A stretch of DNA of 64,000 nt from Candidatus Sulfotelmatobacter sp. (GTDB lineage: Bacteria > Vulcanimicrobiota > Vulcanimicrobiia > Vulcanimicrobiales > Vulcanimicrobiaceae). Numbering within the stretch: position 1 is the stretch's first letter; each line of letters starts with the position of its first letter. The DNA lies in assembly GCA_035504415.1 (NCBI GenBank), contig DATJRY010000010.1:124001-188000 (forward strand). The letters run 5' to 3'. The position numbers and the translations under genes were made by a program. This document shows, in pieces, positions 1-64,000 of this stretch. The notes beneath the pieces were generated by a model. The model did not search any database and was not told the DNA's origin. It saw only the letters and a list, made by a program, of their open reading frames with translations.

Positions 1-1905
1 ATCGTCAACGGCGTCGCCGACGCGCTGGTGGTCGTCGACGCGCGCGGCGCCGTCGCGTCGGTCAATCCGGCCGCTGCCGCGCTGTTCGGCTTCGTCGCCG
101 AGGACCTCACCGGCACCCCGATCACGCGCCTGTTGCCGGAGTTCCCGACCGCGGCGCAAGCGCCCGAAGCGACGGTCGTCGAGACGACCGCGCGCGACGC
201 GCGCGGGACGCCGTTCCCGGTCGAGTTCGCGCGCGGGCGCGACACGACCAGCGCGTCGGGCGAGACGATCCTGATCTTGCGCGACATCACCCAGCGCAAG
301 CACGCCGACGAGGCGATCCGGCTCGCGCACGACCGTGCGGTCGAAGCGGCCGAGGTCAAGTCGCAATTCCTGGCCACGATGAGCCACGAGATCCGTACCC
401 CGATCAACGCGGTCGTCGGCATGTCGGAGCTGCTCCTGCAGTCGAACCTCGACGACGAAGCCCGCGAGTACGCCTCGACGGTGCGCGACTCGGCCGAGTC
501 GCTGCTGGCGATCGTCAACGACATCCTCGACTTCTCGAAGATCGAGGCCGGCCGCATGGAGCTGGAAGTCGTGCCGTTCTCGCCGGTCGTCGCGGTCGAG
601 AACGCGACCGACATCCTCGGCGCGGCGGCGCGGAAGAAGGGGCTCTCGCTCTCGACCTACGTCGCGCCGGACGTGCCGGCCCGCGTGATCGGCGATGCCG
701 ACCGCTTGCGCCAAGTGCTGTTGAACCTGCTCGGCAACGCGGTGAAGTTCACCGGCACCGGCAGCGTGACGGTCCGCGCCATCGTCGACGCGCACGACGG
801 CGAGTCGACCGTGCTGCGCTTCTCGGTCACCGACACCGGCCCGGGCATCGCCACCGACGTCGCGGAGCGCCTCTTCGAGCCGTTCCGGCAGGCCGATCAG
901 TCGACGCGCCGGCGCTACGGCGGGACGGGCCTGGGGCTGTCGATCTCGCGCCGCATCGTCGAGCTGATGGGCGGCAAGATCGGCTTCGACTCGAGCCTGG
1001 GCCGCGGCTCGACGTTCTGGTTCACCATTCCCTTCCCGCGCGTGCCCGACGAGGCGAAGGCCGCCAACGACGCGGTGCGCGGCGCGCGCGTGCTGCTGGT
1101 CGACGACGAGCCGGTCGCGCGCCAGGTCGTCGATCAGTATCTGCTGGCCTGGGGCGCGATCGCGTCGAGCACCGGCAACGCGCCGCACGCGCTCGAGCTC
1201 GCGCGCGCGATGGCCGCGCGCGGCAACGCCTTCGACGTCGTGCTGATCGATCGCAACGCCGGCGGCGACGGCCTCGCCTTCGCCAGCCGTCTGCGCGCGC
1301 TGCCGGGCCTGAACAACATCCCGCTGGTGCTCATCAGCGGGACGGACGAACCGGCCTCGGCGCCCGAAGTGCGCGCGCGCGGCTTCAGCGCGGTCGTGCG
1401 CAAGCCGATCCGCCAGAAGAGCCTGCACGACGCGCTGGTCGGCGCGCTGTTCGGCGCCGCCTCCGGCACGGTGCCGCCCGACATGCGGTCGGCGTACACC
1501 GCGACCGCCGCGCGCGCGCAGGCGCGCGTTCTGGTCGCCGAAGACAATCCGGTCAACCGCAAGTTGGCGCTGCAACAGCTCAAGAAGCTCGGCTACGGCG
1601 CCGACGCGGTCGCGGACGGACGCGAAGCGATCGAGGCGATCGCGCACGGTGACTACGACTTGGTCTTGATGGACTGCCAGATGCCCGAGGTCGACGGTTT
1701 CGAGGCGACCCGCGAGATCCGGCGGGCGGAGAACGTACGCGGCGGCCACGTGCCGATCGTGGCGATGACGGCCAACGCCCTCGAGGGCGATCGCGAAGCG
1801 TGCCTGGCCGCGGGGATGGATGACTACCTCGCGAAACCGGTGCAACTGTCCGCGCTGCGCGCGACGGTGGAACGTTTCGTGAACGGAGTCGGAGTTGCCG
1901 GATAA
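1..1905 (+). CDS. hybrid sensor histidine kinase with two receiver domains (5' truncated)
   Basis: Open from base 1 with no start of its own, so the N-terminus lies outside the window; a GTG at 28 is internal to a PAS fold. Domain order: end of a PAS domain (to about residue 95), HisKA with the H-box SHEIRTPINAVVG (about residue 125), HATPase with DTGPGIA and GGTGLGLSI, a first receiver (VLLVDDEP) and a second receiver (VLVAEDNPVNR, with phospho-acceptor Asp in LVLMDCQMPEVDG). The first receiver has an atypical phosphorylation loop (LIDRNAGGDG) and may be structural. It overlaps the following HPt gene by 11 nt, so a kinase to receiver to HPt phosphorelay is likely. Input signal unknown; no membrane segment lies in the visible part. 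Confidence 0.95.
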   Translation: MVNGVADALVVVDARGAVASVNPAAAALFGFVAEDLTGTPITRLLPEFPTAAQAPEATVVETTARDARGTPFPVEFARGRDTTSASGETILILRDITQRKHADEAIRLAHDRAVEAAEVKSQFLATMSHEIRTPINAVVGMSELLLQSNLDDEAREYASTVRDSAESLLAIVNDILDFSKIEAGRMELEVVPFSPVVAVENATDILGAAARKKGLSLSTYVAPDVPARVIGDADRLRQVLLNLLGNAVKFTGTGSVTVRAIVDAHDGESTVLRFSVTDTGPGIATDVAERLFEPFRQADQSTRRRYGGTGLGLSISRRIVELMGGKIGFDSSLGRGSTFWFTIPFPRVPDEAKAANDAVRGARVLLVDDEPVARQVVDQYLLAWGAIASSTGNAPHALELARAMAARGNAFDVVLIDRNAGGDGLAFASRLRALPGLNNIPLVLISGTDEPASAPEVRARGFSAVVRKPIRQKSLHDALVGALFGAASGTVPPDMRSAYTATAARAQARVLVAEDNPVNRKLALQQLKKLGYGADAVADGREAIEAIAHGDYDLVLMDCQMPEVDGFEATREIRRAENVRGGHVPIVAMTANALEGDREACLAAGMDDYLAKPVQLSALRATVERFVNGVGVAG

Positions 1906-2248
1906 GCAGATCCTCGACATCACGCGCCTCGAGGAGGCCTTCGAAGACGACACCGCCGGGATCGTCGAGCTGCTGGAGATGGCGCTCGAGACCGGCCGCA
2001 AGCATTGCGTGGTGCTGGGCGAGGCGATCGCGGCCGGCGACGCGACCGCGGCCGCTCGCGCTGCCCATGGGATCAAGGGCAGCGCCGGCAACATCGGCGC
2101 CAACGGCGTGATGGGGCTCGCAGCCGAGCTGGATAGCCGGGCCCGGACGGGCGATCTGACCGGAGCTGCCGATCAATTACGTGAGATCGAGCGCGGCTAC
2201 GCGCAGGTCGCGGAACAAGTACGAATATACCGGGAGAGCCTCTCGTGA
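1895..2248 (+). CDS. HPt phosphotransfer protein
   Basis: A 117-residue single-domain protein. The histidine motif AAHGIKGSAGNIG near residue 58 is the classic HPt phospho-acceptor helix, and the rest is predicted helical. It starts with TTG inside the end of the hybrid kinase and ends in a GTGA overlap with the REC-HD-GYP gene, so the three are probably translated together. By family knowledge an HPt shuttles phosphate between a hybrid kinase receiver and a downstream response regulator; the natural acceptor here is the receiver of the next gene (inference from gene order). Confidence 0.9.
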   Translation: MPDKQILDITRLEEAFEDDTAGIVELLEMALETGRKHCVVLGEAIAAGDATAAARAAHGIKGSAGNIGANGVMGLAAELDSRARTGDLTGAADQLREIERGYAQVAEQVRIYRESLS

Positions 2249-3264
2249 GCGAAGTTCTGGTCGTCGACGACCACGAGCCCAACCTCTTGCTCTACGCCAA
2301 GGTGCTGGCGAAGATCGAGGGCGTGACGCCGCGCTGCTTCACCGATCCGCGCGCCGCGCTGGCCTACGCGGAAGCCAAGGTGCCGCTGCTGGCGGTCCTC
2401 GACCAGACGATGCCGGGGATCAGCGGGCTGGATTTCGCGACCCGCTTGCGCTCGATTCCGGGCCGCGAGAGCACGCCGTTCCTGATGGTCACCGCGACCG
2501 ACGAGCGCGAGCTGCGCCGCGAAGCGATGCGCCGCGGCGCATTGGGCTTTCTGACCAAGCCCGTCGATCCGGTCGAGTTCCTCGCGCTCGCGCAAAACGT
2601 GCTGACCACCGACCGCGACCGGCGCGACGCCGTCGCGCGCGCGGAACGGCAGGTGCTGCGCGTGCGCGAGATCGAGGACCTGCTCGACGAAGGCGCCGGA
2701 CGCATCATCGACGCGCTCGTCGCCGCGATGCGCGCGCGCGATCCGGCCTTGGTCGAGCACGAAGAGAAGGTCGCCGCGTTGAGCGTGAAGCTGGCGCAAC
2801 GGCTCGGGGTCGCGCCCACCGAGCGCGAGCTGCTCGCGCGCGCCGTCGTCGTGCACGACGTCGGCAAGCTGAGCTTCTCCGACCGTATCCTGCGCGCCAC
2901 CCCGCGCATGGAGAAGCCCGACGCGCTCGACGTGCAAGCCCACGTCGCGCACGGCCGCGCGATCCTCTCGGCGGTCGGCGACGCCGCGAGCCCGCTGCTG
3001 CGGATGGCGCTGGTGCTGGCCGGGACGCACCACGAGCGCTTCGACGGCGCCGGCTATCCCGGTGGTTTGCGCGCCGAGGCGATCCCGTTCGTGGCCCGCA
3101 TCGTCGCGGTCGCGGACGCATATGCCGCGATGACCGCGCCGCGGCCCTGGCGCGCGGCGATCAGCCCGGGCCACGCGCTCGCGCAGATCGAAGGCCAGCG
3201 CAACACGGCCTACGATCCGCGCGTCGTCGCGGCGTTGCGCGAAGCGCTCTCGACCGGCGCATAA
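2245..3264 (+). CDS. response regulator with HD-GYP c-di-GMP phosphodiesterase domain
   Basis: 339 residues, GTG start in a GTGA overlap with the HPt gene. N-terminal receiver (residues 1-120): acidic pair VDDHEP and phospho-acceptor Asp in AVLDQTMPGISG. C-terminal HD-GYP domain (about 150-335): VVVHDVGKLSFSD with the metal-binding HD, then HHERFDGAGYPGGL with the GYP signature. HD-GYP enzymes hydrolyse cyclic-di-GMP, so the cluster looks like a phosphorelay controlling c-di-GMP turnover; a GGDEF protein lies far away at 43.9 kb. The last 55 bases overlap the convergent rqcH gene. Confidence 0.93.
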   Translation: MSEVLVVDDHEPNLLLYAKVLAKIEGVTPRCFTDPRAALAYAEAKVPLLAVLDQTMPGISGLDFATRLRSIPGRESTPFLMVTATDERELRREAMRRGALGFLTKPVDPVEFLALAQNVLTTDRDRRDAVARAERQVLRVREIEDLLDEGAGRIIDALVAAMRARDPALVEHEEKVAALSVKLAQRLGVAPTERELLARAVVVHDVGKLSFSDRILRATPRMEKPDALDVQAHVAHGRAILSAVGDAASPLLRMALVLAGTHHERFDGAGYPGGLRAEAIPFVARIVAVADAYAAMTAPRPWRAAISPGHALAQIEGQRNTAYDPRVVAALREALSTGA

Positions 3265-4850
3265 TCCGCGGGCACGACGCCCAGCCGTGTGCGGGCGTGC
3301 GTGTACCACACCAGTCCCGGCGCCGCGTCGCGCTGCTTGCGCACGTGCTTGCGCTCGGTGTAGTCGACCTCGACGCGGCCCGCGGCGCGGCCGCGGCTGT
3401 GCGCCGCGGCGAGGTCCGCGGCGGCGGCCAGATCGTCGTCGGCCGGCGTGCCGCCGGCCGGCGCCTGCAGCACGACGTGCGAGCCCGGCATCCCCCGCGC
3501 GTGGAACCACAGATCGTCGGGCCGCGCGATGCGGAACGTCACCTCGGCGTTCTCGCGCGGCGAGCGGCCGACGTAGATGCGCGCGCCGGACGGACGGTCG
3601 ACCCGTAACGGCGCGCGCTTGCGGCCCGGTGCCGCGGCGCGCTGCGCCGGGCGTCCTTCCAGCGCATCGAGGTCGGCGGTCAGCTCGGCCAGCGTCGCGC
3701 CGTCGCTCGCCCGCTCGACCTCGAAGGCCAGCTCGTCGAGCGCCTCCGCGCGCGCGCGCAGCGCGGCGGCCCGGCGTTCCAGGTGCGGCAGCGCGTCCGT
3801 CGCTTTGCGGTACTGCGCGTAATAGCGCAGCGCGTTGGCCTTGCCGTCGAGCTCCGGGTCGAGCGCGATCGTGAGCGTGGGATTCGTCGCCGGGACGAAC
3901 GTCGTCGCGCCGCCCGGAACCTCGTGCGCGTGGGTGAACAGCGCGTCGCCGCTCGCGCGCAGCCGGTCGCGGCGCGCGGCGTCCTCCTGACGCTCGCGCA
4001 GCGCCTGCAGCTCCTCCGCCGTGGCCTCTCGCCGGCGCGCGACCCGGCTCGCCAGCGACGCGCGCAAGCGCTCGCGACGGTCGCCCAGCTGCGCGGCCGT
4101 CCGCGTGCCGCGTTCGCGCGCCCACAGCGGCAGCAGCAGCGGCTCCTGGTCGTGGATCGCCGCGGCGAACTGGTCCAGCGGGACGACGTGCGCGGCCAGC
4201 AGCGCGCCGGTCTCGTCGCGGTAGACGTGGATCGGGCCCAGCTGCTCGGCGGCCGCCTCGGCCTCGCGCCACAGCACGGCGGTCGCGTCGGCGTCGCCGT
4301 CGCGGCCGTCGGCGACGAGCGACGCTTCGAGAGCGCGCGGCAGCCGCACGAGCGGCAGCGGCGGGGGCTGGTACGGCATGCCGACCTGGACCGAGCGCTC
4401 CGGGTTCTCGGCCGGCGAGAACTGCTTGGCGGCCGCGACCACCGTCCGCTCGCGCAGCACCAGGACGTTGCCGTAGCGGGGCACCAGCTCGAGCACCAGC
4501 CGCGCCCCGCTCTCGACCCCGAAGCGGGACGCCGAGCCGAACAGCAGAACGAGGAGGCGATCTCCGCGCCGGGCTTGCACGGTTGAGAGGCGCATCCCGC
4601 GCAGCGCGGTGCTCGCGGCCCGCAGCCACCCCGGATCGGCGGCCAGCGCCGGCTCCGCGTCTTCGAGCGTCACCAGCGGTGGGGTGCCGAAGGCGTCGAC
4701 GACCAGCGTCGCGGGCCCGCGCCGGACGCCGCCGAAACGCAAGGCGACCCGCCCGTCCTCGAGCAGGCCGGCGTCGTCCAAGCGGGCGCCGCGTAGGGCT
4801 GCCTCCAGTTCGGTCGCCGCCCGGCGGATCAGCATCCAGTCGGTGGTCAT
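3210..4850 (-). CDS. rqcH: RqcH/NFACT-family ribosome quality control protein
   Basis: 546 residues from the ATG at 4850 (MTTDWMLIRRAA), which fits the NFACT-N start; the frame stays open further upstream but those codons run through the gmk promoter side. NFACT-N occupies roughly residues 1-250, a helical middle 270-390, and the NFACT-R domain lies near 410-530 with DLWFHARGMPGSHVVLQ and VDYTERKHVRK. RqcH binds obstructed 50S subunits and recruits alanyl-tRNA to tag the stalled chain. Basic residues typical of the R domain are present. Divergent from gmk, convergent with and overlapping the HD-GYP gene. An older name for the family is fibronectin-binding A-like. Confidence 0.92.
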   Translation of the reverse strand: MTTDWMLIRRAATELEAALRGARLDDAGLLEDGRVALRFGGVRRGPATLVVDAFGTPPLVTLEDAEPALAADPGWLRAASTALRGMRLSTVQARRGDRLLVLLFGSASRFGVESGARLVLELVPRYGNVLVLRERTVVAAAKQFSPAENPERSVQVGMPYQPPPLPLVRLPRALEASLVADGRDGDADATAVLWREAEAAAEQLGPIHVYRDETGALLAAHVVPLDQFAAAIHDQEPLLLPLWARERGTRTAAQLGDRRERLRASLASRVARRREATAEELQALRERQEDAARRDRLRASGDALFTHAHEVPGGATTFVPATNPTLTIALDPELDGKANALRYYAQYRKATDALPHLERRAAALRARAEALDELAFEVERASDGATLAELTADLDALEGRPAQRAAAPGRKRAPLRVDRPSGARIYVGRSPRENAEVTFRIARPDDLWFHARGMPGSHVVLQAPAGGTPADDDLAAAADLAAAHSRGRAAGRVEVDYTERKHVRKQRDAAPGLVWYTHARTRLGVVPADYAPVESASRNAATTRGS

Positions 4851-4919
4851 CGCGGGCAGGTGCTTTCCCGCCCTCTCCGTATTTGTCCGGTTTGACCCTA
4901 GCGGAGGAGGGAGCTGGTC

Positions 4920-5537
4920 CTGACGGGGCCCGGTCTGTTGTTCGTCGTGTCGGGGCCGTCGGGGGCGGGGAAGGACACGTTGGTGGAAGGCCTCAAGGCC
5001 CGGCACGAACGTCTCTTGTACTCGGTCTCCGCGACGACTCGTGCACCGCGCGCGGGTGAGCGCGACGGGGTTGATTACTTCTTTCTGACCCGCGAGGAGT
5101 TCGAGCGGCGCCGTGATGCCGGCGGCTTTCTCGAACACCGCGAGTACAACAGCCACCTCTACGGCACGCCGCGCTCGTTCATCGACGAAGCGCTGCGGGC
5201 CGGTTACGACGTGGTCTCCAAGCCCGAGGTCAACGGGGCGCTGGCCGTCCAGCGCGCGTTCCCGGGCGCCGTCCTGATCTTCATCGTCCCCGACAAGTTC
5301 TCACACCTCCGCTCGCGTCTCGAGGCCCGCCGGACCGAGACCAACGAGCAGATCGCCGCGCGCCTGGAGATTGCGCACGACGAGTTCACCTTCGTACGAC
5401 ACTTCGACTATCTCGTCATCAACGAAGAGGCCCGCCCGCAGCAAGCGGTCGACGACCTCGAAGCGATCGTGCGAGCCGAACGGTACCGCATCAACCGGTA
5501 TGCCGACACCCGACTGAAAGAATTGGAAAGTACCTGA
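4920..5537 (+). CDS. gmk: guanylate kinase
   Basis: Converts GMP to GDP with ATP. P-loop SGPSGAGKDTL, GMP-binding ATTRAPRAGE and YNSHLYGTP, and the lid region RRTETNEQIAARL are all present; about 205 residues is normal. Start is uncertain: a strong Shine-Dalgarno (GGAGGAGG, 4903-4910) is best spaced for a CTG at 4920 (product MTGPGLLFVVSG), while the first conventional start, TTG 4938, begins right at the P-loop strand and is 27 nt from the ribosome site. Oddities: GKDT in the P-loop and KPEVNG where most family members have EIDVQG. Followed after 2 nt by rpoZ, the usual pairing. Confidence 0.93.
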   Translation: MTGPGLLFVVSGPSGAGKDTLVEGLKARHERLLYSVSATTRAPRAGERDGVDYFFLTREEFERRRDAGGFLEHREYNSHLYGTPRSFIDEALRAGYDVVSKPEVNGALAVQRAFPGAVLIFIVPDKFSHLRSRLEARRTETNEQIAARLEIAHDEFTFVRHFDYLVINEEARPQQAVDDLEAIVRAERYRINRYADTRLKELEST

Positions 5538-5539
5538 TC

Positions 5540-5758
5540 ATGAGCGATAGCGTTTTCGGCGATCTCGACGGCCTGCTGCAGCACGTCGACTCGAAGTTCT
5601 CCCTGGTCAACGTCGTGACGAAGCGTGCCAAGCAACTCAACAACGGCGCGCCGCCGCTGACCGAGCGGGTCAACCCCAACAAGCCCGTCTCGACCGCCTT
5701 CAACGAAGTGCGCTCGGGCAAGATCCCCTACCACCGCACCAAAGAAGGCATCAAGTAA
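5540..5758 (+). CDS. rpoZ: RNA polymerase omega subunit
   Basis: 72 residues, ATG two bases after the gmk stop. The core KFSLVNVVTKRAKQLN and KPVSTAFNEVRSGKI matches the omega fold that clamps the C-terminus of beta-prime. Omega helps assemble and stabilise RNA polymerase and can form part of the (p)ppGpp site. Co-transcription with gmk is widespread in bacteria. It is the last gene before the duplicated leader region of glmS; no obvious terminator with a T-tract is visible in the gap. Confidence 0.93.
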   Translation: MSDSVFGDLDGLLQHVDSKFSLVNVVTKRAKQLNNGAPPLTERVNPNKPVSTAFNEVRSGKIPYHRTKEGIK

Positions 5759-5788
5759 CCCCTCTGCGCTGTCTGAGGTCTAAAGATA

Positions 5789-5915
5789 GCAACATGGTGA
5801 TGGACCGAGCGCAGCAGAATAGTGCCCCGATGAAACGCTGTTGCGAGGTCGGACCCGGGGGCCCCACGCTACGCGTGGGGGGCGCGCAGCCCAGGGCGGA
5901 GCGCCGCTAAAATGT
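5789..5915 (+). repeat. glm-associated structured element, copy 1 of tandem pair
   Basis: 127-nt unit directly followed by a second copy. The core 5794-5905 contains: GACC (5803) pairing with GGTC (5847), a helix of 8 pairs CGCAGCAG (5810) with CTGTTGCG (5838) including one G-U, a hairpin CCCCACGC-TAC-GCGTGGGG (5862-5880) and a closing helix GGCGC/GCGCC (5881-5905). The unit boundary carries ATGTGC, the same start codon and second codon as glmS, as if a glmS leader had been duplicated. Another copy lies inverted at 37242-37355. No transposase or terminal repeats seen. It matches no RNA family I recognise. Confidence 0.75.
5794..5910 (+). CDS. possible small ORF in leader copy 1 (38 codons)
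   Basis: ATG GTG ATG GAC opens a 38-codon frame (starting MVMDRAQQNSAPMK) that runs the whole length of element copy 1 and stops (TAA 5908-5910) one base before the ATG at 5912. A weak GAGG lies 15 nt upstream. The frame is shared with copy 2, but the third copy at 37242 has TAG at codon 8 and a length change, so coding is not conserved across all copies. Could be a leader peptide or chance openness in GC-rich DNA. Confidence 0.25.
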   Translation: MVMDRAQQNSAPMKRCCEVGPGGPTLRVGGAQPRAERR

Positions 5916-6037
5916 GCAACATGGTGATGGACCGAGCGCAGCAGAACAGCGCCCTGATGAAACGTCGTTGCGAGGTCGGACCCGGGGGCCCCACGCTACG
6001 CGTGGGGGGCGCGCAGCCTAGGGCGGAGCGCCTTTAA
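5912..6037 (+). CDS. possible small ORF in leader copy 2 (41 codons), abutting glmS
   Basis: ATG TGC AAC ATG GTG ATG opens a 41-codon frame across element copy 2; TAA at 6035-6037 lies two bases before the glmS ATG at 6040. Product begins MCNMVMDRAQQNSALMK and ends GGAQPRAERL. The spacing would allow translational coupling to glmS. No strong ribosome site precedes it apart from GGCGGAG inside copy 1 (5895-5901), which lies 10 nt upstream at a usable distance. Unproven; sequence resembles copy 1 because of the duplication. Confidence 0.3.
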   Translation: MCNMVMDRAQQNSALMKRRCEVGPGGPTLRVGGAQPRAERL

Positions 6038-6039
6038 AC

Positions 6040-6042
<3 letters not shown>
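5916..6042 (+). repeat. glm-associated structured element, copy 2, ending at glmS start
   Basis: Second tandem unit, nearly identical to copy 1 outside the central variable stretch (5943-5969). The same hairpin CCCCACGC-TAC-GCGTGGGG lies at 5989-6007, followed by the GGCGC/GCGCC helix (6008-6032). The glmS Shine-Dalgarno GGCGGAG (6022-6028) sits inside this last helix and its 3' end overlaps the pairing arm, 11 nt before the ATG, so folding could limit ribosome access. This is the position where Firmicutes carry the glmS ribozyme, but I cannot align that ribozyme core here. Confidence 0.75.
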
Positions 6043-7878
<1,836 letters not shown>

Positions 7879-7883
7879 TCCGC

Positions 7884-8603
7884 GTGCGTCCCGACGGCCG
7901 CGCCGACGACGCGCTGCGTCCCATCTCGATCGAGCCGGGGTACCTCGCCTTCGCCGACGGCAGCGTGCTGATCTCGCTCGGCCGCACCCGCGTCATCTGC
8001 GCGGCGACGATCGAAGATCGCGTGCCGCCGTGGATGCGCGGGCGCGGGACCGGCTGGATCACCGCCGAGTACGCGATGCTGCCGCAGGCTACGCCCGAGC
8101 GCAACCAGCGCGAGTCCGTCAAGGGCCGGCCGGGCGGCCGCACCCACGAGATCCAGCGGCTGATCGGCCGCGCGCTGCGCGCCGTCGTCGACCTCTCGAA
8201 GCTGGGGGAGCGTTCGGTGCTGATCGACTGCGACGTCATCGGCGCCGACGGGGGGACGCGCACCGCCTCGATCACCGGCGCCTGGGTGGCGCTGGCGCTG
8301 GCGCTGCGTAAGCACGTCGATCCGGCCAAGACCGCGCTGTGGCCGCTGCGCGGCCAGATCGCCGCCATCTCGGTCGGCATCGTCGACGGGACGCCGGTGC
8401 TGGACCTGCCCTACGAGGAGGACAGCCGCGCCGCGGTCGACATGAACGTCGCCATGACCGACGCGGGCGGCTTCGTCGAGCTCCAGGGGACGGCGGAAGG
8501 AGAACCGTTCAGCCGCGCCCAGCTCGAGAGCTTGTTGGGGCTGGCCGAAGGCGGAATCCGCAGCCTGTTCGCCGCCCAGCGTGACGCGCTCGATCGTGGC
8601 TGA
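7884..8603 (+). CDS. rph: ribonuclease PH
   Basis: 239 residues from a GTG at 7884 giving [21 protein letters not shown], the standard N-terminus; the frame is open far upstream but only as a shadow of glmS. Phosphorolytic 3'-5' exoribonuclease that trims tRNA 3' tails. Family motifs: [66 protein letters not shown] and [19 protein letters not shown]. It overlaps the next gene by 23 nt. Because some tRNAs in this window lack an encoded CCA, 3' trimming followed by CCA addition is expected. Confidence 0.95.
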
Positions 8604-8931
8604 CCGCGAGCGCCTGGCGGCGCTCGTCGCGGCCGTCGGAGCGTTCCACGTCACCGACCGCGCCCTGCGCGCGGCGCAGGCGCGCATCACCGCCGCGCTG
8701 GCCGCCGGCGACGCCGACGCGGGCGCGGTCCGCGCCTACCTACAGGCCGTCCGGCGCTACTTCGAGCCCTACGAGCGCGAGGCGCAGGGGCAGTTGCGCT
8801 ACGTCGACCGCGAGCTCGAGCGCCTCTATCAGACGCAGTACAACCTGAGTGCCGAGCGCGGCGTGGTCGGCAAGCGGGTCGAAGCCGTGCGAGGCGTCCT
8901 CGACGCGGTCGCGGAACTGCGAGAGGAATGA
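8581..8931 (+). CDS. small helical protein of unknown function upstream of mlaE
   Basis: 116 residues from GTG 8581, or 111 from GTG 8596; no ribosome site decides between them. Highly charged, almost entirely predicted alpha-helix with heptad-like Leu/Val spacing ([20 protein letters not shown]), so probably a coiled coil; no cysteines, signal peptide or membrane segment. It overlaps rph at its start and ends in an ATGA overlap with mlaE, so it is translated with the lipid-transport genes. I do not recognise a family. It could be a cytoplasmic partner of the Mla-type transporter in the place where MlaB sits in proteobacteria, but it shows no STAS motif. Confidence 0.7.
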
Positions 8932-9704
8932 AGGTCCTCGAGAAGGTCGGCCGCGAGACGTCGGACGTCTTCGCCTATGCCGGCGGTGTCAGCGAGTTGC
9001 TCGCCGACACCCTGCGCTTCGTCCTTCAGCTGCGCATCCGCATGGGCGAGACCTTCGACCAGGCCTACCTGCTGGGCGTGCAGTCGTGGCCGATCGTCCT
9101 GTTGACCTCGCTCTTCACCGGCATGGTGTTCTCGCTCGAGAGCGCGGTCCAGGCCGTGCAGTACGGGGTCGGCAACCTGGTCGGCGGCGTCGTCGCGTAC
9201 TCGACCTTGCGCGAGCTGGGCCCGATGCTCTCGGCCGTCGTCGTGGCCGGCCGGACCGGGGCCGCGATCGCCGCCGAGCTGGGCTCGATGGTCGTCACCG
9301 AGCAGATCGAGGCGCTGCAGTCGCTGGGCCTCTCGCCGACCCGCATGCTGGTCGTGCCGCGGCTGGTCGCGCTAGTCGTGATGCTGCCGCTGCTGACGAT
9401 CCTCGCCGACGTCGTCTCGATCTTGGGCGGCGCGTGGGTCGCGCACATCTACGCGCACATCTCGTACGAGTCGTTCCTCGAATCGATGCGCTCGACGGTC
9501 GGGATCAACGACCTGTTCAAAGGTCTGGTGAAGTCGGTGGTGTTCGCCGTCATCATCGCGATCGTCGGCGCGTATCAAGGCTTGAGCACGCGCGGCGGCG
9601 CCGCCGGCGTCGGCCGCTCGACGACCAGCGCGGTCGTCGTCTCGATCATCCTGATCTTCATCTTCAACTTCACCCTCTCGTACCTGCTCTACGGTGGCAG
9701 CTGA
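8928..9704 (+). CDS. mlaE: MlaE-family lipid ABC transporter permease
   Basis: 258 residues, ATG in a 4-nt overlap with the preceding gene. Five to six hydrophobic segments; family signatures include LTSLFTGMVFSLES, ELGPMLSAVVVAGRTGAAIAAELGSM and the EQIEAL coupling-helix region. This permease pairs with an MCE substrate-binding protein and an ABC ATPase to move phospholipids between inner and outer membranes (retrograde for the E. coli Mla system; direction unknown here). Its presence argues for a two-membrane envelope. The stop overlaps the mlaF start (TGATG). Confidence 0.93.
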   Translation: MKVLEKVGRETSDVFAYAGGVSELLADTLRFVLQLRIRMGETFDQAYLLGVQSWPIVLLTSLFTGMVFSLESAVQAVQYGVGNLVGGVVAYSTLRELGPMLSAVVVAGRTGAAIAAELGSMVVTEQIEALQSLGLSPTRMLVVPRLVALVVMLPLLTILADVVSILGGAWVAHIYAHISYESFLESMRSTVGINDLFKGLVKSVVFAVIIAIVGAYQGLSTRGGAAGVGRSTTSAVVVSIILIFIFNFTLSYLLYGGS

Positions 9705-10459
9705 TGCCGCAGATCTGGGCGCGGCTCGAGGACGTGAGCGTGCGGTACGGTCCGAAGATCGTGATGGAGAACCTGACGCTCGACATCGTCGAAGGCGCGA
9801 TCACCTGCATCATCGGGCTCTCCGGCGCCGGCAAGTCGACCACGCTGCGTCTGCTCAACGGGCTCAAGCGCCCCGACAGCGGCCACGTCTACGTCGGGGG
9901 CCGGGACATCACGCAGATGCACGAGCGCGAGCTGATCGAGCTGCGCCGCTCGATCGGCTTCTCGTTCCAGTTCGCGGCGCTGTTCGACTCGCTCACCGTC
10001 GGCGAGAACATCGCCCTGCCGCTGCGCGAGAACACCAAGATGTCCGAAGCCGAGATCGCCAAGGCCGTCGCCCAGACGCTCGAGTCGGTCGGTTTGGCGC
10101 ACCTCGAGAACCGTTATCCCGCCGAGCTTTCCGGTGGCATGGTCAAACGCGCGGGCTTCGCGCGGGCGGTCGTGAGCAACCCCCACGCCGTGCTCTACGA
10201 CGAGCCGACGACCGGACTCGATCCCATCATCACCCACGTGCTGACCGATCTGATCGTGACGCTGCGCCGGCGCCTGAACGGGACCGCCGTCGTCGTCTCC
10301 CACGACCTCGCGAGCATCTACCTGATGGCGGACTACATCGCGTTGCTCTTCGAAGGGGCCATCGTCGCATACGGACCGACCGACGAGATCCGCCGGTCCG
10401 AGAACCCGATCGTGCAGCAGTTCTTGCAGGGGAGCGAAGTCGGGCCGATCCCGATCTGA
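9704..10459 (+). CDS. mlaF: MlaF-family ABC transporter ATPase
   Basis: 251 residues from the ATG at 9704, which overlaps the mlaE stop. Walker A GLSGAGKSTT, Q-loop FSFQFAALFDSLTVGENIALP, signature LSGGM, Walker B AVLYDEPTTGLDP and the H-loop histidine in VVVSHDL are all present. The LSGGMVKR signature and LTVGENIALPL are characteristic of the MlaF/Ttg2A branch. It should energise MlaE. The MCE gene follows after 5 nt. Confidence 0.95.
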   Translation: MPQIWARLEDVSVRYGPKIVMENLTLDIVEGAITCIIGLSGAGKSTTLRLLNGLKRPDSGHVYVGGRDITQMHERELIELRRSIGFSFQFAALFDSLTVGENIALPLRENTKMSEAEIAKAVAQTLESVGLAHLENRYPAELSGGMVKRAGFARAVVSNPHAVLYDEPTTGLDPIITHVLTDLIVTLRRRLNGTAVVVSHDLASIYLMADYIALLFEGAIVAYGPTDEIRRSENPIVQQFLQGSEVGPIPI

Positions 10460-10464
10460 AACGC

Positions 10465-12024
10465 ATGAGCAGACAGGCCGTCGTCGGACTCTTCACCATC
10501 ATCGCGCTCCTGGCGCTGTTCGGCATCTTCCTGGTGCTCGAGAACATCGGCACGCAGGGGCGCTACCAGGTCGGCATCCACTTCAAGTCGGCGGCCGGGC
10601 TGCACAAGGGCGCGCTGGTCTACGAGAGCGGCGTGGTCGTCGGCGTCGTCGACCAAACGGTGCTTCAGCCGGACTTCACCGTCGAGGTGATCCTGGCGAT
10701 CAACAACAGCGTCGACGTGCCGCGCGACGCGCGGTTCCTCATCCAGGCGCCGCTGACCGGCGACTCGTCGCTCGAGATCGTCCCGGTCTCGACCGAGCGC
10801 GTCGTGGCCGCCAACGTGCTGCCGCGCCAGGTGCTGCCGATCGACCAGCAGCCGACCGGGACGAATCCGGCGACCCTGCAAGACCTGCTCGATCAGGGGC
10901 AGGGCGAGGTGCACCGGCTCGACGCGATGCTGGCCGAGCTCGAGACGCGCGAGCCGAAGCTGCTCAACACGCTGCAGTCGGCGCTCGACAACGCCAACCA
11001 GGTCGCGGTCACGACCAATCACACCTTCGGCAAGCTCTCCGCGCGCATCGACTCGCTGACCGACACGCTGCAGCTGGCCTTGCAGCAGGGCAGCGCCAAC
11101 ATCACCGACATGACCTCGCAGCTCGACCAGGCCGTGCACCGCAACACCGGCCACTTCGACTCGATCGCGCTGGCGCTGGACAACTCGGCGCGCGACCTCA
11201 ACCGCACCGCCGACCGCATCCAGCAGCTGGCCGCGGATCCGAAGCTGCACGACGACATCCTGCAGACGACGCACGGTCTGGCGCAGACGGCGACGACGTT
11301 CGCTTCGCTGGCCGCCGACCTGCGCACCGTGACCAGCAATCCGCAGACGCAGGCGCAGCTGCGCGACACGATCGCCAGCGCCGACGCCGCGATGCAGAAG
11401 GCGGACTCGCTGCTGGGCAAGCTCGGCGGCACCTCGAGCGTCTACGGCATCGACGCCGGCGCGACGCCGGCCCCGCACGGCGCGGGCGCGTCCGGCGCCG
11501 CGCCCGTTCCGGGGACCTCGCCCGCTCCGCACGGCGCCTCGCCGCAGGCACTCAAGTTCAAGGTCGGCGATCTGGTCCACCAGCTGATCGCGCTGCAGGT
11601 GCGCGTCTCGGAGCTCGACGCGGAAGAAGTCGGCAGCAACTCCTCGCCGCTGCTGACCAAGGATCGCGGGCCGTCGACCGACGTCAACGCGATCCTCTTC
11701 CCGCACGGCAGCACCTACCTGTACACCGGCGTCAACGACGTCGGCGGTCCGTCGGCCACGGCCAACGTCGCCGCGATGACGCACGTGTCGTCGCACCTGC
11801 TGTTCGGTGGCGGCCTGCTCTACTCGCGGCTGGGGATGCGGGCGGACTACGACCCGGGCTCGAGCGGCGTCGGCGTCGAGGGGCTGGTCTACGATCCGCG
11901 CCACCCGACCGCCGACGGGTATCTCAACCTCAAGCTGGGCGGCGGCCTCGAGCTGTTCGGGGGCGAGCGCGACATCTTGCACACCGGTCGCCGCACGACG
12001 TTCGGACTCCAGTACCAGTTCTGA
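10465..12024 (+). CDS. mlaD: MCE-domain lipid transport protein with C-terminal beta-rich domain
   Basis: 519 residues. Residues 7-30 form one membrane anchor (VVGLFTIIALLALFGIFLVLEN); the MCE domain follows (about 35-115: GLHKGALVYESGVVVGVV, QAPLTGDSSLEI). Residues about 130-320 are long amphipathic helices, likely a coiled-coil needle. After an Ala/Pro/His linker (335-365) the last ~115 residues are rich in alternating Tyr/Leu/Gly strands (LFGGGLLYSRLG, GYLNLKLGGGLELFGG) and the protein ends GLQYQF, with a terminal Phe like Bam-assembled outer-membrane strands. E. coli MlaD is about 183 residues, so this form could span the periplasm and reach the outer membrane. Confidence 0.9.
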   Translation: MSRQAVVGLFTIIALLALFGIFLVLENIGTQGRYQVGIHFKSAAGLHKGALVYESGVVVGVVDQTVLQPDFTVEVILAINNSVDVPRDARFLIQAPLTGDSSLEIVPVSTERVVAANVLPRQVLPIDQQPTGTNPATLQDLLDQGQGEVHRLDAMLAELETREPKLLNTLQSALDNANQVAVTTNHTFGKLSARIDSLTDTLQLALQQGSANITDMTSQLDQAVHRNTGHFDSIALALDNSARDLNRTADRIQQLAADPKLHDDILQTTHGLAQTATTFASLAADLRTVTSNPQTQAQLRDTIASADAAMQKADSLLGKLGGTSSVYGIDAGATPAPHGAGASGAAPVPGTSPAPHGASPQALKFKVGDLVHQLIALQVRVSELDAEEVGSNSSPLLTKDRGPSTDVNAILFPHGSTYLYTGVNDVGGPSATANVAAMTHVSSHLLFGGGLLYSRLGMRADYDPGSSGVGVEGLVYDPRHPTADGYLNLKLGGGLELFGGERDILHTGRRTTFGLQYQF

Positions 12025-12031
12025 GCCCGGC

Positions 12032-12730
12032 GTGATCCCGCTCTGGGGCAACCGGCGGATTCCGATCACCGCCTGGAGCGTCTACCTGATCGTCGCGCTC
12101 AACGTCTGGGCGTACGTGCAGGAAGCCGGCGCCGCGCACCCCGACGCGCTGATCTCCAGCTTCGCGGTCATCCCGTACGACGTCACGCACGACGTCGTGC
12201 TCGCGCCGCCCTCGCCCCCGGTGCCGTCGCTCACGCTCCTGACGGCGCAGTTCTTGCACGCCGGACTCGCGCACATCGGCTTCAACATGCTCTTCCTGCT
12301 GGTGTTCGGGCCGGTCGTCGAGTACCGCTGCGGGCACCTGCGCTTCTTGGCGTTCTACCTGCTGTGCGGGATCGTCGGCGGCGTCGCGCAGATCGCGGCC
12401 GCGCCGGGCAGCCACGTGCCGGAGATCGGCGCGTCGGGCGCGATCGCCGGCGTGCTGGGCGCGTTTCTGGTCATGGACCCGTTCGCGAGCATCGAGACGG
12501 TGACCCCGATCGGGTGCTTCCCGCTGTTCCTGCGGCTGCCCGCGCTGCTGGTCATCGGCGTGTGGGCGGTCGCGCAGTTCCTGGCCGGCTACGGTGCCCT
12601 GACCGCCCGCGCGGCGGAGTCCAGCGGCGGCATCGCGTATTTCGCTCACATCGGAGGGTTTTGCACAGGCGTGTTGCTGATCGGTGTGTTCGCTCGACCC
12701 ATGACGACGCGGCCGCGGGTGCGGCACTGA
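12032..12730 (+). CDS. rhomboid family intramembrane serine protease
   Basis: 232 residues from the GTG at 12032 (MIPLWGNRRIPITAWSVYL). Six or so hydrophobic segments; catalytic serine in GASGAIAGVLGAF, the His/Asn motif HAGLAHIGFNMLFLLVFG in TM2, and the catalytic histidine in HIGGFCTGVLL of the last segment. Rhomboids cleave transmembrane segments of membrane proteins; the substrate is unknown. It overlaps the next gene by one base (TGATG) and follows the MCE gene closely, so it may be co-expressed with the lipid-transport genes. Confidence 0.92.
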   Translation: MIPLWGNRRIPITAWSVYLIVALNVWAYVQEAGAAHPDALISSFAVIPYDVTHDVVLAPPSPPVPSLTLLTAQFLHAGLAHIGFNMLFLLVFGPVVEYRCGHLRFLAFYLLCGIVGGVAQIAAAPGSHVPEIGASGAIAGVLGAFLVMDPFASIETVTPIGCFPLFLRLPALLVIGVWAVAQFLAGYGALTARAAESSGGIAYFAHIGGFCTGVLLIGVFARPMTTRPRVRH

Positions 12731-13659
12731 TGCGGGTCGGCATCGTCGGAGCCGGCGCGCTCGGCACGCTGTTCGGCCACCGGCTGGCGGCCGCCAACGA
12801 GGTCGTGCTGCTCGAGCGCCGGCCGGAGATCGTGGCGGCCGTCGAGTCGGCCGGCCTGCGGGTCGACGGGGACGCGCGGCGCGTGCAGATCAGCGGCGAG
12901 CCGCGCGCGCTGTTCGGCGTCCAGGTCCTGTTCGTGTTCGTGCGCGCGACCGACACGCTGCGCGCGCTGCGGCCGTTCGCCGGCGAGCTGAGCCCGACGA
13001 CCGCGATCGTCTCGCTGCAGAACGGCCTGGGCAACGAAGAAGCGATCAAGACGTCGTTGGGCGGCGCGATCCCGCTGGTCATCGGCGCGACCACCGAGTC
13101 TGCGCTCACGACCGCACCGGGCGACGTGCGGCGCGTCGGCGACGGCACGACCGTCTTGGGCACCGCCGGCGCGTCGCCCGAGGTGGTCAACCGCATCGTG
13201 CGGCTGTTGGCCGACGCGGGTCTGCGCGCGAGCGCCGCCTACGACATCCGCCCGCACCTGTGGGGCAAGCTGATCGCGAACGCCGCCATCAATCCGGTCG
13301 CGGCGCTGCTCGAACGCCCCAACGGCGTCGTGCTGCGCGACGCGCATGCCGGCGAGGTCGCGCGGTCGCTCGCCCAGGAGGCGGCCACCGTCGCCAACGC
13401 GATGCGCATCCCGTTGCCGTTCACCGACCCGTGGACCTACGTGCGGGGCATCGTCGAGCAGACCGCCGAGCTCGACAACTCGATGCTGTACGACCTGCGC
13501 ATGGGCGCGCCGACGGAGGTGGACTTCATCAACGGCGCGGTGGTCGCCGCCGGACGCCGGGCCGGTGTGCCGACGCCCTACAACGAGACCCTGGCCGATC
13601 TCGTGCGCGCTCGCCAAGCGACGCGCAACATCCTGGGAGAAGGCTTGGAAAGCGTTTAA
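12730..13659 (+). CDS. panE: 2-dehydropantoate 2-reductase (ketopantoate reductase)
   Basis: 309 residues. N-terminal Rossmann fold with GAGALGTLFGHRLA for NADPH; the catalytic lysine lies in HLWGKLIANAAINPVAAL; the C-terminal ApbA domain holds ELDNSMLYDLRMGAPTEVDFINGAVV. Reduces ketopantoate to pantoate on the way to coenzyme A. ATG overlaps the rhomboid stop by one base. No other pantothenate genes are nearby; members of this family sometimes reduce other 2-keto acids, so the exact substrate is slightly uncertain. Confidence 0.9.
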   Translation: MRVGIVGAGALGTLFGHRLAAANEVVLLERRPEIVAAVESAGLRVDGDARRVQISGEPRALFGVQVLFVFVRATDTLRALRPFAGELSPTTAIVSLQNGLGNEEAIKTSLGGAIPLVIGATTESALTTAPGDVRRVGDGTTVLGTAGASPEVVNRIVRLLADAGLRASAAYDIRPHLWGKLIANAAINPVAALLERPNGVVLRDAHAGEVARSLAQEAATVANAMRIPLPFTDPWTYVRGIVEQTAELDNSMLYDLRMGAPTEVDFINGAVVAAGRRAGVPTPYNETLADLVRARQATRNILGEGLESV

Positions 13660-13694
13660 GCTGGCGGTCGCGGGGCAGAACATGCCTGACCGCC

Positions 13695-15026
13695 GTGAAC
13701 CACCGCTCTCTTTTTTGCAGCCTGACGATCGCGCTGCTCGCGTTCGCGAGCGGTTGCGGCGGCTCGTCGGGACGAGCGGACGCGAAGCCCTCACCGCTGC
13801 CCTACGTGGCGACCGTCGTCGCGCAACAGGGGACGCTCCAGCCCAAGCTCCTCATCGCCGGCGTGATCGCGCCCTACCGGCAAGTCGGCATCGCCGCCGA
13901 CCTGTCCGAGCCGATCACCGAAGTCGACGTCCAGGAGGGCGACCGTGTCCGCGCGGGTCAGGTCCTGGCACGCCTGTTGACCGACGACTTGGAAGCGTCG
14001 CTGGCCTCCGCGGAGCGCGTCGTCGCCGAAGACGTCGCACGCTACAGTCAGACCTCGTATCAAACCACTGCCGTCAACGCGCAGGACGCGGCCGCGATCC
14101 GCTCGGCTCAAGCGACGCTGCACCAGGCCGAGGTCAACTTGTCCGGCGCGCGCACGGACCTCAACCGCTATCTGCAGCTGCAACGCCAAGGCTACATCGC
14201 CAACCAAACCGTCGACCAGCAGCGCACCTCGGTCGCCAGTGACGCCGCGGCGGTCTACTCCGCCCGCGCCGCGCTCAATCAAGCGATCGCGAACGCGAAC
14301 GCCAACGGGAGCGGCGCCAACGCCGGCGAGCAGCAGCAAGAGCTGGCGGCCGCGCGCGAAGCCGCCAACGCCGCCGAGGCCAGCGCCGAACAATTGCGCC
14401 GCGAGATCGCGCGCGCGACGATCGTCGCGCCGGTCGACGGCGTGATCGACGCGGTCAACGCCAACCCCGGCGAGTATCCCTCGGGCCGCCAGCTGTTCAC
14501 CGAAGAGCAGGTGAACCAGGTCTACGCGATCTTGCCGGCCTCGACCGCGCAAGCGGTGCAGATCCGCAACGGCGCGGCGGCGACGATCACCGCCACCGGC
14601 AGCACGCGCACCGACCACGGGACGGTCGCCGCGGTGCTCGACCAAGTGCAGCCCGGCACGACGAACTTCACCGTCAAGGTCCTGGTCGCGAACCCCGACG
14701 ACCACCTGCGCGCCGGCATGCCGGTCACCGGCGTCGTCGACGAGCCGCCGCTCAGCGGCGTCATCGTGCCGTTGACCGCGTTCCTCGACGACAGCCGCAC
14801 CGCCGTGTACGTCGTGAGCAACGGCGAAGTGCGCACGCAGACCGTGAGCGAGGTCAACGACGACGGCACGAACGCCGTCGTGCGTGGTCTTGCGGCCGGC
14901 GCGCACGTCGTGAAAGACGTCACGACCGCGACGGTCGGGAACGGCGATCGCGTGACCCTGGTCAGCCCGGCGCCGCGCCCGAGCGGGAGCGGTGCGCCCG
15001 AGGCCGGCGCGACGACGGGTCCGTAG
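13695..15026 (+). CDS. RND efflux periplasmic adaptor lipoprotein (HlyD/AcrA family)
   Basis: 443 residues from GTG 13695. Lipoprotein signal peptide with a lipobox-like FASGC at about residues 19-23. Biotinyl-lipoyl halves (EPITEVDVQEGDRVRAGQVLARL and ATIVAPVDGVIDAVNANPGEYPSG) flank a long alpha-helical hairpin (about residues 85-235) rich in Ala/Gln, then beta-barrel and membrane-proximal domains (TFTVKVLV..., DRVTLVSP). It should link the inner-membrane pump encoded next, which starts the base after its stop, to an outer-membrane channel. No TolC-type gene lies in this window. Confidence 0.93.
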   Translation: MNHRSLFCSLTIALLAFASGCGGSSGRADAKPSPLPYVATVVAQQGTLQPKLLIAGVIAPYRQVGIAADLSEPITEVDVQEGDRVRAGQVLARLLTDDLEASLASAERVVAEDVARYSQTSYQTTAVNAQDAAAIRSAQATLHQAEVNLSGARTDLNRYLQLQRQGYIANQTVDQQRTSVASDAAAVYSARAALNQAIANANANGSGANAGEQQQELAAAREAANAAEASAEQLRREIARATIVAPVDGVIDAVNANPGEYPSGRQLFTEEQVNQVYAILPASTAQAVQIRNGAAATITATGSTRTDHGTVAAVLDQVQPGTTNFTVKVLVANPDDHLRAGMPVTGVVDEPPLSGVIVPLTAFLDDSRTAVYVVSNGEVRTQTVSEVNDDGTNAVVRGLAAGAHVVKDVTTATVGNGDRVTLVSPAPRPSGSGAPEAGATTGP

Positions 15027-18000
15027 ATGGGGCTGACGCGGCTCTTCCTCAAGCGTCCGACGCTGGTCTTCGTGCTGGTCATGCTGACGCTGCTCGGCGG
15101 CATCATGGCGCTGCGCAATCTGGTGGTCCAGCAGCAGCCCAACAGCGGGCTGCCGGCCGTGTCGGTCAGCGCGTCCTATTCGGGTGCGTCCACGACGGAG
15201 CTGGTGACCGAGATCGCCGAGCCGATCGAAGACCAGTTGGCGGGCACGCCGTACCTCGATCACATCAACACGACGATTCAGACCGGTCAGGTCAGCATCA
15301 CCGCGTCGTTCACCACGCAGTCGACGGACACCGAGAACATCGCCAACGTCGAGAAGGCCGTGCAGGCGGCGTCGCGCAGCCTGCCGACGACGATCGCCGC
15401 TCCGACGCTGCGCGTCTCCGACCCCAGCGAGCCGACCGTCGTCTCGCTGGCGCTGGTCTCGGCGAAGTATCCGCAAGCGGTGCTGGCGTCGATCGCCAAC
15501 AACTCGATCGTCCCCGTCATCGAGCAGCTGCCGGGGATCTCGAACGTCAACGTGACCGGCACGACGCAGCCGGCCTTCATGGTCACCGTCAACCCGCAGC
15601 TGCTCGCCGCCGACAACCTGACCTTGACCGACGTCGTCAACGCGATCACGCCCAACAACGTGCGCGCGCCGGGCGGCTACGTCTACGGCCCAGGCCACGA
15701 GACGCAGCTCGACGTCCGCGGCGACCTGCCCAACCCGCAAGCCGTGGCGAACCTGCCGATCCACGTCACCTACACCGCCGCCAGCGGCGGCGGGACCGGG
15801 GCCGCCGGCGGCACCACCTCCGGCACGGGCGGCGGCGCCGCCGCGGCGGCACCCGCGGCGGCGGCCGCGACGAGCGGCACGGGAGCGGCCGGCGCGGGGA
15901 CGACCAGCACCACCGCGAGCGCCGCGGCGCCGACCTACACGGTGCCGCCCGCGCAGTTCGTCGCGCCGGGCAGCGGGACCACGGCGGTCGCGAACGCGAC
16001 GATGCCGCCGGTCCCCGCCGGCGCGGTCGGCTCCGCGAGCGGCGCGACCGGCACGTCCGCCGGCGGCACGAGCGCCGGCACGAACGCCGGCACCGGCGGG
16101 ACGTCGACGAGCGGTGCCACCGGCACCACGGGGACGACCGGCACCACCGGCACGACGGGGACGACCGGCACGTCCGCGACGCGCAGCACGGCGGCGCAGA
16201 CCGCCGGCGGCAGCACAACGTCCACCACGAGTACCGGCTCGACGACCACGGCCGGTGGAGCCGCGTTCGCGTCGGGGACCTCGACGACCGGCTCCTCGAG
16301 CACCAGCGGCACCAGCGGCGCCAGCACGTCCAGCGGCAGCATCGTGCAGGGCGAGAGCCCGGTCGCGAACGCCCCGATCGCGCAGCCGGTCACGCCGGGG
16401 ACGATCAACTCGAACGCCAGCGCCGTCACCGCGACCAGCGGTGCGGGCGCGCTGCCGTCGGGCGGCTCGAGCTCGTTCGGCAGCGGCGCCGGCACGACGA
16501 CCTCGGCGTTCGTCGGCGCGCTCGATCCGTGGGCGGTCCCCAGCGCGGACAAACGGATCTCCGACGTCGCGACCGTCGTCGACGGCAGCGTCGTGCAACG
16601 CGTGTTCTCCTCGCAGAACGGGCGCCCCGGCGTGACGCTGCTGGTGCAGAAGGCCACCCAAGCCAGCGAAGTGACCGTCGCCAACGAGGTCATCGCCGCG
16701 CTGCCCGCGCTGCGCCAGCAGTTCCCCGGCGTCGACTTTCAGCTCGCGCACGTGCAAGCGACGTACACCGAGCAGCAGGTCGAAGGCGTCGAGCACACGC
16801 TGGTCGAGGGCATCGTCCTCACCGCGATCGTCATGCTGTTCTTCCTGGGCTCGTGGCGCAACGCCGTGGTCGTGATGATCGCCATCCCGACCTCGCTCGG
16901 GGTGACGTTGTTCGTCATGATGGTCATGGGGCTGACGCTCGACACGATCTCGCTGATGGCGATGACGCTGGTCATCGGCATCCTGATCGACGACTCGACC
17001 GTCGTCTTGGAGAACATCGAGCGCCACCGTGCGCTGGGCGAAGCGCCGGCCGACGCCGCGCTCAACGGGCGCAGCGAGATCGGTCTGGCGGCGATCGTCC
17101 TCACGCTGGTCGACGTGATCGTCTTCCTGCCGATCATCTTCGTCGGCGGCCAGGTCGCGCAGCTGCTGACCGAGTTCGCCATCGTCGTGACGGTGGCGAC
17201 GCTGACCTCGCTGTTCGTCTCGTTCACGATCACGCCGACGCTGGCCGGCCTGTGGTCGATGCAATCGACCTGGCGGCCGTGGCCGGCGATCCGCTGGTTC
17301 GACGCGCGCTTCGACGCCGTGCGCGCACGCTACGCGGAGCGCTGGCTTCCGTTCGCGATCCGCACGCCGTGGCCGTTCGTCATCGGCGCGGCGATCGCGT
17401 GCGTGCTGGCGTTCCTGCTCGTCCCGACGGGTTTGGTCGGCGAAGAGTACTTGCCGCCCGCCGACCAAGGCATCGTCACGGTGCAGGTCACCTTCCCGGC
17501 CGGCTATCCGCTGGCCGACACGCACGCGACGATGGAGCGGCTCGAAGCGGAGACGCGCAGCGTCATCCCGGCCAAGATCCTGCAGTACGAGACGACCGTC
17601 GCCGGCGCGTACAGCGCCGCGTTCGGGGGCTTCGTGCAGGAAGGCAACGTCGGGCAGATCTCGGCCTACCTGTACGACGCGACGAAGACGCAGGACGTCG
17701 TGCAGCTGCTCACGCAGCACCTGCCCGGGCTGGTGCACGGCGGTCAGGTCGCGGTGACCGCCGCGACGGGACAAGGCGGCAGCGCGCAGCAGCCGATCGA
17801 CGAGGAAGTCTCGACCACCGACAACTCCGATCCGACCGCCGACGCGGCCAAGATCTTCGCCGTGCTGCAGCACACGCCGGGGGCGACCGGCGCGCAGGAC
17901 AGCGCCAGCAACGCGGCGCCGCAGATGGAGGTCGACTTCGACCGGGCGCGGCTGCAAGCGCTGGACGTCAGCGACGGCACCGCCGCGGCGGCGGTCGAAG

Positions 18001-18938
18001 CGTCGTTCGGCGGCGACGTCGCCTCTCAGATCGAGACGCCCGATCGCGGCTTGACCGACATCGAGGTCATCTATCCGACCTCCGCGCAGACCTCACTCGC
18101 CGACGTGTTGGCGATCCCGCTGCGCACCGAGGACGGCGGCATCATCCATCTCGGCGACGTCGCGTACCTGAAGTGGTCCCCGGCGCCGCTGCTGATCACC
18201 CGCGAGAACCGCGCCACGATCATCCACGTCTCGGCCAACCTCGCGCCGGGCGCGAACCTCTCCGACGTCACCAAGGACTTCTTGCAGCGCGTGCGCGCGA
18301 GCCACTTGCCCAAGAACGTGCGCGTCAAGCCGGCGGCGCAAGGCCAGCAAGACTTGATGGGCCAGGCGCTGCGCACGCTGGGCGCGAGCCTGGCGGTCTC
18401 GATCGTGCTGGTCTTCCTGATCATCGTGGCGCTCTACAACAGCTACCGCACGCCGTTCGTGACGCTGTTCGCGATCCCGGTCGCCGCGATCGGCGGCTTG
18501 GGCGCGCTGTGGATCACGCACCAGACGCTGAACCTGTACTCGCTGATCGGCACCATCCTGCTCGTCGGGCTGGTGACGAAGAACGGCATCCTGCTGGTCG
18601 ACTACGCCGATACGGTGCGCGTGCGCGACGGCCGGTCGCGTTCCGAGGGTATCGCCGAAGCCGCGCAGACGCGATTCCGCCCGATCGTGATGACGACCGT
18701 CGCGATGGTGGCCGGGATGCTGCCGCTCGCGCTCGGGCTCGAACCGGGCGCCGGTCAGCGCGCCTCGCTGGCGATCGTGGTGATCGGCGGCCTGCTCAGC
18801 TCGCTCGTGCTCACGCTGTTCATCGTGCCGATCATGTACAACTGGCTCGCACCGGCCAAGCTGCGCGAGGAGACGCACTTCGCCGACGAGGCGCCGCGGC
18901 AGCCGCCCCAGCCGCCGCCGCACCCGCAGCCCGCCTAG
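15027..18938 (+). CDS. RND-family efflux transporter (AcrB type) with a large low-complexity insertion
   Basis: 1303 residues versus ~1030-1050 usual. Starts MGLTRLFLKRPTLVFVLVML (TM1). Proton-relay residues are present: the Asp pair in GILIDDSTVVLENIERHR (TM4) and the Lys in GLVTKNGILLVDYA (TM10). Between about residues 248 and 498 there is a ~250-residue stretch of Gly, Thr, Ala and Ser that falls just before the docking-domain strand RISDVATVVDGS, so it lies at the periplasmic top of the trimer. The C-terminus is proline-rich (APRQPPQPPPHPQPA). Cargo unknown. It directly follows its adaptor gene; the next gene is convergent 1 nt away. Confidence 0.94.
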   Translation: MGLTRLFLKRPTLVFVLVMLTLLGGIMALRNLVVQQQPNSGLPAVSVSASYSGASTTELVTEIAEPIEDQLAGTPYLDHINTTIQTGQVSITASFTTQSTDTENIANVEKAVQAASRSLPTTIAAPTLRVSDPSEPTVVSLALVSAKYPQAVLASIANNSIVPVIEQLPGISNVNVTGTTQPAFMVTVNPQLLAADNLTLTDVVNAITPNNVRAPGGYVYGPGHETQLDVRGDLPNPQAVANLPIHVTYTAASGGGTGAAGGTTSGTGGGAAAAAPAAAAATSGTGAAGAGTTSTTASAAAPTYTVPPAQFVAPGSGTTAVANATMPPVPAGAVGSASGATGTSAGGTSAGTNAGTGGTSTSGATGTTGTTGTTGTTGTTGTSATRSTAAQTAGGSTTSTTSTGSTTTAGGAAFASGTSTTGSSSTSGTSGASTSSGSIVQGESPVANAPIAQPVTPGTINSNASAVTATSGAGALPSGGSSSFGSGAGTTTSAFVGALDPWAVPSADKRISDVATVVDGSVVQRVFSSQNGRPGVTLLVQKATQASEVTVANEVIAALPALRQQFPGVDFQLAHVQATYTEQQVEGVEHTLVEGIVLTAIVMLFFLGSWRNAVVVMIAIPTSLGVTLFVMMVMGLTLDTISLMAMTLVIGILIDDSTVVLENIERHRALGEAPADAALNGRSEIGLAAIVLTLVDVIVFLPIIFVGGQVAQLLTEFAIVVTVATLTSLFVSFTITPTLAGLWSMQSTWRPWPAIRWFDARFDAVRARYAERWLPFAIRTPWPFVIGAAIACVLAFLLVPTGLVGEEYLPPADQGIVTVQVTFPAGYPLADTHATMERLEAETRSVIPAKILQYETTVAGAYSAAFGGFVQEGNVGQISAYLYDATKTQDVVQLLTQHLPGLVHGGQVAVTAATGQGGSAQQPIDEEVSTTDNSDPTADAAKIFAVLQHTPGATGAQDSASNAAPQMEVDFDRARLQALDVSDGTAAAAVEASFGGDVASQIETPDRGLTDIEVIYPTSAQTSLADVLAIPLRTEDGGIIHLGDVAYLKWSPAPLLITRENRATIIHVSANLAPGANLSDVTKDFLQRVRASHLPKNVRVKPAAQGQQDLMGQALRTLGASLAVSIVLVFLIIVALYNSYRTPFVTLFAIPVAAIGGLGALWITHQTLNLYSLIGTILLVGLVTKNGILLVDYADTVRVRDGRSRSEGIAEAAQTRFRPIVMTTVAMVAGMLPLALGLEPGAGQRASLAIVVIGGLLSSLVLTLFIVPIMYNWLAPAKLREETHFADEAPRQPPQPPPHPQPA
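15770..16519 (+). repeat. low-complexity Gly/Thr/Ala/Ser coding tract inside the RND transporter
   Basis: In-frame tract of about 750 bases encoding nearly only G, T, A and S, with occasional P, V and N. It includes a short tandem stretch of Gly-Thr-Thr codons (about 16120-16175). It keeps the reading frame and has no stop codons, and conserved RND sequence resumes immediately after it, so it is a real part of the protein, not a misassembly by this evidence alone. Copy number may vary between strains. Confidence 0.8.
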
Positions 18939-18939
18939 C

Positions 18940-19971
18940 TCAGACCGCGATCAGCGTCCGGGTGCGCGGCAGCGCGCGCACCAACAGCGCGATCCCGCGC
19001 AAGAGGTCGTGCGCGCGAGCGGGATCTTCGAAGGTCGTGAGCGGAACGTGCAGCCCCTCGACGACGAACGGCGCGCCCTCGAGCGCGTCGAGCTGGCCGA
19101 TCGCGGCGTAGGCGGCGGCACTGCGCGCCAAGCTGTCGGCGTAGGCGCTCTCGATGCGCCCCAGCGTCTCGCGCGTCTGCCGGTTGCGCGCGGCGATGCG
19201 TTGCGCTTGTTCGCGCAAGTTGGGCGCGGCCTCGCGCAGCGCCGCCAGCTGTCCGTTGACGGCGGTGTCGAAGCGCGCCTGGCGCGCGCGCACGAGCTCG
19301 CTCTCGCGCAGCTCGCCGCGGCGCCGTTCGGTGGGGTTCGACGAGGCGCGGCTGGCGCGCGCTGCGTCCATTTGCAGGCGTTCGAGCGCGGTGTAGTCGC
19401 TCTGCCGCTCGGCGTCGCGACGAATCGCTTCGGTTCGCTCGCGCAGCAGCACGTCCAGCGCGGTGTCGGCGGAGAGCGCCGGGAGGCAACGCCGCTCGAC
19501 GGCCAGGCGGTCGCGCCGCGCGACCTCGCTGGTGCGGATCAGCGCGATCGCGTTGCGCAGGGTCTCGACCCAACGGCGGTCGTCGGGGAGTATCGCCTGC
19601 CGTTCGAAGCGCACTTCGGCGGCCAGCCGGAACGGCTCGTCGACCAGCAGCTTCCAGGTCGCATCGCCGTCGTAGGCGCCGACCAGCCGCACCGCACTGG
19701 CGACGGGCGGCACCGCCGGGAACCGGCCGACCGCCGCCACCAGCCGGTCGCCGCCGTCGACCACGACCAGGGTGCGGACGGGGTCGATCGTATGCGCGTA
19801 GACCAAAATGCCGGCGTAGAGCCGGTCGATGAGCGGGCGGGCGTGGTCGATGTCGACGTGGCCGCGCATGTACGCCAGCCGCCAAAGATCGTCGCTGACC
19901 TCGCGAGGGACGCGAACGCCCAAGGCGTCGGTGATTCCCACGAACCCTATCGCCATGCCGCGATCGTACAT
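18940..19971 (-). CDS. hypothetical protein with long coiled-coil region
   Basis: 343 residues; ATG at 19971 or, five codons later, at 19956 (MAIGFVGITDALG). N-terminal third is mixed alpha/beta with VDIDHARPLIDRLYAGILVYAHTIDPVRTLVVV; the middle (about 150-290) is a highly charged, Arg/Glu/Ala-rich helical region likely to form coiled coils; a short globular end follows. No signal peptide or membrane segment and no catalytic motif I recognise. It converges on the RND pump gene and diverges from the secreted protein at 20092. Codon use matches neighbours, so it is a real gene of unknown function. Confidence 0.7.
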   Translation of the reverse strand: MYDRGMAIGFVGITDALGVRVPREVSDDLWRLAYMRGHVDIDHARPLIDRLYAGILVYAHTIDPVRTLVVVDGGDRLVAAVGRFPAVPPVASAVRLVGAYDGDATWKLLVDEPFRLAAEVRFERQAILPDDRRWVETLRNAIALIRTSEVARRDRLAVERRCLPALSADTALDVLLRERTEAIRRDAERQSDYTALERLQMDAARASRASSNPTERRRGELRESELVRARQARFDTAVNGQLAALREAAPNLREQAQRIAARNRQTRETLGRIESAYADSLARSAAAYAAIGQLDALEGAPFVVEGLHVPLTTFEDPARAHDLLRGIALLVRALPRTRTLIAV

Positions 19972-20091
19972 GCGGTCGCCCGCATTCCCACGTAAGCTGC
20001 ATCACAGCGAGAAGAAGAAGGGGCGCCGATCACACGGGCGAGCGGTTCCGATCCGTGGTTAAGATCGGCGTGCGACCATCCGGTCGACGTG

Positions 20092-20892
20092 ATGTACCGA
20101 ACGCTTCTTCGGCTCGGCGCCACCCTCGTCGCAGCAGGCGGCACCCTCGCCGCGAGCGCGGCGCCCATCCCACCGTTCGTCCCGAGTCAGCCCGCGGCGA
20201 GCGTCGTCTACGGCTACCGGGTGGACGGCGCCGGCCCGCGCGGAACGCAAAGTGAGCAGGGCGTCCTGGTGATTACCCGTCTGGCCGGCGGCCGCGCGGT
20301 GGCGACGCTCGTGCCCGACGGCGGCACGGCATCGGCCGTCGCCTTCGCGGTCACGGCGGACGGGACGCTGCACGCGCTCCCGCCGGCGGCCGACGCCGGC
20401 GCCGAGGAATGGCGCGGCGGGACCGCCACGACGCTGCCCGGGTTGCGCGCCCTCGCCGCGCTGCTCGCGACGCCGGCCGCGGGTGCCGCGTGGCCGGTCG
20501 CGGTCGAAGCCGGCGACCCGGGCGCGCCCGCGACGATCGGCCTGACCGCGCACCTCACGCTGCACGGCACCGACCGGACCATCAGTGCCGACGGCAGCGG
20601 AACGGTCGACGTTCTGCAGCCACCCTCGTCCACGGGCGGGCGGGGCGGCTTCGGACGGGGCGGCGGATTCCCGGGCGGTGGCGGCGGCGGTTTCCCCGGC
20701 GGGATGGGCGGCGGACGGCGGCGCGGCGGCGCGAGTACGGCGCCGCAACGGGTCTCGGCGACGCTCGCGGTCCACGTCGAAGCGACGTTCCGCAACGGGG
20801 CGTTCTTCGGCGCCCGCGGGACGGAGACGACGACCCCGCAATCCGGCGACACCACCCCGCGCACCGCGACGTGGGAGCTCTCGCCGACCTAA
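20092..20892 (+). CDS. exported protein with Gly/Arg-rich linker, unknown function
   Basis: 266 residues from ATG 20092 (a GTG lies one codon earlier). Signal peptide at residues 1-24 (TLLRLGATLVAAGGTLAASA, cut after SAA or so). The mature part is predicted beta-rich (ASVVYGYRVDGAG, TIGLTAHLTLHGTDRTISADGSG) and contains a Gly/Arg/Phe-rich segment around residues 185-220 (GRGGFGRGGGFPGGGGGG) followed by another beta block. The inverted repeat CCGATC...GATCGG at about 20049-20068 lies in its 5' region and could be a regulatory site. No recognised domain. Convergent with the Xer gene, 4 nt apart. Confidence 0.7.
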   Translation: MYRTLLRLGATLVAAGGTLAASAAPIPPFVPSQPAASVVYGYRVDGAGPRGTQSEQGVLVITRLAGGRAVATLVPDGGTASAVAFAVTADGTLHALPPAADAGAEEWRGGTATTLPGLRALAALLATPAAGAAWPVAVEAGDPGAPATIGLTAHLTLHGTDRTISADGSGTVDVLQPPSSTGGRGGFGRGGGFPGGGGGGFPGGMGGGRRRGGASTAPQRVSATLAVHVEATFRNGAFFGARGTETTTPQSGDTTPRTATWELSPT

Positions 20893-20896
20893 TCGA

Positions 20897-21883
20897 TCAG
20901 TCGCCGTCCTCGCCCTGCGGGTGAAATTTCTCGAATTCGGCGCGCAGCCGGTTGTGAGCGAGCTTGGTGTAGATCTCGGTCGTCGCGGTCGACTCGTGGC
21001 CGAGAAACTCTTTGAGGAACAGCAGATCCGCGCCGTGCTCGCGCATGATCGTCGCGACGGTGTGGCGCCAGGTGTGCGGCGAGGCGTGGTCGGCGATGCC
21101 GGCCAGCTCCATGTAGGTGCGCACGATCTTGTAGAGCCCGGAGGCGCTCAGCCGGCGGTCGCCGCGGCCCAAGAACACGGCCGGCACGGCGCTCGCGGGC
21201 CGCAGGTCGAGGTACGCGCGCAGGGTCGCGGCAGCCGGCACCGTCAACGGCACGAGCCGGTCTTTGTTGCCCTTGCCTTTGACGACCCGGATCAGACGGT
21301 TCTCGAGGTCGACGTCGGTCAGGTCGAGCCCGATCAGCTCCGCGCGCCGCATCCCACATGACCACAGGCACGCGAACAGCGCCCGGTCGCGGCGGCGCTG
21401 CAGCTCGCTCTGCCCGGCCAGCCCGCGCGTCACCAGGCCGAGCACGTCCTCGACGTCCTCGCGGCGCAGCGCCTTGGGCAGCGGCTTGCCGATCTTGGGC
21501 AGGATGGCGTCGGCGGCCGGGTTGTCGTCGCGCCGCCCGGCCATCCGCAGCGACTTGTAGTACGTGCGGATCGAGGCGATCTTGCGACGGACCGACCGCG
21601 GCGCGTAGCGGCGCGAACGCGCCAAGTGCGTCTGGTAGGCCAGCACGTCGGCGTACACCGCGCCGGCCAGCTGCTCGTACGGCGGCGGCTGCTTGACGTC
21701 CGGCTTCGCGTCGAGCGCGCGCGCCTTGAGGAACGATCCGAAGTGCTCGAGGTCGCGCTGATACGCTTCGCGGGTGCGCGCGGTCGTGCCGCGGATCAGC
21801 AGGTGCTGCTCGGCGAAGCGGGCGATCTCCGGATCGGCGGAGGCGTACTCCGGCGCCTCGTAGACCGCTCCGCGCTTCTTCAT
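20897..21883 (-). CDS. tyrosine recombinase (XerC/XerD type)
   Basis: 328 residues from the ATG at 21883, chosen because GGAGGG lies 6 nt upstream; the frame is open further. N-terminal SAM-like core-binding domain (about 30-150: TREAYQRDLEHFGSFLKAR) and catalytic domain with Arg in CGMRRAEL, Lys in VKGKGNKDRL, HTWRHTVA (His-x-x-Arg), LGHESTATTEIYTKL with the second His and nucleophile Tyr. This is the full R-K-H-R-H-Y set. Xer recombinases resolve chromosome dimers at dif; solitary integrases look similar, and the short N-terminal extension plus an adjacent partly palindromic site leave that open. No phage or cassette genes flank it. Confidence 0.9.
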   Translation of the reverse strand: MKKRGAVYEAPEYASADPEIARFAEQHLLIRGTTARTREAYQRDLEHFGSFLKARALDAKPDVKQPPPYEQLAGAVYADVLAYQTHLARSRRYAPRSVRRKIASIRTYYKSLRMAGRRDDNPAADAILPKIGKPLPKALRREDVEDVLGLVTRGLAGQSELQRRRDRALFACLWSCGMRRAELIGLDLTDVDLENRLIRVVKGKGNKDRLVPLTVPAAATLRAYLDLRPASAVPAVFLGRGDRRLSASGLYKIVRTYMELAGIADHASPHTWRHTVATIMREHGADLLFLKEFLGHESTATTEIYTKLAHNRLRAEFEKFHPQGEDGD

Positions 21884-21896
21884 CGATCCCTCCAGG

Positions 21897-21922
21897 GTGA
21901 CGATAATCGGTATTTCCGTTAC
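21897..21922. promoter_or_regulatory. imperfect inverted repeat upstream of the Xer recombinase
   Basis: AT-richer than its surroundings. Arms 21897-21907 and 21912-21922 (GTGACGATAAT / ATTTCCGTTAC) match at 8 of 11 positions as inverted repeats around a 4-base centre. It lies 13 nt upstream of the recombinase ATG. On the minus strand CGATTAT could serve as a -10 box, so an operator or promoter is the simple reading; a recombination site of dif type, which has 11-bp arms around a 6-bp centre, is a weaker alternative. Confidence 0.35.
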
Positions 21923-22077
21923 TGAGCGAGAAGCAGAATCCCTCCCGCCGGCGGTGTGTCGCGGACCCATGACGGCGAAGCGACGCCGATACGTTGGTCG
22001 CGCACCCGCGCGGCGGCGCGCCGGTGACGGTCGGGCGCACCCGCCGCAGATCGGCGCGGCCGCGCAGCTCTGAGCCG

Positions 22078-22671
22078 TTAGGGCGTCGGCGAGGGCATCG
22101 GCATCGACATGCTCGATCCGCCGTTCGCCGAGCCGCCCATCGCGGCGTCGCTGTGGCGGAGTCCCGCCAGCACGCTCTTGGCCGCCGTCAGATGCGCGTT
22201 CACGATCGGCAGCGTCGACTTCGCGAACGCGACCAGGGCCGGATTCTTGCCGCCGTTGATCTCCGTCTGCATGAGGACCTGCATCGACTCGTGAGCGGAC
22301 ACCTGGCCGTGCATGTAGGCGAGGTTGAACGCGTGACCGCTCAGGCCTTGCAGCTTGGCCATCGCGGCGCGGCTGTCGGCGTCGAGCCCCGCGGGCGCGG
22401 GGATGCCTTGCGCCTTCATGATTCCGGCCAGCTTCGCGTTGTTGGGCGTGTGGTCGGCGATCATCCGGTGTGCGAAGGCGCGGACGTCGGGATTGTGCGA
22501 GGTCTGCAGCGCCAGCTGCGCCATGCTGACCTCGGCCGTGCCGCCTTGTGCGGCACGGTGCGCGAACTGCACGTCGGGCGACATCGTCGCCATCGACGAT
22601 TGGGCGAACGCGGGCATCGCCACGGCCGCGAGCGCGAGCGCCATGCCGGCGCGAACGAGACTACGAATCAC
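22078..22671 (-). CDS. DUF4142 family exported ferritin-like protein
   Basis: 197 residues, GTG start with GGAGG six bases upstream. Signal peptide residues 1-23 (ALALAAVAMPAFAQ). Mature domain resembles DUF4142: DVQFAHRAAQGGTAEVSMAQLAL, NPDVRAFAHRMIADHT and AYMHGQVSAHESM are characteristic helical motifs with conserved His/Glu, giving a ferritin-like four-helix bundle whose biochemical role is not established. C-terminal tail is Ser/Met/Pro-rich (SSMSMPMPSPTP), which might bind metal (inference). Its ribosome site lies in one arm of a perfect 9-bp inverted repeat (see 22676-22716). Confidence 0.85.
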   Translation of the reverse strand: MIRSLVRAGMALALAAVAMPAFAQSSMATMSPDVQFAHRAAQGGTAEVSMAQLALQTSHNPDVRAFAHRMIADHTPNNAKLAGIMKAQGIPAPAGLDADSRAAMAKLQGLSGHAFNLAYMHGQVSAHESMQVLMQTEINGGKNPALVAFAKSTLPIVNAHLTAAKSVLAGLRHSDAAMGGSANGGSSMSMPMPSPTP

Positions 22672-22675
22672 CGAG

Positions 22676-22716
22676 GACCTCCGGACGAGAACGAGTGCAA
22701 GGTCGTACCGGAGGTC
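22676..22716 (-). promoter_or_regulatory. hairpin burying the ribosome-binding site of the DUF4142 gene
   Basis: On the minus strand GACCTCCGG (22716-22708) and CCGGAGGTC (22684-22676) form a perfect 9-bp inverted repeat separated by 23 nt. The downstream arm contains the GGAGG Shine-Dalgarno, which is 6 nt before the GTG start. In mRNA this would pair the ribosome site with an exact anti-Shine-Dalgarno sequence. It has no T-tract, so it is not an intrinsic terminator. Confidence 0.5.
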
Positions 22717-22764
22717 TTGTATCGTCTCAGGCCGCCGTTCAAACCGGGCAGGCGCCGGCGCGCG

Positions 22765-23778
22765 TCAGCCGTAGGCGGCGGTGAGAACGGTGCGAACGGT
22801 CGCTTCATCGACCGGCGCGGCGTTGTTGGCCAGCAGCGGCGAGGCCATCACCCGCGGCAGCGCGCGCTCGATCAGATCGGCCGGTGCGCCGAGTTCCGCG
22901 AACGTGCGCGGTAACGCGAACGCCCGCGCGATCGCTTCGGCTTCGCCGGCGAGGTCCGCGATACCGAACCAGTCGGCGACCGCTTCGACGACGTTCGGAT
23001 CGAGCCGCGCGTTGCCGCGGACCGCGTGCGGCAGGACGATCGCGTTGACGATCCCGTGCGGGATCTGGGTGAGGCCGCCGATCACGTGACAGATCGCGTG
23101 GTGCAGCCCCATCGAGCGCGTGTCGAGCGCGTAGCCGGCGAGGTGCGCGGCTTGGAAGAGCGCGCCGTCCAGCGTCCAGTCGCGCACCTTCGCCGCGGCG
23201 CGCAACAGCGCCGGCAGGCGGCCGCCGGCGAACACCGCGGCGGCCAAGCCGGTCGCGTGCTCGGTCCGAGCGTAGGCGGCCTCGATGCAGTGCGCCCAGG
23301 CGTTGATGCCGATCGAGCCGAGCTCGCGCTGCTGCAGCGATGCGAGCAGCGTCGCGTCGTAAATCACGACGGGCGGCGGCGTCTTGAGCCGGCCGCCGCC
23401 TTTCACGTCGCCCGCGAGGAACCCGTAACCGCGCGACATCTCGGCGCCCCCGAGCGCGGTCGGGATCACCACCAGCGTCAGCGCGCGTCCGTCGGACACG
23501 GCCTTGCCCAGATCGATCGCGCTCGAGCTGCCGATCGCGACGAGCGTCTCGATCTGCTGCTCGTCGACCAAACGGGCGACGGCGTCGATGCCGGTGCGCG
23601 GGTTGTGCGGGCGCACGTCGTCGTACACCGTCGTGACGGTGACGGCTCCCGGCGGTATCAACGCCACCGACCGCCGCGTCCCGACCAGCCCGATCGGCTC
23701 GGCCGGCGCGATCGCGCGCAGCGCCTCCTCGAGCGGACCGAAGACGATCCGGCGCTGGTCGATCCGCTCTTCGTGCAT
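22765..23778 (-). CDS. iron-containing alcohol dehydrogenase family (maleylacetate reductase-like)
   Basis: 337 residues from the ATG at 23778. N-terminal Rossmann-like domain with AIGSSSAIDLGKAV (dinucleotide loop) and ALGGAEMSRGYGFLAGDVKGG; C-terminal all-helical domain with metal-binding histidines in GLHHAICHVIGG and IPHGIVNAIVLPH. Its length and the GLHHAICHVLGG-type motif are closest to maleylacetate reductases, which complete chlorocatechol or hydroxyquinol degradation. No ring-cleavage dioxygenase or other aromatic pathway gene is nearby, so the substrate is uncertain. It follows the fusion gene at 23792 on the same strand after 13 nt. Confidence 0.85.
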   Translation of the reverse strand: MHEERIDQRRIVFGPLEEALRAIAPAEPIGLVGTRRSVALIPPGAVTVTTVYDDVRPHNPRTGIDAVARLVDEQQIETLVAIGSSSAIDLGKAVSDGRALTLVVIPTALGGAEMSRGYGFLAGDVKGGGRLKTPPPVVIYDATLLASLQQRELGSIGINAWAHCIEAAYARTEHATGLAAAVFAGGRLPALLRAAAKVRDWTLDGALFQAAHLAGYALDTRSMGLHHAICHVIGGLTQIPHGIVNAIVLPHAVRGNARLDPNVVEAVADWFGIADLAGEAEAIARAFALPRTFAELGAPADLIERALPRVMASPLLANNAAPVDEATVRTVLTAAYG

Positions 23779-23791
23779 CGTCCGCCCTTCT

Positions 23792-25441
23792 TCAGCCGGC
23801 CGGCGCGCGCCCGCGCAGCGCGCGCAAGCGCTCGGCCGCGACCCGCGCGGCGTCGTCCCACGTCCAGGCGCCGCGTGCGCGCGCCGCGCCCAACGCGGCC
23901 TTGGCGCGTGCAGCCGCCGGCTGCTCCGCGACGGCGCGCAGCGTGCGCGCGAGGGCGTCGACGTCGGGCTCGAGCCACCATCCGGCGCCCGCCAGCGGCG
24001 CGCCGACCACCTGCGCCGGCACCGCGCGCCGCTCGGCCGGGATGAGAAACGCGACGCTCTCGTCGAGGAACGCATCGGCGGCGCCGCCCGCGGTCGCGAT
24101 CACCGGAACGCCGCACGCCAGCGCCTCGAGCATCGGTAAGCCGAAGCCTTCGCCGCGATACGGCGCGACCAGCGCATCGCAGCTGCGGTAGAGCCGCGCG
24201 ACGTCGTCGTCGGCGACCTCGGTCTCGACGACCTCGAGCTCCGGTGCGCGCGCGTCGGCGAGGAACGATCGCAGCCGCTCCGCCAGCGCGCCGAGCGGGT
24301 AGAACGAGCGCGTTCCGAACAGCTTGAGCACCAGCACGACGTCGTCGTCGCGGGTGAAGGCGCGCCGATAGCCGTCGAGCAGCACGTCGACGCCCTTGCG
24401 CGGCAGCGCGCCGCCGACGTACAAGAACTTCGTCGTCTTGCGCGTCGCGAACGGATACGGCGCGAACGCGCGCTCGGGTGAGAAGCGTGCCGGGTCGACG
24501 CCGTTGGGCACGATCGCCACCCGCTCGGCCGGAACGCCGGCGTCGAGGAACATCCGGCGGCAATACGCGGACGGCGTCCAGACTTCGTCGGGCGGCCGCG
24601 CGTGCAGCGCGTCGACCCAGGCTCGCGGCAACGCGCCGTACTCCCACGGCAGGATCTGCACGAGCGCGCCGGCCGCCGCCGGGTGGGCGAAATCCGGCGC
24701 GCCGTTGGACTGGCGGACGAGCACCTCGCAGGGCGGCACGCCGCGGCGCACCCGCTCGCGCAAGCCCGCGTAACGCACGTCGGCGAGCACGGCCGGCTCG
24801 GGCACGGGCTCGTCGGGGACGATCAGCGGTGCGAGATCGCCGTGCGCCGCGAGCGCACGCGCCAGCTCGCGATTGACGACCGCCATCGAGTTGTAGGCGA
24901 AGAACTCGCCTTCGAAAGCGACCGGCACGCGCGGCGCGTCCGAAGCGACGGCTGCCGGCGCGCGACCGAGCACGTAGGTGTGCTGCCAGCCGTCGGGCTC
25001 GTTGCCGGCACCGACGATGCGTAACCCGTGCGCGCGCAGCTGCGCGTGCAGCGTCTCGAGCGGCCATGGCGTGACGTTGGCGGAATCGCGGCGAAAGCCG
25101 CCGGCTTGCACGACCGCGCTGCGCGGGTTGAGCGCGCGCACGATCAGCACGCCATCGGACGCGAGCAGCGCCGCCGCGTCGCGCAACGCGGCCGTCCCGG
25201 TCGGCACGTCCATCGTCTCGAGCACGAAGCTGAGGTAGACGCCCTCGAATCGTTCGCCGACTGCCGGCAAACCGTCGCGCACGTCGGCACGCGCGATCGC
25301 GACGACGCGACCGACGCCGCGCTCGTGCAGCGCGCGGTGAAAGACCGGGTCGCCGCAGCCGACGTCGAGCACCGCGCGCGCGCCGCGGAAGACGTCGGCG
25401 AAGGCGGCGTATGCGGCCAGCTCCGCCGGGCGCTCGCTCAC
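23792..25441 (-). CDS. methyltransferase-glycosyltransferase (GT4) fusion protein
   Basis: 549 residues, GTG start. The first ~165 residues are a class I SAM methyltransferase: AVLDVGCGDPVFHRALH (motif I), GVYLSFVLETMDVP and a final GWQHTYVLGR. Residues about 175-540 are a GT-B glycosyltransferase of group 1 type: EVWTPSAYCRRMFLDAGV, VPNGVDPARFSPE, KFLYVGGALPRKGVDVLLDGY and the donor-site EGFGLPMLEALACGVPVIAT. The two domains are in one frame with no internal stop, so fusion is genuine. A sugar may be added and a nearby group methylated, as in decorated surface glycans (inference). No other polysaccharide genes lie next to it. Confidence 0.88.
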   Translation of the reverse strand: MSERPAELAAYAAFADVFRGARAVLDVGCGDPVFHRALHERGVGRVVAIARADVRDGLPAVGERFEGVYLSFVLETMDVPTGTAALRDAAALLASDGVLIVRALNPRSAVVQAGGFRRDSANVTPWPLETLHAQLRAHGLRIVGAGNEPDGWQHTYVLGRAPAAVASDAPRVPVAFEGEFFAYNSMAVVNRELARALAAHGDLAPLIVPDEPVPEPAVLADVRYAGLRERVRRGVPPCEVLVRQSNGAPDFAHPAAAGALVQILPWEYGALPRAWVDALHARPPDEVWTPSAYCRRMFLDAGVPAERVAIVPNGVDPARFSPERAFAPYPFATRKTTKFLYVGGALPRKGVDVLLDGYRRAFTRDDDVVLVLKLFGTRSFYPLGALAERLRSFLADARAPELEVVETEVADDDVARLYRSCDALVAPYRGEGFGLPMLEALACGVPVIATAGGAADAFLDESVAFLIPAERRAVPAQVVGAPLAGAGWWLEPDVDALARTLRAVAEQPAAARAKAALGAARARGAWTWDDAARVAAERLRALRGRAPAG

Positions 25442-25512
25442 CCCGGCCCGCGCCTCGCGTTTTCGCCCGCGCGGCGATACCTTTGCCGTCCCTCCGGGTA
25501 CACGAACGCTCG

Positions 25513-25992
25513 ATGTTCCGCATCATCGCCGGGGTGGTCCTGGCCCTGGTCCTCACCGCCGGCGTCGCGCTGGCCGTCGCGCCCGGCCAGCACCTGCGGG
25601 TCGACCTGAGCGCCGGCAGCCCGTCCGTCGAGCGCCAGGGCGACTACGCCAGCTCGCAGCCGATCGAGCTGCGCGTCCGCGCGCCGCGCGCCTCCTCCGC
25701 CAGCGTCGTCGGGGTCGGCCCGGACGGTTCGAACCTCAACGTCCCGCTCGCGCGCGAGGCCGACGGCTCGTTCCGCGGCGCGTTGCGTCTGGCGATCCCC
25801 GGCGCGTGGTCCCTGGCGGTCGCGACGCTGGCCGGCGACGAGGGAACGACCACGCAGAGCTTTCCGATCGACGTCGCCGACGGCGACGCGCTGTTCGGCC
25901 AGGCCGGACTCCTCTTCTTCCTGGCGGCGGCCTCGATCGTGGCCGGGATCGCAGTCTTGCGGCGGCGGCCGCACCCCGCACCGTCTAGCTAG
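25513..25992 (+). CDS. membrane-anchored protein with Ig-like/CopC-like domain
   Basis: 159 residues. Residues 1-22 are a signal peptide or anchor (IIAGVVLALVLTAGVALAVA). The middle ~100 residues are beta-rich (PIELRVRAPRASSASVVGVGP, AWSLAVATLAGDEGTTTQSFPIDV), resembling a YtkA/CopC-like immunoglobulin fold with a final FPIDV strand, and residues about 130-150 form a C-terminal transmembrane helix followed by RRRPHP, which would sit in the cytoplasm. The function is unknown; a copper-related or cell-surface role is only a suggestion. Divergent from the fusion gene, and the AIM24 gene follows after 21 nt. Confidence 0.7.
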   Translation: MFRIIAGVVLALVLTAGVALAVAPGQHLRVDLSAGSPSVERQGDYASSQPIELRVRAPRASSASVVGVGPDGSNLNVPLAREADGSFRGALRLAIPGAWSLAVATLAGDEGTTTQSFPIDVADGDALFGQAGLLFFLAAASIVAGIAVLRRRPHPAPSS

Positions 25993-26013
25993 GGAAGCGA
26001 CCAAGGCCGCCGA

Positions 26014-26919
26014 ATGGCGGCCGGCATGACGTGCCCGAGCTGCCAAGCCAACGTTCCCGACGGCGCGCGCTTCTGCCCCAGCTGCGGCGCGCCGGCGCCG
26101 CAACCGGTCGCGGTCGGAAGCTGGACCGAGCCGGTCGCCGAGGGCGACAATCCCAAAGCGCCGCTGCAGATCGGCGACACGACCGTGCGCATCGAGGGCG
26201 AGCTGGTCCCGGTGGTCGACGTCGAGCTCGGGCCGCGCACCGCGGTCTACTTCGAGCACCACATCCTGCTCTGGAAGCAGCCGGCCGTCAAGCTCGGGTT
26301 CATGGGCGTGCAGAACGCCGGAAAGCGCTTCTTCGCGGGGCTGCAGATCTTCATCTCGACCGCGCAAGGGCCGGGCAACATCGCGTTCTCGCGCGAGGCG
26401 CCGGGACAGATCGTCTCGCTGCGCTTGCGTCCGGGACAGACGATCGACGTGCGCGAGCACCAGTTCTTGCTGGCGACGCATGCGATCGACTACGACTTCT
26501 ACTGGCAGCAAGGATTGGCGAACGTCTTCTTCTCCCGCTCGGGACTGTTCATCGATCGCTTCACCGCGCGCAACGAGGAAGGCTTGTTGCTGCTGCACGG
26601 CTACGGCAACGTCTTCGAGAAAACGCTGGGCCCCGGCGAGTCGATCGACGTCGAACCCGGCGCGTGGCTGTGGAAGGACGCGAGCGTGAAGCTCGACACG
26701 GTGACCGTGCTGCAGTCGGGCGGCGGCGGCGGGATCATGGGCGCGCTCGGCGCGCTGGTCGGCGGCTCGTCGCTCGTGCTCAACCGCTTCACCGGTCCGG
26801 GCCGGCTCGGCTTGCAGTCGATGACGTATCACGAACCGCAGGCCGAAGGCGCGCAACAGGCAGGCGGCACGAGCAACATCGGCGGCGTGCTCGGTTCGTT
26901 GTTCAACAACCGTCAGTGA
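26014..26919 (+). CDS. AIM24 family protein with N-terminal zinc ribbon
   Basis: 301 residues. A zinc-ribbon (CPSCQANVPDGARFCPSCG, residues 7-25) precedes an AIM24/DUF124 beta-rich domain: FISTAQGPGNIAFSREAPGQIVSLRL, IDVREHQFLLAT, GLFIDRFTARNEEGLLLLHGYG. The C-terminal part is Gly-rich (GGGGGIMGALGALVGGSS) and ends with GVLGSLFNNRQ. The family forms a trimeric TRAP-like beta fold; its role in bacteria is not established. Start could also be the ATG four codons later (MTCPSC). No signal peptide. Confidence 0.85.
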   Translation: MAAGMTCPSCQANVPDGARFCPSCGAPAPQPVAVGSWTEPVAEGDNPKAPLQIGDTTVRIEGELVPVVDVELGPRTAVYFEHHILLWKQPAVKLGFMGVQNAGKRFFAGLQIFISTAQGPGNIAFSREAPGQIVSLRLRPGQTIDVREHQFLLATHAIDYDFYWQQGLANVFFSRSGLFIDRFTARNEEGLLLLHGYGNVFEKTLGPGESIDVEPGAWLWKDASVKLDTVTVLQSGGGGGIMGALGALVGGSSLVLNRFTGPGRLGLQSMTYHEPQAEGAQQAGGTSNIGGVLGSLFNNRQ

Positions 26920-26932
26920 CGACGGCTAGCGT

Positions 26933-27352
26933 CTACGAAACGTAGCTGACGTTGACGCTGAAGCCGCCGGCTTCGGCCTGACGGAGCACCCCGAGCACCG
27001 CTTCGATCTCGGCGTCGATCGCGATCATGTCGACGGCGCTGATGCCGACCGGTCCGGCGTTGGTCCACAGCAGGCGGCGCGCGGTCTGAAACGCGGCTCG
27101 CAGGCGCTGCGGGGTCGCTTCGAGCACCGGCCAGTCCTCGTAGGACGCCGCGGGGACGATGCGCCAGCCGTCGCCGGAGCACTCTTCTTCGTCGGCGTAG
27201 GCGTGCGGCACCGCCGCGAGCACGTCCAAGTGCGCGCGATCGATGGGGCTGACCGAGACGGGAGCTTCGGCGAGGCGCAGGACGTAGCGGTAAAACGCGG
27301 GGTTCGCGACGCTACACATCCCGGCCGGCGAGCCGACGCTCACGCTGATCAC
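26933..27352 (-). CDS. hypothetical protein, 139 residues
   Basis: GTG start at 27352, or a later ATG giving MCSVANPAFYRYVLRL. Mixed alpha/beta, acidic, with four cysteines at most and no recognised motif: LDVLAAVPHAYADEEECSG, WRIVPAASYEDWPVLEA, GPVGISAVDMIAIDAEIEAVLG. No signal peptide or membrane segment. It is convergent with the AIM24 gene and lies upstream of thrB's end on the same strand (56-nt gap to thrB 3' end reads outward), so no operon partner is evident. Codon use resembles neighbouring genes. Function unknown. Confidence 0.6.
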   Translation of the reverse strand: MISVSVGSPAGMCSVANPAFYRYVLRLAEAPVSVSPIDRAHLDVLAAVPHAYADEEECSGDGWRIVPAASYEDWPVLEATPQRLRAAFQTARRLLWTNAGPVGISAVDMIAIDAEIEAVLGVLRQAEAGGFSVNVSYVS

Positions 27353-27407
27353 GCCTCACCCGTTCTCTCGCGCCCCGGCGGCCCCTCTCGACCGGTTGGT
27401 CGCGAAG

Positions 27408-28292
27408 TCAAGAAACGGTGATTCCAGTCACGGCCAGCGCGGGCGTGAGAACCTCGACGGCGAGGCCGTGCGCGCGAAAGCGCGCGGCCAGGTCCTCGCC
27501 GATGCGACGCGCCTCGCCGCGCACGAGCGCCAGCACCGACGGCCCCGCGCCGGAGAGCGCCAACGCGACCAGCTGCGGGTCGTCGTAGCCCAGGACGTCC
27601 TCCAGGCCGGGGATCGCCTTGGCCCGGTAGGGCTGGTGCAAGCGGTCGCGGACCGCCGCGCGCAGGAGGTCGAGCCGGCCGCTGGCCAGCGCGGCACCGA
27701 GCAGCGCGGCGCGCTGGATGTTGTGGACCGCGTCGGCGCGGATGTAGGCCCGCGGCAGCAGCGCCCGCGCCTGCGAGGTCGGCAGCGTGAAGGCCGGGAC
27801 GACGACGACCGCCTCGGCGGCCGGCGGGGCGAAGCGCACCGAGGTCAGCCCGTCGTCGGCCAGCGCGGCCACGATCGCGCCGCCGTACCACGCCGCCAGC
27901 GCGTTGTCGGGATGTCCTTCGAGCTCGGCGACCGCCAGCGCCAACGCGTCGTCGTCGGGCGCTCGTTCCGCCAACCGCGCGCCCAAGGCGACGCCGATCG
28001 CGTAGGCGGCGGCGCTGCTGCCCAGTCCCGCGCCGAGCGGGATCGCGTTGGTCAGGGTGACGTCCAGCGGCGGGGGCACGGGGACGATGCGCGCGAGCGC
28101 CGTCTCGACGCAGCCGCGGATCCCCTCGTGGGTCGGTGCGTGCGGGCCGGCGTAGCGCCACACCGAGCTCGCACCCGGCTCGAGCACGCGCACGCGAGCG
28201 CTCATGCGAATCTCGATTCCGACGCCGACCGCGTCGAAGCCCGCGCCCAGGTTCGCGCTGGACGCGGGAGCGGAGACGAGCAGTTCCCTCAC
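27408..28292 (-). CDS. thrB: homoserine kinase
   Basis: 294 residues from the GTG at 28292 ([20 protein letters not shown]), which overlaps the thrC stop by 4 nt. GHMP kinase: N-terminal PASSANLGAGFDAVG, ATP-binding PLGAGLGSSAAAYAIG and C-terminal ALSGAGPSVLALV. Phosphorylates homoserine, the step before threonine synthase. The frame is open upstream through thrC as a shadow, so the start is set by the overlap and the canonical N-terminus. Last gene of ilvD-thrC-thrB. Confidence 0.94.
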   Translation of the reverse strand: MRELLVSAPASSANLGAGFDAVGVGIEIRMSARVRVLEPGASSVWRYAGPHAPTHEGIRGCVETALARIVPVPPPLDVTLTNAIPLGAGLGSSAAAYAIGVALGARLAERAPDDDALALAVAELEGHPDNALAAWYGGAIVAALADDGLTSVRFAPPAAEAVVVVPAFTLPTSQARALLPRAYIRADAVHNIQRAALLGAALASGRLDLLRAAVRDRLHQPYRAKAIPGLEDVLGYDDPQLVALALSGAGPSVLALVRGEARRIGEDLAARFRAHGLAVEVLTPALAVTGITVS

Positions 28293-29542
28293 GCGGTGGT
28301 GGCCAGCAAGGATTCCAGATAGTCGGCCAACCCGCGGCCGCGCACGATCGCGTTCGCGAGCGGTGCGTTCGACGCGTGGAAGCGGGTCGCGTACGCGCTG
28401 TCCTTGAGCAGGTGCCCGGTCAGCACGCAGACGACGTCGGCGTTGTGCTCGATCTCGCCGCGCGCGACGAGCAGCTTGAGCCCGGCCAGCGAGGCGGCCG
28501 ACGCCGGTTCGCAGCCGACGCCGTCGCGACCGATCACCGCCCGCGCCTGCGCGATCGCCTCGTCGTCGACGTCGAGCACCGTCCCGCCGGACGCGCGCAC
28601 TTCGGCGCGCGCTTTCTTCCACGACGCCGGCGCGCCGATGCGAATCGCCGTCGCGTCGGTTTGCGCGCGCACCGGAACCAGCTCGTTCCCCGCGCGCCAG
28701 AGGCGCGCGAACGGCGCCGCGCCCGACGCTTGCACGACCCCGAGCTTGGGCGTGTGGGTCGCCAAGCCGATCTCGACCGCTTCGCGAAAGCCCTTGCCCA
28801 GCGCGCTGGTGTTGCCGAGGTTGCCGCCCGGGAGCATCACCCAGTCGGGCGGCCCCCACGCGCGCTGCTCGAGCAGGACGAAGGCCGCGGTCTTCTGCCC
28901 CTCGATGCGGTACGGATTGACGCTGTTGACCACCGCCACGCTGGCCGGGTCGAGCGCGCGCACCGCGCGCAGCGCGTCGTCGAAGTCGCCGTCGACGGCG
29001 ACGACGTGCGCACCGTAGTCGAGCGTCTGCGCGACCTTGGCCTCGCTGATCCCGTCGACCGGCGCGACGACGACCGCCGTCAGTCCGGCGCGCGCCGCGT
29101 AGGCCGCCATCGACGAGGACGTGTTGCCGGTGCTGGCACAGACGACGATCCGCGCGCCGCGCTCGCGCGCCCGCGAGATCGCGACCGTCATCCCGGTGTC
29201 CTTGAACGAGGCCGTCGGGTTCATCCCCAGGTGGTAGTACGCGACGCGTTGGACGCCGGCGTACGCCGCGCCGCGCGGGCCGTCGTAGAGCGGGACGTCG
29301 CCTTCGCGCAGCGTCGTGATCGCGTCGTGCGCGATCGGCGGCAACAGCTCGCGGAAGCGCCAGACGCCGCTGCGATCGATCGCGGCGAGCGACGCGCGCC
29401 GCGCGCGGGCGGTCGTGTCGACCGTGTGCGCGTCGATCCGCGCGGCGTCGAGCTCGAACGCGAGCAGCTCGCCGCACGCCGCGCACGCGAGCAGGTCGGG
29501 ATCGGCGGCCGGAATGCCGCACTCGCTGCAGCGCAGCGTCAC
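28289..29542 (-). CDS. thrC: threonine synthase
   Basis: 417 residues, GTG start overlapping the ilvD stop by 4 nt. N-terminal CSEC...CAAC zinc-ribbon, then a PLP fold: the Schiff-base lysine in [13 protein letters not shown], phosphate-binding [18 protein letters not shown] and [15 protein letters not shown]. Converts O-phosphohomoserine to threonine. The zinc-ribbon form is common in actinobacterial and cyanobacterial type enzymes. Sits between ilvD and thrB, so branched-chain and threonine synthesis share a transcript, which makes sense because threonine feeds isoleucine. Confidence 0.95.
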
Positions 29543-31224
29543 GCGGGGGGCCGGGTGATGGCGCCTTCCGCCGCCGAAGAAACCAGGGCCGCGTATTTAG
29601 CGAACACGCCGCTGGTGTAGCGCGGTGCGGGCTGCTTCCAGCTCGCCAGCCGTTGCTGCAGCTCGGCGTCGCTCACGTCGAGCTGCAGGCGGTTGTGCTC
29701 GACGTCGATCGTGATGGGGTCGCCGTCGCGCACCGCCGCGATGGGGCCGCCGACGAACGCTTCCGGCGCGACGTGCCCGATCATCAGCCCGCGGGTCGCG
29801 CCGCTGAAACGGCCGTCGGTCACCAGCGCGACGCTGTCGCCGAGCCCTTGACCGACGATCGCCGCCGTCACGCCGAGCATCTCGCGCATCCCCGGCCCGC
29901 CTTTGGGCCCTTCGTAGCGGATGACCACGACGTCGCCGGGGACGATCTCGCGCGCGTCGACCGCGTGCATCGCGTCTTCCTCGCGCTCGAACACGCGCGC
30001 ACGGCCCGCGAACTGGGTCGGCTCGTGCCCGGCGACCTTGACGACGGCGCCGTCGGGAGCGAGGTTGCCGCGCAGGATGCGCAGGCCGCCGGTCGGCTTG
30101 AACGGACGCTCGACGGTCGCGACGACGTGCTGTCCCGGCGTCTCGGTGGCGCTCGCCGACGCGTCGCGCAGCGTCTGACCGGTCGGCGTCAGCGTCGACC
30201 CGTCGACGACGCCGCCCTCGATCATGCGCTTGGCGATCAGTTGGATCCCGCCCGCCGCGTCGACGTCGAGCGCGACGAACTCGCCGCCCGGTCGCAGGCT
30301 GGCGACGATCGGCGTACGCTCGGAGATGCGCGAGAAATCTTCCAGCGAGAGCGGGACGCCGGCTTCGCGCGCCATCGCCATCAAGTGCAGCACGCTGTTG
30401 GTCGAGCCGCCGGTGCCGGTCGCGGCGGCGATCGCGTTCTCGAACGCGGCCCGCGTCGCCAGCTTGCGCGGGGTCAGATTCGAGCGCAGCATCTCCATCA
30501 CGGTCACGCCCGCGCGGTACGCTTCGGTGTCCTTGCGCGGATCGACCGCACCGGGACTGGCGCTGCCGACCATGGAGAGGCCGAGGAACTCGAACGCGGT
30601 CGCCATCGTGTTGGCGGTGAACATCCCGCCGCACGCGCCGGCGCCGGGACACGCCGCCCACTCGATCGCCTTGAGCTCCTGGTCGTCGATCTTGCCGGCC
30701 GCGTGCGCCCCGATCGCTTCGTAGACGTCGCCGATCGTCAGATCGCGGCCTTGGTACTTGCCGGGCGCGATCGAACCGCCGAACAGGACCAGCCCCGGGA
30801 TGTCGAGCCGCAGGAGCGCCATCCCGGCCGCCGGGATCGTCTTGTCGCACGCGACCAGCGCCACCATCGCGTCGAAGCCGTAGCCGCGCGCGACCAGCTC
30901 GAACGAGTCGGCGATCACCTCGCGCGAAACGAGCGAGGCTTTCATGCCCTCGGTGCCCATCGTGATCCCGTCGGAGATCGCGATCGCGTTGAACTCCATC
31001 GGCGTCCCGCCGGCCGCGCGAACGCCGGCCTTGACGTGATCGGCCAAGGCGCGCAAGCCGAAGTTGCACGGCATCGCGTCGGTCCACGTGTTCGCGATGA
31101 GGACCAGCGGTTTGGCCAGGTCGGCGTCGTCGAACCCGACGGCGTGGTAGAACGAACGGGCGGCGGCGCGGTCGCGGCCGTCGACGACGACGGAGCTGCG
31201 GGCGCGGGTGTGGTCGGCGGGCAT
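29539..31224 (-). CDS. ilvD: dihydroxy-acid dehydratase
   Basis: 561 residues, ATG at 31224. IlvD/Edd family with iron-sulfur cysteines in [22 protein letters not shown] and [32 protein letters not shown] near the C-terminus is diagnostic. Dehydrates 2,3-dihydroxy-isovalerate and -methylvalerate in valine, leucine and isoleucine synthesis. First gene of ilvD-thrC-thrB. Divergent from glcF with only 35 nt between start codons, so opposing promoters overlap. Confidence 0.96.
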
Positions 31225-31259
31225 GGTCGCCGTTTCGCGTTCGCGAACCGAGGTTCATC

Positions 31260-32606
31260 GTGATCGAACAGATCGATTTGACGGCGCTCCGCGGCTTCAC
31301 CGCGCCCGACGTCCCGCCCGACGACGTCTACGACCGCTGCGTGCGCTGCGGGCTGTGCTTGCCGACCTGTCCGACCTATGTCGAAACGCTGGTCGAGACC
31401 TCGGGACCGCGCGGCCGGATCGCGCTGATCAAAGCGGTCGCCGAGGGCAAGCTGGACCTGACCTCACCCGGCTTCGTCCACCAGATGTCGGAGTGCTTGG
31501 ACTGCCGCGCCTGCGAGGCCGTCTGCCCGTCCGGCGTGCGCTACGGCGAGATCCTCGAACCGGCCCGCACCCAGATCGTCCGCGCCGGCGACGCGACCCG
31601 TTCGTGGCAGGCGCGGCTCGGCCGGGCGGTGCTGATCGGCCAACTCTTCGGCCGGCTCGGCCATATGCGCGCCGCTGCCACGCTGCTGCGCTTCTACCAG
31701 CGCAGCGGCCTGCGCGATCTGGTGCGGCGCAGCGGTCTGCTGCGCGCGCTGGGCCTGCAAGACGCCGAGGCGCTCGCCCCGCGCATCTCGGACCGTTTCT
31801 TCGTCCCGCGCGATCAGCGCTTTCCGGCGGCGGGCGCGGCGCGCGCGACGGCCTTCCTGCACGCCGGCTGCATCATGCACGTCGCCTTCGCCGACTGGGA
31901 CGAGGCGACGGTGCGGGTGCTCAACGCCGCCGGCGTCGACGTCGTCGTACCGTCGGACCAAGGCTGCTGCGGCGCGATCACGATCCACGCCGGCGATCTG
32001 CCGCGCGGCCGCGAGCTGGCCAAACGCAACATCGCCGCGTTCGAACGCAGCGGGGCGGACGTGTACGTCATCAACGCGGCCGGCTGCGGCTCGGCGCTCA
32101 AGGAGTACGGCCACCTGCTCCACGACGATCCCGACTGGGCGGAGCGCGCGCGCGCCTTCTCCGCCAACGTGCGCGACGTGCTCGAGTACGTCGACGAGCT
32201 CGGCTTTCCGGCAGGCGCGCTGGGGCCGCTGCGCGGCATCGTCACCTACCAGGACGCCTGCCACCTCGCGCACGCGCAGCGCATCACCGCGCCGCCGCGC
32301 CGCCTGCTGGCGGCGATTCCGGGCCTGGAGCTGCGGGAGATGAGCGAGTCCTCGCTGTGCTGCGGCTCGGCCGGGATCTACAACCTCACCCAGCCCGAGA
32401 TGGCGCAGCGGCTGCAGCGCCGCAAGGTCGAGCACGTCCTCGAGGTCGCGCCCGAGATCGTGGCCACCGCGAACCCCGGCTGCGCGCTGCAGCTGCGCAA
32501 CGGCCTCGACCGCGCCGGCGCACCCGCCGTCGCGATCAAGCACGTCATCCAGCTCCTGGACGAGAGCCTCGGGGTAGCGCTCGCAGACCGAGCGCCCTTG
32601 ACCTAG
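31260..32606 (+). CDS. glcF: glycolate oxidase iron-sulfur subunit
   Basis: 448 residues, GTG start. Two 4Fe-4S motifs near the N-terminus (CVRCGLCLPTCP and CLDCRACEAVCP), then two CCG domains (DQGCCGAITIHAG ending NAAGCGSALKEYG; ACHLAHAQRIT followed by SSLCCGSAGIYNLTQPEMA). This is the GlcF arrangement, which passes electrons from FAD subunits GlcD/GlcE to the quinone pool as glycolate is oxidised to glyoxylate. Neither glcD nor glcE lies in this window. Its last 4 nt overlap the convergent STAS gene. Confidence 0.92.
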   Translation: MIEQIDLTALRGFTAPDVPPDDVYDRCVRCGLCLPTCPTYVETLVETSGPRGRIALIKAVAEGKLDLTSPGFVHQMSECLDCRACEAVCPSGVRYGEILEPARTQIVRAGDATRSWQARLGRAVLIGQLFGRLGHMRAAATLLRFYQRSGLRDLVRRSGLLRALGLQDAEALAPRISDRFFVPRDQRFPAAGAARATAFLHAGCIMHVAFADWDEATVRVLNAAGVDVVVPSDQGCCGAITIHAGDLPRGRELAKRNIAAFERSGADVYVINAAGCGSALKEYGHLLHDDPDWAERARAFSANVRDVLEYVDELGFPAGALGPLRGIVTYQDACHLAHAQRITAPPRRLLAAIPGLELREMSESSLCCGSAGIYNLTQPEMAQRLQRRKVEHVLEVAPEIVATANPGCALQLRNGLDRAGAPAVAIKHVIQLLDESLGVALADRAPLT

Positions 32607-32995
32607 AGGTCGCCGACGCGGGCGCCGTCGCGGGCGGCGTCTTCGAGGGTCGGGTAGACGGCGAAGACCTTGAGCAGACCGGTGATGCGCAGCAGGCGCA
32701 GGATCTGCCCTTCTTTCGCCACCAGGCGGACTTCGCCGTGGAACTCGCGCGCGCGGCGTTGTGCGCCGATCAGCGCGCCCAGGCCGGTCGAGTCGAGGAA
32801 GTCGACGCGCGTCAGGTCGACGATCAGGCGATGGTCACCGCGTTCGGACGCGTCGGTGAGCGCGGCGCGCACGCTCGGCGAAGTCGCGATGTCGAGCGAA
32901 CCGACGAGATCGAAGACCTGCACCCCGTCCACGGCGTGCACGCGGATCGAGATATCCTCGTGCTGATGCGGCGTCGTCGAGCCGTTTACGTTCAT
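32603..32995 (-). CDS. STAS-domain anti-sigma factor antagonist
   Basis: 130 residues from the ATG at 32995, chosen because it overlaps the upstream stop as ATGA; the frame is open six codons further. Single STAS domain: GVQVFDLVGSLDIATSPSVRAAL, LIVDLTRVDFLDSTGLGALIGAQRRA, with the phosphorylatable serine in DSTGLG, and VRLVAKEGQILRLLRITGL. SpoIIAA-like proteins release a sigma factor or other target from an RsbW/SpoIIAB-type kinase when unphosphorylated. No kinase or sigma factor gene is adjacent. Last of three overlapping minus-strand genes. Confidence 0.9.
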   Translation of the reverse strand: MNVNGSTTPHQHEDISIRVHAVDGVQVFDLVGSLDIATSPSVRAALTDASERGDHRLIVDLTRVDFLDSTGLGALIGAQRRAREFHGEVRLVAKEGQILRLLRITGLLKVFAVYPTLEDAARDGARVGDL

Positions 32996-33339
32996 CCTTC
33001 GTACTCCCGCCATAGCGCTATCTGGCCACGTTCATCCACCCGCACGATCGCGCACCCGCCGCGTTCGCTCCAAGCGGCCTCCTCGCCTTCGCGTACGGCA
33101 AAACGGTACACCACGCACGCTCGCGCGCCGTCCTCGATCACCTCGTCGAGCAGGAAGCGCCACGCGACCGGCGCCGCCGCGTACGCGGCGAAGTGGAGGG
33201 CGATCGCGGCGCGGCCGTGCACGGCCGGCTTGTGCGGTTCACGGTAGACCGCATCCTCGCTGAAGCAGGCAGCCGCTTCGTCTAGCGCACGCGGGCCGCG
33301 GGCGAACGCCTCGACCAGCGTGCGCAAGGTGGAGCTCAT
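32992..33339 (-). CDS. SnoaL-like (NTF2 fold) protein
   Basis: 115 residues; ATG at 33339 overlaps the TPR gene stop (ATGA) and the end overlaps the STAS start. NTF2-like fold: LRTLVEAFARGPRALDEAAACFSEDAVYREPHKPAVHG, AIALHFAAYAA, VIEDGARACVVYRFAV. Members include small cyclases, isomerases and ligand-binding proteins; no residue pattern here identifies an activity. The tight overlap with the STAS and TPR genes implies co-translation. Confidence 0.85.
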   Translation of the reverse strand: MSSTLRTLVEAFARGPRALDEAAACFSEDAVYREPHKPAVHGRAAIALHFAAYAAAPVAWRFLLDEVIEDGARACVVYRFAVREGEEAAWSERGGCAIVRVDERGQIALWREYEG

Positions 33340-34346
33340 GGCGCCAGCGGCGCTCCGGCCTGCACGGCCTTGCGCAACGCGGTGACCTGCTCGATCTCGG
33401 CGCCGTCGCCGCCCTTGCGGTAGCCGTGCAAGGCCGCGTCGAGATCGGCCAGCGCGCCGTCCTTGTCGCCGCTTCCGTAACGCGCGATCGCGCGCTCGCG
33501 GTAGCCGTCCGGATCGTCGGGCGCGCGCTGGACGTACGTCTGCGCGTCTTCGAGCGCGAGCCGGTAGCTCTGCACGCGGTTGTAGGCCAACGCACGATAG
33601 TAGTAGCCGCTGGTCGAACCCGTCGGATCCTGTTCGATGTACGCGTTGAGCGCTTGAATCCCGTCGCGGTAGCGGCCTTGGCTGAGCGCGAGCCGCCCGC
33701 TGGCCCACAGCCCGCGCCGGTTCTTCGGATCGAGCGCCAACGCGTGCACGCAGTCGGCCGCGGCCTGCTCCGGCTTGCCGACGAGCCGTTCGACGTCGCA
33801 GCGCGCGGCGAACAGCCACGCGCCGCCTTCGCCCAGCGTGACGGCCTGGTTGTCGTCGGTCAGCGCGGCGTCGTACGCACCCGACGAGAACTCGACCTCG
33901 GCCCGGTCCTTGTACGCCAAGCCGTCGCGCGGATCGAGCTGGATCGCGCGGCTGCAGTCCGCCAACGCGCCGGCCGCGTCGTCGACGTCGAGCCGCGTCT
34001 CGCAACGCGTGACGTAGGCGTACTCGTACTCCGGATCGATGCCGATCGCCGCGTTGTAGTCTTGCAGGGCCGCGTCGTCGTCGTTCAACTCGGCTTTGGC
34101 GTCGCCGCGCATGACAAGCGCCCGCGCGTCGCGCGGATGCGCGCCCAGGTACTCGGTCAGCTCGTCGACCGACTCCTTGTACTTGCGCTCGCGAAACAGC
34201 AGCTGCGCGTGCGCCAGCGGATCGGCCGGCTCGCTCGCCGGCGTGACGAGCGCGGGCGCGGCGGGCGTATCGGCGCCCCGGGCGGGCGCGCCGAGCAGCA
34301 GCGCGCCGGCGAGAGAAAACACGGTGGCGGCGACCCGAAGGCGCAT
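33336..34346 (-). CDS. exported tetratricopeptide-repeat protein
   Basis: 336 residues from the ATG at 34346 (MRLRVAATVFSLAGALLLG); the frame continues upstream into tRNA-Gln, so this start is preferred and gives a good signal peptide cut near ARGADT. About eight TPR-like repeats with the pattern A-x2-Y-x2-A-hydrophobic follow: HPRDARALVMRGDAKAEL, DPEYEYAYVTRCETRLD, DPRDGLAYKDRAEVEF, DPKNRRGLWASGRLAL. TPRs form a binding scaffold, here in the periplasm or at the surface. Partner unknown. First gene of the TPR-SnoaL-STAS unit. Confidence 0.88.
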   Translation of the reverse strand: MRLRVAATVFSLAGALLLGAPARGADTPAAPALVTPASEPADPLAHAQLLFRERKYKESVDELTEYLGAHPRDARALVMRGDAKAELNDDDAALQDYNAAIGIDPEYEYAYVTRCETRLDVDDAAGALADCSRAIQLDPRDGLAYKDRAEVEFSSGAYDAALTDDNQAVTLGEGGAWLFAARCDVERLVGKPEQAAADCVHALALDPKNRRGLWASGRLALSQGRYRDGIQALNAYIEQDPTGSTSGYYYRALAYNRVQSYRLALEDAQTYVQRAPDDPDGYRERAIARYGSGDKDGALADLDAALHGYRKGGDGAEIEQVTALRKAVQAGAPLAP

Positions 34347-34398
34347 GCGCCCGACTTGCGCGCGGCCGGCCTCGCTCCTGCGGACACGAGAACGGTGA

Positions 34399-34473
34399 TG
34401 GCTGGGGCGGCTGGATTCGAACCAACGCATGGCGGAGTCAAAGTCCGCTGCCTTACCGCTTGGCTACGCCCCA
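34399..34473 (-). tRNA. tRNA-Gln (anticodon UUG)
   Basis: Minus-strand cloverleaf beginning TGGGGCGTAGCCAAGCGGTA. Acceptor TGGGGCG pairs with CGCCCCA, anticodon arm GCGGA-CTTTGAC-TCCGC gives UUG, T-arm GTTCGAATC. Discriminator G and an encoded CCA (34401-34399). The U1-A72 pair is typical of bacterial tRNA-Gln. It lies between the membrane protein at 34533 and the TPR gene. Confidence 0.95.
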
Positions 34474-34532
34474 ATGGTGCCCGAAGGCAGCAATGGTGCT
34501 GCGCTCGCGCCGGGCCGTTGTCCTGCTTGCGG

Positions 34533-34928
34533 CTAGCTCGTGAGGCGGGCCAGCCAGTCGGCGATCGGACTGACCAGCGGGATGGTGAACAGTTCCCCGT
34601 GCAGCGTCTTTTCCCGGAACGTCATGGCCAGGCCGAAGAGGGCGAAGGCGCCGATCAGGTCGGCGAACAGCCCCAGGGCGTAGATCCATACCACCGGGGT
34701 GAGGCCGACGCCGGGGATCGCCAGCACGATCAGCAGCGGGAGCGCCAGCAGCACGAGGTAGCCCAGCGCGGCGAGGATCCCGAACACGAACGCCTGGCGG
34801 ACATGAACGCGCGACCAGTCGGTCGCGTCCGGCCGGTCGCGGAGCAGATCGAGCACGGCTAACGGCCAGACGATGTACGCGCTGGCCGTTCGCTCACGCA
34901 GGTCGGAAGACGATTCGCCGCCGGTCAT
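34533..34928 (-). CDS. small multi-pass membrane protein (DUF4870/Tic20-like)
   Basis: 131 residues, ATG at 34928. Starts with a hydrophilic stretch, then HVRQAFVFGILAALGYLVLLAL, LLIVLAIPGVGLTPVVWIYAL and ADLIGAFALFGLAMTF: three hydrophobic helices with a basic tail. The 'Arg-Gln-Ala-Phe' entry to helix 1 is reminiscent of DUF4870 family small membrane proteins, whose function is not established. It diverges in sequence from known members enough that I give only a family-level guess. tRNA-Gln follows on the same strand. Confidence 0.75.
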   Translation of the reverse strand: MTGGESSSDLRERTASAYIVWPLAVLDLLRDRPDATDWSRVHVRQAFVFGILAALGYLVLLALPLLIVLAIPGVGLTPVVWIYALGLFADLIGAFALFGLAMTFREKTLHGELFTIPLVSPIADWLARLTS

Positions 34929-34944
34929 GCCGACGGCGGGTCTT

Positions 34945-35592
34945 CTACTCGACGATCCGTTTCGCCCCGAGGTAGCGCGCCGCCCAATAGCGGTCGTGCA
35001 GGCTCGAGACGGTCACGCCGTGGCTGGACGAGGCGTGGATGAACCGGTCGCCGCCCAGCGAGATGCCGACGTGCGACGCGCCGGCGGCGTAGGTCTGGAA
35101 GAACACCAGGTCGCCCGCTTTGGGCGTTCCGTGGATGCGGTGGGCGACGTCGAACTGCGCGTCGGCCGTCCGCGGCAAGTGCCTGCCGATCATGGCGAAC
35201 ACGTGCTGGACGTAGCCCGAGCAGTCGAACCCGTTCGCCGTCGTGCCGCCGAAGACATACGGCACGCCCAGAAACCGCATCGCGTTGCGGGTCAGCGCCG
35301 ACGCCATCGCGGCGCCGCGGGCGGCGATGCCGCTGGCGAACTTCTGAATGTGCAGCAGACGCGAAACCTTGGGCGTCGACTCGCTCGACAGTTCCGTCTT
35401 GGGTTCCGCATTCCACATCGCGAGGTCGGCGCCGTCGGTGGGCGCCGCGACGTCGGCCGAAGCCGAGCTGGCGGCGGCCGCGCTCATCGCGGCCGTAGAC
35501 CCGGGATCACCCGTCTGCGCTGCGCTGGCCAGAGCCGGAATACCGGCCGCGAGCATGCACGCAAAAAACCCGGTCAGGATGGAACGTAGCAA
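34945..35592 (-). CDS. NlpC/P60 family cell-wall endopeptidase
   Basis: 215 residues if started at TTG 35592, which has AAGAAGGAG six bases upstream; a GTG at 35613 is in frame but overlaps the 3' end of the riboswitch. Signal peptide ending near ALASAAQ. After a low-complexity linker the catalytic domain begins about residue 100: YVFGGTTANGFDCSGYVQHVF (nucleophile Cys), DAQFDVAH, HVGISLGGDRFIHAS (catalytic His). These enzymes cut peptidoglycan stem peptides. A c-di-AMP riboswitch directly precedes it; the membrane protein at 34533 follows on the same strand. Confidence 0.93.
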   Translation of the reverse strand: MLRSILTGFFACMLAAGIPALASAAQTGDPGSTAAMSAAAASSASADVAAPTDGADLAMWNAEPKTELSSESTPKVSRLLHIQKFASGIAARGAAMASALTRNAMRFLGVPYVFGGTTANGFDCSGYVQHVFAMIGRHLPRTADAQFDVAHRIHGTPKAGDLVFFQTYAAGASHVGISLGGDRFIHASSSHGVTVSSLHDRYWAARYLGAKRIVE

Positions 35593-35613
35593 CAGCTGCT
35601 CCTTCTTCCACAC

Positions 35614-35758
35614 GTACGGGGTTAGTTGACGGGTTCGGACGGAAGAATCGCCCGCGCGCCGACCGGCGCGTTCACCCCTGCCCTGGGAAGTCCCCCGCTC
35701 CGGTGCGTTGCGGGCACCGGACTCCGTGATCCGTTAGCAGGATAACGACGTATCCGGC
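35614..35758 (-). promoter_or_regulatory. ydaO-type cyclic-di-AMP riboswitch
   Basis: Read on the minus strand, the leader contains the conserved blocks of the ydaO/yuaA motif in order: TCCTGCTAACGGATCACGG (5' part), GAGCGGGGGACTTCC (35699-35685 area), GGGGTGAACGC, a variable hairpin GCGCCGGTCGGCGCGC, and the hallmark TCCGAACCCGTCAACTAACC (35638-35619), followed by CCGTACG. This family binds two c-di-AMP molecules and turns off expression of cell-wall hydrolases and ion transporters. The gene it precedes is an NlpC/P60 hydrolase, a common target. The 5' boundary is approximate. The remaining 35759-35877 holds short GC hairpins only. Confidence 0.88.
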
Positions 35759-35877
35759 GGAGCGATAGACGCTTCACCGAACCGGTGACCCGAATCCGGG
35801 CCACGCGGCATGGATAGGACCCGGAGCTCCCCGTCTCCTCCCGGGCTCGGCCGGGGATCGTAAAGAATCCCTGGGAG

Positions 35878-37224
35878 CTACCCGGCGATGCCGCGAATCG
35901 TTCGGGCGACCGCCTCCGCCACGGCGTGCGTGCGCGCTTCATCGCGGCTCTCGACCATCACCCGCACCAGCGGCTCGGTCCCGGAGGGCCGTACCAGGAT
36001 GCGCCCCTGCCCCGCCAGCTCGCGCTCCGCGGCGCTCACGGCGGCCCGAACCGCGGGGTGCTCCCACACGCCGCGGTCCTCGACCCGGACGTTGACGAGC
36101 ACCTGCGGATAGACGTCGAGCCCCGCCGCCAGCTCGTGCAGCGGCGTGCGGGTACGCGCCGCAACGGCCAGCAGCGCCGCTGCGGTCATCGGGCCGTCAC
36201 CGGTCGTTCCCCGCGTCAGGTCGATCACGTGGCCCGACTGCTCGCCGCCGAACCGGTACCCGCCCGCGCGCAGCGCCTCGAGCACGTACCGGTCGCCGAC
36301 GGCGGCGCGGACCAGCTTCACCCCGGCCGCGCGCAGCGCGACCTCGAAGCCCATGTTCGCCATCACGGTGCCGACGACGGTGTCGCCGGGCAGCTCGCCG
36401 CGCGCGTGCAGATCGCGCGCCAAGATCAGCATCGCGTGATCGCCGCTGAGCAGCTCGCCGGACTCGTCGACGAACAGCGCGCGATCGGCGTCGCCGTCGA
36501 ACGCGACGCCGACGACCGGTCCGGTGCTGCGCGCGATCTCCTCGCGCACGCGCGCTTGCAGCGCCCGCAGGTTGGTCGCGCCGCAATCGACGTTGATGCG
36601 GCTGCCGTCGTCTTCGGCGTGCAGCGCGATCACGCGCGCGCCCATGCGTTCGAAGATCGCCGGGCCCACTAGATACGCCGCGCCGAACGCCGCGTCGACG
36701 ACGACCGTCATTCCGTGCAAGTCGGCGCCGGCCGCCACCACCTTGGCGAACCAGCTGTCGATCAGCCCGCGGTTCGCGCCGACCGTCCCGACGCCCACGC
36801 CGGTCGGACGCGGCAGCGAGGGATCGTCGAGCAGCGACTCGATCTCCGCTTCTTCCGCGTCCGAGAGCTTGAAACCGTCGGCACCGAACAGCTTGATCCC
36901 GTTGTCCGCGATCGGGTTGTGCGAAGCCGAGATCATGACGCCGGCCGCCGCTTCGATCGCGGCGGTGATCGACGCCACCGCCGGCGTCGGCACGACGCCG
37001 AGCTGCACGACGTTGCGCCCGGTCGAGGTGATCCCCGCGACGATCGCGCCCTCGAGCATCGGGCCCGACAAGCGCGTATCGCGCCCGACGACGATTGGCT
37101 TGTCCAGCGCCTGCGCGTGCGCGATCACCGCCGCCCCCGCCCGACCGACCTTGAACGCCAGCTCCGGCGTCAAATCCGCGTTCGCAACCCCGCGCACGCC
37201 GTCGGTGCCAAAAAGCCGTTTCAT
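35878..37224 (-). CDS. glmM: phosphoglucosamine mutase
   Basis: 448 residues, ATG at 37224 (MKRLFGTDGVRGVAN). Isomerises glucosamine-6-P to glucosamine-1-P, the step after GlmS. Phospho-serine loop VMISASHNPIADNGIK (Ser in SASHNP), metal loop GVAFDGDADRALFVD, sugar loop GGEQSGHV and phosphate-binding RPSGTEPLVRVMVE. No clear Shine-Dalgarno precedes the ATG; the upstream 18 nt abut the inverted element copy (37242-37355). Genes cdaA-cdaR-glmM in this order are a conserved operon in Firmicutes, where GlmM can inhibit CdaA. Confidence 0.96.
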   Translation of the reverse strand: MKRLFGTDGVRGVANADLTPELAFKVGRAGAAVIAHAQALDKPIVVGRDTRLSGPMLEGAIVAGITSTGRNVVQLGVVPTPAVASITAAIEAAAGVMISASHNPIADNGIKLFGADGFKLSDAEEAEIESLLDDPSLPRPTGVGVGTVGANRGLIDSWFAKVVAAGADLHGMTVVVDAAFGAAYLVGPAIFERMGARVIALHAEDDGSRINVDCGATNLRALQARVREEIARSTGPVVGVAFDGDADRALFVDESGELLSGDHAMLILARDLHARGELPGDTVVGTVMANMGFEVALRAAGVKLVRAAVGDRYVLEALRAGGYRFGGEQSGHVIDLTRGTTGDGPMTAAALLAVAARTRTPLHELAAGLDVYPQVLVNVRVEDRGVWEHPAVRAAVSAAERELAGQGRILVRPSGTEPLVRVMVESRDEARTHAVAEAVARTIRGIAG

Positions 37225-37241
37225 GGTTCGCAGACCCGACG

Positions 37242-37355
37242 ATGGTGATGGACCGAGCGCAGTAGCATCGTGCCTTATCCGTGTCGTTGTTGCGAGGTCG
37301 GGCGGGGGGCCCCATCGCTGTGCGATGGGGGGCGCGCAGCCCGGGGCGGAGCGCC
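37242..37355 (+). repeat. glm-associated structured element, copy 3 (inverted relative to cdaR and glmM)
   Basis: Same blocks as at 5794: a 21-base block beginning ATGGTGATGGACC is identical, TTGCGAGGTCGG is identical, and the hairpin is CCCCATCGC-TGT-GCGATGGGG (37310-37330), one pair longer than the 8-bp CCCCACGC stem upstream of glmS, with the extra base added on both arms. The central part differs and its ORF is broken by TAG at codon 8. The helix CGCAGTAG/TTGTTGCG survives only with G-U pairs in this orientation. It fills the cdaR-glmM gap and supplies the cdaR 3' end. Confidence 0.75.
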
Positions 37356-38012
37356 TTGAGACGACACGAACTTCACTTGTACGCGAACTAGGTTCGGGGA
37401 GACTTGGATGCCGGGGATCTCGTGGCCGTCGGCGTCGGTCGGGGTGGGGCTGATCATCTCGTCGAGGTCCTGCGGCTTGCGCGGGATCGGCACCTCGACG
37501 CGCACGGCCGCGACGTGGTCGAGCGCGGTCGCGACGCCGCGCACGACGGTCGCGGCCGGCGTCACCGCGGCCGAGTCGACGACGATCCCCGCGCGCTGGC
37601 CGGCGTAGTCGAGGCTGACCGGCATCGCGCGCTGCTCGAGCCGGTCGAGCGAGACGATCACCGAGGCCGGCGAGAGCGAACGGATCGCGACGTCCGGTGA
37701 GACGACGTGGACCGGAACGTTGTGGAAGCCCGGATCGAGCAGATCGCTGACGTCGACGACGGCCTGGAACTGATCGGTCCGGAACGACTCGCCGTTGCGC
37801 GGCACGTCGATCACGACGGTCGCGGTCTTCTCGTTGCTGGTCGCCTGGTAGCCCGCGCGCACCCCGGTCACCACGATCGGCACCGCCAGCGTCTGGTCGA
37901 AACGGGCGAAGGTGCCGGGCGCCGCGGCGAGATGGAAATACGCCCAAGCAGCGACGGCCAGCGTGAGCGAGAGGAGCTTAAGTCCGAAGTTGTTCCTGAG
38001 GCGACTGAGCAC
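37275..38012 (-). CDS. cdaR: CdaR (YbbR-domain) regulator of CdaA
   Basis: 245 residues, GTG at 38012, overlapping the end of cdaA by 35 nt. One N-terminal membrane helix (LKLLSLTLAVAAWAYFHLA), then extracytoplasmic YbbR-type repeats with VPIVVTGVRAGYQAT, VSPDVAIRSLSPASVIVSLD and MPVSLDY. Known CdaR proteins bind CdaA at the membrane and modulate c-di-AMP synthesis. The final ~27 residues (from about GAPPRAARPPS) are encoded by the inverted repeat element and look unlike the rest, so the native end was probably just after VRVQVKFV. Confidence 0.9.
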   Translation of the reverse strand: MLSRLRNNFGLKLLSLTLAVAAWAYFHLAAAPGTFARFDQTLAVPIVVTGVRAGYQATSNEKTATVVIDVPRNGESFRTDQFQAVVDVSDLLDPGFHNVPVHVVSPDVAIRSLSPASVIVSLDRLEQRAMPVSLDYAGQRAGIVVDSAAVTPAATVVRGVATALDHVAAVRVEVPIPRKPQDLDEMISPTPTDADGHEIPGIQVSPNLVRVQVKFVSSQGAPPRAARPPSHSDGAPRPTSQQRHG

Positions 38013-38844
38013 GCGGAATCCGGGTCAGCAGATTGGCCAGCGGCCCGCCTTCGGCCTGGGAGCGCCGGCGCGAAGGTCGCACGCAAGCCGCCAGCACGCG
38101 CCGCAGCCGCTCCTCGTCGTCGATCGGGACCGAGAGCCGGCCGGCTCGGGCGACCGAGATCGAGCCGTGCTCTTCGCTGACGACGACCACCACGGCGTCG
38201 GTCTGCTCGGTCAAACCGACGGCCGCGCGGTGGCGCGTCCCCACGTGGCGGTCGACGGCGATCGCGTTGTCGGTCAGCGGCAAGAAGCACGAGGCGCCTT
38301 CGACGATCAAGTCGCGCACGATCGCGGCGCCGTCGTGCAGCGGCGAGCTCTTGGTGAAGATCGCCAGCAGCAGGTCGAGCGACAGCCGCGCGTCCAGCGC
38401 GGTCCCGCTCTCGACGTACTCGCGCAGCCCGGTCTGCTGCTCGATGACGATCAGGGCCCCGATCCGCTCGCGCGCCAGCAGCGCGCCGGCATGGGCGACG
38501 ATGCGGATCTGCTCGGCCGCGATCTCGTCCTCGGCCAGCCGGTCGCGCACGAACAACCGCCCGCGGCCGAGCTGCTCGAGGCCGCGGCGCAGCTCGGGCT
38601 GGAAGATGATCGGCAGCGTGACGGCCGTGCCCAGCAGCAGGTACTGCATGACCGTGGCCAGGACCAGCAGGTGCAACAGGTTCGAGCCGGCCAGCACGAC
38701 GACCAGCGCGAAGAGGCCCAGCATGATCTGGACCGCGCGCGTCCCGCGAATCAGGAGCAGCAGATAATAGATGAGCAGCGAGGTCGCGATGATGTCGATC
38801 GCGTCGCTGAGGCCGAAGCGAATCGACCCGATCGGCCAGCTCAC
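37978..38844 (-). CDS. cdaA: diadenylate cyclase CdaA
   Basis: 288 residues from GTG 38844 (MSWPIGSIRFGLSDAIDI). Three N-terminal membrane helices (IIATSLLIYYLLLLI, AVQIMLGLFALVVVLAG, LLVLATVMQYLLLG) and a DAC domain with the catalytic DGA in KSSPLHDGAAIV and the RHR motif in GTRHRAAVGLTEQTDAVVVVVSEE. Makes cyclic di-AMP from two ATP. First enzyme of cdaA-cdaR-glmM; the likely c-di-AMP riboswitch is 2.2 kb downstream on the same strand. The preceding 109-residue ORF overlaps by 4 nt. Confidence 0.96.
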   Translation of the reverse strand: MSWPIGSIRFGLSDAIDIIATSLLIYYLLLLIRGTRAVQIMLGLFALVVVLAGSNLLHLLVLATVMQYLLLGTAVTLPIIFQPELRRGLEQLGRGRLFVRDRLAEDEIAAEQIRIVAHAGALLARERIGALIVIEQQTGLREYVESGTALDARLSLDLLLAIFTKSSPLHDGAAIVRDLIVEGASCFLPLTDNAIAVDRHVGTRHRAAVGLTEQTDAVVVVVSEEHGSISVARAGRLSVPIDDEERLRRVLAACVRPSRRRSQAEGGPLANLLTRIPRAQSPQEQLRT

Positions 38845-39170
38845 GAGCGCCTCGCTCGCAGGGCGGCCTCGATGGTGCGGCTCGCGTCCAGCTCCGGATC
38901 GCCCAGGCCGGCGGCCGCGATCGCGGCGGCGCCGTCTTCGGTCAGCGGCTCCGTGACGCGCGCGGGGACGAACACCGACTCGATCGCGATCAGGTCGTCG
39001 ACCAGGTCGCTCGAGGTGATCGCGTCGTCGAAGCGCACGGTCACCGCCGCGCCTTCCTCGACCACGTCGAGTACGCCGACGGGCGCGCCCGGCCCGCGCA
39101 GCGCGTCGACGACGTTCGCGCGCGCGAGCGGATCCAGAACGGATGCGGTCCGGGTGACGATCACGGTCAC
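38841..39170 (-). CDS. hypothetical protein upstream of cdaA
   Basis: 109 residues from GTG 39170, chosen because AAGG lies 5 nt upstream; stop overlaps the cdaA start (GTGA). Mostly alpha/beta: VTVIVTRTASVLDPLARANVVDAL, GVLDVVEEGAAVTVRFDDAITSSDLVDDLIAIESVF. No cysteines, signal peptide or membrane segment and no recognised domain. The alternating beta-alpha layout is like a small ferredoxin-like fold (inference). The overlap places it at the head of the c-di-AMP operon; it diverges from rsgA with 12 nt between starts. Confidence 0.65.
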   Translation of the reverse strand: MTVIVTRTASVLDPLARANVVDALRGPGAPVGVLDVVEEGAAVTVRFDDAITSSDLVDDLIAIESVFVPARVTEPLTEDGAAAIAAAGLGDPELDASRTIEAALRARRS

Positions 39171-39182
39171 GACGACCTTCGC

Positions 39183-40094
39183 GTGAGCGAGGACGGACTC
39201 CGCCGCGCGCGGGTGATCGCCGTCGGCCGCAACGCGGCATGGATCGTCGCCGACGACGAGGTCGAGCCCCAACTGGCCTCGCTGCGCAAGGGCAAGGGCC
39301 ACGTCATGCTGGCGCCCGGCGACCTCGTCGCCGCGCACACGATCGCCGACGACCGCGTCGTCGTCGACGCGCTGCTGCCGCGCGCGTTCGCGCTCGAACG
39401 CCGCACGCCGGGCGGCCGCACCAAGACGATGGCCGCCAACGTCGACACGCTGGCGATCGTCGCCGCGCTGGTCGAGCCCTCGCTGCACCTGGGGCTCGTC
39501 GACCGGCTGCTCGCGTTCGCGGAGCAGCACGGCTTGGCGCCGCTGCTCCTGCTGACCAAGGTCGACCTCGCCGGCGAAGCGGCTGGCGCCGAGATCGCCA
39601 TGCTCTACCGTGGTCTGGGCATCCCCACGCTGCTGCTGCACCCCAAGAGCGGTCGCGGGCTCGACGACCTGCGCGCGCAGCTGGCCGCCCGTCACGCGCT
39701 GCTGGTCGGCAACTCCGGGGTCGGCAAATCCAGCATCTTCCGCGCGCTGGGCGGGATCGCCGTGGTCGGCGACCTCTCGCGCTTCGGTCGCGGCCGGCAG
39801 ACGACGACCTCGGCGCGCCTGGCCCGCCTGGGCGAGGGCTGGCTGATCGACAGCCCCGGGATCGGCGAGTTCGCGCTGGATCCGATGCCGGCCACCGCGG
39901 TGGCCCAACTCTTTCCGGAGATCGCCGAACGAGCCCCCGACTGCCGCTTCGCCGACTGCCGGCACCTGAGCGAGCCCGACTGCGCGGTTCGCGCCGCGGT
40001 CGACGCGGGCGCGATCGCCGCCAGCCGCTACGCCTCGTATCGCGACGTGGTCCTGGAGGGCGGCGCGGTGCCGGAATCCTTCCGGCGACCGTAG
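39183..40094 (+). CDS. rsgA: ribosome small-subunit-dependent GTPase RsgA
   Basis: 303 residues, GTG start. N-terminal OB-fold (RVIAVGRNAAWIV), then the circularly permuted GTPase: LLLLTKVDLAG (G4), GNSGVGKSSIFRALGG (G1), RQTTTSARL (G2) and DSPGIGEFA (G3), followed by the zinc-binding C-terminal PDCRFADCRHLSEPDC. RsgA acts late in 30S maturation. Next on the strand is rpsT, 34 nt later. It has no obvious Shine-Dalgarno. Confidence 0.94.
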   Translation: MSEDGLRRARVIAVGRNAAWIVADDEVEPQLASLRKGKGHVMLAPGDLVAAHTIADDRVVVDALLPRAFALERRTPGGRTKTMAANVDTLAIVAALVEPSLHLGLVDRLLAFAEQHGLAPLLLLTKVDLAGEAAGAEIAMLYRGLGIPTLLLHPKSGRGLDDLRAQLAARHALLVGNSGVGKSSIFRALGGIAVVGDLSRFGRGRQTTTSARLARLGEGWLIDSPGIGEFALDPMPATAVAQLFPEIAERAPDCRFADCRHLSEPDCAVRAAVDAGAIAASRYASYRDVVLEGGAVPESFRRP

Positions 40095-40128
40095 ACTGGA
40101 CCCCCTTCGGTGTGGTAGTCTACTCCTC

Positions 40129-40374
40129 GTGCCCAACATCAAAGCCGCCGAGAAGTGGGTTCGGCAGAGCGAGACCCGCACGCAGCGAAACCTCGCGACC
40201 AAGACCAAGCTCAAGACGCTCTTCAAGAAGGCCGTCAAGGCCGCCGATGCCGGCGTGACCTCCGCCGTCGAGGGGCAGTTCGACAAGGCCGCGCGCAAGG
40301 GGATCATCCACCCCAACAAGGCCGCCCGCAAGAAGGCGCGCCTGGCGCGCGCCGTCGCCGCCGCCGCCAAGTAG
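40129..40374 (+). CDS. rpsT: 30S ribosomal protein S20
   Basis: 81 residues, GTG start (MPNIKAAEKWVRQSETR). All-helical, Lys/Arg/Ala-rich, with the S20 pattern TKLKTLFKKAVKAADAG and KGIIHPNKAARKKARLARAV. Binds the bottom of the 16S rRNA body. No Shine-Dalgarno lies near the GTG and an AT-leaning TAGTCTACT lies 6-14 nt upstream, so the mRNA could be leaderless. A strong intrinsic terminator follows at 40399. Confidence 0.95.
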   Translation: MPNIKAAEKWVRQSETRTQRNLATKTKLKTLFKKAVKAADAGVTSAVEGQFDKAARKGIIHPNKAARKKARLARAVAAAAK

Positions 40375-40398
40375 CGGCCGGCCGGCTCGACCCCGCAC

Positions 40399-40422
40399 GG
40401 CCGCCCGACGGGCGGCCTTTTT
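40399..40422 (+). terminator. intrinsic terminator after rpsT
   Basis: Perfect 8-bp GC stem GGCCGCCC-GAC-GGGCGGCC (40399-40417) followed by five Ts (40418-40422). It ends rsgA-rpsT transcription and its last base touches the stop of the convergent priA gene. Confidence 0.93.
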
Positions 40423-42812
40423 CATGCCTCGACGGCAATGACCAGCCGGACGCCCGGGCTGCCGGCCGCCAGCGGTACGATCCGCTCGCGGATCGCGGTC
40501 CGGATCGCGTCGTTGTCCTTGGCACGGACGGCCAGCCGGTAGCGCCACTCCTCGTTGACCCGTGCCACCGCGTACGGCGCCGGGCCGAGGACCTCGAAGC
40601 GCGGGTCCTCGCGCAGCACGGCCGCCCAGCCGCCGATCGCGTCCTCGACGGCGCGCCGCGAGCGCCCGATCGCGCCCAGCTGGGCCAGCCGCACGAACGG
40701 CGGCCAACGCAGACCGCGCCGTTCGGCCAGCTCCGCGCGCGCGAAGCCGTCGTAGTCGTGCCGGGCGGCGAACGCGATCGCCGGGTGCTCGGGGGAGTAG
40801 GTCTGCACGATGGCCGTGCCGGGCCGGGCACGCCCGCTGCGGCCGCAGACTTGCGTGAGCAGCGCGAAGGTCCGCTCCGCGGCGCGGAAGTCGGCGACGT
40901 GCAGATCGAGATCGGCGGCCAGCGCGCCGACCAGCGTCACCTGCGGAAAGTCCAGCCCTTTGGCGACCATCTGGGTGCCGACCAGGATGTCGCCTTCGTG
41001 CGCGAAGCGCTCCAGCAGCCGCGCGTGCGCGCCGACCCGCGTCGTCGTGTCCGAGTCCATGCGCACCACCACGGCGCTGGGGAACAGCCGCTCGAGCTCC
41101 TCGACGACCCGCTGCGTTCCGGCCCCGAACTCGCGGATCGGACCGTCCCCGCACTGCGGGCACACTACCGGTACCGGCTCGCGATGGTCGCACCAGTGGC
41201 AGCGCAGCAGCGCTTCGCTGCGGTGCAGCGTCAACGCGGTCGAGCAGCGCGGACACTCCGGCACGTGGCCGCAGCCGCGGCAGAGCACGAAGCGTGCGCT
41301 GCCGCGCCGGTTGATGAACAGCACGGTCTTCTCCCGCCGCGCCAGCCGCTCGTCGATCGCCTCGGTCAGCGCGCTCGAGAACACGCGCTTGTTGCCGGCC
41401 GCGAACTCGGCGCCCATGTCGACGATCCGCACCGCCGGCAGCGGCTGCGCGGTCGCGCGCTGCGTCAGCCGGATCAGCGGGATGCGCCCGGCGATCGCGC
41501 GCGCGTAGTCGTCGAGTGCCGGGGTCGCGCTGCCCAGCACGACGACGCCGCCGGCGCGGCGCATGCGCTCGCGCGCGACCGCGACCGCGTCGTAGCGCGG
41601 GACGCTGTCTTGGCGGTACGAGCCCTCGTGCGCTTCGTCGACGACGATCAGCCGCACGTCCTCGAGCGGCGCGAAGACGGCGCTGCGCGCGCCGACGACG
41701 ACGTCGATCTCACCGCGCGCCGCCGCCTGCCAGGCGTCGAAACGCTCGCGTTCCGAGAGCGCGGAGTGGAGCACCGCGACCCGGTCGCCGAACGCGTCCT
41801 CGAAGCGCGCCGCCGTCTGCGGCGTCAACGCGATCTCGGGGACCAGCACGATCGCACGACCGCCTTCGCGCAGCACCCGTTCGATGGCGTGCAGGTAGAC
41901 CAGCGTCTTGCCGCTGCCGGTCACGCCGACCAGCAGCACCTGCGCGAAGGCGCGCTCGTCGAGCAGCGCGCCGATCCGCTCGATCGCCGCGCGCTGCTCG
42001 TCGGTCGGCGTGAAGGCCGGCAGACGCACGTGCGCGCTGCGCTCGCGCCGCAGCTCGCGCACCTCTTCGCGCAACGCGCCGGCCTGCAGCGCGCGCCGGA
42101 TCACCGCGTCAGAGAACCCGGCCAGCACCGCGTCGCTGCGCCGCAGCTCGCCCGAGGCGCAGACCAGCGCCACCAGCGCGGTGACCTTGGCGCCGCGCAC
42201 CGCGCGGTCGCCCGGGACCAGCACGCGGACGGTGGCGGCGCCGATGCGCGCGCCGCCCAGCACCCGCCGCCGCGCCAGCGCGCCGGCCCGCACCAACGCG
42301 TCGATCGCGCGCAGCAGCGTCGTGCGATCGCCGGCGCGGCGCGCCTCGGGATGCCGCAGCAGCGCGTCGGGCGAGACGCCTTCGCGCAGGTCGGTCCAGA
42401 GCAGCCGGATCAGCCGCTCGGGAACCGCGGCAAAGCGTTCCGGGAGCGGCGGCTCGCCCTGCGGCACCAGCCGCTCGACGGCGCGCGGGACGGCGGCGGC
42501 CAAGACGAGGACGCCCAGCGCCTCGCGCAGCGAGCACACGTAGCGCTCCGCGATCCAGCGCGCCAGCGCGAGGCCGCTCCGGTCGAACGCGCGCGGCCCC
42601 TCGACGCGCGCGGCCACCTCCTTGACGGCGCGCTGCTCGCCGTACGCGTACGGCGCGGTGACGACGTAGCCGTACACCTGGCGCGTTCCCAGCGGTACGC
42701 GGACGACCTCGCCGACCGCTAGTGCCATACCGGCGGGGACGCGATACGTGAGCGCTTGATCGAAGCGCGCGGTGCGCAGATGCGGCAGGACGTCGACGAC
42801 GAGCACGCTCAC
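40422..42812 (-). CDS. priA: primosomal replication restart helicase PriA
   Basis: 796 residues from the GTG at 42812 (MSVLVVDVLPHLRTARFDQALTY), which gives the usual N-terminal 3'-OH DNA-binding domain; the frame is open upstream against the methyltransferase gene. Helicase core: Walker A VGVTGSGKTLVY, VVDEAHEGSYRQ (DEAH), GSATPALDDY. The zinc cysteines lie in CRGCGHVPECPRC and CHWCDHREPVPVVCPQCG. Reloads the replisome at stalled forks. Diverges from the MetE-like gene over 39 nt. Confidence 0.95.
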   Translation of the reverse strand: MSVLVVDVLPHLRTARFDQALTYRVPAGMALAVGEVVRVPLGTRQVYGYVVTAPYAYGEQRAVKEVAARVEGPRAFDRSGLALARWIAERYVCSLREALGVLVLAAAVPRAVERLVPQGEPPLPERFAAVPERLIRLLWTDLREGVSPDALLRHPEARRAGDRTTLLRAIDALVRAGALARRRVLGGARIGAATVRVLVPGDRAVRGAKVTALVALVCASGELRRSDAVLAGFSDAVIRRALQAGALREEVRELRRERSAHVRLPAFTPTDEQRAAIERIGALLDERAFAQVLLVGVTGSGKTLVYLHAIERVLREGGRAIVLVPEIALTPQTAARFEDAFGDRVAVLHSALSERERFDAWQAAARGEIDVVVGARSAVFAPLEDVRLIVVDEAHEGSYRQDSVPRYDAVAVARERMRRAGGVVVLGSATPALDDYARAIAGRIPLIRLTQRATAQPLPAVRIVDMGAEFAAGNKRVFSSALTEAIDERLARREKTVLFINRRGSARFVLCRGCGHVPECPRCSTALTLHRSEALLRCHWCDHREPVPVVCPQCGDGPIREFGAGTQRVVEELERLFPSAVVVRMDSDTTTRVGAHARLLERFAHEGDILVGTQMVAKGLDFPQVTLVGALAADLDLHVADFRAAERTFALLTQVCGRSGRARPGTAIVQTYSPEHPAIAFAARHDYDGFARAELAERRGLRWPPFVRLAQLGAIGRSRRAVEDAIGGWAAVLREDPRFEVLGPAPYAVARVNEEWRYRLAVRAKDNDAIRTAIRERIVPLAAGSPGVRLVIAVEA

Positions 42813-42851
42813 CGAGCAGGACCCGCGCAGAGCGGACGCGAGGACATTCAG

Positions 42852-43913
42852 GTGACGATTCCCGCGAGCGCCCTGACCGCCCCGCTGCGCACGACCGTGG
42901 TCGGTAGCTACCCTCAGCCGGACTGGCTGGTCGACCGCGACCTGCTCGGCGCGCGGCTGCCGCCCCGCGTTCGCGCGCGAGAGATCTGGCGCGTCCCCGA
43001 GCAGTGGCTCGAGGCGGCGCAAGACGACGCGACGCTGATCGCGATCCGCGACATGGAGCGGGCCGGCGTCGACATCATCAGCGACGGCGAGATCCGCCGC
43101 GAGAGCTACTCGAACCGCTTCGCGACCGCGCTCGAGGGGATCGATCTGGAACACCCCGGCACCGCGCTCGACCGCACCGGGCATCCGAATCCCGTCCCGC
43201 GCATCGTCGGCGAGATCCGGCGCCGCGAGCCGGTCATGGTGCGCGACGTGCAGTTCTTGCGCGCCAACACCGACCGGCCGATCAAGATCACCGTCCCCGG
43301 GCCGTTCACCATGTCGCAGCAGGCGCAGAACGACGCCTACCCCGACCTCGCGTCGGCTGCGATGGGCTTCGCCGCCGCCGTCAACGCGGAGCTGCACGAT
43401 CTGGTCCGCGCCGGCGCCGACGTCGTGCAGATCGACGAACCGTACCTGCAAGCGCGCTCCGACGCGGCGCGCGAATACGCGCTGCCCGCGATCGCGCGCG
43501 CGCTCGAGGGGATCGGCGGCGTGACCGCGCTGCACACCTGCTTCGGGTACGCGCACGTCGTGCACGCGCGTCCCGAGGGCTATCCGTTCCTCGACGAGCT
43601 CGACGGCGTCCCCGCCCGGCAGATCGCGATCGAGTCGATGCAGCAGCACGTCGACCTGGGCGTGCTCGAGAAGCTGCCGCACAAGACCGTCATCTTGGGC
43701 GTGCTGAACCTGGACGACGGCGCGGCCGTCGAGACGCCCGAGCAGGTCGCCGCGCAGATCCGCGCCGCCCTCGTGCACACGACGCCGGAGCGGCTGATGA
43801 TCGCGCCCGACTGCGGCATGAAGTACCTGCCGCGCGCGACCGCGTTCGCGAAGCTGCAAGCGATGGTCGCCGGCACCAAGCTCGTCCGCCGCGAGCTGGG
43901 GATCGCCGACTAG
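42852..43913 (+). CDS. cobalamin-independent methionine synthase C-terminal domain protein
   Basis: 353 residues from GTG 42852 (MTIPASALTAPLRTTVVGSYPQPDWL). A single MetE catalytic barrel: TTVVGSYPQP, SDGEIRRESYSNRF, ITVPGPFTMSQQ, VVQIDEPYLQ, zinc ligands in ALHTCFGYAH and APDCGMKYLPR. It lacks the N-terminal half of full-length MetE (about 750 residues), so it belongs to the short form whose methyl donor may be methylcobalamin or another carrier instead of methyl-THF (inference). Possible roles are methionine synthesis or a related thiol methyltransfer. Confidence 0.88.
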   Translation: MTIPASALTAPLRTTVVGSYPQPDWLVDRDLLGARLPPRVRAREIWRVPEQWLEAAQDDATLIAIRDMERAGVDIISDGEIRRESYSNRFATALEGIDLEHPGTALDRTGHPNPVPRIVGEIRRREPVMVRDVQFLRANTDRPIKITVPGPFTMSQQAQNDAYPDLASAAMGFAAAVNAELHDLVRAGADVVQIDEPYLQARSDAAREYALPAIARALEGIGGVTALHTCFGYAHVVHARPEGYPFLDELDGVPARQIAIESMQQHVDLGVLEKLPHKTVILGVLNLDDGAAVETPEQVAAQIRAALVHTTPERLMIAPDCGMKYLPRATAFAKLQAMVAGTKLVRRELGIAD

Positions 43914-45058
43914 AGCCGCGTCAGCCGGCCGTCGACGCCGTAATACGAGACGGCGTCACGGCCGCCGCGTTTGCTGTGATACATCGCGGCGTCCGCGTTC
44001 TCGAGCAGCGCGCTCGCGGTGGCGGCGTCGGCCGGAAAGCAGGCCACGCCGATCGAGGCCGTGATCGTCACCGGTTCCGGCGCTTGCGCCGGCCGCAGGT
44101 GCGCGAGGTCGAGCGACGCGATGCGCGCGCGCAGCGCTTCGGCGCGTTCGATCGCGTCGGCCTTCCCGCTCTCGCCGAACACCAGGCAGAACTCGTCGCC
44201 GCCGTTGCGGGCGACCAAGTCGGCGTCGCTGCGCGCGGCGCCGCGCAGCACGCGCGCCAGCTCGCGCAACAGCGCGTCGCCGGCGGCGTGCCCGTAGCGG
44301 TCGTTCCAGGCCTTGAAGCCGTCGGTGTCGACGAACAGCAGGGCCGACTGCGCCAGCGGGGCGTGCCGCGCGGCCTCGATCAGCGCACCCAGCCGCTGCC
44401 GGAGCGCGCGCGGCCCGAGCAGACCGGTCAGCGCGTCGTACTCCGCGCGGTGACGATCGATGGCGCGATCGAGCGCGATCACGTACGCCGGCGAGGCGTG
44501 GTCGGCCAGCGCCGCCACCCGGTCGACGGCGTCCGCGTCGAGCGGCCTGCGCGACGATGCGACCAGGACGCACGACCGGCCGCCGTCGAGCGCCAGCGGC
44601 ACCGCCACCGCGCCGGCGTCGCTCGGGTGCACCGGCCGCGGCGGCGTCTTCCCGTTCAGCTGCACCCGATGGCCGGCCCGGTAAGCCAGCACCGGCAGCG
44701 CGGTCGCGTCGTCGAGCGCGAGCGCGGTCCCCGCGAAGTACGCCGTTCGTTCGCCGGCGGCGAAGACGCAGCGCAGCTCGCCCTCGTGCGCCTCGAACAG
44801 CAGCACGGCGTCGATCGCGGGCACGAGCCGTCGCACCGCGAGCGCGATCTCCGCGCGCACGTCGTCCACGCAGCTGCGCGCGGCGTCGGCCAGCCGCCGC
44901 GCGGCGTCGACGAAACCCGCTTCGCGTTCGCGGGCCAGCCGCAGCGCGAGCCGATCCGCGCGGCCGCCGGCGCGCGTGCGCAGCGCGACGAACAGGCCGC
45001 CCAGCCCGACGGCGAGGCTGCCCGCGCACGCGATCTCGAGCGCCGCGGCCGCCGCCAT
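43910..45058 (-). CDS. GGDEF-domain diguanylate cyclase with GAF-like sensor
   Basis: 382 residues from ATG 45058, or three more from GTG 45067. Short N-terminal membrane segment (LEIACAGSLAVGLGGLFVAL), a GAF-like region (about 50-185), then a GGDEF domain: YDALTGLLGPRALRQRLG, LLFVDTDGFKAWNDRYGH, LVARNGGDEFCLVFGE. The catalytic GGDEF is intact and an RxxD inhibition site is not obvious, so it should make c-di-GMP. Overlaps the end of the methyltransferase gene by 4 nt, convergently. May oppose the HD-GYP enzyme at 2245. Confidence 0.92.
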   Translation of the reverse strand: MAAAAALEIACAGSLAVGLGGLFVALRTRAGGRADRLALRLAREREAGFVDAARRLADAARSCVDDVRAEIALAVRRLVPAIDAVLLFEAHEGELRCVFAAGERTAYFAGTALALDDATALPVLAYRAGHRVQLNGKTPPRPVHPSDAGAVAVPLALDGGRSCVLVASSRRPLDADAVDRVAALADHASPAYVIALDRAIDRHRAEYDALTGLLGPRALRQRLGALIEAARHAPLAQSALLFVDTDGFKAWNDRYGHAAGDALLRELARVLRGAARSDADLVARNGGDEFCLVFGESGKADAIERAEALRARIASLDLAHLRPAQAPEPVTITASIGVACFPADAATASALLENADAAMYHSKRGGRDAVSYYGVDGRLTRL

Positions 45059-45092
45059 GACGCGCACGGTGCCCGCCCGCGCGGACGCGCAG

Positions 45093-45773
45093 TTACGGGA
45101 TCAGCGCGCGCAGCTTGTCGGGCTCGGTGACCACGACGTGCGCGGTGCGCATGTCGACCAGTCGATCGTCCCAGAACCGGTTCAAGGTCCGGTTCACGGT
45201 CTCGCGCGTCGTCCCGATCATGTTCGCCATTTCCTGGTTGGTCAGGCGAAGCGTGATGCGCGTCCCGTTCTCGACGTGCTCGCCGAATTGCTCGCTCAGG
45301 TTCAGCAGCAAGGAGGCGAGCCGGGCGCGGATGTCTTGCGAGGTGGTGGCGGCGATCAGCGCGTTGGCCGCCCGCAGGCGCTCGGAGAGCTCGATGACGA
45401 GCAGCTTCCCGATCTGTGGATTGCGGTCGATCAAGCCCAGGAAGTCGTCGCGGCGGACGGCGCCCACCTCGACGTCGGTCAGCGTCTTGATCGACGCCGA
45501 GCGCAGGGAGCTGTCGAACATCGACATCTCGCCGAAGAAATCGCCTTCCTTGAGGATCGAGAGGATCGTCTCGCGCCCGTCCGGACCGACCCGGCAGACC
45601 GCGACCGAACCGGCCGCGATGACGAAGAACGTGTCGCCGGGCTCGCCCTCGCGCACGATGAACTGGTGCTTGGGATACCGCCGCTCGGCGACGGTAGCCA
45701 GCACCTGCCCCAGCTGTTCGTCGGAGAAATCCCGAAAGAGCGGGATCCGACGCAGGGTGGCGAGGTCGATCAT
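45093..45773 (-). CDS. Crp/Fnr family transcriptional regulator
   Basis: 226 residues, ATG at 45773. Cyclic-nucleotide-binding beta-roll (about 10-125): IVREGEPGDTFFVIAAGSVAV, LKEGDFFGEMSMFDSSLRSASI; long dimerisation helix; HTH about 165-210: LTNQEMANMIGTTRETVNRTLNRF. The phosphate-binding cassette has GEMSMFDSSLRSAS; the Arg-Ser pair supports cyclic-nucleotide binding, and no N-terminal Fe-S cysteines of FNR type are present. Lies 35 nt downstream of the GGDEF gene's start, on the same strand, so it reads into that gene and may control it. Confidence 0.92.
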   Translation of the reverse strand: MIDLATLRRIPLFRDFSDEQLGQVLATVAERRYPKHQFIVREGEPGDTFFVIAAGSVAVCRVGPDGRETILSILKEGDFFGEMSMFDSSLRSASIKTLTDVEVGAVRRDDFLGLIDRNPQIGKLLVIELSERLRAANALIAATTSQDIRARLASLLLNLSEQFGEHVENGTRITLRLTNQEMANMIGTTRETVNRTLNRFWDDRLVDMRTAHVVVTEPDKLRALIP

Positions 45774-45818
45774 CGCGTGGTCATTCGCAGGGGCTGTACG
45801 GCGCGCCCTCTCGACCGC

Positions 45819-48500
45819 TCATTTGACCTTGACGCGGAAGCAGATCGTGCCTTGGGAGGTCCCGGTGGCCCCGCTGGGGACGATCTTCCCGGTCGTGCCG
45901 CCGATGGTGACCGTGAACGACTTGGACCCGGCGGTCCCGCCGGTGAACGTCGAGCCCGCCGTCGTGTCGCCGTAGGACGTCCCCGAACACGTGGCGCCGG
46001 CGACCAGCGCCTCGTTCAGGCCGTTCGAGTTCACGCCCCAGGTCGCGGTTCCGTTCTCCGTGATCGTGAACGAACCGGCCGTCGTGGTCGGATACGCGCC
46101 GGCGATCGTGCTCTCGCTCGAGCCGCCCGCGATGACGTTGCGGTAGTCGATCGTGTAGAGCACGATCCCGCCCGGACATACCGTACCGGCCGGCGGGCTG
46201 CCGCTGCAGCCGCTGCTCTGGATCGTCTCGTTCTTGGTCAGCACGATGTAGCCCGGATAGAGCTCGTTGTGCGTGTAGTTGATGTTGGTGCCCTGGCTGG
46301 CCGCGATGACCGCGTCGTAGCGCGAGAACGCGACCACATCGGCCGGCGCGCTGTAGACCGCGTAAACGGTGATCTGGCCGTTCGTGCGGCGCGGCACCGC
46401 GTACGTCCCGGTCGACGTCGCGCCGGCCACGCCGTTCGTGAAGTCCGTGCCCGTACCGCACGTCGTGCCGGTGACCGCGCCGCAGATGCGCACGGTCCAA
46501 CCGCTCGGCACGGTCGGCGCGGTGCCCGTCACCGTCACGTCGACGGTCGCATTCGTGGTGTTGTCGTACTCGAGGTCGTTCTGCACGACGAACGTCGTCG
46601 GCCCTTGCGTGATCGTATTGCCGATCGGCGACCCGGCCACCGTTCCGCTGTTCGTCAGCGTCGCGCCGGTCGGAAAGAATCCCACCGCGGTGAAGTCGTT
46701 GTTGTTGTTCACCGCGACGTTGCCGTCGTAGCTGCCGGTCGCGTCGTAGTTGCCGGTGCCCGGCGGCCCGATGTACGGCACCGTCCCGGTCGAGCCCGCC
46801 GTGTAGCACTCCGCGCCCGACGCGACGCCCGGGATCTGCGCGGCGCTGACGATCTGCGCGCTGCCGGCGGTGCCCGCCGTCGCGCCGTAGGAGTCGGCCA
46901 TCGTCGTCGTCGTGCCGTTGGCGCCGCCGGCGACGGTCGCCGTCACGCTGCTGCTGGTCAACACGGTGCCGCCGCCGCCGCCGCCGCCGGGGCCGTGCTG
47001 GATCGCGTACGTCGTGTCGCTGCTCGTGTCCGCGGCGGTCGTCCCGGCAGCGCCGTCCGCGTGGACGGTGATCCCGGTGAACGTGTTCGGCGAGGTGATC
47101 TCGACCGTGCCGCCCGCGCCGCCGCCGCCGCCGCCGTCGTTGTCGGGCGCAAGGCCGGTCGTGCCGTCCGCGTAGACCGTGGCCGCGGTGCCGCTGGTGT
47201 CGGCGATGCGCATCATGACGATGCCGCCGCCGACGCCGCCCGAGCTGCCGTAGTTGCCGACGCTGTTGTTGTTCGAGCCGTTGTTGTTGGTACCCGCGCC
47301 GCCGCCGCCGCCCATGAACACGCGCGTGACGGACGGGGTGAGCGCCGCGGCACCTCGGCCGCCGATGTCACCGGTATTGGTCGTGCTGTAGTTCGCAGCC
47401 GTGTGCAAGCCGGGCGAGCTCTGCGAGTACTCCGAGGTGTTGCCGCTGTAGTTCGGGGTCCACGGGTAGCCACCGTTCCCGCCGGCGCCGCCGTTACCGC
47501 CGCCGCCGCCGCCGCTGTTCTGGTCGTTCGCGACCGGGTCCATGTCGTTGCCGCCGCCACCGGCGTTGGCCGGCGCGCCTTTCCCCATGTCGCCGCCGGG
47601 ATAACCGTCGGCGGTGCCGTGCGTCACGGTCGGTGAAGCGGGGGTCGACGGCGTCGTGAAGCTCGTGTAGTAGAACAAATAATCCGGCGTGCCCGCGACG
47701 CCTTCGCCCTTCGAGCCGAAGCCCGGTGCGTTGCCGGCGCCGTTCATCTGCGAGGAGTCGGTCCAGTCGCTGTTGAGCACGCTGGTCGGCGTGGTCGATG
47801 CGACGCTGACGCCGCCGCCGCGGAAGCCGTTGCCGGTCGCGTAGATCGTCGCCCCGCCCAAGTTGAGCGTCGTCGCTATGTCGAGCGCGGCGACGCCGCC
47901 GGTCTTGCCGTCCCAATATGCCGCGTGGAACGTGCTGCTCAGCGTGGCGGAGACGTACTGCGGCACGCGAACGATTTGATAGGTCTGCTGTCCTTGACCG
48001 GCGTTGCCGGCGCTCTTGACGTAGGTGTTGATCAGGCCGTTACCGCTGCCGGCGCCTTCGATCGTCGCGGTCGTCCCCGTCACGCTCTGCACGCCGACGT
48101 ACTCGTAGAGTCCCGCCTGCCCGAGCGTCTGATAGCCGCTCCCGCTCGCGCCGTCACCGTAGGCGCTCGAGTTGCTGGTGCTGATCGTCCCGTCTTGCAT
48201 CTGGATGATCAGCAACAGGTCACCGGCCGCGACCGCGGTGCTGGCACCGCCGCCGCCGGTGTCGATCGTCCCCAACGAGACCGTGGTCGCGCCGGCAGCG
48301 AGCGTTCCGCTGGGCGGACTGTAATACGTGTCGTAGACGCCCGAGAGCGTGCCCGGCGAGCCGTCCTTACCTGCGGTCGAGGCGCATATCGGAGCGGCCA
48401 GCGCCGGCTGCGCGCGAAACGTCGCCGGCGCGAGTACGACGATCTGCGCGCACGCAATGAGGAACGCGACGAAACGGCGACGCGAGAGCACGAGGTCCAT
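45819..48500 (-). CDS. large exported glycine-rich surface protein, Tat-type signal
   Basis: 893 residues from ATG 48500 (MDLVLSRRRFVAFLIACAQ). The SRRRFV motif before a hydrophobic stretch resembles a twin-arginine signal; the cut would follow LAA near residue 36. The mature region (to about 500) is Gly/Thr/Ser/Asn-rich with beta-helix-like content (many GGGGGG and AGNGG runs, YGDGASGSGYQTL) and almost no charge. The C-terminal ~300 residues switch to beta-sandwich repeats like the DUF11 'conserved repeat' type: NATVDVTVTGTAPTVPSGWTVRICG, YTHNELYPGYIVLTKNETI. Ends in SQGTICFRVKVK, with no sorting motif. Function unknown; probably adhesion or an outer layer. Confidence 0.82.
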   Translation of the reverse strand: MDLVLSRRRFVAFLIACAQIVVLAPATFRAQPALAAPICASTAGKDGSPGTLSGVYDTYYSPPSGTLAAGATTVSLGTIDTGGGGASTAVAAGDLLLIIQMQDGTISTSNSSAYGDGASGSGYQTLGQAGLYEYVGVQSVTGTTATIEGAGSGNGLINTYVKSAGNAGQGQQTYQIVRVPQYVSATLSSTFHAAYWDGKTGGVAALDIATTLNLGGATIYATGNGFRGGGVSVASTTPTSVLNSDWTDSSQMNGAGNAPGFGSKGEGVAGTPDYLFYYTSFTTPSTPASPTVTHGTADGYPGGDMGKGAPANAGGGGNDMDPVANDQNSGGGGGGNGGAGGNGGYPWTPNYSGNTSEYSQSSPGLHTAANYSTTNTGDIGGRGAAALTPSVTRVFMGGGGGAGTNNNGSNNNSVGNYGSSGGVGGGIVMMRIADTSGTAATVYADGTTGLAPDNDGGGGGGAGGTVEITSPNTFTGITVHADGAAGTTAADTSSDTTYAIQHGPGGGGGGGTVLTSSSVTATVAGGANGTTTTMADSYGATAGTAGSAQIVSAAQIPGVASGAECYTAGSTGTVPYIGPPGTGNYDATGSYDGNVAVNNNNDFTAVGFFPTGATLTNSGTVAGSPIGNTITQGPTTFVVQNDLEYDNTTNATVDVTVTGTAPTVPSGWTVRICGAVTGTTCGTGTDFTNGVAGATSTGTYAVPRRTNGQITVYAVYSAPADVVAFSRYDAVIAASQGTNINYTHNELYPGYIVLTKNETIQSSGCSGSPPAGTVCPGGIVLYTIDYRNVIAGGSSESTIAGAYPTTTAGSFTITENGTATWGVNSNGLNEALVAGATCSGTSYGDTTAGSTFTGGTAGSKSFTVTIGGTTGKIVPSGATGTSQGTICFRVKVK

Positions 48501-48574
48501 TCTACGTCGCCGCTGCGTACCGCGTCCCCTTGCTTGGGGAACTTTTTGCACTCGAGGCGGGCACCACGCACGGC

Positions 48575-51307
48575 GTGGACGCCGACGAACCGAAACTTTA
48601 CGCCCTGGCGGTGACGCCGCGCCGCGTGCGACCCGGGGAGACCGCTCGCCTGCTCTTCCGAACGGCGAACCTGTCCGGCGCCGCGCACGAGGCGCGCGTG
48701 CGCTTCGTGCTCGACGCCGGGCTCGAGCCGCTCGGCCCGACCGAGGTCGCCCTCACTCCGGTCGCGCCCGGCGACGCGTACGCCGCGCAGCTCGACGTAC
48801 GCGCCGTCGCGGCGTCCGCGTCGGAGCTCGCGGCGAGCGCCGTCTTTGCGCTGGGCGAGCGGTGCTTTCCGACCAACGACTGCACGCTGCGCGTGTGCGG
48901 GCGCGCGGTGCTCGACGGCGCCGCCAGCGGCGTACGGGTCGAATGGCTCGACGCGCACACGGTGCGCGTCGAAGCGGTCCTCACCAACGAGGGCGACGCC
49001 GACGCGCACGATCTCGAACTGATCGTACCGGCGCCGCGCGGCACGCGCGCATGCTCGTCGCCGGCCGCGACGAGAATCGCGGTGCTTGCGCCGGGCGCAT
49101 CGGCGCGCACGGCGTTCGAGGCGTCACTCGTCGCGCCGGTGCCGCTCGTGCGGTGCGAGGACGCGTACGTCGTCGCCGGCGACGGCACGCGCTACGCGTT
49201 GCCCGCCCGCGCGCACGTCCGGACCCAAGCCGCGTTGGCACCGCCCGCGGTGAGCGTGCGCTGCGTGGCGCGCACGCTCGACCTCGCGATCGAGCTGAGC
49301 AACGACGGTTGGGCCGACGCGCTGGGCGTGCCCGTCCAGCTGCAGCTGCCCGGCGGCGTACGCGAGGTGCCGGGCAGCCTGCGGCTGGACGACGTGCCGC
49401 TGCGTCGCGTGCGCGGCGAGCCGATCGTGGTGCCGCGCGTTGGCGCCCGCGGCAGGTGCCGTGTCTCGCTGCGCGCGACGGTGCCGCCCGGCACGGGGCC
49501 CGGCTCGCTGTCGGTGCTCGCGGCCGAGCACGCCGTCAGCGCCGCGTTCGTTCCGGCGGTGATTCGCGAGCTGCGGCTGCGCTGGTTGGACGGCCTCGCG
49601 CACGCCACGCCCGGCGAACCGGCCGCCGTCGTGCTCGAGCTGCACAACGCCGGCGACGTCCCCGTGCGCGCGGACGTCGCCGTCGGCGAGCCGTGGACGA
49701 TGCTCGGCCACGACCTCGCGCCCAAGCCGCTCGCCGCCGGCGCGCATGTCGTGGTGCGCGTCGAGCTGCGTCTGGACGAGCAGGTGGCGGACGGCGAGGA
49801 GGTTCCGTTGACCGTGACCGGTACCGAGGCGGCGGGCGAGGCGCACGCATGCGTCGAGGCCTGCGTGCTCGTTCGCGACCGCCCCTGGCTCGCGCTCGAC
49901 GATCTCCCGGTGCGTGACGGCGACGACGCGGTGCGCTACACCGTGCGGCACGTCGGGACGACGCCGGCGCGCGCGCTGACCATCCATGCCGGCGACCTGA
50001 CGCGGCCGCTGGACGACCTGGATCCCGGCGAGCGCGCCGAGGTCGTGCTGCCGCTCGAGGTCGCACGACGCGGCGCCGCCGTGCACGTGCGTGGGCGGCA
50101 CGCCCTGCAGCTGCCGGCGCGCGACGGCCGGCCCGCCGCACGCGTCGAGCTCGACGCCGAGCTGCCCGACGCGGTCGTCGCCGGCGCGCCGTTCGCGTTG
50201 CTGATACGCTGCGCAACGGCCGACGACGTCGATGCGCTGCGGCTGCGCCTTACCGGCATGCGCGGTGTTCGGCACGTCGCGGGTTCGACGGTGCTCGACG
50301 CGGTGCCGTTGCTCGACCACGGCGACCGCGCTCCGCTGGCCGAACCCGGCTTGCAGTTGCGCGGCCTGGCTGCCGGCACCCGGTTCGTGGTGCGCTGCCT
50401 GTTGGTCGCGGATGCCGGCGAGGGTGAGCGCACGCTCCAGCTCGCGGTCGACGTCGACGACGAGCCGGGGCCGATGCTCGCGCGTACGCTGACCGTTACG
50501 GCGTACGACGGTTTCGCCACGCGCCCGCAGGGTCTGGCGTACCACGTCGACGCGTGCAGTCTCGTCTGCGCCGCCGTGCCCGCGCCGGCCGCGCCGAGCG
50601 AACCCGCGGCGTTGCAACCCGAACCGGTCGTGGCGGGCGGCGAACAAGTCGAGGACTATACGCTGCTGCACCGCTTCGACGACGACCGGGTCGCGTTGCT
50701 GGTGCGCGCGCTGCGCGCGGCGGCACCGCGCGGGTTGGCCAGTCGATTGCTCCCGCTGCGCGCGCTCTTCCCCGACGCGGAGGGTGGAGGCGATGCCGAC
50801 GCGCAACGCGCGCTCGCCTGCGCGGGCGAGGCGTTGGGCGACGTCTTCGACCGGCTTTCGGTCAAGCTGTGCATCCCCGGCTTCGCCGCCGACGGCGACG
50901 ACCTCGAGGACGGCGTGCTGCGTGTCGCGCTCGACGCGCTGTGCGCGCAGCTGCTGGCGACGCCCACGACGAGCGCGGCGGGTGACGCGGCCTGCGTGCA
51001 GCTCAGCGCGTCGCGCGTGCGCGAGGCGCGCGCGACCTTGGCGGTCGCGCCCTACGGCGCCCCCGAGGTCGTGCAGCTGCTGCTCGATCTGGTGCCGAAC
51101 CGCTGCGAGGACCCGCTGCTCGGCGCCGCGCTGACGCGCTGGGCGCAGGCCGCGCGCGCAGCGGTCGACGCCGCCGCGGCCGGCGGCCGGCTCGCCTTCG
51201 ACGACGCGCTCGCGCGCGGCCCGATCGCCGACGCGCTCGACGACGCCGGCGCGAGCGTGCTGGCCGCCCTGCGCGCGCGCGGCGCCGTGTCGGGAGGTGT
51301 CGCGTGA
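48575..51307 (+). CDS. giant multi-domain beta-repeat (CARDB/DUF11-like) protein, unknown function
   Basis: About 910 residues from GTG 48575 (MDADEPKLYALAVTPRRVRPGETARLLF); a TTG at 48530 would add 15. No signal peptide or membrane segment. Repeated beta modules of about 110 residues are visible at roughly 1-100, 105-205, 215-310, 325-420 and 425-520, each with VRPGET-like openings and ANLSGAAHEARV, NEGDADAHDLELIV, HNAGDVPVRADV, HVGTTPARALTI patterns that match the 'N-x-G-x-x-x-A' signature of CARDB/DUF11 domains. The C-terminal 250 residues are helical (SRLLPLRALFPDAEGG, LLDLVPNRCEDPLLGAAL). Divergent from the glycine-rich protein over 74 nt. Confidence 0.75.
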   Translation: MDADEPKLYALAVTPRRVRPGETARLLFRTANLSGAAHEARVRFVLDAGLEPLGPTEVALTPVAPGDAYAAQLDVRAVAASASELAASAVFALGERCFPTNDCTLRVCGRAVLDGAASGVRVEWLDAHTVRVEAVLTNEGDADAHDLELIVPAPRGTRACSSPAATRIAVLAPGASARTAFEASLVAPVPLVRCEDAYVVAGDGTRYALPARAHVRTQAALAPPAVSVRCVARTLDLAIELSNDGWADALGVPVQLQLPGGVREVPGSLRLDDVPLRRVRGEPIVVPRVGARGRCRVSLRATVPPGTGPGSLSVLAAEHAVSAAFVPAVIRELRLRWLDGLAHATPGEPAAVVLELHNAGDVPVRADVAVGEPWTMLGHDLAPKPLAAGAHVVVRVELRLDEQVADGEEVPLTVTGTEAAGEAHACVEACVLVRDRPWLALDDLPVRDGDDAVRYTVRHVGTTPARALTIHAGDLTRPLDDLDPGERAEVVLPLEVARRGAAVHVRGRHALQLPARDGRPAARVELDAELPDAVVAGAPFALLIRCATADDVDALRLRLTGMRGVRHVAGSTVLDAVPLLDHGDRAPLAEPGLQLRGLAAGTRFVVRCLLVADAGEGERTLQLAVDVDDEPGPMLARTLTVTAYDGFATRPQGLAYHVDACSLVCAAVPAPAAPSEPAALQPEPVVAGGEQVEDYTLLHRFDDDRVALLVRALRAAAPRGLASRLLPLRALFPDAEGGGDADAQRALACAGEALGDVFDRLSVKLCIPGFAADGDDLEDGVLRVALDALCAQLLATPTTSAAGDAACVQLSASRVREARATLAVAPYGAPEVVQLLLDLVPNRCEDPLLGAALTRWAQAARAAVDAAAAGGRLAFDDALARGPIADALDDAGASVLAALRARGAVSGGVA

Positions 51308-51675
51308 TCGAGCTCTCCTCCGCGCTGGCGGTGGCCGGAACGGGCCTGGCCGCCTTCGCCATCCTCGCGCCCCGCACGGTGGCGCTCCTCCCCGCCGCGG
51401 CACCGGCTCCACTCTCCCGCCCGCGGCCGCCCTCGTACGACGAGGGCTGGCCGCCCCCGTTCGTCGCGCTCGGCCCGGAACCGCCGGCGACCGCGCGCTG
51501 GCCGGCGTGGGTCGATCCCGCGGCGACCGGCGCGGACCTGCAGCTCCGCGGCGTCCTGATCGACGCGCTCGGCGCGGCGCGCACGACGTGGGCGCGCTCG
51601 ATCCTCGAACGCGCCCTCGACGACGAACCCGATGCCGCGCTGCGCGCGGCGATCCGCGACTACGTGCGCTCGTAG
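51304..51675 (+). CDS. small membrane-anchored protein following the beta-repeat gene
   Basis: 123 residues, GTG in a GTGA overlap with the preceding stop, so translated with it. Residues 1-35 are a hydrophobic anchor (ALAVAGTGLAAFAILAPRTVALL), followed by a Pro-rich stretch (APLSRPRPPSYDEGWPPPF) and a C-terminal helical domain with LQLRGVLIDALGAARTTWARSILERALDDEPDAALRAAIRDY, which resembles a short HEAT- or helical-repeat pair. Its role is unknown; it might tether the large partner. Converges with the PEBP gene, overlapping 16 nt. Confidence 0.7.
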   Translation: MIELSSALAVAGTGLAAFAILAPRTVALLPAAAPAPLSRPRPPSYDEGWPPPFVALGPEPPATARWPAWVDPAATGADLQLRGVLIDALGAARTTWARSILERALDDEPDAALRAAIRDYVRS

Positions 51676-52160
51676 ATGCCGACGAGCTCGCCGCTCGCCA
51701 GCACGTGCGCGTTCGAGACGAACTTGAACTTCGCATAGCTGGTCGTCTTGTCGAGGCCGAGCTGCGGAACGTCCAGCGCGTAGACGGTGATGTGGTAGTG
51801 GTGCGGGCCGTGGCCGGGCGGCGGACACGGACCGCCGTAGGCTTGTGTCCCGAAATCGGTCGTGCCGTGGATGCCGCCGACGCCCGCGTCGGACTTCGCG
51901 CCCGCACCCTCCGGCAGCGACGTCGTCGTGGCCGGGATGTCGAACAGCACCCAGTGGACGAAACCGACACCGGTCGGCGCGTCCGGATCCCAAATCGTGA
52001 TCGCGAAGGACTTGGTGCCGGCCGGCGCACCGGACCACGACAACTGCGGGCTGCGGTTACCGCCGGTGCACCCGAACCCGTCGAACACCGCCGTGTCCGG
52101 AATCGTCTGGCCGTCTTTGAACGACGTGCTCGTCACAGCGAGCTTCGTTTTCGTCTCCAT
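51660..52160 (-). CDS. YbhB/YbcL (PEBP) family protein
   Basis: 166 residues, ATG at 52160. PEBP fold: DGFGCTGGNRSPQLSWSGAPAGTKSFAITIWDPDAPTGVGFVHWVLFDIPA contains the ligand pocket motif DPDAPTG and the HW, and GGPCPPPGHGPHHYHITVYALD has the second conserved block. No signal peptide, so cytoplasmic. Bacterial members are poorly characterised; phosphatidylethanolamine or other anionic-ligand binding is inferred from eukaryotic relatives. Convergent with the small membrane protein at 51304. Confidence 0.93.
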   Translation of the reverse strand: METKTKLAVTSTSFKDGQTIPDTAVFDGFGCTGGNRSPQLSWSGAPAGTKSFAITIWDPDAPTGVGFVHWVLFDIPATTTSLPEGAGAKSDAGVGGIHGTTDFGTQAYGGPCPPPGHGPHHYHITVYALDVPQLGLDKTTSYAKFKFVSNAHVLASGELVGIYERT

Positions 52161-52211
52161 GCGACCGAGTGTACCCGAAACAGATGCGCCGCGGGTGAGG
52201 TAGTATCGCGC

Positions 52212-52649
52212 GTGATCGCCGTGCCTGGCCTCCGCGTCGTGCTGCCGCTGGCAGCGGCCGCGGTGCTCGCGGCCTGCTCGGGCCCCGCCGGCTCGGCCGG
52301 GACGTCGGCCGTCGCATGCCCGCAGGTGATCGCCGCCACCGATCTCGTCTATCCGGCATCCGGCTCGAGCGGGATCCCCGACGCGATCGGGCAGGTCGTC
52401 GTCTCCGGTCCGGCCAGCACGGTGGCCTTGACGCCGTCCGGCGGCGCCGCCGTCACCTCCAGCACGCAGGTCGCCGTCCCGACCCCGCTGCCGAGCCCCA
52501 ACACGCAGCCGGTGAACTGGCAGACCGCGTTCGCGTTCCCGACCCTCGCGGCCGGCACGACCTACACCGTGAGCATCACCAACGCGGACGTCGCGCCGGG
52601 CTGTCCCGGTGCCGGCCCGACCGACCTGGGAACGTTCACCACGAAATGA
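52212..52649 (+). CDS. small exported lipoprotein
   Basis: 145 residues from GTG 52212. Lipoprotein signal VVLPLAAAAVLAACSG with lipobox LAAC at about residue 22. Mature region is a single Ig-like/fibronectin-type beta sandwich, Pro/Thr/Ser rich (VVVSGPASTVALTPSGGAAV, WQTAFAFPTLAAGTTYTVSITNADVAPGC). The fold is similar to CARDB or big-3-like surface modules. Function unknown. Convergent with clpX across a shared terminator. Confidence 0.75.
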   Translation: MIAVPGLRVVLPLAAAAVLAACSGPAGSAGTSAVACPQVIAATDLVYPASGSSGIPDAIGQVVVSGPASTVALTPSGGAAVTSSTQVAVPTPLPSPNTQPVNWQTAFAFPTLAAGTTYTVSITNADVAPGCPGAGPTDLGTFTTK

Positions 52650-52652
52650 AGA

Positions 52653-52674
52653 GGGTTCGCCTTTCGGCGAACCC
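52653..52674. terminator. bidirectional hairpin between the lipoprotein gene and clpX
   Basis: Perfect 9-bp stem GGGTTCGCC-TTTC-GGCGAACCC sits 3 nt after the lipoprotein stop and 6 nt before the clpX stop, between convergent genes. No good T-tract in either direction (CTCTTCATTT on the minus strand is the closest), so termination efficiency is uncertain. Confidence 0.6.
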
Positions 52675-52679
52675 TGCGT

Positions 52680-53948
<1,269 letters not shown>

Positions 53949-53957
53949 GCGTTGACC

Positions 53958-54578
<621 letters not shown>

Positions 54579-54594
54579 GTGCGCCCTCCGTGAC

Positions 54595-55899
54595 CTACTC
54601 GGATGCGACTTCAGTTGCAGGCACGCGTTTGGCCTGCTCGATCAGCCGGTCGATGGTCTTGGTACGGACGATGCCGTCGATCATGGCCCCCACGTTCGAC
54701 TGCAGCGCCTGGATGATCCGCTCGCGCGGCTGCCCGTATTGGGCCGCCAGGGCGTCCAGCTCGGCTTCGACGTCCGCCTCGGTCGCCTGGACGCCTTCCT
54801 TCTTCGCGATCGCTTCGATCAGCAGCGTGGTCTTGACCCGGCGCTCGGCCTCGCCGCGGAAGGTCTCGCGGATCTCGGCCTCGCTCTTGCCGCTCTGCGC
54901 GACGTAGTCGTCCCACGGCACGCCGGCCCGGGCGATGTACTGCTTGGACTCCTCGAGCAGGGCGTCCAGCTCGCGCTCGACCAGCACCTCGGGCAGCGGG
55001 AAGTCGTTGGCCGCGACGATCTTGTCCAGCAGCTCCGAGGACATCCGCCGGCGGCCGTTGGTCCGCACCTGGTCGTCCAAGCGGCGCCGCAGGTCGGCCT
55101 TGAGCTCGTCGAGCGTCTCGAAGCGCGAGACGCGCTTGGCCAGCTCGTCGTCGAGCGGGCTCAGCTCCGGCTCCTTGACCTCGTGGACGGTGATGGTGAA
55201 GACGGCGTCCTTCCCGGCCAGGTCGGCGTTGCCGTAGCCCTTGGGGAAGCTCGCCGAGACCTCTTTCGTCTCGCCGGCGCGCATCCCGACCATCCCGGCG
55301 GCGAAGCCGGGGATGAACTGCTCCTCGCGGACCTCGGTCTCCTGACCCTGGGCCGTCCCGCCGTCGAAGGCGACGCCGTCGATCTTCCCTTCATAGTCGA
55401 CCGTGACGACGTCGCCGAGCTGCACCGGCCGGTCGGCCGGGACCAGGGTGGCGGCGTTGCGGCGCAACTGGTCGAGCGTCCGCTCGACGTCCTCGTCCGA
55501 GGCCGTCTCCGGAACGTCGGTCACCTCGACCCCCAGGTAATCCTGCGGCTCGATCGGCGGGCGGACGGTGACGACCGCCTTGAAGCTCGGCGGCTCGCCG
55601 CCCTCGCCGCCGACCAAGTCGACGGACGGCTGCGCCAAGGGCTCGAGCTGATGTTCCTCGATCGCGGCCCGGTACTTCGTCGAGAGCAGCTCTTCGAGCG
55701 CCCGGTCGATGATCTGGGCGTTGCCGTAGGCGCTCTCGAAGACTTTGCGCGGCACCTTGCCGGGGCGGAAGCCCGGCACTTTCACGTTGCGGACCAGGCG
55801 ACGGAACGCGGCATCCTGCGCCGCGCTGTACTCTTCCGGCGTGATGCTGATCTCGAGCTCGACGCGAGTGGGGTCGAGCGGCTTCAGCGTCGAGGGCAC
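54595..55899 (-). CDS. tig: trigger factor (ribosome-associated chaperone)
   Basis: 434 residues from GTG 55899 ([19 protein letters not shown]), with GGAGG 12 nt upstream; the frame is open further, into the tRNA-Gly region, but that is excluded. N-terminal ribosome-binding domain with [18 protein letters not shown] (the GFRPGKVP signature), FKBP-type PPIase domain (about 150-235: [27 protein letters not shown]), and C-terminal helical arms. Catches nascent chains at the tunnel exit. First of tig-clpP-clpX. Confidence 0.95.
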
Positions 55900-55959
55900 G
55901 AGCGAGGAAAACCTCCGGAAGCGGGGACGGCGGGCAAGCGCCCGCCGTCGAATCGTACA

Positions 55960-56034
55960 TGGAGCGGAAGACGAGATTTGAACTCGCGACCCTCGCCTTG
56001 GCAAGGCGATGCTCTACCGCTGAGCTACTTCCGC
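55960..56034 (-). tRNA. tRNA-Gly (anticodon GCC)
   Basis: Minus-strand cloverleaf beginning GCGGAAGTAGCTCAGCGGTA. Acceptor GCGGAAG/CTTCCGC, anticodon arm TCGCC-TTGCCAA-GGCGA gives GCC, T-arm GAGTTCAAATCTC, discriminator U with an encoded CCA. Lies 60 nt upstream of tig on the same strand. Confidence 0.95.
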
Positions 56035-56129
56035 GCGAGCCGGACGCACACTTCGTGGCCCCCGGCGCGAACCCTCGGAGTGTACCCAACCGCCACAACC
56101 CGCGTCAAGCAGGAGCGGGACCTTCAATC

Positions 56130-56211
56130 TGGGCGCACTGAGACTCGAACTCAGACGGGTTGCCCCACGGGAACCTAAATCCCGCGCGTCTACCGATTTC
56201 GCCATGCGCCC
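56130..56211 (-). tRNA. tRNA-Leu (anticodon UAG)
   Basis: Minus-strand cloverleaf starting GGGCGCATGGCGAAATCGGT with a long variable arm (GTGGGGCAACCCGT). Acceptor GGGCGCA/TGCGCCC, anticodon arm CGGGA-TTTAGGT-TCCCG gives UAG, T-arm GAGTTCGAGTCTC, discriminator A. CCA is not encoded (next bases GAT). Confidence 0.94.
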
Positions 56212-56268
56212 GTCGCTGAGGCGGGCGTTTCGCCCCGAGCGGCGAGGACACCGCCCGGGGCGCGGCCT

Positions 56269-57270
56269 TCACACGAGGCTGAAGTGGAGCTCGCCGAGCT
56301 TCGAGATCGACGTGCGCACGCGATCGCCCGGCTTGAGCCAGACCTGCTTGTCCTTGGGATAGCCGAGGATCACGCCGCTGGGCGTGCCGGTGAAGATGAT
56401 GTCGCCCGGCTGCAGCGTGACGAACTGCGAGGTGTAGCTGATGATGTGCGCGACGTTGAAGATCATCAGCGAGGTGTTCATGTTCTGGCGCGGCGTCGTC
56501 TCGTCGTTGACGAACGTCTGGATCTGCAGCGTCTGCGGATCGGGGATCTGATCGGCGGTGACCAGCCACGGCCCGAGCGGCGCGAACTGATCGGGCGTCT
56601 TGCCGGTCATCCACTGCGACACGCGCATCTGCGCGTCGCGCGCGGTGAAATCGTGGCCGCACGAGTAGCCGAAGACGTAGTTCAGCGCTTGCGCTTCCGG
56701 CACGTTCTGCGCCGTCTTGCCGATGTAGACGACCAGCTCGGACTCGTAGTCGAACTGCGAGACGGGCAGATGGCTGACGGCGACCGTGCCCTTGTGGCGG
56801 TTGAGCGCGGTGTTGAACTTGTTGAACAGATCGGGATAGGGCGGCAGCTTTTCGCCCGTCTCCGCCAAGTGCGCGCGGTAGTTCAGGCCGACGCAGACGA
56901 TCTTCGGCGGGCTGCCGACCAGCGGGCCGAACTCGGCCGTGCTCTCCGAGCGCAGCGCGCTGGCCGGTGCGTTCGCCGCGATGCGCTGCAGGGCGCCGAC
57001 GTTGCCGCGGCCGGCGATCACGTCGTCGACGGTGCGCGGCGGGTCGGTGACGCCGAGCGCCGCCGCGGCCGCCGCGACGTCGACGATCCCGCGCGAGGTC
57101 CGCACGCCGACGTGGTCGACGCCGTGGTCGCGCAAGGTGGTCAGGGTCAGGCCGCGGGTCGCCGCGGCGACCTCGTCGGGGCCGGCCATCGCGGCCAGGG
57201 TGGGCGCCGCGGCGGCCGCCGCGAGCGAGCCGGCGGCGCCGGCGAGAAATGTTCCGCGAGAAGGCTTCAT
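56269..57270 (-). CDS. FAH-family hydrolase with N-terminal export signal
   Basis: 333 residues from ATG 57270, with GGAGGGG 11 nt upstream. N-terminus MKPSRGTFLAGAAGSLAAAAAA looks like a Tat-like signal (S-R-G-x-F-L-A, one Arg only) ahead of a mature start near MAGPDEV. The fumarylacetoacetate hydrolase C-terminal domain has KIVCVGLNYRAHLAETGE, FDYESELVVYIGKTA (metal Glu-x-Glu), GYSCGHDFTARDAQ and PGDIIFTGTPSGV. Family members are usually cytoplasmic hydrolases or decarboxylases of acylpyruvates, so an exported one is unusual. Lies inside the tRNA cluster. Confidence 0.88.
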   Translation of the reverse strand: MKPSRGTFLAGAAGSLAAAAAAPTLAAMAGPDEVAAATRGLTLTTLRDHGVDHVGVRTSRGIVDVAAAAAALGVTDPPRTVDDVIAGRGNVGALQRIAANAPASALRSESTAEFGPLVGSPPKIVCVGLNYRAHLAETGEKLPPYPDLFNKFNTALNRHKGTVAVSHLPVSQFDYESELVVYIGKTAQNVPEAQALNYVFGYSCGHDFTARDAQMRVSQWMTGKTPDQFAPLGPWLVTADQIPDPQTLQIQTFVNDETTPRQNMNTSLMIFNVAHIISYTSQFVTLQPGDIIFTGTPSGVILGYPKDKQVWLKPGDRVRTSISKLGELHFSLV

Positions 57271-57395
57271 GACTGCAATTCCCCTCCAGTGATGAGCGTC
57301 GGGGGCTTCTCTGCTCGTCGTGTGGGCCCTGGCATACCAGAGCGATTCCGGCCCGCGGCGCTCGGTTGGCGCCGCGTGGTACGATGGGCCGGTCG

Positions 57396-57472
57396 CGGGA
57401 CGTAGCTCAGCTTGGTAGAGCGCTTGCTTTGGGAGCAAGAAGTCGCAGGTTCAAATCCTGTCGTCCCGACCA
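57396..57472 (+). tRNA. tRNA-Pro (anticodon UGG)
   Basis: Cloverleaf CGGGACGTAGCTCAGCTTGG... Acceptor CGGGACG/CGTCCCG, anticodon arm CTTGC-TTTGGGA-GCAAG gives UGG, T-arm GCAGGTTCAAATCCTG, discriminator A and encoded CCA (57470-57472). Starts a plus-strand run of tRNAs. Confidence 0.95.
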
Positions 57473-57481
57473 TGTCCGCTC

Positions 57482-57554
57482 GCGCCGGTGGTCTAACGGA
57501 TAAGGCATCCGCCTTCTAAGCGGAACGATGGGGGTTCGATTCCCTCCCGGCGTA
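57482..57554 (+). tRNA. tRNA-Arg (anticodon UCU)
   Basis: Cloverleaf GCGCCGGTGGTCTAACGGAT... with anticodon arm TCCGC-CTTCTAA-GCGGA giving UCU. The acceptor GCGCCGG pairs with CCCGGCGT end with a terminal G-U pair (G1-U72). Discriminator A, no encoded CCA. The G1-U72 end pair is uncommon. Nine bases after tRNA-Pro. Confidence 0.85.
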
Positions 57555-57563
57555 CGACGGTCG

Positions 57564-58532
57564 TCAGCTGAAGTACCGGCGCGGGTTCTCGACCAGCATC
57601 GTCGCGATCTGCGCCTCGGTAACGCCGCGCTCGCGCAGCGCCGGCAGCACGTCGTCGTGGATGTGCACGTAGGTCCAGCGCGGCATCGCCGCCTCGCGCT
57701 GGGCGGCCGGCATCCAGTCGATGAAGCACGCGGCGTCCTGCGAGAGGACCATGCGCTCCGCGTAGCCGCGCCGGCACAGCTCGGCGACCGTGTCGACGCG
57801 CTGCTCGAACGGCAGCAGCCGATCGATCCCGAACCGGTCCATCCCCAGGTACGAGCCCGCGTCGGCGAGCTCGGTCAGATAGGCCAGGTCCGTCGAGTCG
57901 CCGCTGTGACCGATGACGACCTTGGTCAGGTCGACGCCCTCTTCGCGGAAGACGCGCTGCGCTTCCAGGCCCGAGCGCGTGTGGACGTTGGTGTGCACCG
58001 TGATCGGCGCACCCGTCTCGCGGTGTGCCGCCGCGACCGCGCGCATCACGCGCTCGACGCCGCGCGTCAAGCCTCGCCGTTCGATCACGCACTTGAGAAA
58101 GGCGGCCTTGACGCCGGTGTCGGCGATGCCCTCGCGGATGTCGTGCACGAACATCTCGACCAGCGGCTCCTCGCCGCCGTAGGGCAGCCCGGGGCCGACC
58201 AGGTGGAACGCGAACGGAACCTCGTCGTAGGTGTAGAGCCCGGTCGCGACGATGATGTTCAGGTCGACCTCGGCGTTGATGCGCGCGATGCGCGGGATAT
58301 ACCGGCCCAGGCCGATCACGGTCGGATCGACGATCGTGTCGACGCCGCGCGATGCGAGGTCGCGCAGCTTCCGGACCGCGTCGCGCACCCGCTCTTCTTC
58401 GTCCCAGTAACCCGGATAGTTCTGGCGGATCTCCTCGTTGAGGACGAAGACGTGTTCGTGCATCAGCGTCGTCCCAAGCCGATCGACGTCGACCGGACCG
58501 CGAACGGTCTCCACGCGTGCGTGCGCGCTCAT
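57564..58532 (-). CDS. phosphotriesterase-related metal hydrolase (PLL-like lactonase family)
   Basis: 322 residues from ATG 58532 (MSAHARVETVRGPVDVDRLG). Amidohydrolase TIM barrel with TLMHEHVF (HxH), the carbamylated-lysine strand VKAAFLKCVIE, APITVHTNVHTRSG, TKVVIGHSGDSTDLAYL and the final metal Asp in VLSQDAACF. Phosphotriesterase-like lactonases often hydrolyse lactones or phosphotriesters; the substrate is not predictable here. No membrane or export signal. Overlaps nothing but its start lies 97 nt from the HNH gene, divergent. Confidence 0.9.
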   Translation of the reverse strand: MSAHARVETVRGPVDVDRLGTTLMHEHVFVLNEEIRQNYPGYWDEEERVRDAVRKLRDLASRGVDTIVDPTVIGLGRYIPRIARINAEVDLNIIVATGLYTYDEVPFAFHLVGPGLPYGGEEPLVEMFVHDIREGIADTGVKAAFLKCVIERRGLTRGVERVMRAVAAAHRETGAPITVHTNVHTRSGLEAQRVFREEGVDLTKVVIGHSGDSTDLAYLTELADAGSYLGMDRFGIDRLLPFEQRVDTVAELCRRGYAERMVLSQDAACFIDWMPAAQREAAMPRWTYVHIHDDVLPALRERGVTEAQIATMLVENPRRYFS

Positions 58533-58629
58533 CGTTCGCGGCGCTTCGGGCCGCGAACCGGCCGTCCTTGCGACACCCTGGGATTGCAGGATGCCACCCC
58601 GTTGGCATCGTCGAGCGCGACAATAAAAC

Positions 58630-59076
58630 ATGCGCATTTGCGGTCACTGTCGCGAACAGCGGCAGGACGAGGACTACGGGATTCGCGACCGGAGGACGGG
58701 CCGCCGGCACACGATCTGTGTCCACTGTCGCCGCGCCTATGCGAACGCGTACGCGCGTCGCCACCGTGTCCGCTACAACGCCGAGAAGCGGCGACGCGTC
58801 GCGTTGGTGCGAGCTCGCAATCGCGCGATCCTCGACGCTTATCTCGCAACGCATCCGTGCGTCGACTGCGGCATCACGGATCCGCTCGTACTCGAGTTCG
58901 ACCACGTCCGCGGCGTCAAGATACGCGACGTTACCACCTTGGCGCACGAGGCCGCTCGCGTGGACCGCCTCTCTACGGAGATCGGGAAGTGCGAGGTGCG
59001 TTGCGCGAACTGTCATCGGCGGCGTACGATGGTGCAACTTTGGGGCAGGAAACCGTGTCCACCATGTCGATCCTAG
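58630..59076 (+). CDS. HNH-type zinc-binding protein (putative endonuclease)
   Basis: 148 residues, ATG at 58630, without a clear Shine-Dalgarno. N-terminal zinc-knuckle CGHCREQRQDEDYGIRD and CVHCRRAY, a basic helical middle (KRRRVALVRARNRAILDAY), then the C-terminal HNH-like block CVDCGITDPLVLEFDHVRGVK...GKCEVRCANCHRRRT. The His/Asn/His set and four paired cysteines match small HNH endonucleases and their regulators. No nuclease activity can be inferred for certain. Located between tRNA genes, a frequent site for mobile DNA, but no integrase or repeats flank it. Confidence 0.8.
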   Translation: MRICGHCREQRQDEDYGIRDRRTGRRHTICVHCRRAYANAYARRHRVRYNAEKRRRVALVRARNRAILDAYLATHPCVDCGITDPLVLEFDHVRGVKIRDVTTLAHEAARVDRLSTEIGKCEVRCANCHRRRTMVQLWGRKPCPPCRS

Positions 59077-59094
59077 TCGGGTCGCGCGTGTCGC

Positions 59095-59171
59095 GGTGAC
59101 TGTAGCTCAGCTGGTAGAGCGCTCGACTGTGACTCGAGAGGCCGCGGGATCATGCCCCGTCAGTCACCCCA
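59095..59171 (+). tRNA. tRNA-His (anticodon GUG)
   Basis: Cloverleaf GGTGACTGTAGCTCAGCTGG... with the extra G(-1) paired to C73 as in bacterial tRNA-His. Anticodon arm CTCGA-CTGTGAC-TCGAG gives GUG. CCA is encoded (59169-59171). The T-loop reads ATCATGC instead of TTCRANY, so positions 54 and 58 are A and U, an exchange of the usual T54-A58 pair. Confidence 0.9.
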
Positions 59172-59202
59172 AAACTCGCTTGCGCGGCTCCTCCGGCGGG
59201 AC

Positions 59203-59274
59203 GCGCCCGTAGCTCAGTGGTAGAGCATCCGCCTTTTAAGCGGTTGGTCGATGGTTCGATCCCATCCGGGCGCA
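59203..59274 (+). tRNA. tRNA-Lys (anticodon UUU)
   Basis: Cloverleaf GCGCCCGTAGCTCAGTGGTA... Acceptor GCGCCCG/CGGGCGC, anticodon arm CCGC-CTTTTAA-GCGG gives UUU, T-arm GATGGTTCGATCCCATC. Discriminator A, no encoded CCA. Confidence 0.94.
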
Positions 59275-59339
59275 ATTGCCCCAACAACTCCGAGGTGCTT
59301 GACGAACCCCGACCTGCCCGGTAACCTACTGTATCGTTC

Positions 59340-59414
<75 letters not shown>

Positions 59415-59422
59415 GTCCCGAC

Positions 59423-59460
59423 GGCGGCCGAGGTCGAGAGACCCGGCCGCCGCCGCTTTT
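59423..59460 (+). terminator. hairpin terminator after the tRNA cluster
   Basis: GGCGGCCG (59423) pairs with CGGCCGCC (59444), with an inner GGTC-GAGA-GACC helix, followed by GCCGCTTTT ending at the rdgB stop. Strong stem, short T-tract; also lies between the convergent tRNA and rdgB transcripts. Confidence 0.7.
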
Positions 59461-60068
59461 CAGCCGACGCCGGCGCGGCTGAGGGCGGCGACCAGCGCCG
59501 CCGCCGCGATCGCGCGGTGGCTGACCCGGTTCTTCTCGTCGCCGCGCATCTCGGCGAACGTCTTCCCCGTCGGTGGATACAGGAATACCGGATCGAACGA
59601 GAAGCCGGCCTCGCCGCGCTCCTCGGGCGCGATCGCGCCGTCGACCGTCCCCATCGCCGCGAACTCGCGGCCCTGATCGTCGATGAAGTGCAGCGCGCTG
59701 ACGAACCGCGCGCGGCGGTCGGTCAACCCGTGCGGCGCGTCCGCGAGCTCGGCCAGCAGCTTCTTGCGCCGCTCGCCCCACGACACTTCGGCGCCGCCGT
59801 AGTACGCCGTCAGCACGCCGGGCCGGCGGTCCAGCGCGTAGACCTCGAGTCCGGAGTCGTCGGCCAGCACGTTGGCCGGCCGGCCTGCCCGGGCGAGCTG
59901 CGCGGAGAGTGCGCGCGCCTTGAGCGCCGCGTTCTCGGCGTACGAGACGTCGCCTTCGATCGGATCCTCGTAATCACCGTACGTGGCCAACTCGAAGCCC
60001 GCGTCGGTGAAAAGGGATTCCATCTCGCGGAGCTTGCCGAAGTTGGTCGTCGCGACGTAGACGCGCAT
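59460..60068 (-). CDS. rdgB: XTP/dITP diphosphatase (Ham1/RdgB family)
   Basis: 202 residues, ATG at 60068. TTNFGKLREMESLF (phosphate/nucleotide-binding T-N-x-G-K), AENAALKARAL, ADDSGLEVYALDRRPGV and GEAGFSFDPVFLYPPTGKTFAEM match the Ham1 fold. Removes non-canonical purine nucleoside triphosphates from the pool. 56 nt downstream of lepA on the same strand, convergent with tRNA-Lys. Confidence 0.95.
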   Translation of the reverse strand: MRVYVATTNFGKLREMESLFTDAGFELATYGDYEDPIEGDVSYAENAALKARALSAQLARAGRPANVLADDSGLEVYALDRRPGVLTAYYGGAEVSWGERRKKLLAELADAPHGLTDRRARFVSALHFIDDQGREFAAMGTVDGAIAPEERGEAGFSFDPVFLYPPTGKTFAEMRGDEKNRVSHRAIAAAALVAALSRAGVG

Positions 60069-60124
60069 GACCCGATTCTACGCGATCGGACCCGCGATCA
60101 CCGTCCGGACGACTGTCCCGACGA

Positions 60125-61951
<1,827 letters not shown>

Positions 61952-61955
61952 GGGC

Positions 61956-62225
61956 TCAGAAGCACGCGTGGGCCTGCGGGCTGACGATCCCGTTCTCGAC
62001 CAGCAAGATGACCAGCATCACCACCAGGAACGAGAGATCGAGTCCTCCCATCGGCGGGATGACGCGGCGTACCGGCGTGATCACGGGTTCGACCAGCATC
62101 GCGAGGTAGTCGCTCCAGCGGCCGCGCAGGCTCGGCACCCACGAGAGCAGCGCGTACACGAACAGCACGAGCAAGTAGAGCTTGAAGAGGACGTCGAGGA
62201 CCGACCACAGCTGACAAGTGAGCAC
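61956..62225 (-). CDS. YggT family membrane protein
   Basis: 89 residues from GTG 62225 ([29 protein letters not shown]). Two hydrophobic helices separated by a conserved loop with [46 protein letters not shown], the YggT/YCF19 pattern. Members influence cell division or chromosome organisation in several bacteria and chloroplasts. The gene lies between the M23 peptidase (5 nt away) and lepA (4 nt away), so it is in the same operon. Confidence 0.9.
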
Positions 62226-62230
62226 GTTGC

Positions 62231-63181
62231 TTATACGCCCGACCCGTCGGGAAGTGTCGCCAGGACGTGCGGCGGGACGCCGTTGAGGAACGGTGCCGGG
62301 TCGATCGCATGTCCCTCGTACATCACCTGATAGTGCAGGTGCGGCCCGGTCGACTCGCCGGTCGAGCCGGTGTACGCGATCGGCGCGCCCTTGGTGATGT
62401 GCTCGCCGACGGTGACGATCGTGCGCGAGAGGTGGCCGTACCAGGTCTGGTAGCCGTTGCCGTGGTCGATCGCGACCTTGATCCCGAAGCCGCCGTCCCA
62501 GCCGGCCGTGACGACCGTTCCGGCCGCGGCCGCTCGCACCATCGTCCCGTAATCGACCGCCAGGTCGACGCCTTGGTGGTACTCGGGCCACGGCGTGCTG
62601 CGCCAGCCGAAGCCGCTCGCGATCCGCGCGCCCTGAACCGGCATGAGCGAGGGAATCGAAGCGATCATGCGGTCGCGGGCCAGCGAGGCCAGCCGGCGCA
62701 CGTTGAGCACGCGCAGCGCCAGCGCTTGCAGCGCCCGCGCGTCGCGCTGCGTCGCCGCGCTCTGCGAGGCCAGCTGGCGCAGCCGCGACTGCACGCTGGC
62801 GAGGTTCGCACCCGCGCCCGGGCGCGCCGGGGCCATCGCGTGCGGTTTGCGCGCGCTCGGGCCGACGCCCATCAGCCGCTTGATCTCGGCGTTCTCGTGC
62901 TGCACCGTGCGCAGCTGCGTCGCCAGCGCGTCGGCCTGCTTGTCGAGATTCTGCAGCTGCGCTTGCTGCGCGGTGGTGACGCCCTGCAGCGTGCGCACGT
63001 CGACCTCGGCGACGTGCAGCTCGTAGGTGTGCACGCCGATCGCACCCAGCACGACCGCGATCAGCGCCGCCGCCGCCAGCGCAAGGTGGCGGCGCGTGAA
63101 AGCCAGCCGATAGACGGAGTAGCCCGTCGGCGGGATGATCTTGATCAGGAAGGTCGACTTGGTCGACTTGGTCTGGTTCAC
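62231..63181 (-). CDS. M23-family peptidoglycan endopeptidase with coiled coil (membrane anchored)
   Basis: 316 residues, GTG at 63181, GTGA overlap with the DUF4446 gene. One N-terminal membrane helix (LALAAAALIAVVLGAIGV) then a coiled coil (about 60-165: TLQGVTTAQQAQLQNLDKQADAL), then an M23 domain: GFGWRSTPWPEYHQGVDLAVDYG (HxxxD), GWDGGFGIKVAIDHGNGYQTWYGHLS and GPHLHYQVMY (HxH). All zinc ligands are intact, so it may be an active LytM peptidase, or an activator like EnvC because of the coiled coil. Cleaves peptidoglycan cross-links in known members. Confidence 0.94.
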   Translation of the reverse strand: MNQTKSTKSTFLIKIIPPTGYSVYRLAFTRRHLALAAAALIAVVLGAIGVHTYELHVAEVDVRTLQGVTTAQQAQLQNLDKQADALATQLRTVQHENAEIKRLMGVGPSARKPHAMAPARPGAGANLASVQSRLRQLASQSAATQRDARALQALALRVLNVRRLASLARDRMIASIPSLMPVQGARIASGFGWRSTPWPEYHQGVDLAVDYGTMVRAAAAGTVVTAGWDGGFGIKVAIDHGNGYQTWYGHLSRTIVTVGEHITKGAPIAYTGSTGESTGPHLHYQVMYEGHAIDPAPFLNGVPPHVLATLPDGSGV

Positions 63182-63669
63182 GTCGCGGCAGTCCGAGCTT
63201 TGGCGATTGCGGCCAGCTCTTCTTCTGAAGGGTCTTGGGCCGGCTTGAACGCCGTCACCGCCTTGCCGTAGGTGCGCGTCTCCTCGCGCGACCAGATGCT
63301 GCTGAGCACCACCCCGTCGCCGTCTCGGTTGAGCAGAGCGAGCGCGTACGAGAGGTCGCTCCCGACGTCGCTGAAGGCGTTGTAGCGCACGAAGCCGACC
63401 CGCGGGACCTCGCTGCGCGCGATCCGCTCGAGCGCGTCGATCCTCGCCAGCTCGGCGGCCCGAGCAGCCGTCTGTGCAGCCGCCTCACGCTCCAGCGCGG
63501 TAAGGCGGTCGGTTGCGCGGCTGGCGCCACCGCCGAGCATAGCGTCGTGCGTGTCGAGTGTGGCCGTGAGGCGGCGCAAGCGCGGTCCGAGGACGAGCAG
63601 ATGATATCCGCCCGTCACGAGGAGCGCGCTGCCCAAACCCACGAGCAGGGCCGTGATGAGTTGCTGCAT
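63178..63669 (-). CDS. DUF4446 family membrane protein
   Basis: 163 residues from ATG 63669 (MQQLITALLVGLGSALLVTGGYHLLVLGPRL), one N-terminal membrane helix, a helical stalk, then the domain with VGFVRYNAFSDVGSDLSYALALLNRDGDGVVLSSIWSREETRTYGKAV, characteristic of DUF4446. Function unestablished. The ATG lies 8 nt after the T-run that ends the SRP RNA and has no Shine-Dalgarno, so expression may depend on read-through. The gene overlaps the M23 gene by 4 nt. Confidence 0.88.
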   Translation of the reverse strand: MQQLITALLVGLGSALLVTGGYHLLVLGPRLRRLTATLDTHDAMLGGGASRATDRLTALEREAAAQTAARAAELARIDALERIARSEVPRVGFVRYNAFSDVGSDLSYALALLNRDGDGVVLSSIWSREETRTYGKAVTAFKPAQDPSEEELAAIAKARTAAT

Positions 63670-63676
63670 CGCAAAG

Positions 63677-63682
63677 AAAAAA
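63677..63682 (-). terminator. T-run ending the SRP RNA transcript
   Basis: Six consecutive Ts on the minus strand (TTTTTT, complement of 63677-63682), 4 nt after the outer stem CCCTCGTC of the SRP RNA, whose closing stem acts as the terminator hairpin. It directly precedes the DUF4446 ATG. Confidence 0.75.
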
Positions 63683-63686
63683 CCAG

Positions 63687-63794
63687 GACGAGGGCCAGGT
63701 GGCTCGCGGCACACGGGAAGGTCCGCTTACCGTTGCTCCCTTCCGGGCCTGGCGGGGTTCACGGGTTGCCGTTGCGCGAGGCCCAACCCTCGTC
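63687..63794 (-). ncRNA. ffs: signal recognition particle RNA, small bacterial form (4.5S-like)
   Basis: Minus strand. Contains the universally conserved Ffh-binding hairpin: GGCCCGGAAGGGAGCAACGG then GTAAGCGGACC, with the GGAA tetraloop and A/C-rich asymmetric loop. Closing outer stem GACGAGGG/CCCTCGTC. About 108 nt, so it lacks the Alu domain of long SRP RNAs. Binds Ffh to target membrane proteins co-translationally. It lies just upstream of the DUF4446-M23-yggT-lepA-rdgB run. Confidence 0.93.
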
Positions 63795-63916
63795 GAGGCT
63801 CCGCTCATCATACCGATTGACGCCGGGTTCGGGAACCCCTTCGATCGCAGCCCCTCCGCTGCACGCCTCGTGCAGCCGCGGGGGGAGCGGCCAACCTCCG
63901 GGTATACCGACCGTAC

Positions 63917-64000
63917 GTGCCGCTCCTACCGAGCTCCGCCGCGTTCTTCTTGGGCTTCTTCGTCGCCATCGGCGCGTTCAATGCCCTCCTCTACCTGGTC
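63917..64000 (+). CDS. membrane protein N-terminus (cut by window end)
   Basis: GTG at 63917 opens a frame to the window edge (28 codons, VPLLPSSAAFFLGFFVAIGAFNALLYLV) that is almost entirely hydrophobic, a first membrane helix. A GGTATACC lies 12-19 nt upstream. The composition is reminiscent of MBOAT acyltransferase starts, but 28 residues cannot settle it. Region 63795-63916 has no other feature visible to me. Confidence 0.45.
   Translation, partial: MPLLPSSAAFFLGFFVAIGAFNALLYLV

Follow-up and report, generated by a model that had tools for sequence, protein, structure and literature searches.

The leader of glmS in the window, a 64,000-nt stretch on contig C10 of a 4.17-Mb genome (G000, 96% complete), consists of two tandem copies of a folded RNA element that carries its own Shine-Dalgarno (SD) sequence. 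The element represents a new family of dispersed, SD-carrying RNA leaders in one family of Ca. Eremiobacterota, and it probably controls translation of the cistron that follows it.

The two copies were 91% identical and followed one another with a period of 127 nt (positions 5780–5906 and 5907–6033), between an rpoZ-like gene upstream and glmS. When the limits were set by conservation across the family, each copy measured 118 nt (copy 1, 5794–5911; copy 2, 5921–6038; both type A, plus strand), and the 3′ end of copy 2 stood directly before the ATG of glmS (6040–7878, plus strand), whose product has SIS and glutamine amidotransferase domains. Copy 1 comprised a 5′ helix, a GC hairpin, an SD-bearing 3′ hairpin, and GCTAAA, followed by ATGTGC. 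In copy 2, the 5′ helix P1 (5930–5977) was formed by GACC (5930–5933) and GGTC (5974–5977) with flanking GA/GA, and the GC hairpin H (5989–6007) had the sequence CCCCACGC-tac-GCGTGGGG, with its counterpart in copy 1 lying 127 nt upstream. The terminal hairpin (6008–6032; GGCGC-GCA-GCC-TAG-GGC-GGA-GCGCC, −13.8 kcal/mol) enclosed the glmS SD, GGAG, at 6025–6028. The preliminary description, which had reported two head-to-tail copies of about 127 nt ending at the glmS start, a GC hairpin with the arms CCCCACGC/GCGTGGGG, and a closing GGCGC/GCGCC helix containing the SD, was thus confirmed in its anatomy. The tandem would most simply represent a later local duplication, because the glmS start recurs as ATGTGC at the end of copy 1. 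Before glmS of a genome from another family of the same order (G026), another GC-rich repeat (GGGGTCCCCGCGAACGAAGCGCAGCGAAGTGAGTGGGG...) was observed in approximately three tandem copies (L154, 1–220); the rpoZ–glmS junction therefore collects repeats elsewhere too.

A third copy was located at 37242–37361 on the plus strand, and its hairpin had one added pair (CCCCATCGC/GCGATGGGG), as described previously. It was antisense to both neighbors, namely a glmM-like ORF (MKRLFGTDGVRG...; 35878–37224, minus strand), which reads away from it, and an ORF named ybbR-like from sequence inspection (37275–38012, minus strand), the 3′ end of which runs into it. A role of this copy as a glmM leader was ruled out by this orientation. 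Part of the C-terminus of the ybbR-like ORF seemed to be encoded by the antisense copy (37275–37360). A c-di-AMP riboswitch (ydaO/yuaA leader, RF00379; 35596–35738, minus strand) was also present in this region, just upstream of an ORF with an NlpC/P60-like motif (34945–35613, minus strand) and close to the cdaA-like, ybbR-like, and glmM gene run, in which the gene names were given by inspection.

The element was found at 37 places in the window's genome by BLAST and at 36 by a covariance model of its 3′ module. Scanning 84,980 species, each represented by one genome, with the 3′-module pattern yielded 77 stretches, all of which were in Ca. Eremiobacterota. Within the phylum, the covariance model matched 63 of 149 genomes, 62 of them in the family of the window's genome, with 1 to about 36 copies per matched genome; one congener (83% complete) gave no match. 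Weak matches in other genera of the family were partly a different tandem GC-hairpin repeat and were excluded from the evidence. No match to the element was obtained in the plasmids, phages, and viral contigs searched, no relevant match in Rfam at the gathering threshold or at an E value of 10, and no description of such an element from Eremiobacterota in the open-access literature searched.

From 5′ to 3′, the element was composed of the variable but always paired P1, the GC hairpin H, the terminal hairpin, (G/T)TTAAA, and the start codon. Two subtypes were distinguished by the 5′ arm, which was GACCGAGCGC in type A (the glmS type) and a sequence such as GCGCGC followed by CCNNGGGGAAU in type B. 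The 3′ module was common to both, its conservation being inflated by the collection of many copies with the 3′-module pattern or a GGAG-containing BLAST query. A related but distinct module, consisting of a GGGGGCCCC hairpin and then GGCGC..GCGCC and TTTAA, was observed in the genera g29, g46, and g47 (L239, L241, L242, L243, L260, and others); it was followed by another GGGG(C/T)CCC start, was situated mostly away from start codons, and in one genome (G061) gave two matches 96 nt apart. In G038 (family f3), the terminal hairpin of an element before a kinase gene (L253, about 1501–1577) seemed to contain an interruption, CTTCGATACCTCAGGACAAGCTC, which may be a case of nested repeats. G002, G004, and G008 also had strings like CTTCGACAAGCTCAGGAT in their ribosomal protein spacers.

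The case for the fold is comparative, not energetic, and was built on aligned copies. Among 64 distinct type B copies, the covariation score was 0.273, compared with 0.078 for shuffled and at most 0.066 for slid controls, 148 cells had changed on both sides (expectation, 46.7), and covariation was present at every one of the eight 5′-helix pairs, in an alignment that was fitted to the structure and hence leans towards it. In the type A alignment, which was made by sequence alone, the score was 0.094 versus 0.042, and GACC/GGTC of P1 was swapped for GAGC/GCTC in 16 of 49 copies. The G-U claim of the preliminary description was put to the test on 118 copies, in which the GC hairpin contained 35 G·U and no A·C pairs on the gene-sense strand, as expected for an RNA read in that sense, although the search locating these pairs scored G·U above A·C and may favor it slightly. 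Covariation thus exceeded the controls in both types. The folding energy of single copies was no better than that of shuffled sequences (z = 0.18 and −0.39), because the sequence is very GC-rich. The terminal hairpin varied little, partly since copies were collected by that sequence, but showed compensated variants: GGTGC/GCACC at rpmJ, GGC/GCC in G018, and GTC/GAC at rpsE. The conservation of CCNNGGGGAAU and of a GGGGG segment was not accounted for by pairing.

The fold was likewise retained at orthologous sites. In five orthologous copy pairs (rpsH, L040/L049, rimI, the nucleotidyltransferase, and L066/L259), 110 of 118 base pairs were unchanged, six were compensated, two were changed on one side, and none was broken, whereas the P1 loop differed at 57 of 155 positions (37%); cross-genus rpmJ comparisons, in which some pairs were broken at least partly through one-column alignment shifts, were omitted from this count. 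The nearest paralogues within the genome had a median identity of 77%; therefore, the copies are old, with no recent burst. This pattern indicates that compensatory changes have maintained the fold at its sites and that the copies are retained by selection, as judged from sequence comparison. The covariation, the G·U bias, and the compensated orthologous pairs together upheld the earlier proposal of an RNA folded in the glmS sense, with the SD within the closing helix.

Approximately 70% of the copies were positioned directly before a start codon, consistently in the same sense as the gene, and the remaining 30% or so were elsewhere, some antisense or between convergent genes. For 110 copies with enough flank, a coding start was located within 15 nt of the last helix in 74 and at exactly 6 nt in 50, compared with about 6% for shifted anchors. 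The element filled the intergenic gap, with the upstream stop codon often within a few nucleotides of its 5′ end; this boundary was sharp, conservation stopping there and the flanks having no similarity. Among 30 copies examined in the window's genome, six were antisense to both neighbors, three lay between convergent genes, and none was between clearly divergent genes. The GGAG, situated in the terminal hairpin's 3′ strand some 10 nt ahead of the start codon, was intact in 51 of 51 start-adjacent copies but in 23 of 27 others (Fisher p = 0.012), or in 53 of 53 against 21 of 25 (p = 0.009) after rpmJ and nadD, missed by the automatic caller, were reclassified. This contrast depends on four copies, one of which precedes an mreB-like gene with another GGAG downstream of the element, and is a modest one, pointing the way that use of the SD would predict. 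Leader peptide or uORF coupling was not supported; element length was not kept modulo 3, and the type B frames were about equally open.

The genes downstream of the element were atpC, an ABC transporter ATPase gene, argG, smpB, ispG, pyrC, moaA, a sugar-phosphate nucleotidyltransferase gene, sufU, rimI, dnaJ, purA, the transaldolase gene, mreB, hslU, valS, rpsH, prfC, sucD, a PASTA kinase gene, adk, rpsE, rpmJ, and glmS. They had no common theme and formed no coherent metabolic set of the kind that marks a riboswitch.

Filled and empty orthologous sites were found among the relatives, and these, like its many intergenic copies, are features that the element shares with small interspersed repeats. 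At glmS, two copies were present in the window's genome, one each in G001 and G003, a remnant lacking the 3′ hairpins in G004, and none in the six other congeners with a readable glmS start. In eight congeners, secY and adk overlapped (through ATGA or GTGA) or came close to doing so; in the window's genome, the element split this junction, the TAA of secY falling just inside its 5′ end and the adk start right after its 3′ end. The rpsE site was filled in the window's genome and G005, and the rpsH site in G001 and G007. At rpmJ, copies were present in the window's genome, G003, G009, and two other genera (G015 and G018); the copy in G015 no longer has the GC hairpin. Three congeners and G015 have an rpmJ copy with a locus-specific P1 (GGCC) and stem (GGTGC/GCACC), which would fit long vertical retention with losses elsewhere.

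Signatures of the insertion process were sought at the copies. No register stood out as a target-site duplication, and no terminal inverted repeats were seen in the alignments by inspection, the 5′ end being ATGGTGATGGACC and the 3′ end GGAGCGCCKTTAAA. The Y1 (TnpA-REP) transposase, PF01797, was absent from the window's genome, in which the positive controls were found, and an IS200/IS605 or RAYT origin was rejected on this ground. A reverse-transcriptase route was also rejected, as RVT_1 was absent from that genome and matches elsewhere were weak or scattered. At L013, L038, and L128/L143, the last 15–17 nt of the element (GGAGCGCCKTTAAA) were repeated once after it, a pattern resembling insertion of a new copy into an older remnant or slippage of the end.

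We hold with moderate confidence that the glmS feature is a tandem of a leader family that sets the translation of the cistron downstream. The element would be co-transcribed with its operon and would replace the native SD or the start–stop overlap. Initiation downstream would hinge on access to the GGAG held in a stable hairpin (about −13.8 kcal/mol), and the element would thereby uncouple and set, and perhaps regulate, downstream translation independently of the upstream gene. Copies would have spread through some insertion process, and sense copies at start codons would survive because only there could they supply a working SD. We put forward only tentatively the further idea of a self-spreading initiation module, that is, a mobile RNA with its own SD that inserts between stop and start codons, splits overlapping or closely packed genes, and brings dozens of housekeeping cistrons under shared control at the RNA level, exerted on the SD in its hairpin.

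The element might instead be a purely parasitic, MITE-like repeat, with a fold that serves its own mobility and a start-codon position that reflects tolerated insertions. The many intergenic copies in both orientations, including antisense sites and sites between convergent genes, their patchy presence with filled and empty sites, and neighbors without a common function all agree with this account. We nevertheless consider it rather unlikely: no terminal inverted repeat, target duplication, or Y1 transposase was seen, the copies are old (median identity 77%) and yet orthologous ones keep their pairing by compensatory change, and the stem variant GGTGC/GCACC is shared by the rpmJ copies of two genera. 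Processing or stabilization of mRNA between cistrons, by an RNase III or RNase E site or an exonuclease barrier with the SD incidental, has precedents in the effects of ERIC and Correia on transcript stability and cleavage (PMC3049150, PMC2229807), and strong GC hairpins between cistrons would suit it. It leaves unexplained both the constant spacing of 6 nt to the start codon and the retention of the SD at start-adjacent copies, and it seems quite improbable to us.

A regulon-wide translational operator or riboswitch, in which one ligand or RNA-binding protein gates all of the SDs, would account for an SD held in a hairpin that is conserved together with its internal loop and for the CCNNGGGGAAU and GGGGG segments that pairing does not explain. 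CsrA, which binds GGA, is a candidate: 22 of 25 relatives encode it, the window's genome among them. However, it is found just as well in G002, where the element gave no match, and many type A copies have GCA in place of the internal loop's first GGA. With a gene set that is incoherent and turns over between congeners, we judge such an operator unlikely. The preliminary description had proposed a regulator tied to glm genes, at the place where Firmicutes use the glmS ribozyme, and elements do precede glmS twice in the window's genome and also in G001 and G003. This proposal did not hold and is now highly improbable: about 36 copies stand at unrelated genes, no element precedes glmS in six congeners, the copy next to glmM has an antisense orientation, and no glmS ribozyme was found in the Rfam search. 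Copies with no link to glm genes, the outcome that the description had said would refute it, were thus observed.

The favored reading, a leader family that sets downstream translation, concerns a strongly covarying RNA family not previously described, from a phylum that has received little study. The element unites two things that are usually separate, being both an insertion element in dispersed copies and a leader RNA selected at individual genes. If it is true, bacteria can gain ready-made translation-initiation regions by insertion, even within a ribosomal protein operon. The filled and empty sites would provide a natural series for measuring the effect of intercistronic RNA structure on operon stoichiometry.

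Among known repeats, ERIC, BOX/RUP/SPRITE, and Correia are likewise of similar size, present in tens of copies, intergenic, folded when transcribed, and variable between relatives (PMC3049150, PMC10969869, PMC2229807); BOX, RUP, and SPRITE occur in excess between convergent genes (PMC3049150). Unlike these repeats, the element provides the SD and has its 3′ end at a constant 6 nt ahead of start codons; no terminal inverted repeat was seen and no target duplication found, and compensatory change has preserved its stems at orthologous sites. In its start-codon position it resembles the TAACTGA repeats of marine Beggiatoaceae, which are numerous and intergenic and stand directly before the starts of unrelated genes, including ribosomal protein genes; a translational role has been proposed for them, and canonical ribosome-binding sites were reported to be rare beside them (PMC4679880). 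These are heptamer direct repeats with no covarying fold, whereas the element is a fold carrying the SD. The glmS ribozyme of Firmicutes (RF00234) is also a folded RNA just upstream of glmS, but the element has no Rfam match even at an E value of 10 and is not confined to glmS. Finally, the element shares with translational riboswitches and ribosomal-protein leaders a structured 5′ region overlapping the SD, and differs from them in that it serves no coherent regulon, its sites turn over at a far higher rate, and the SD comes from the element itself.
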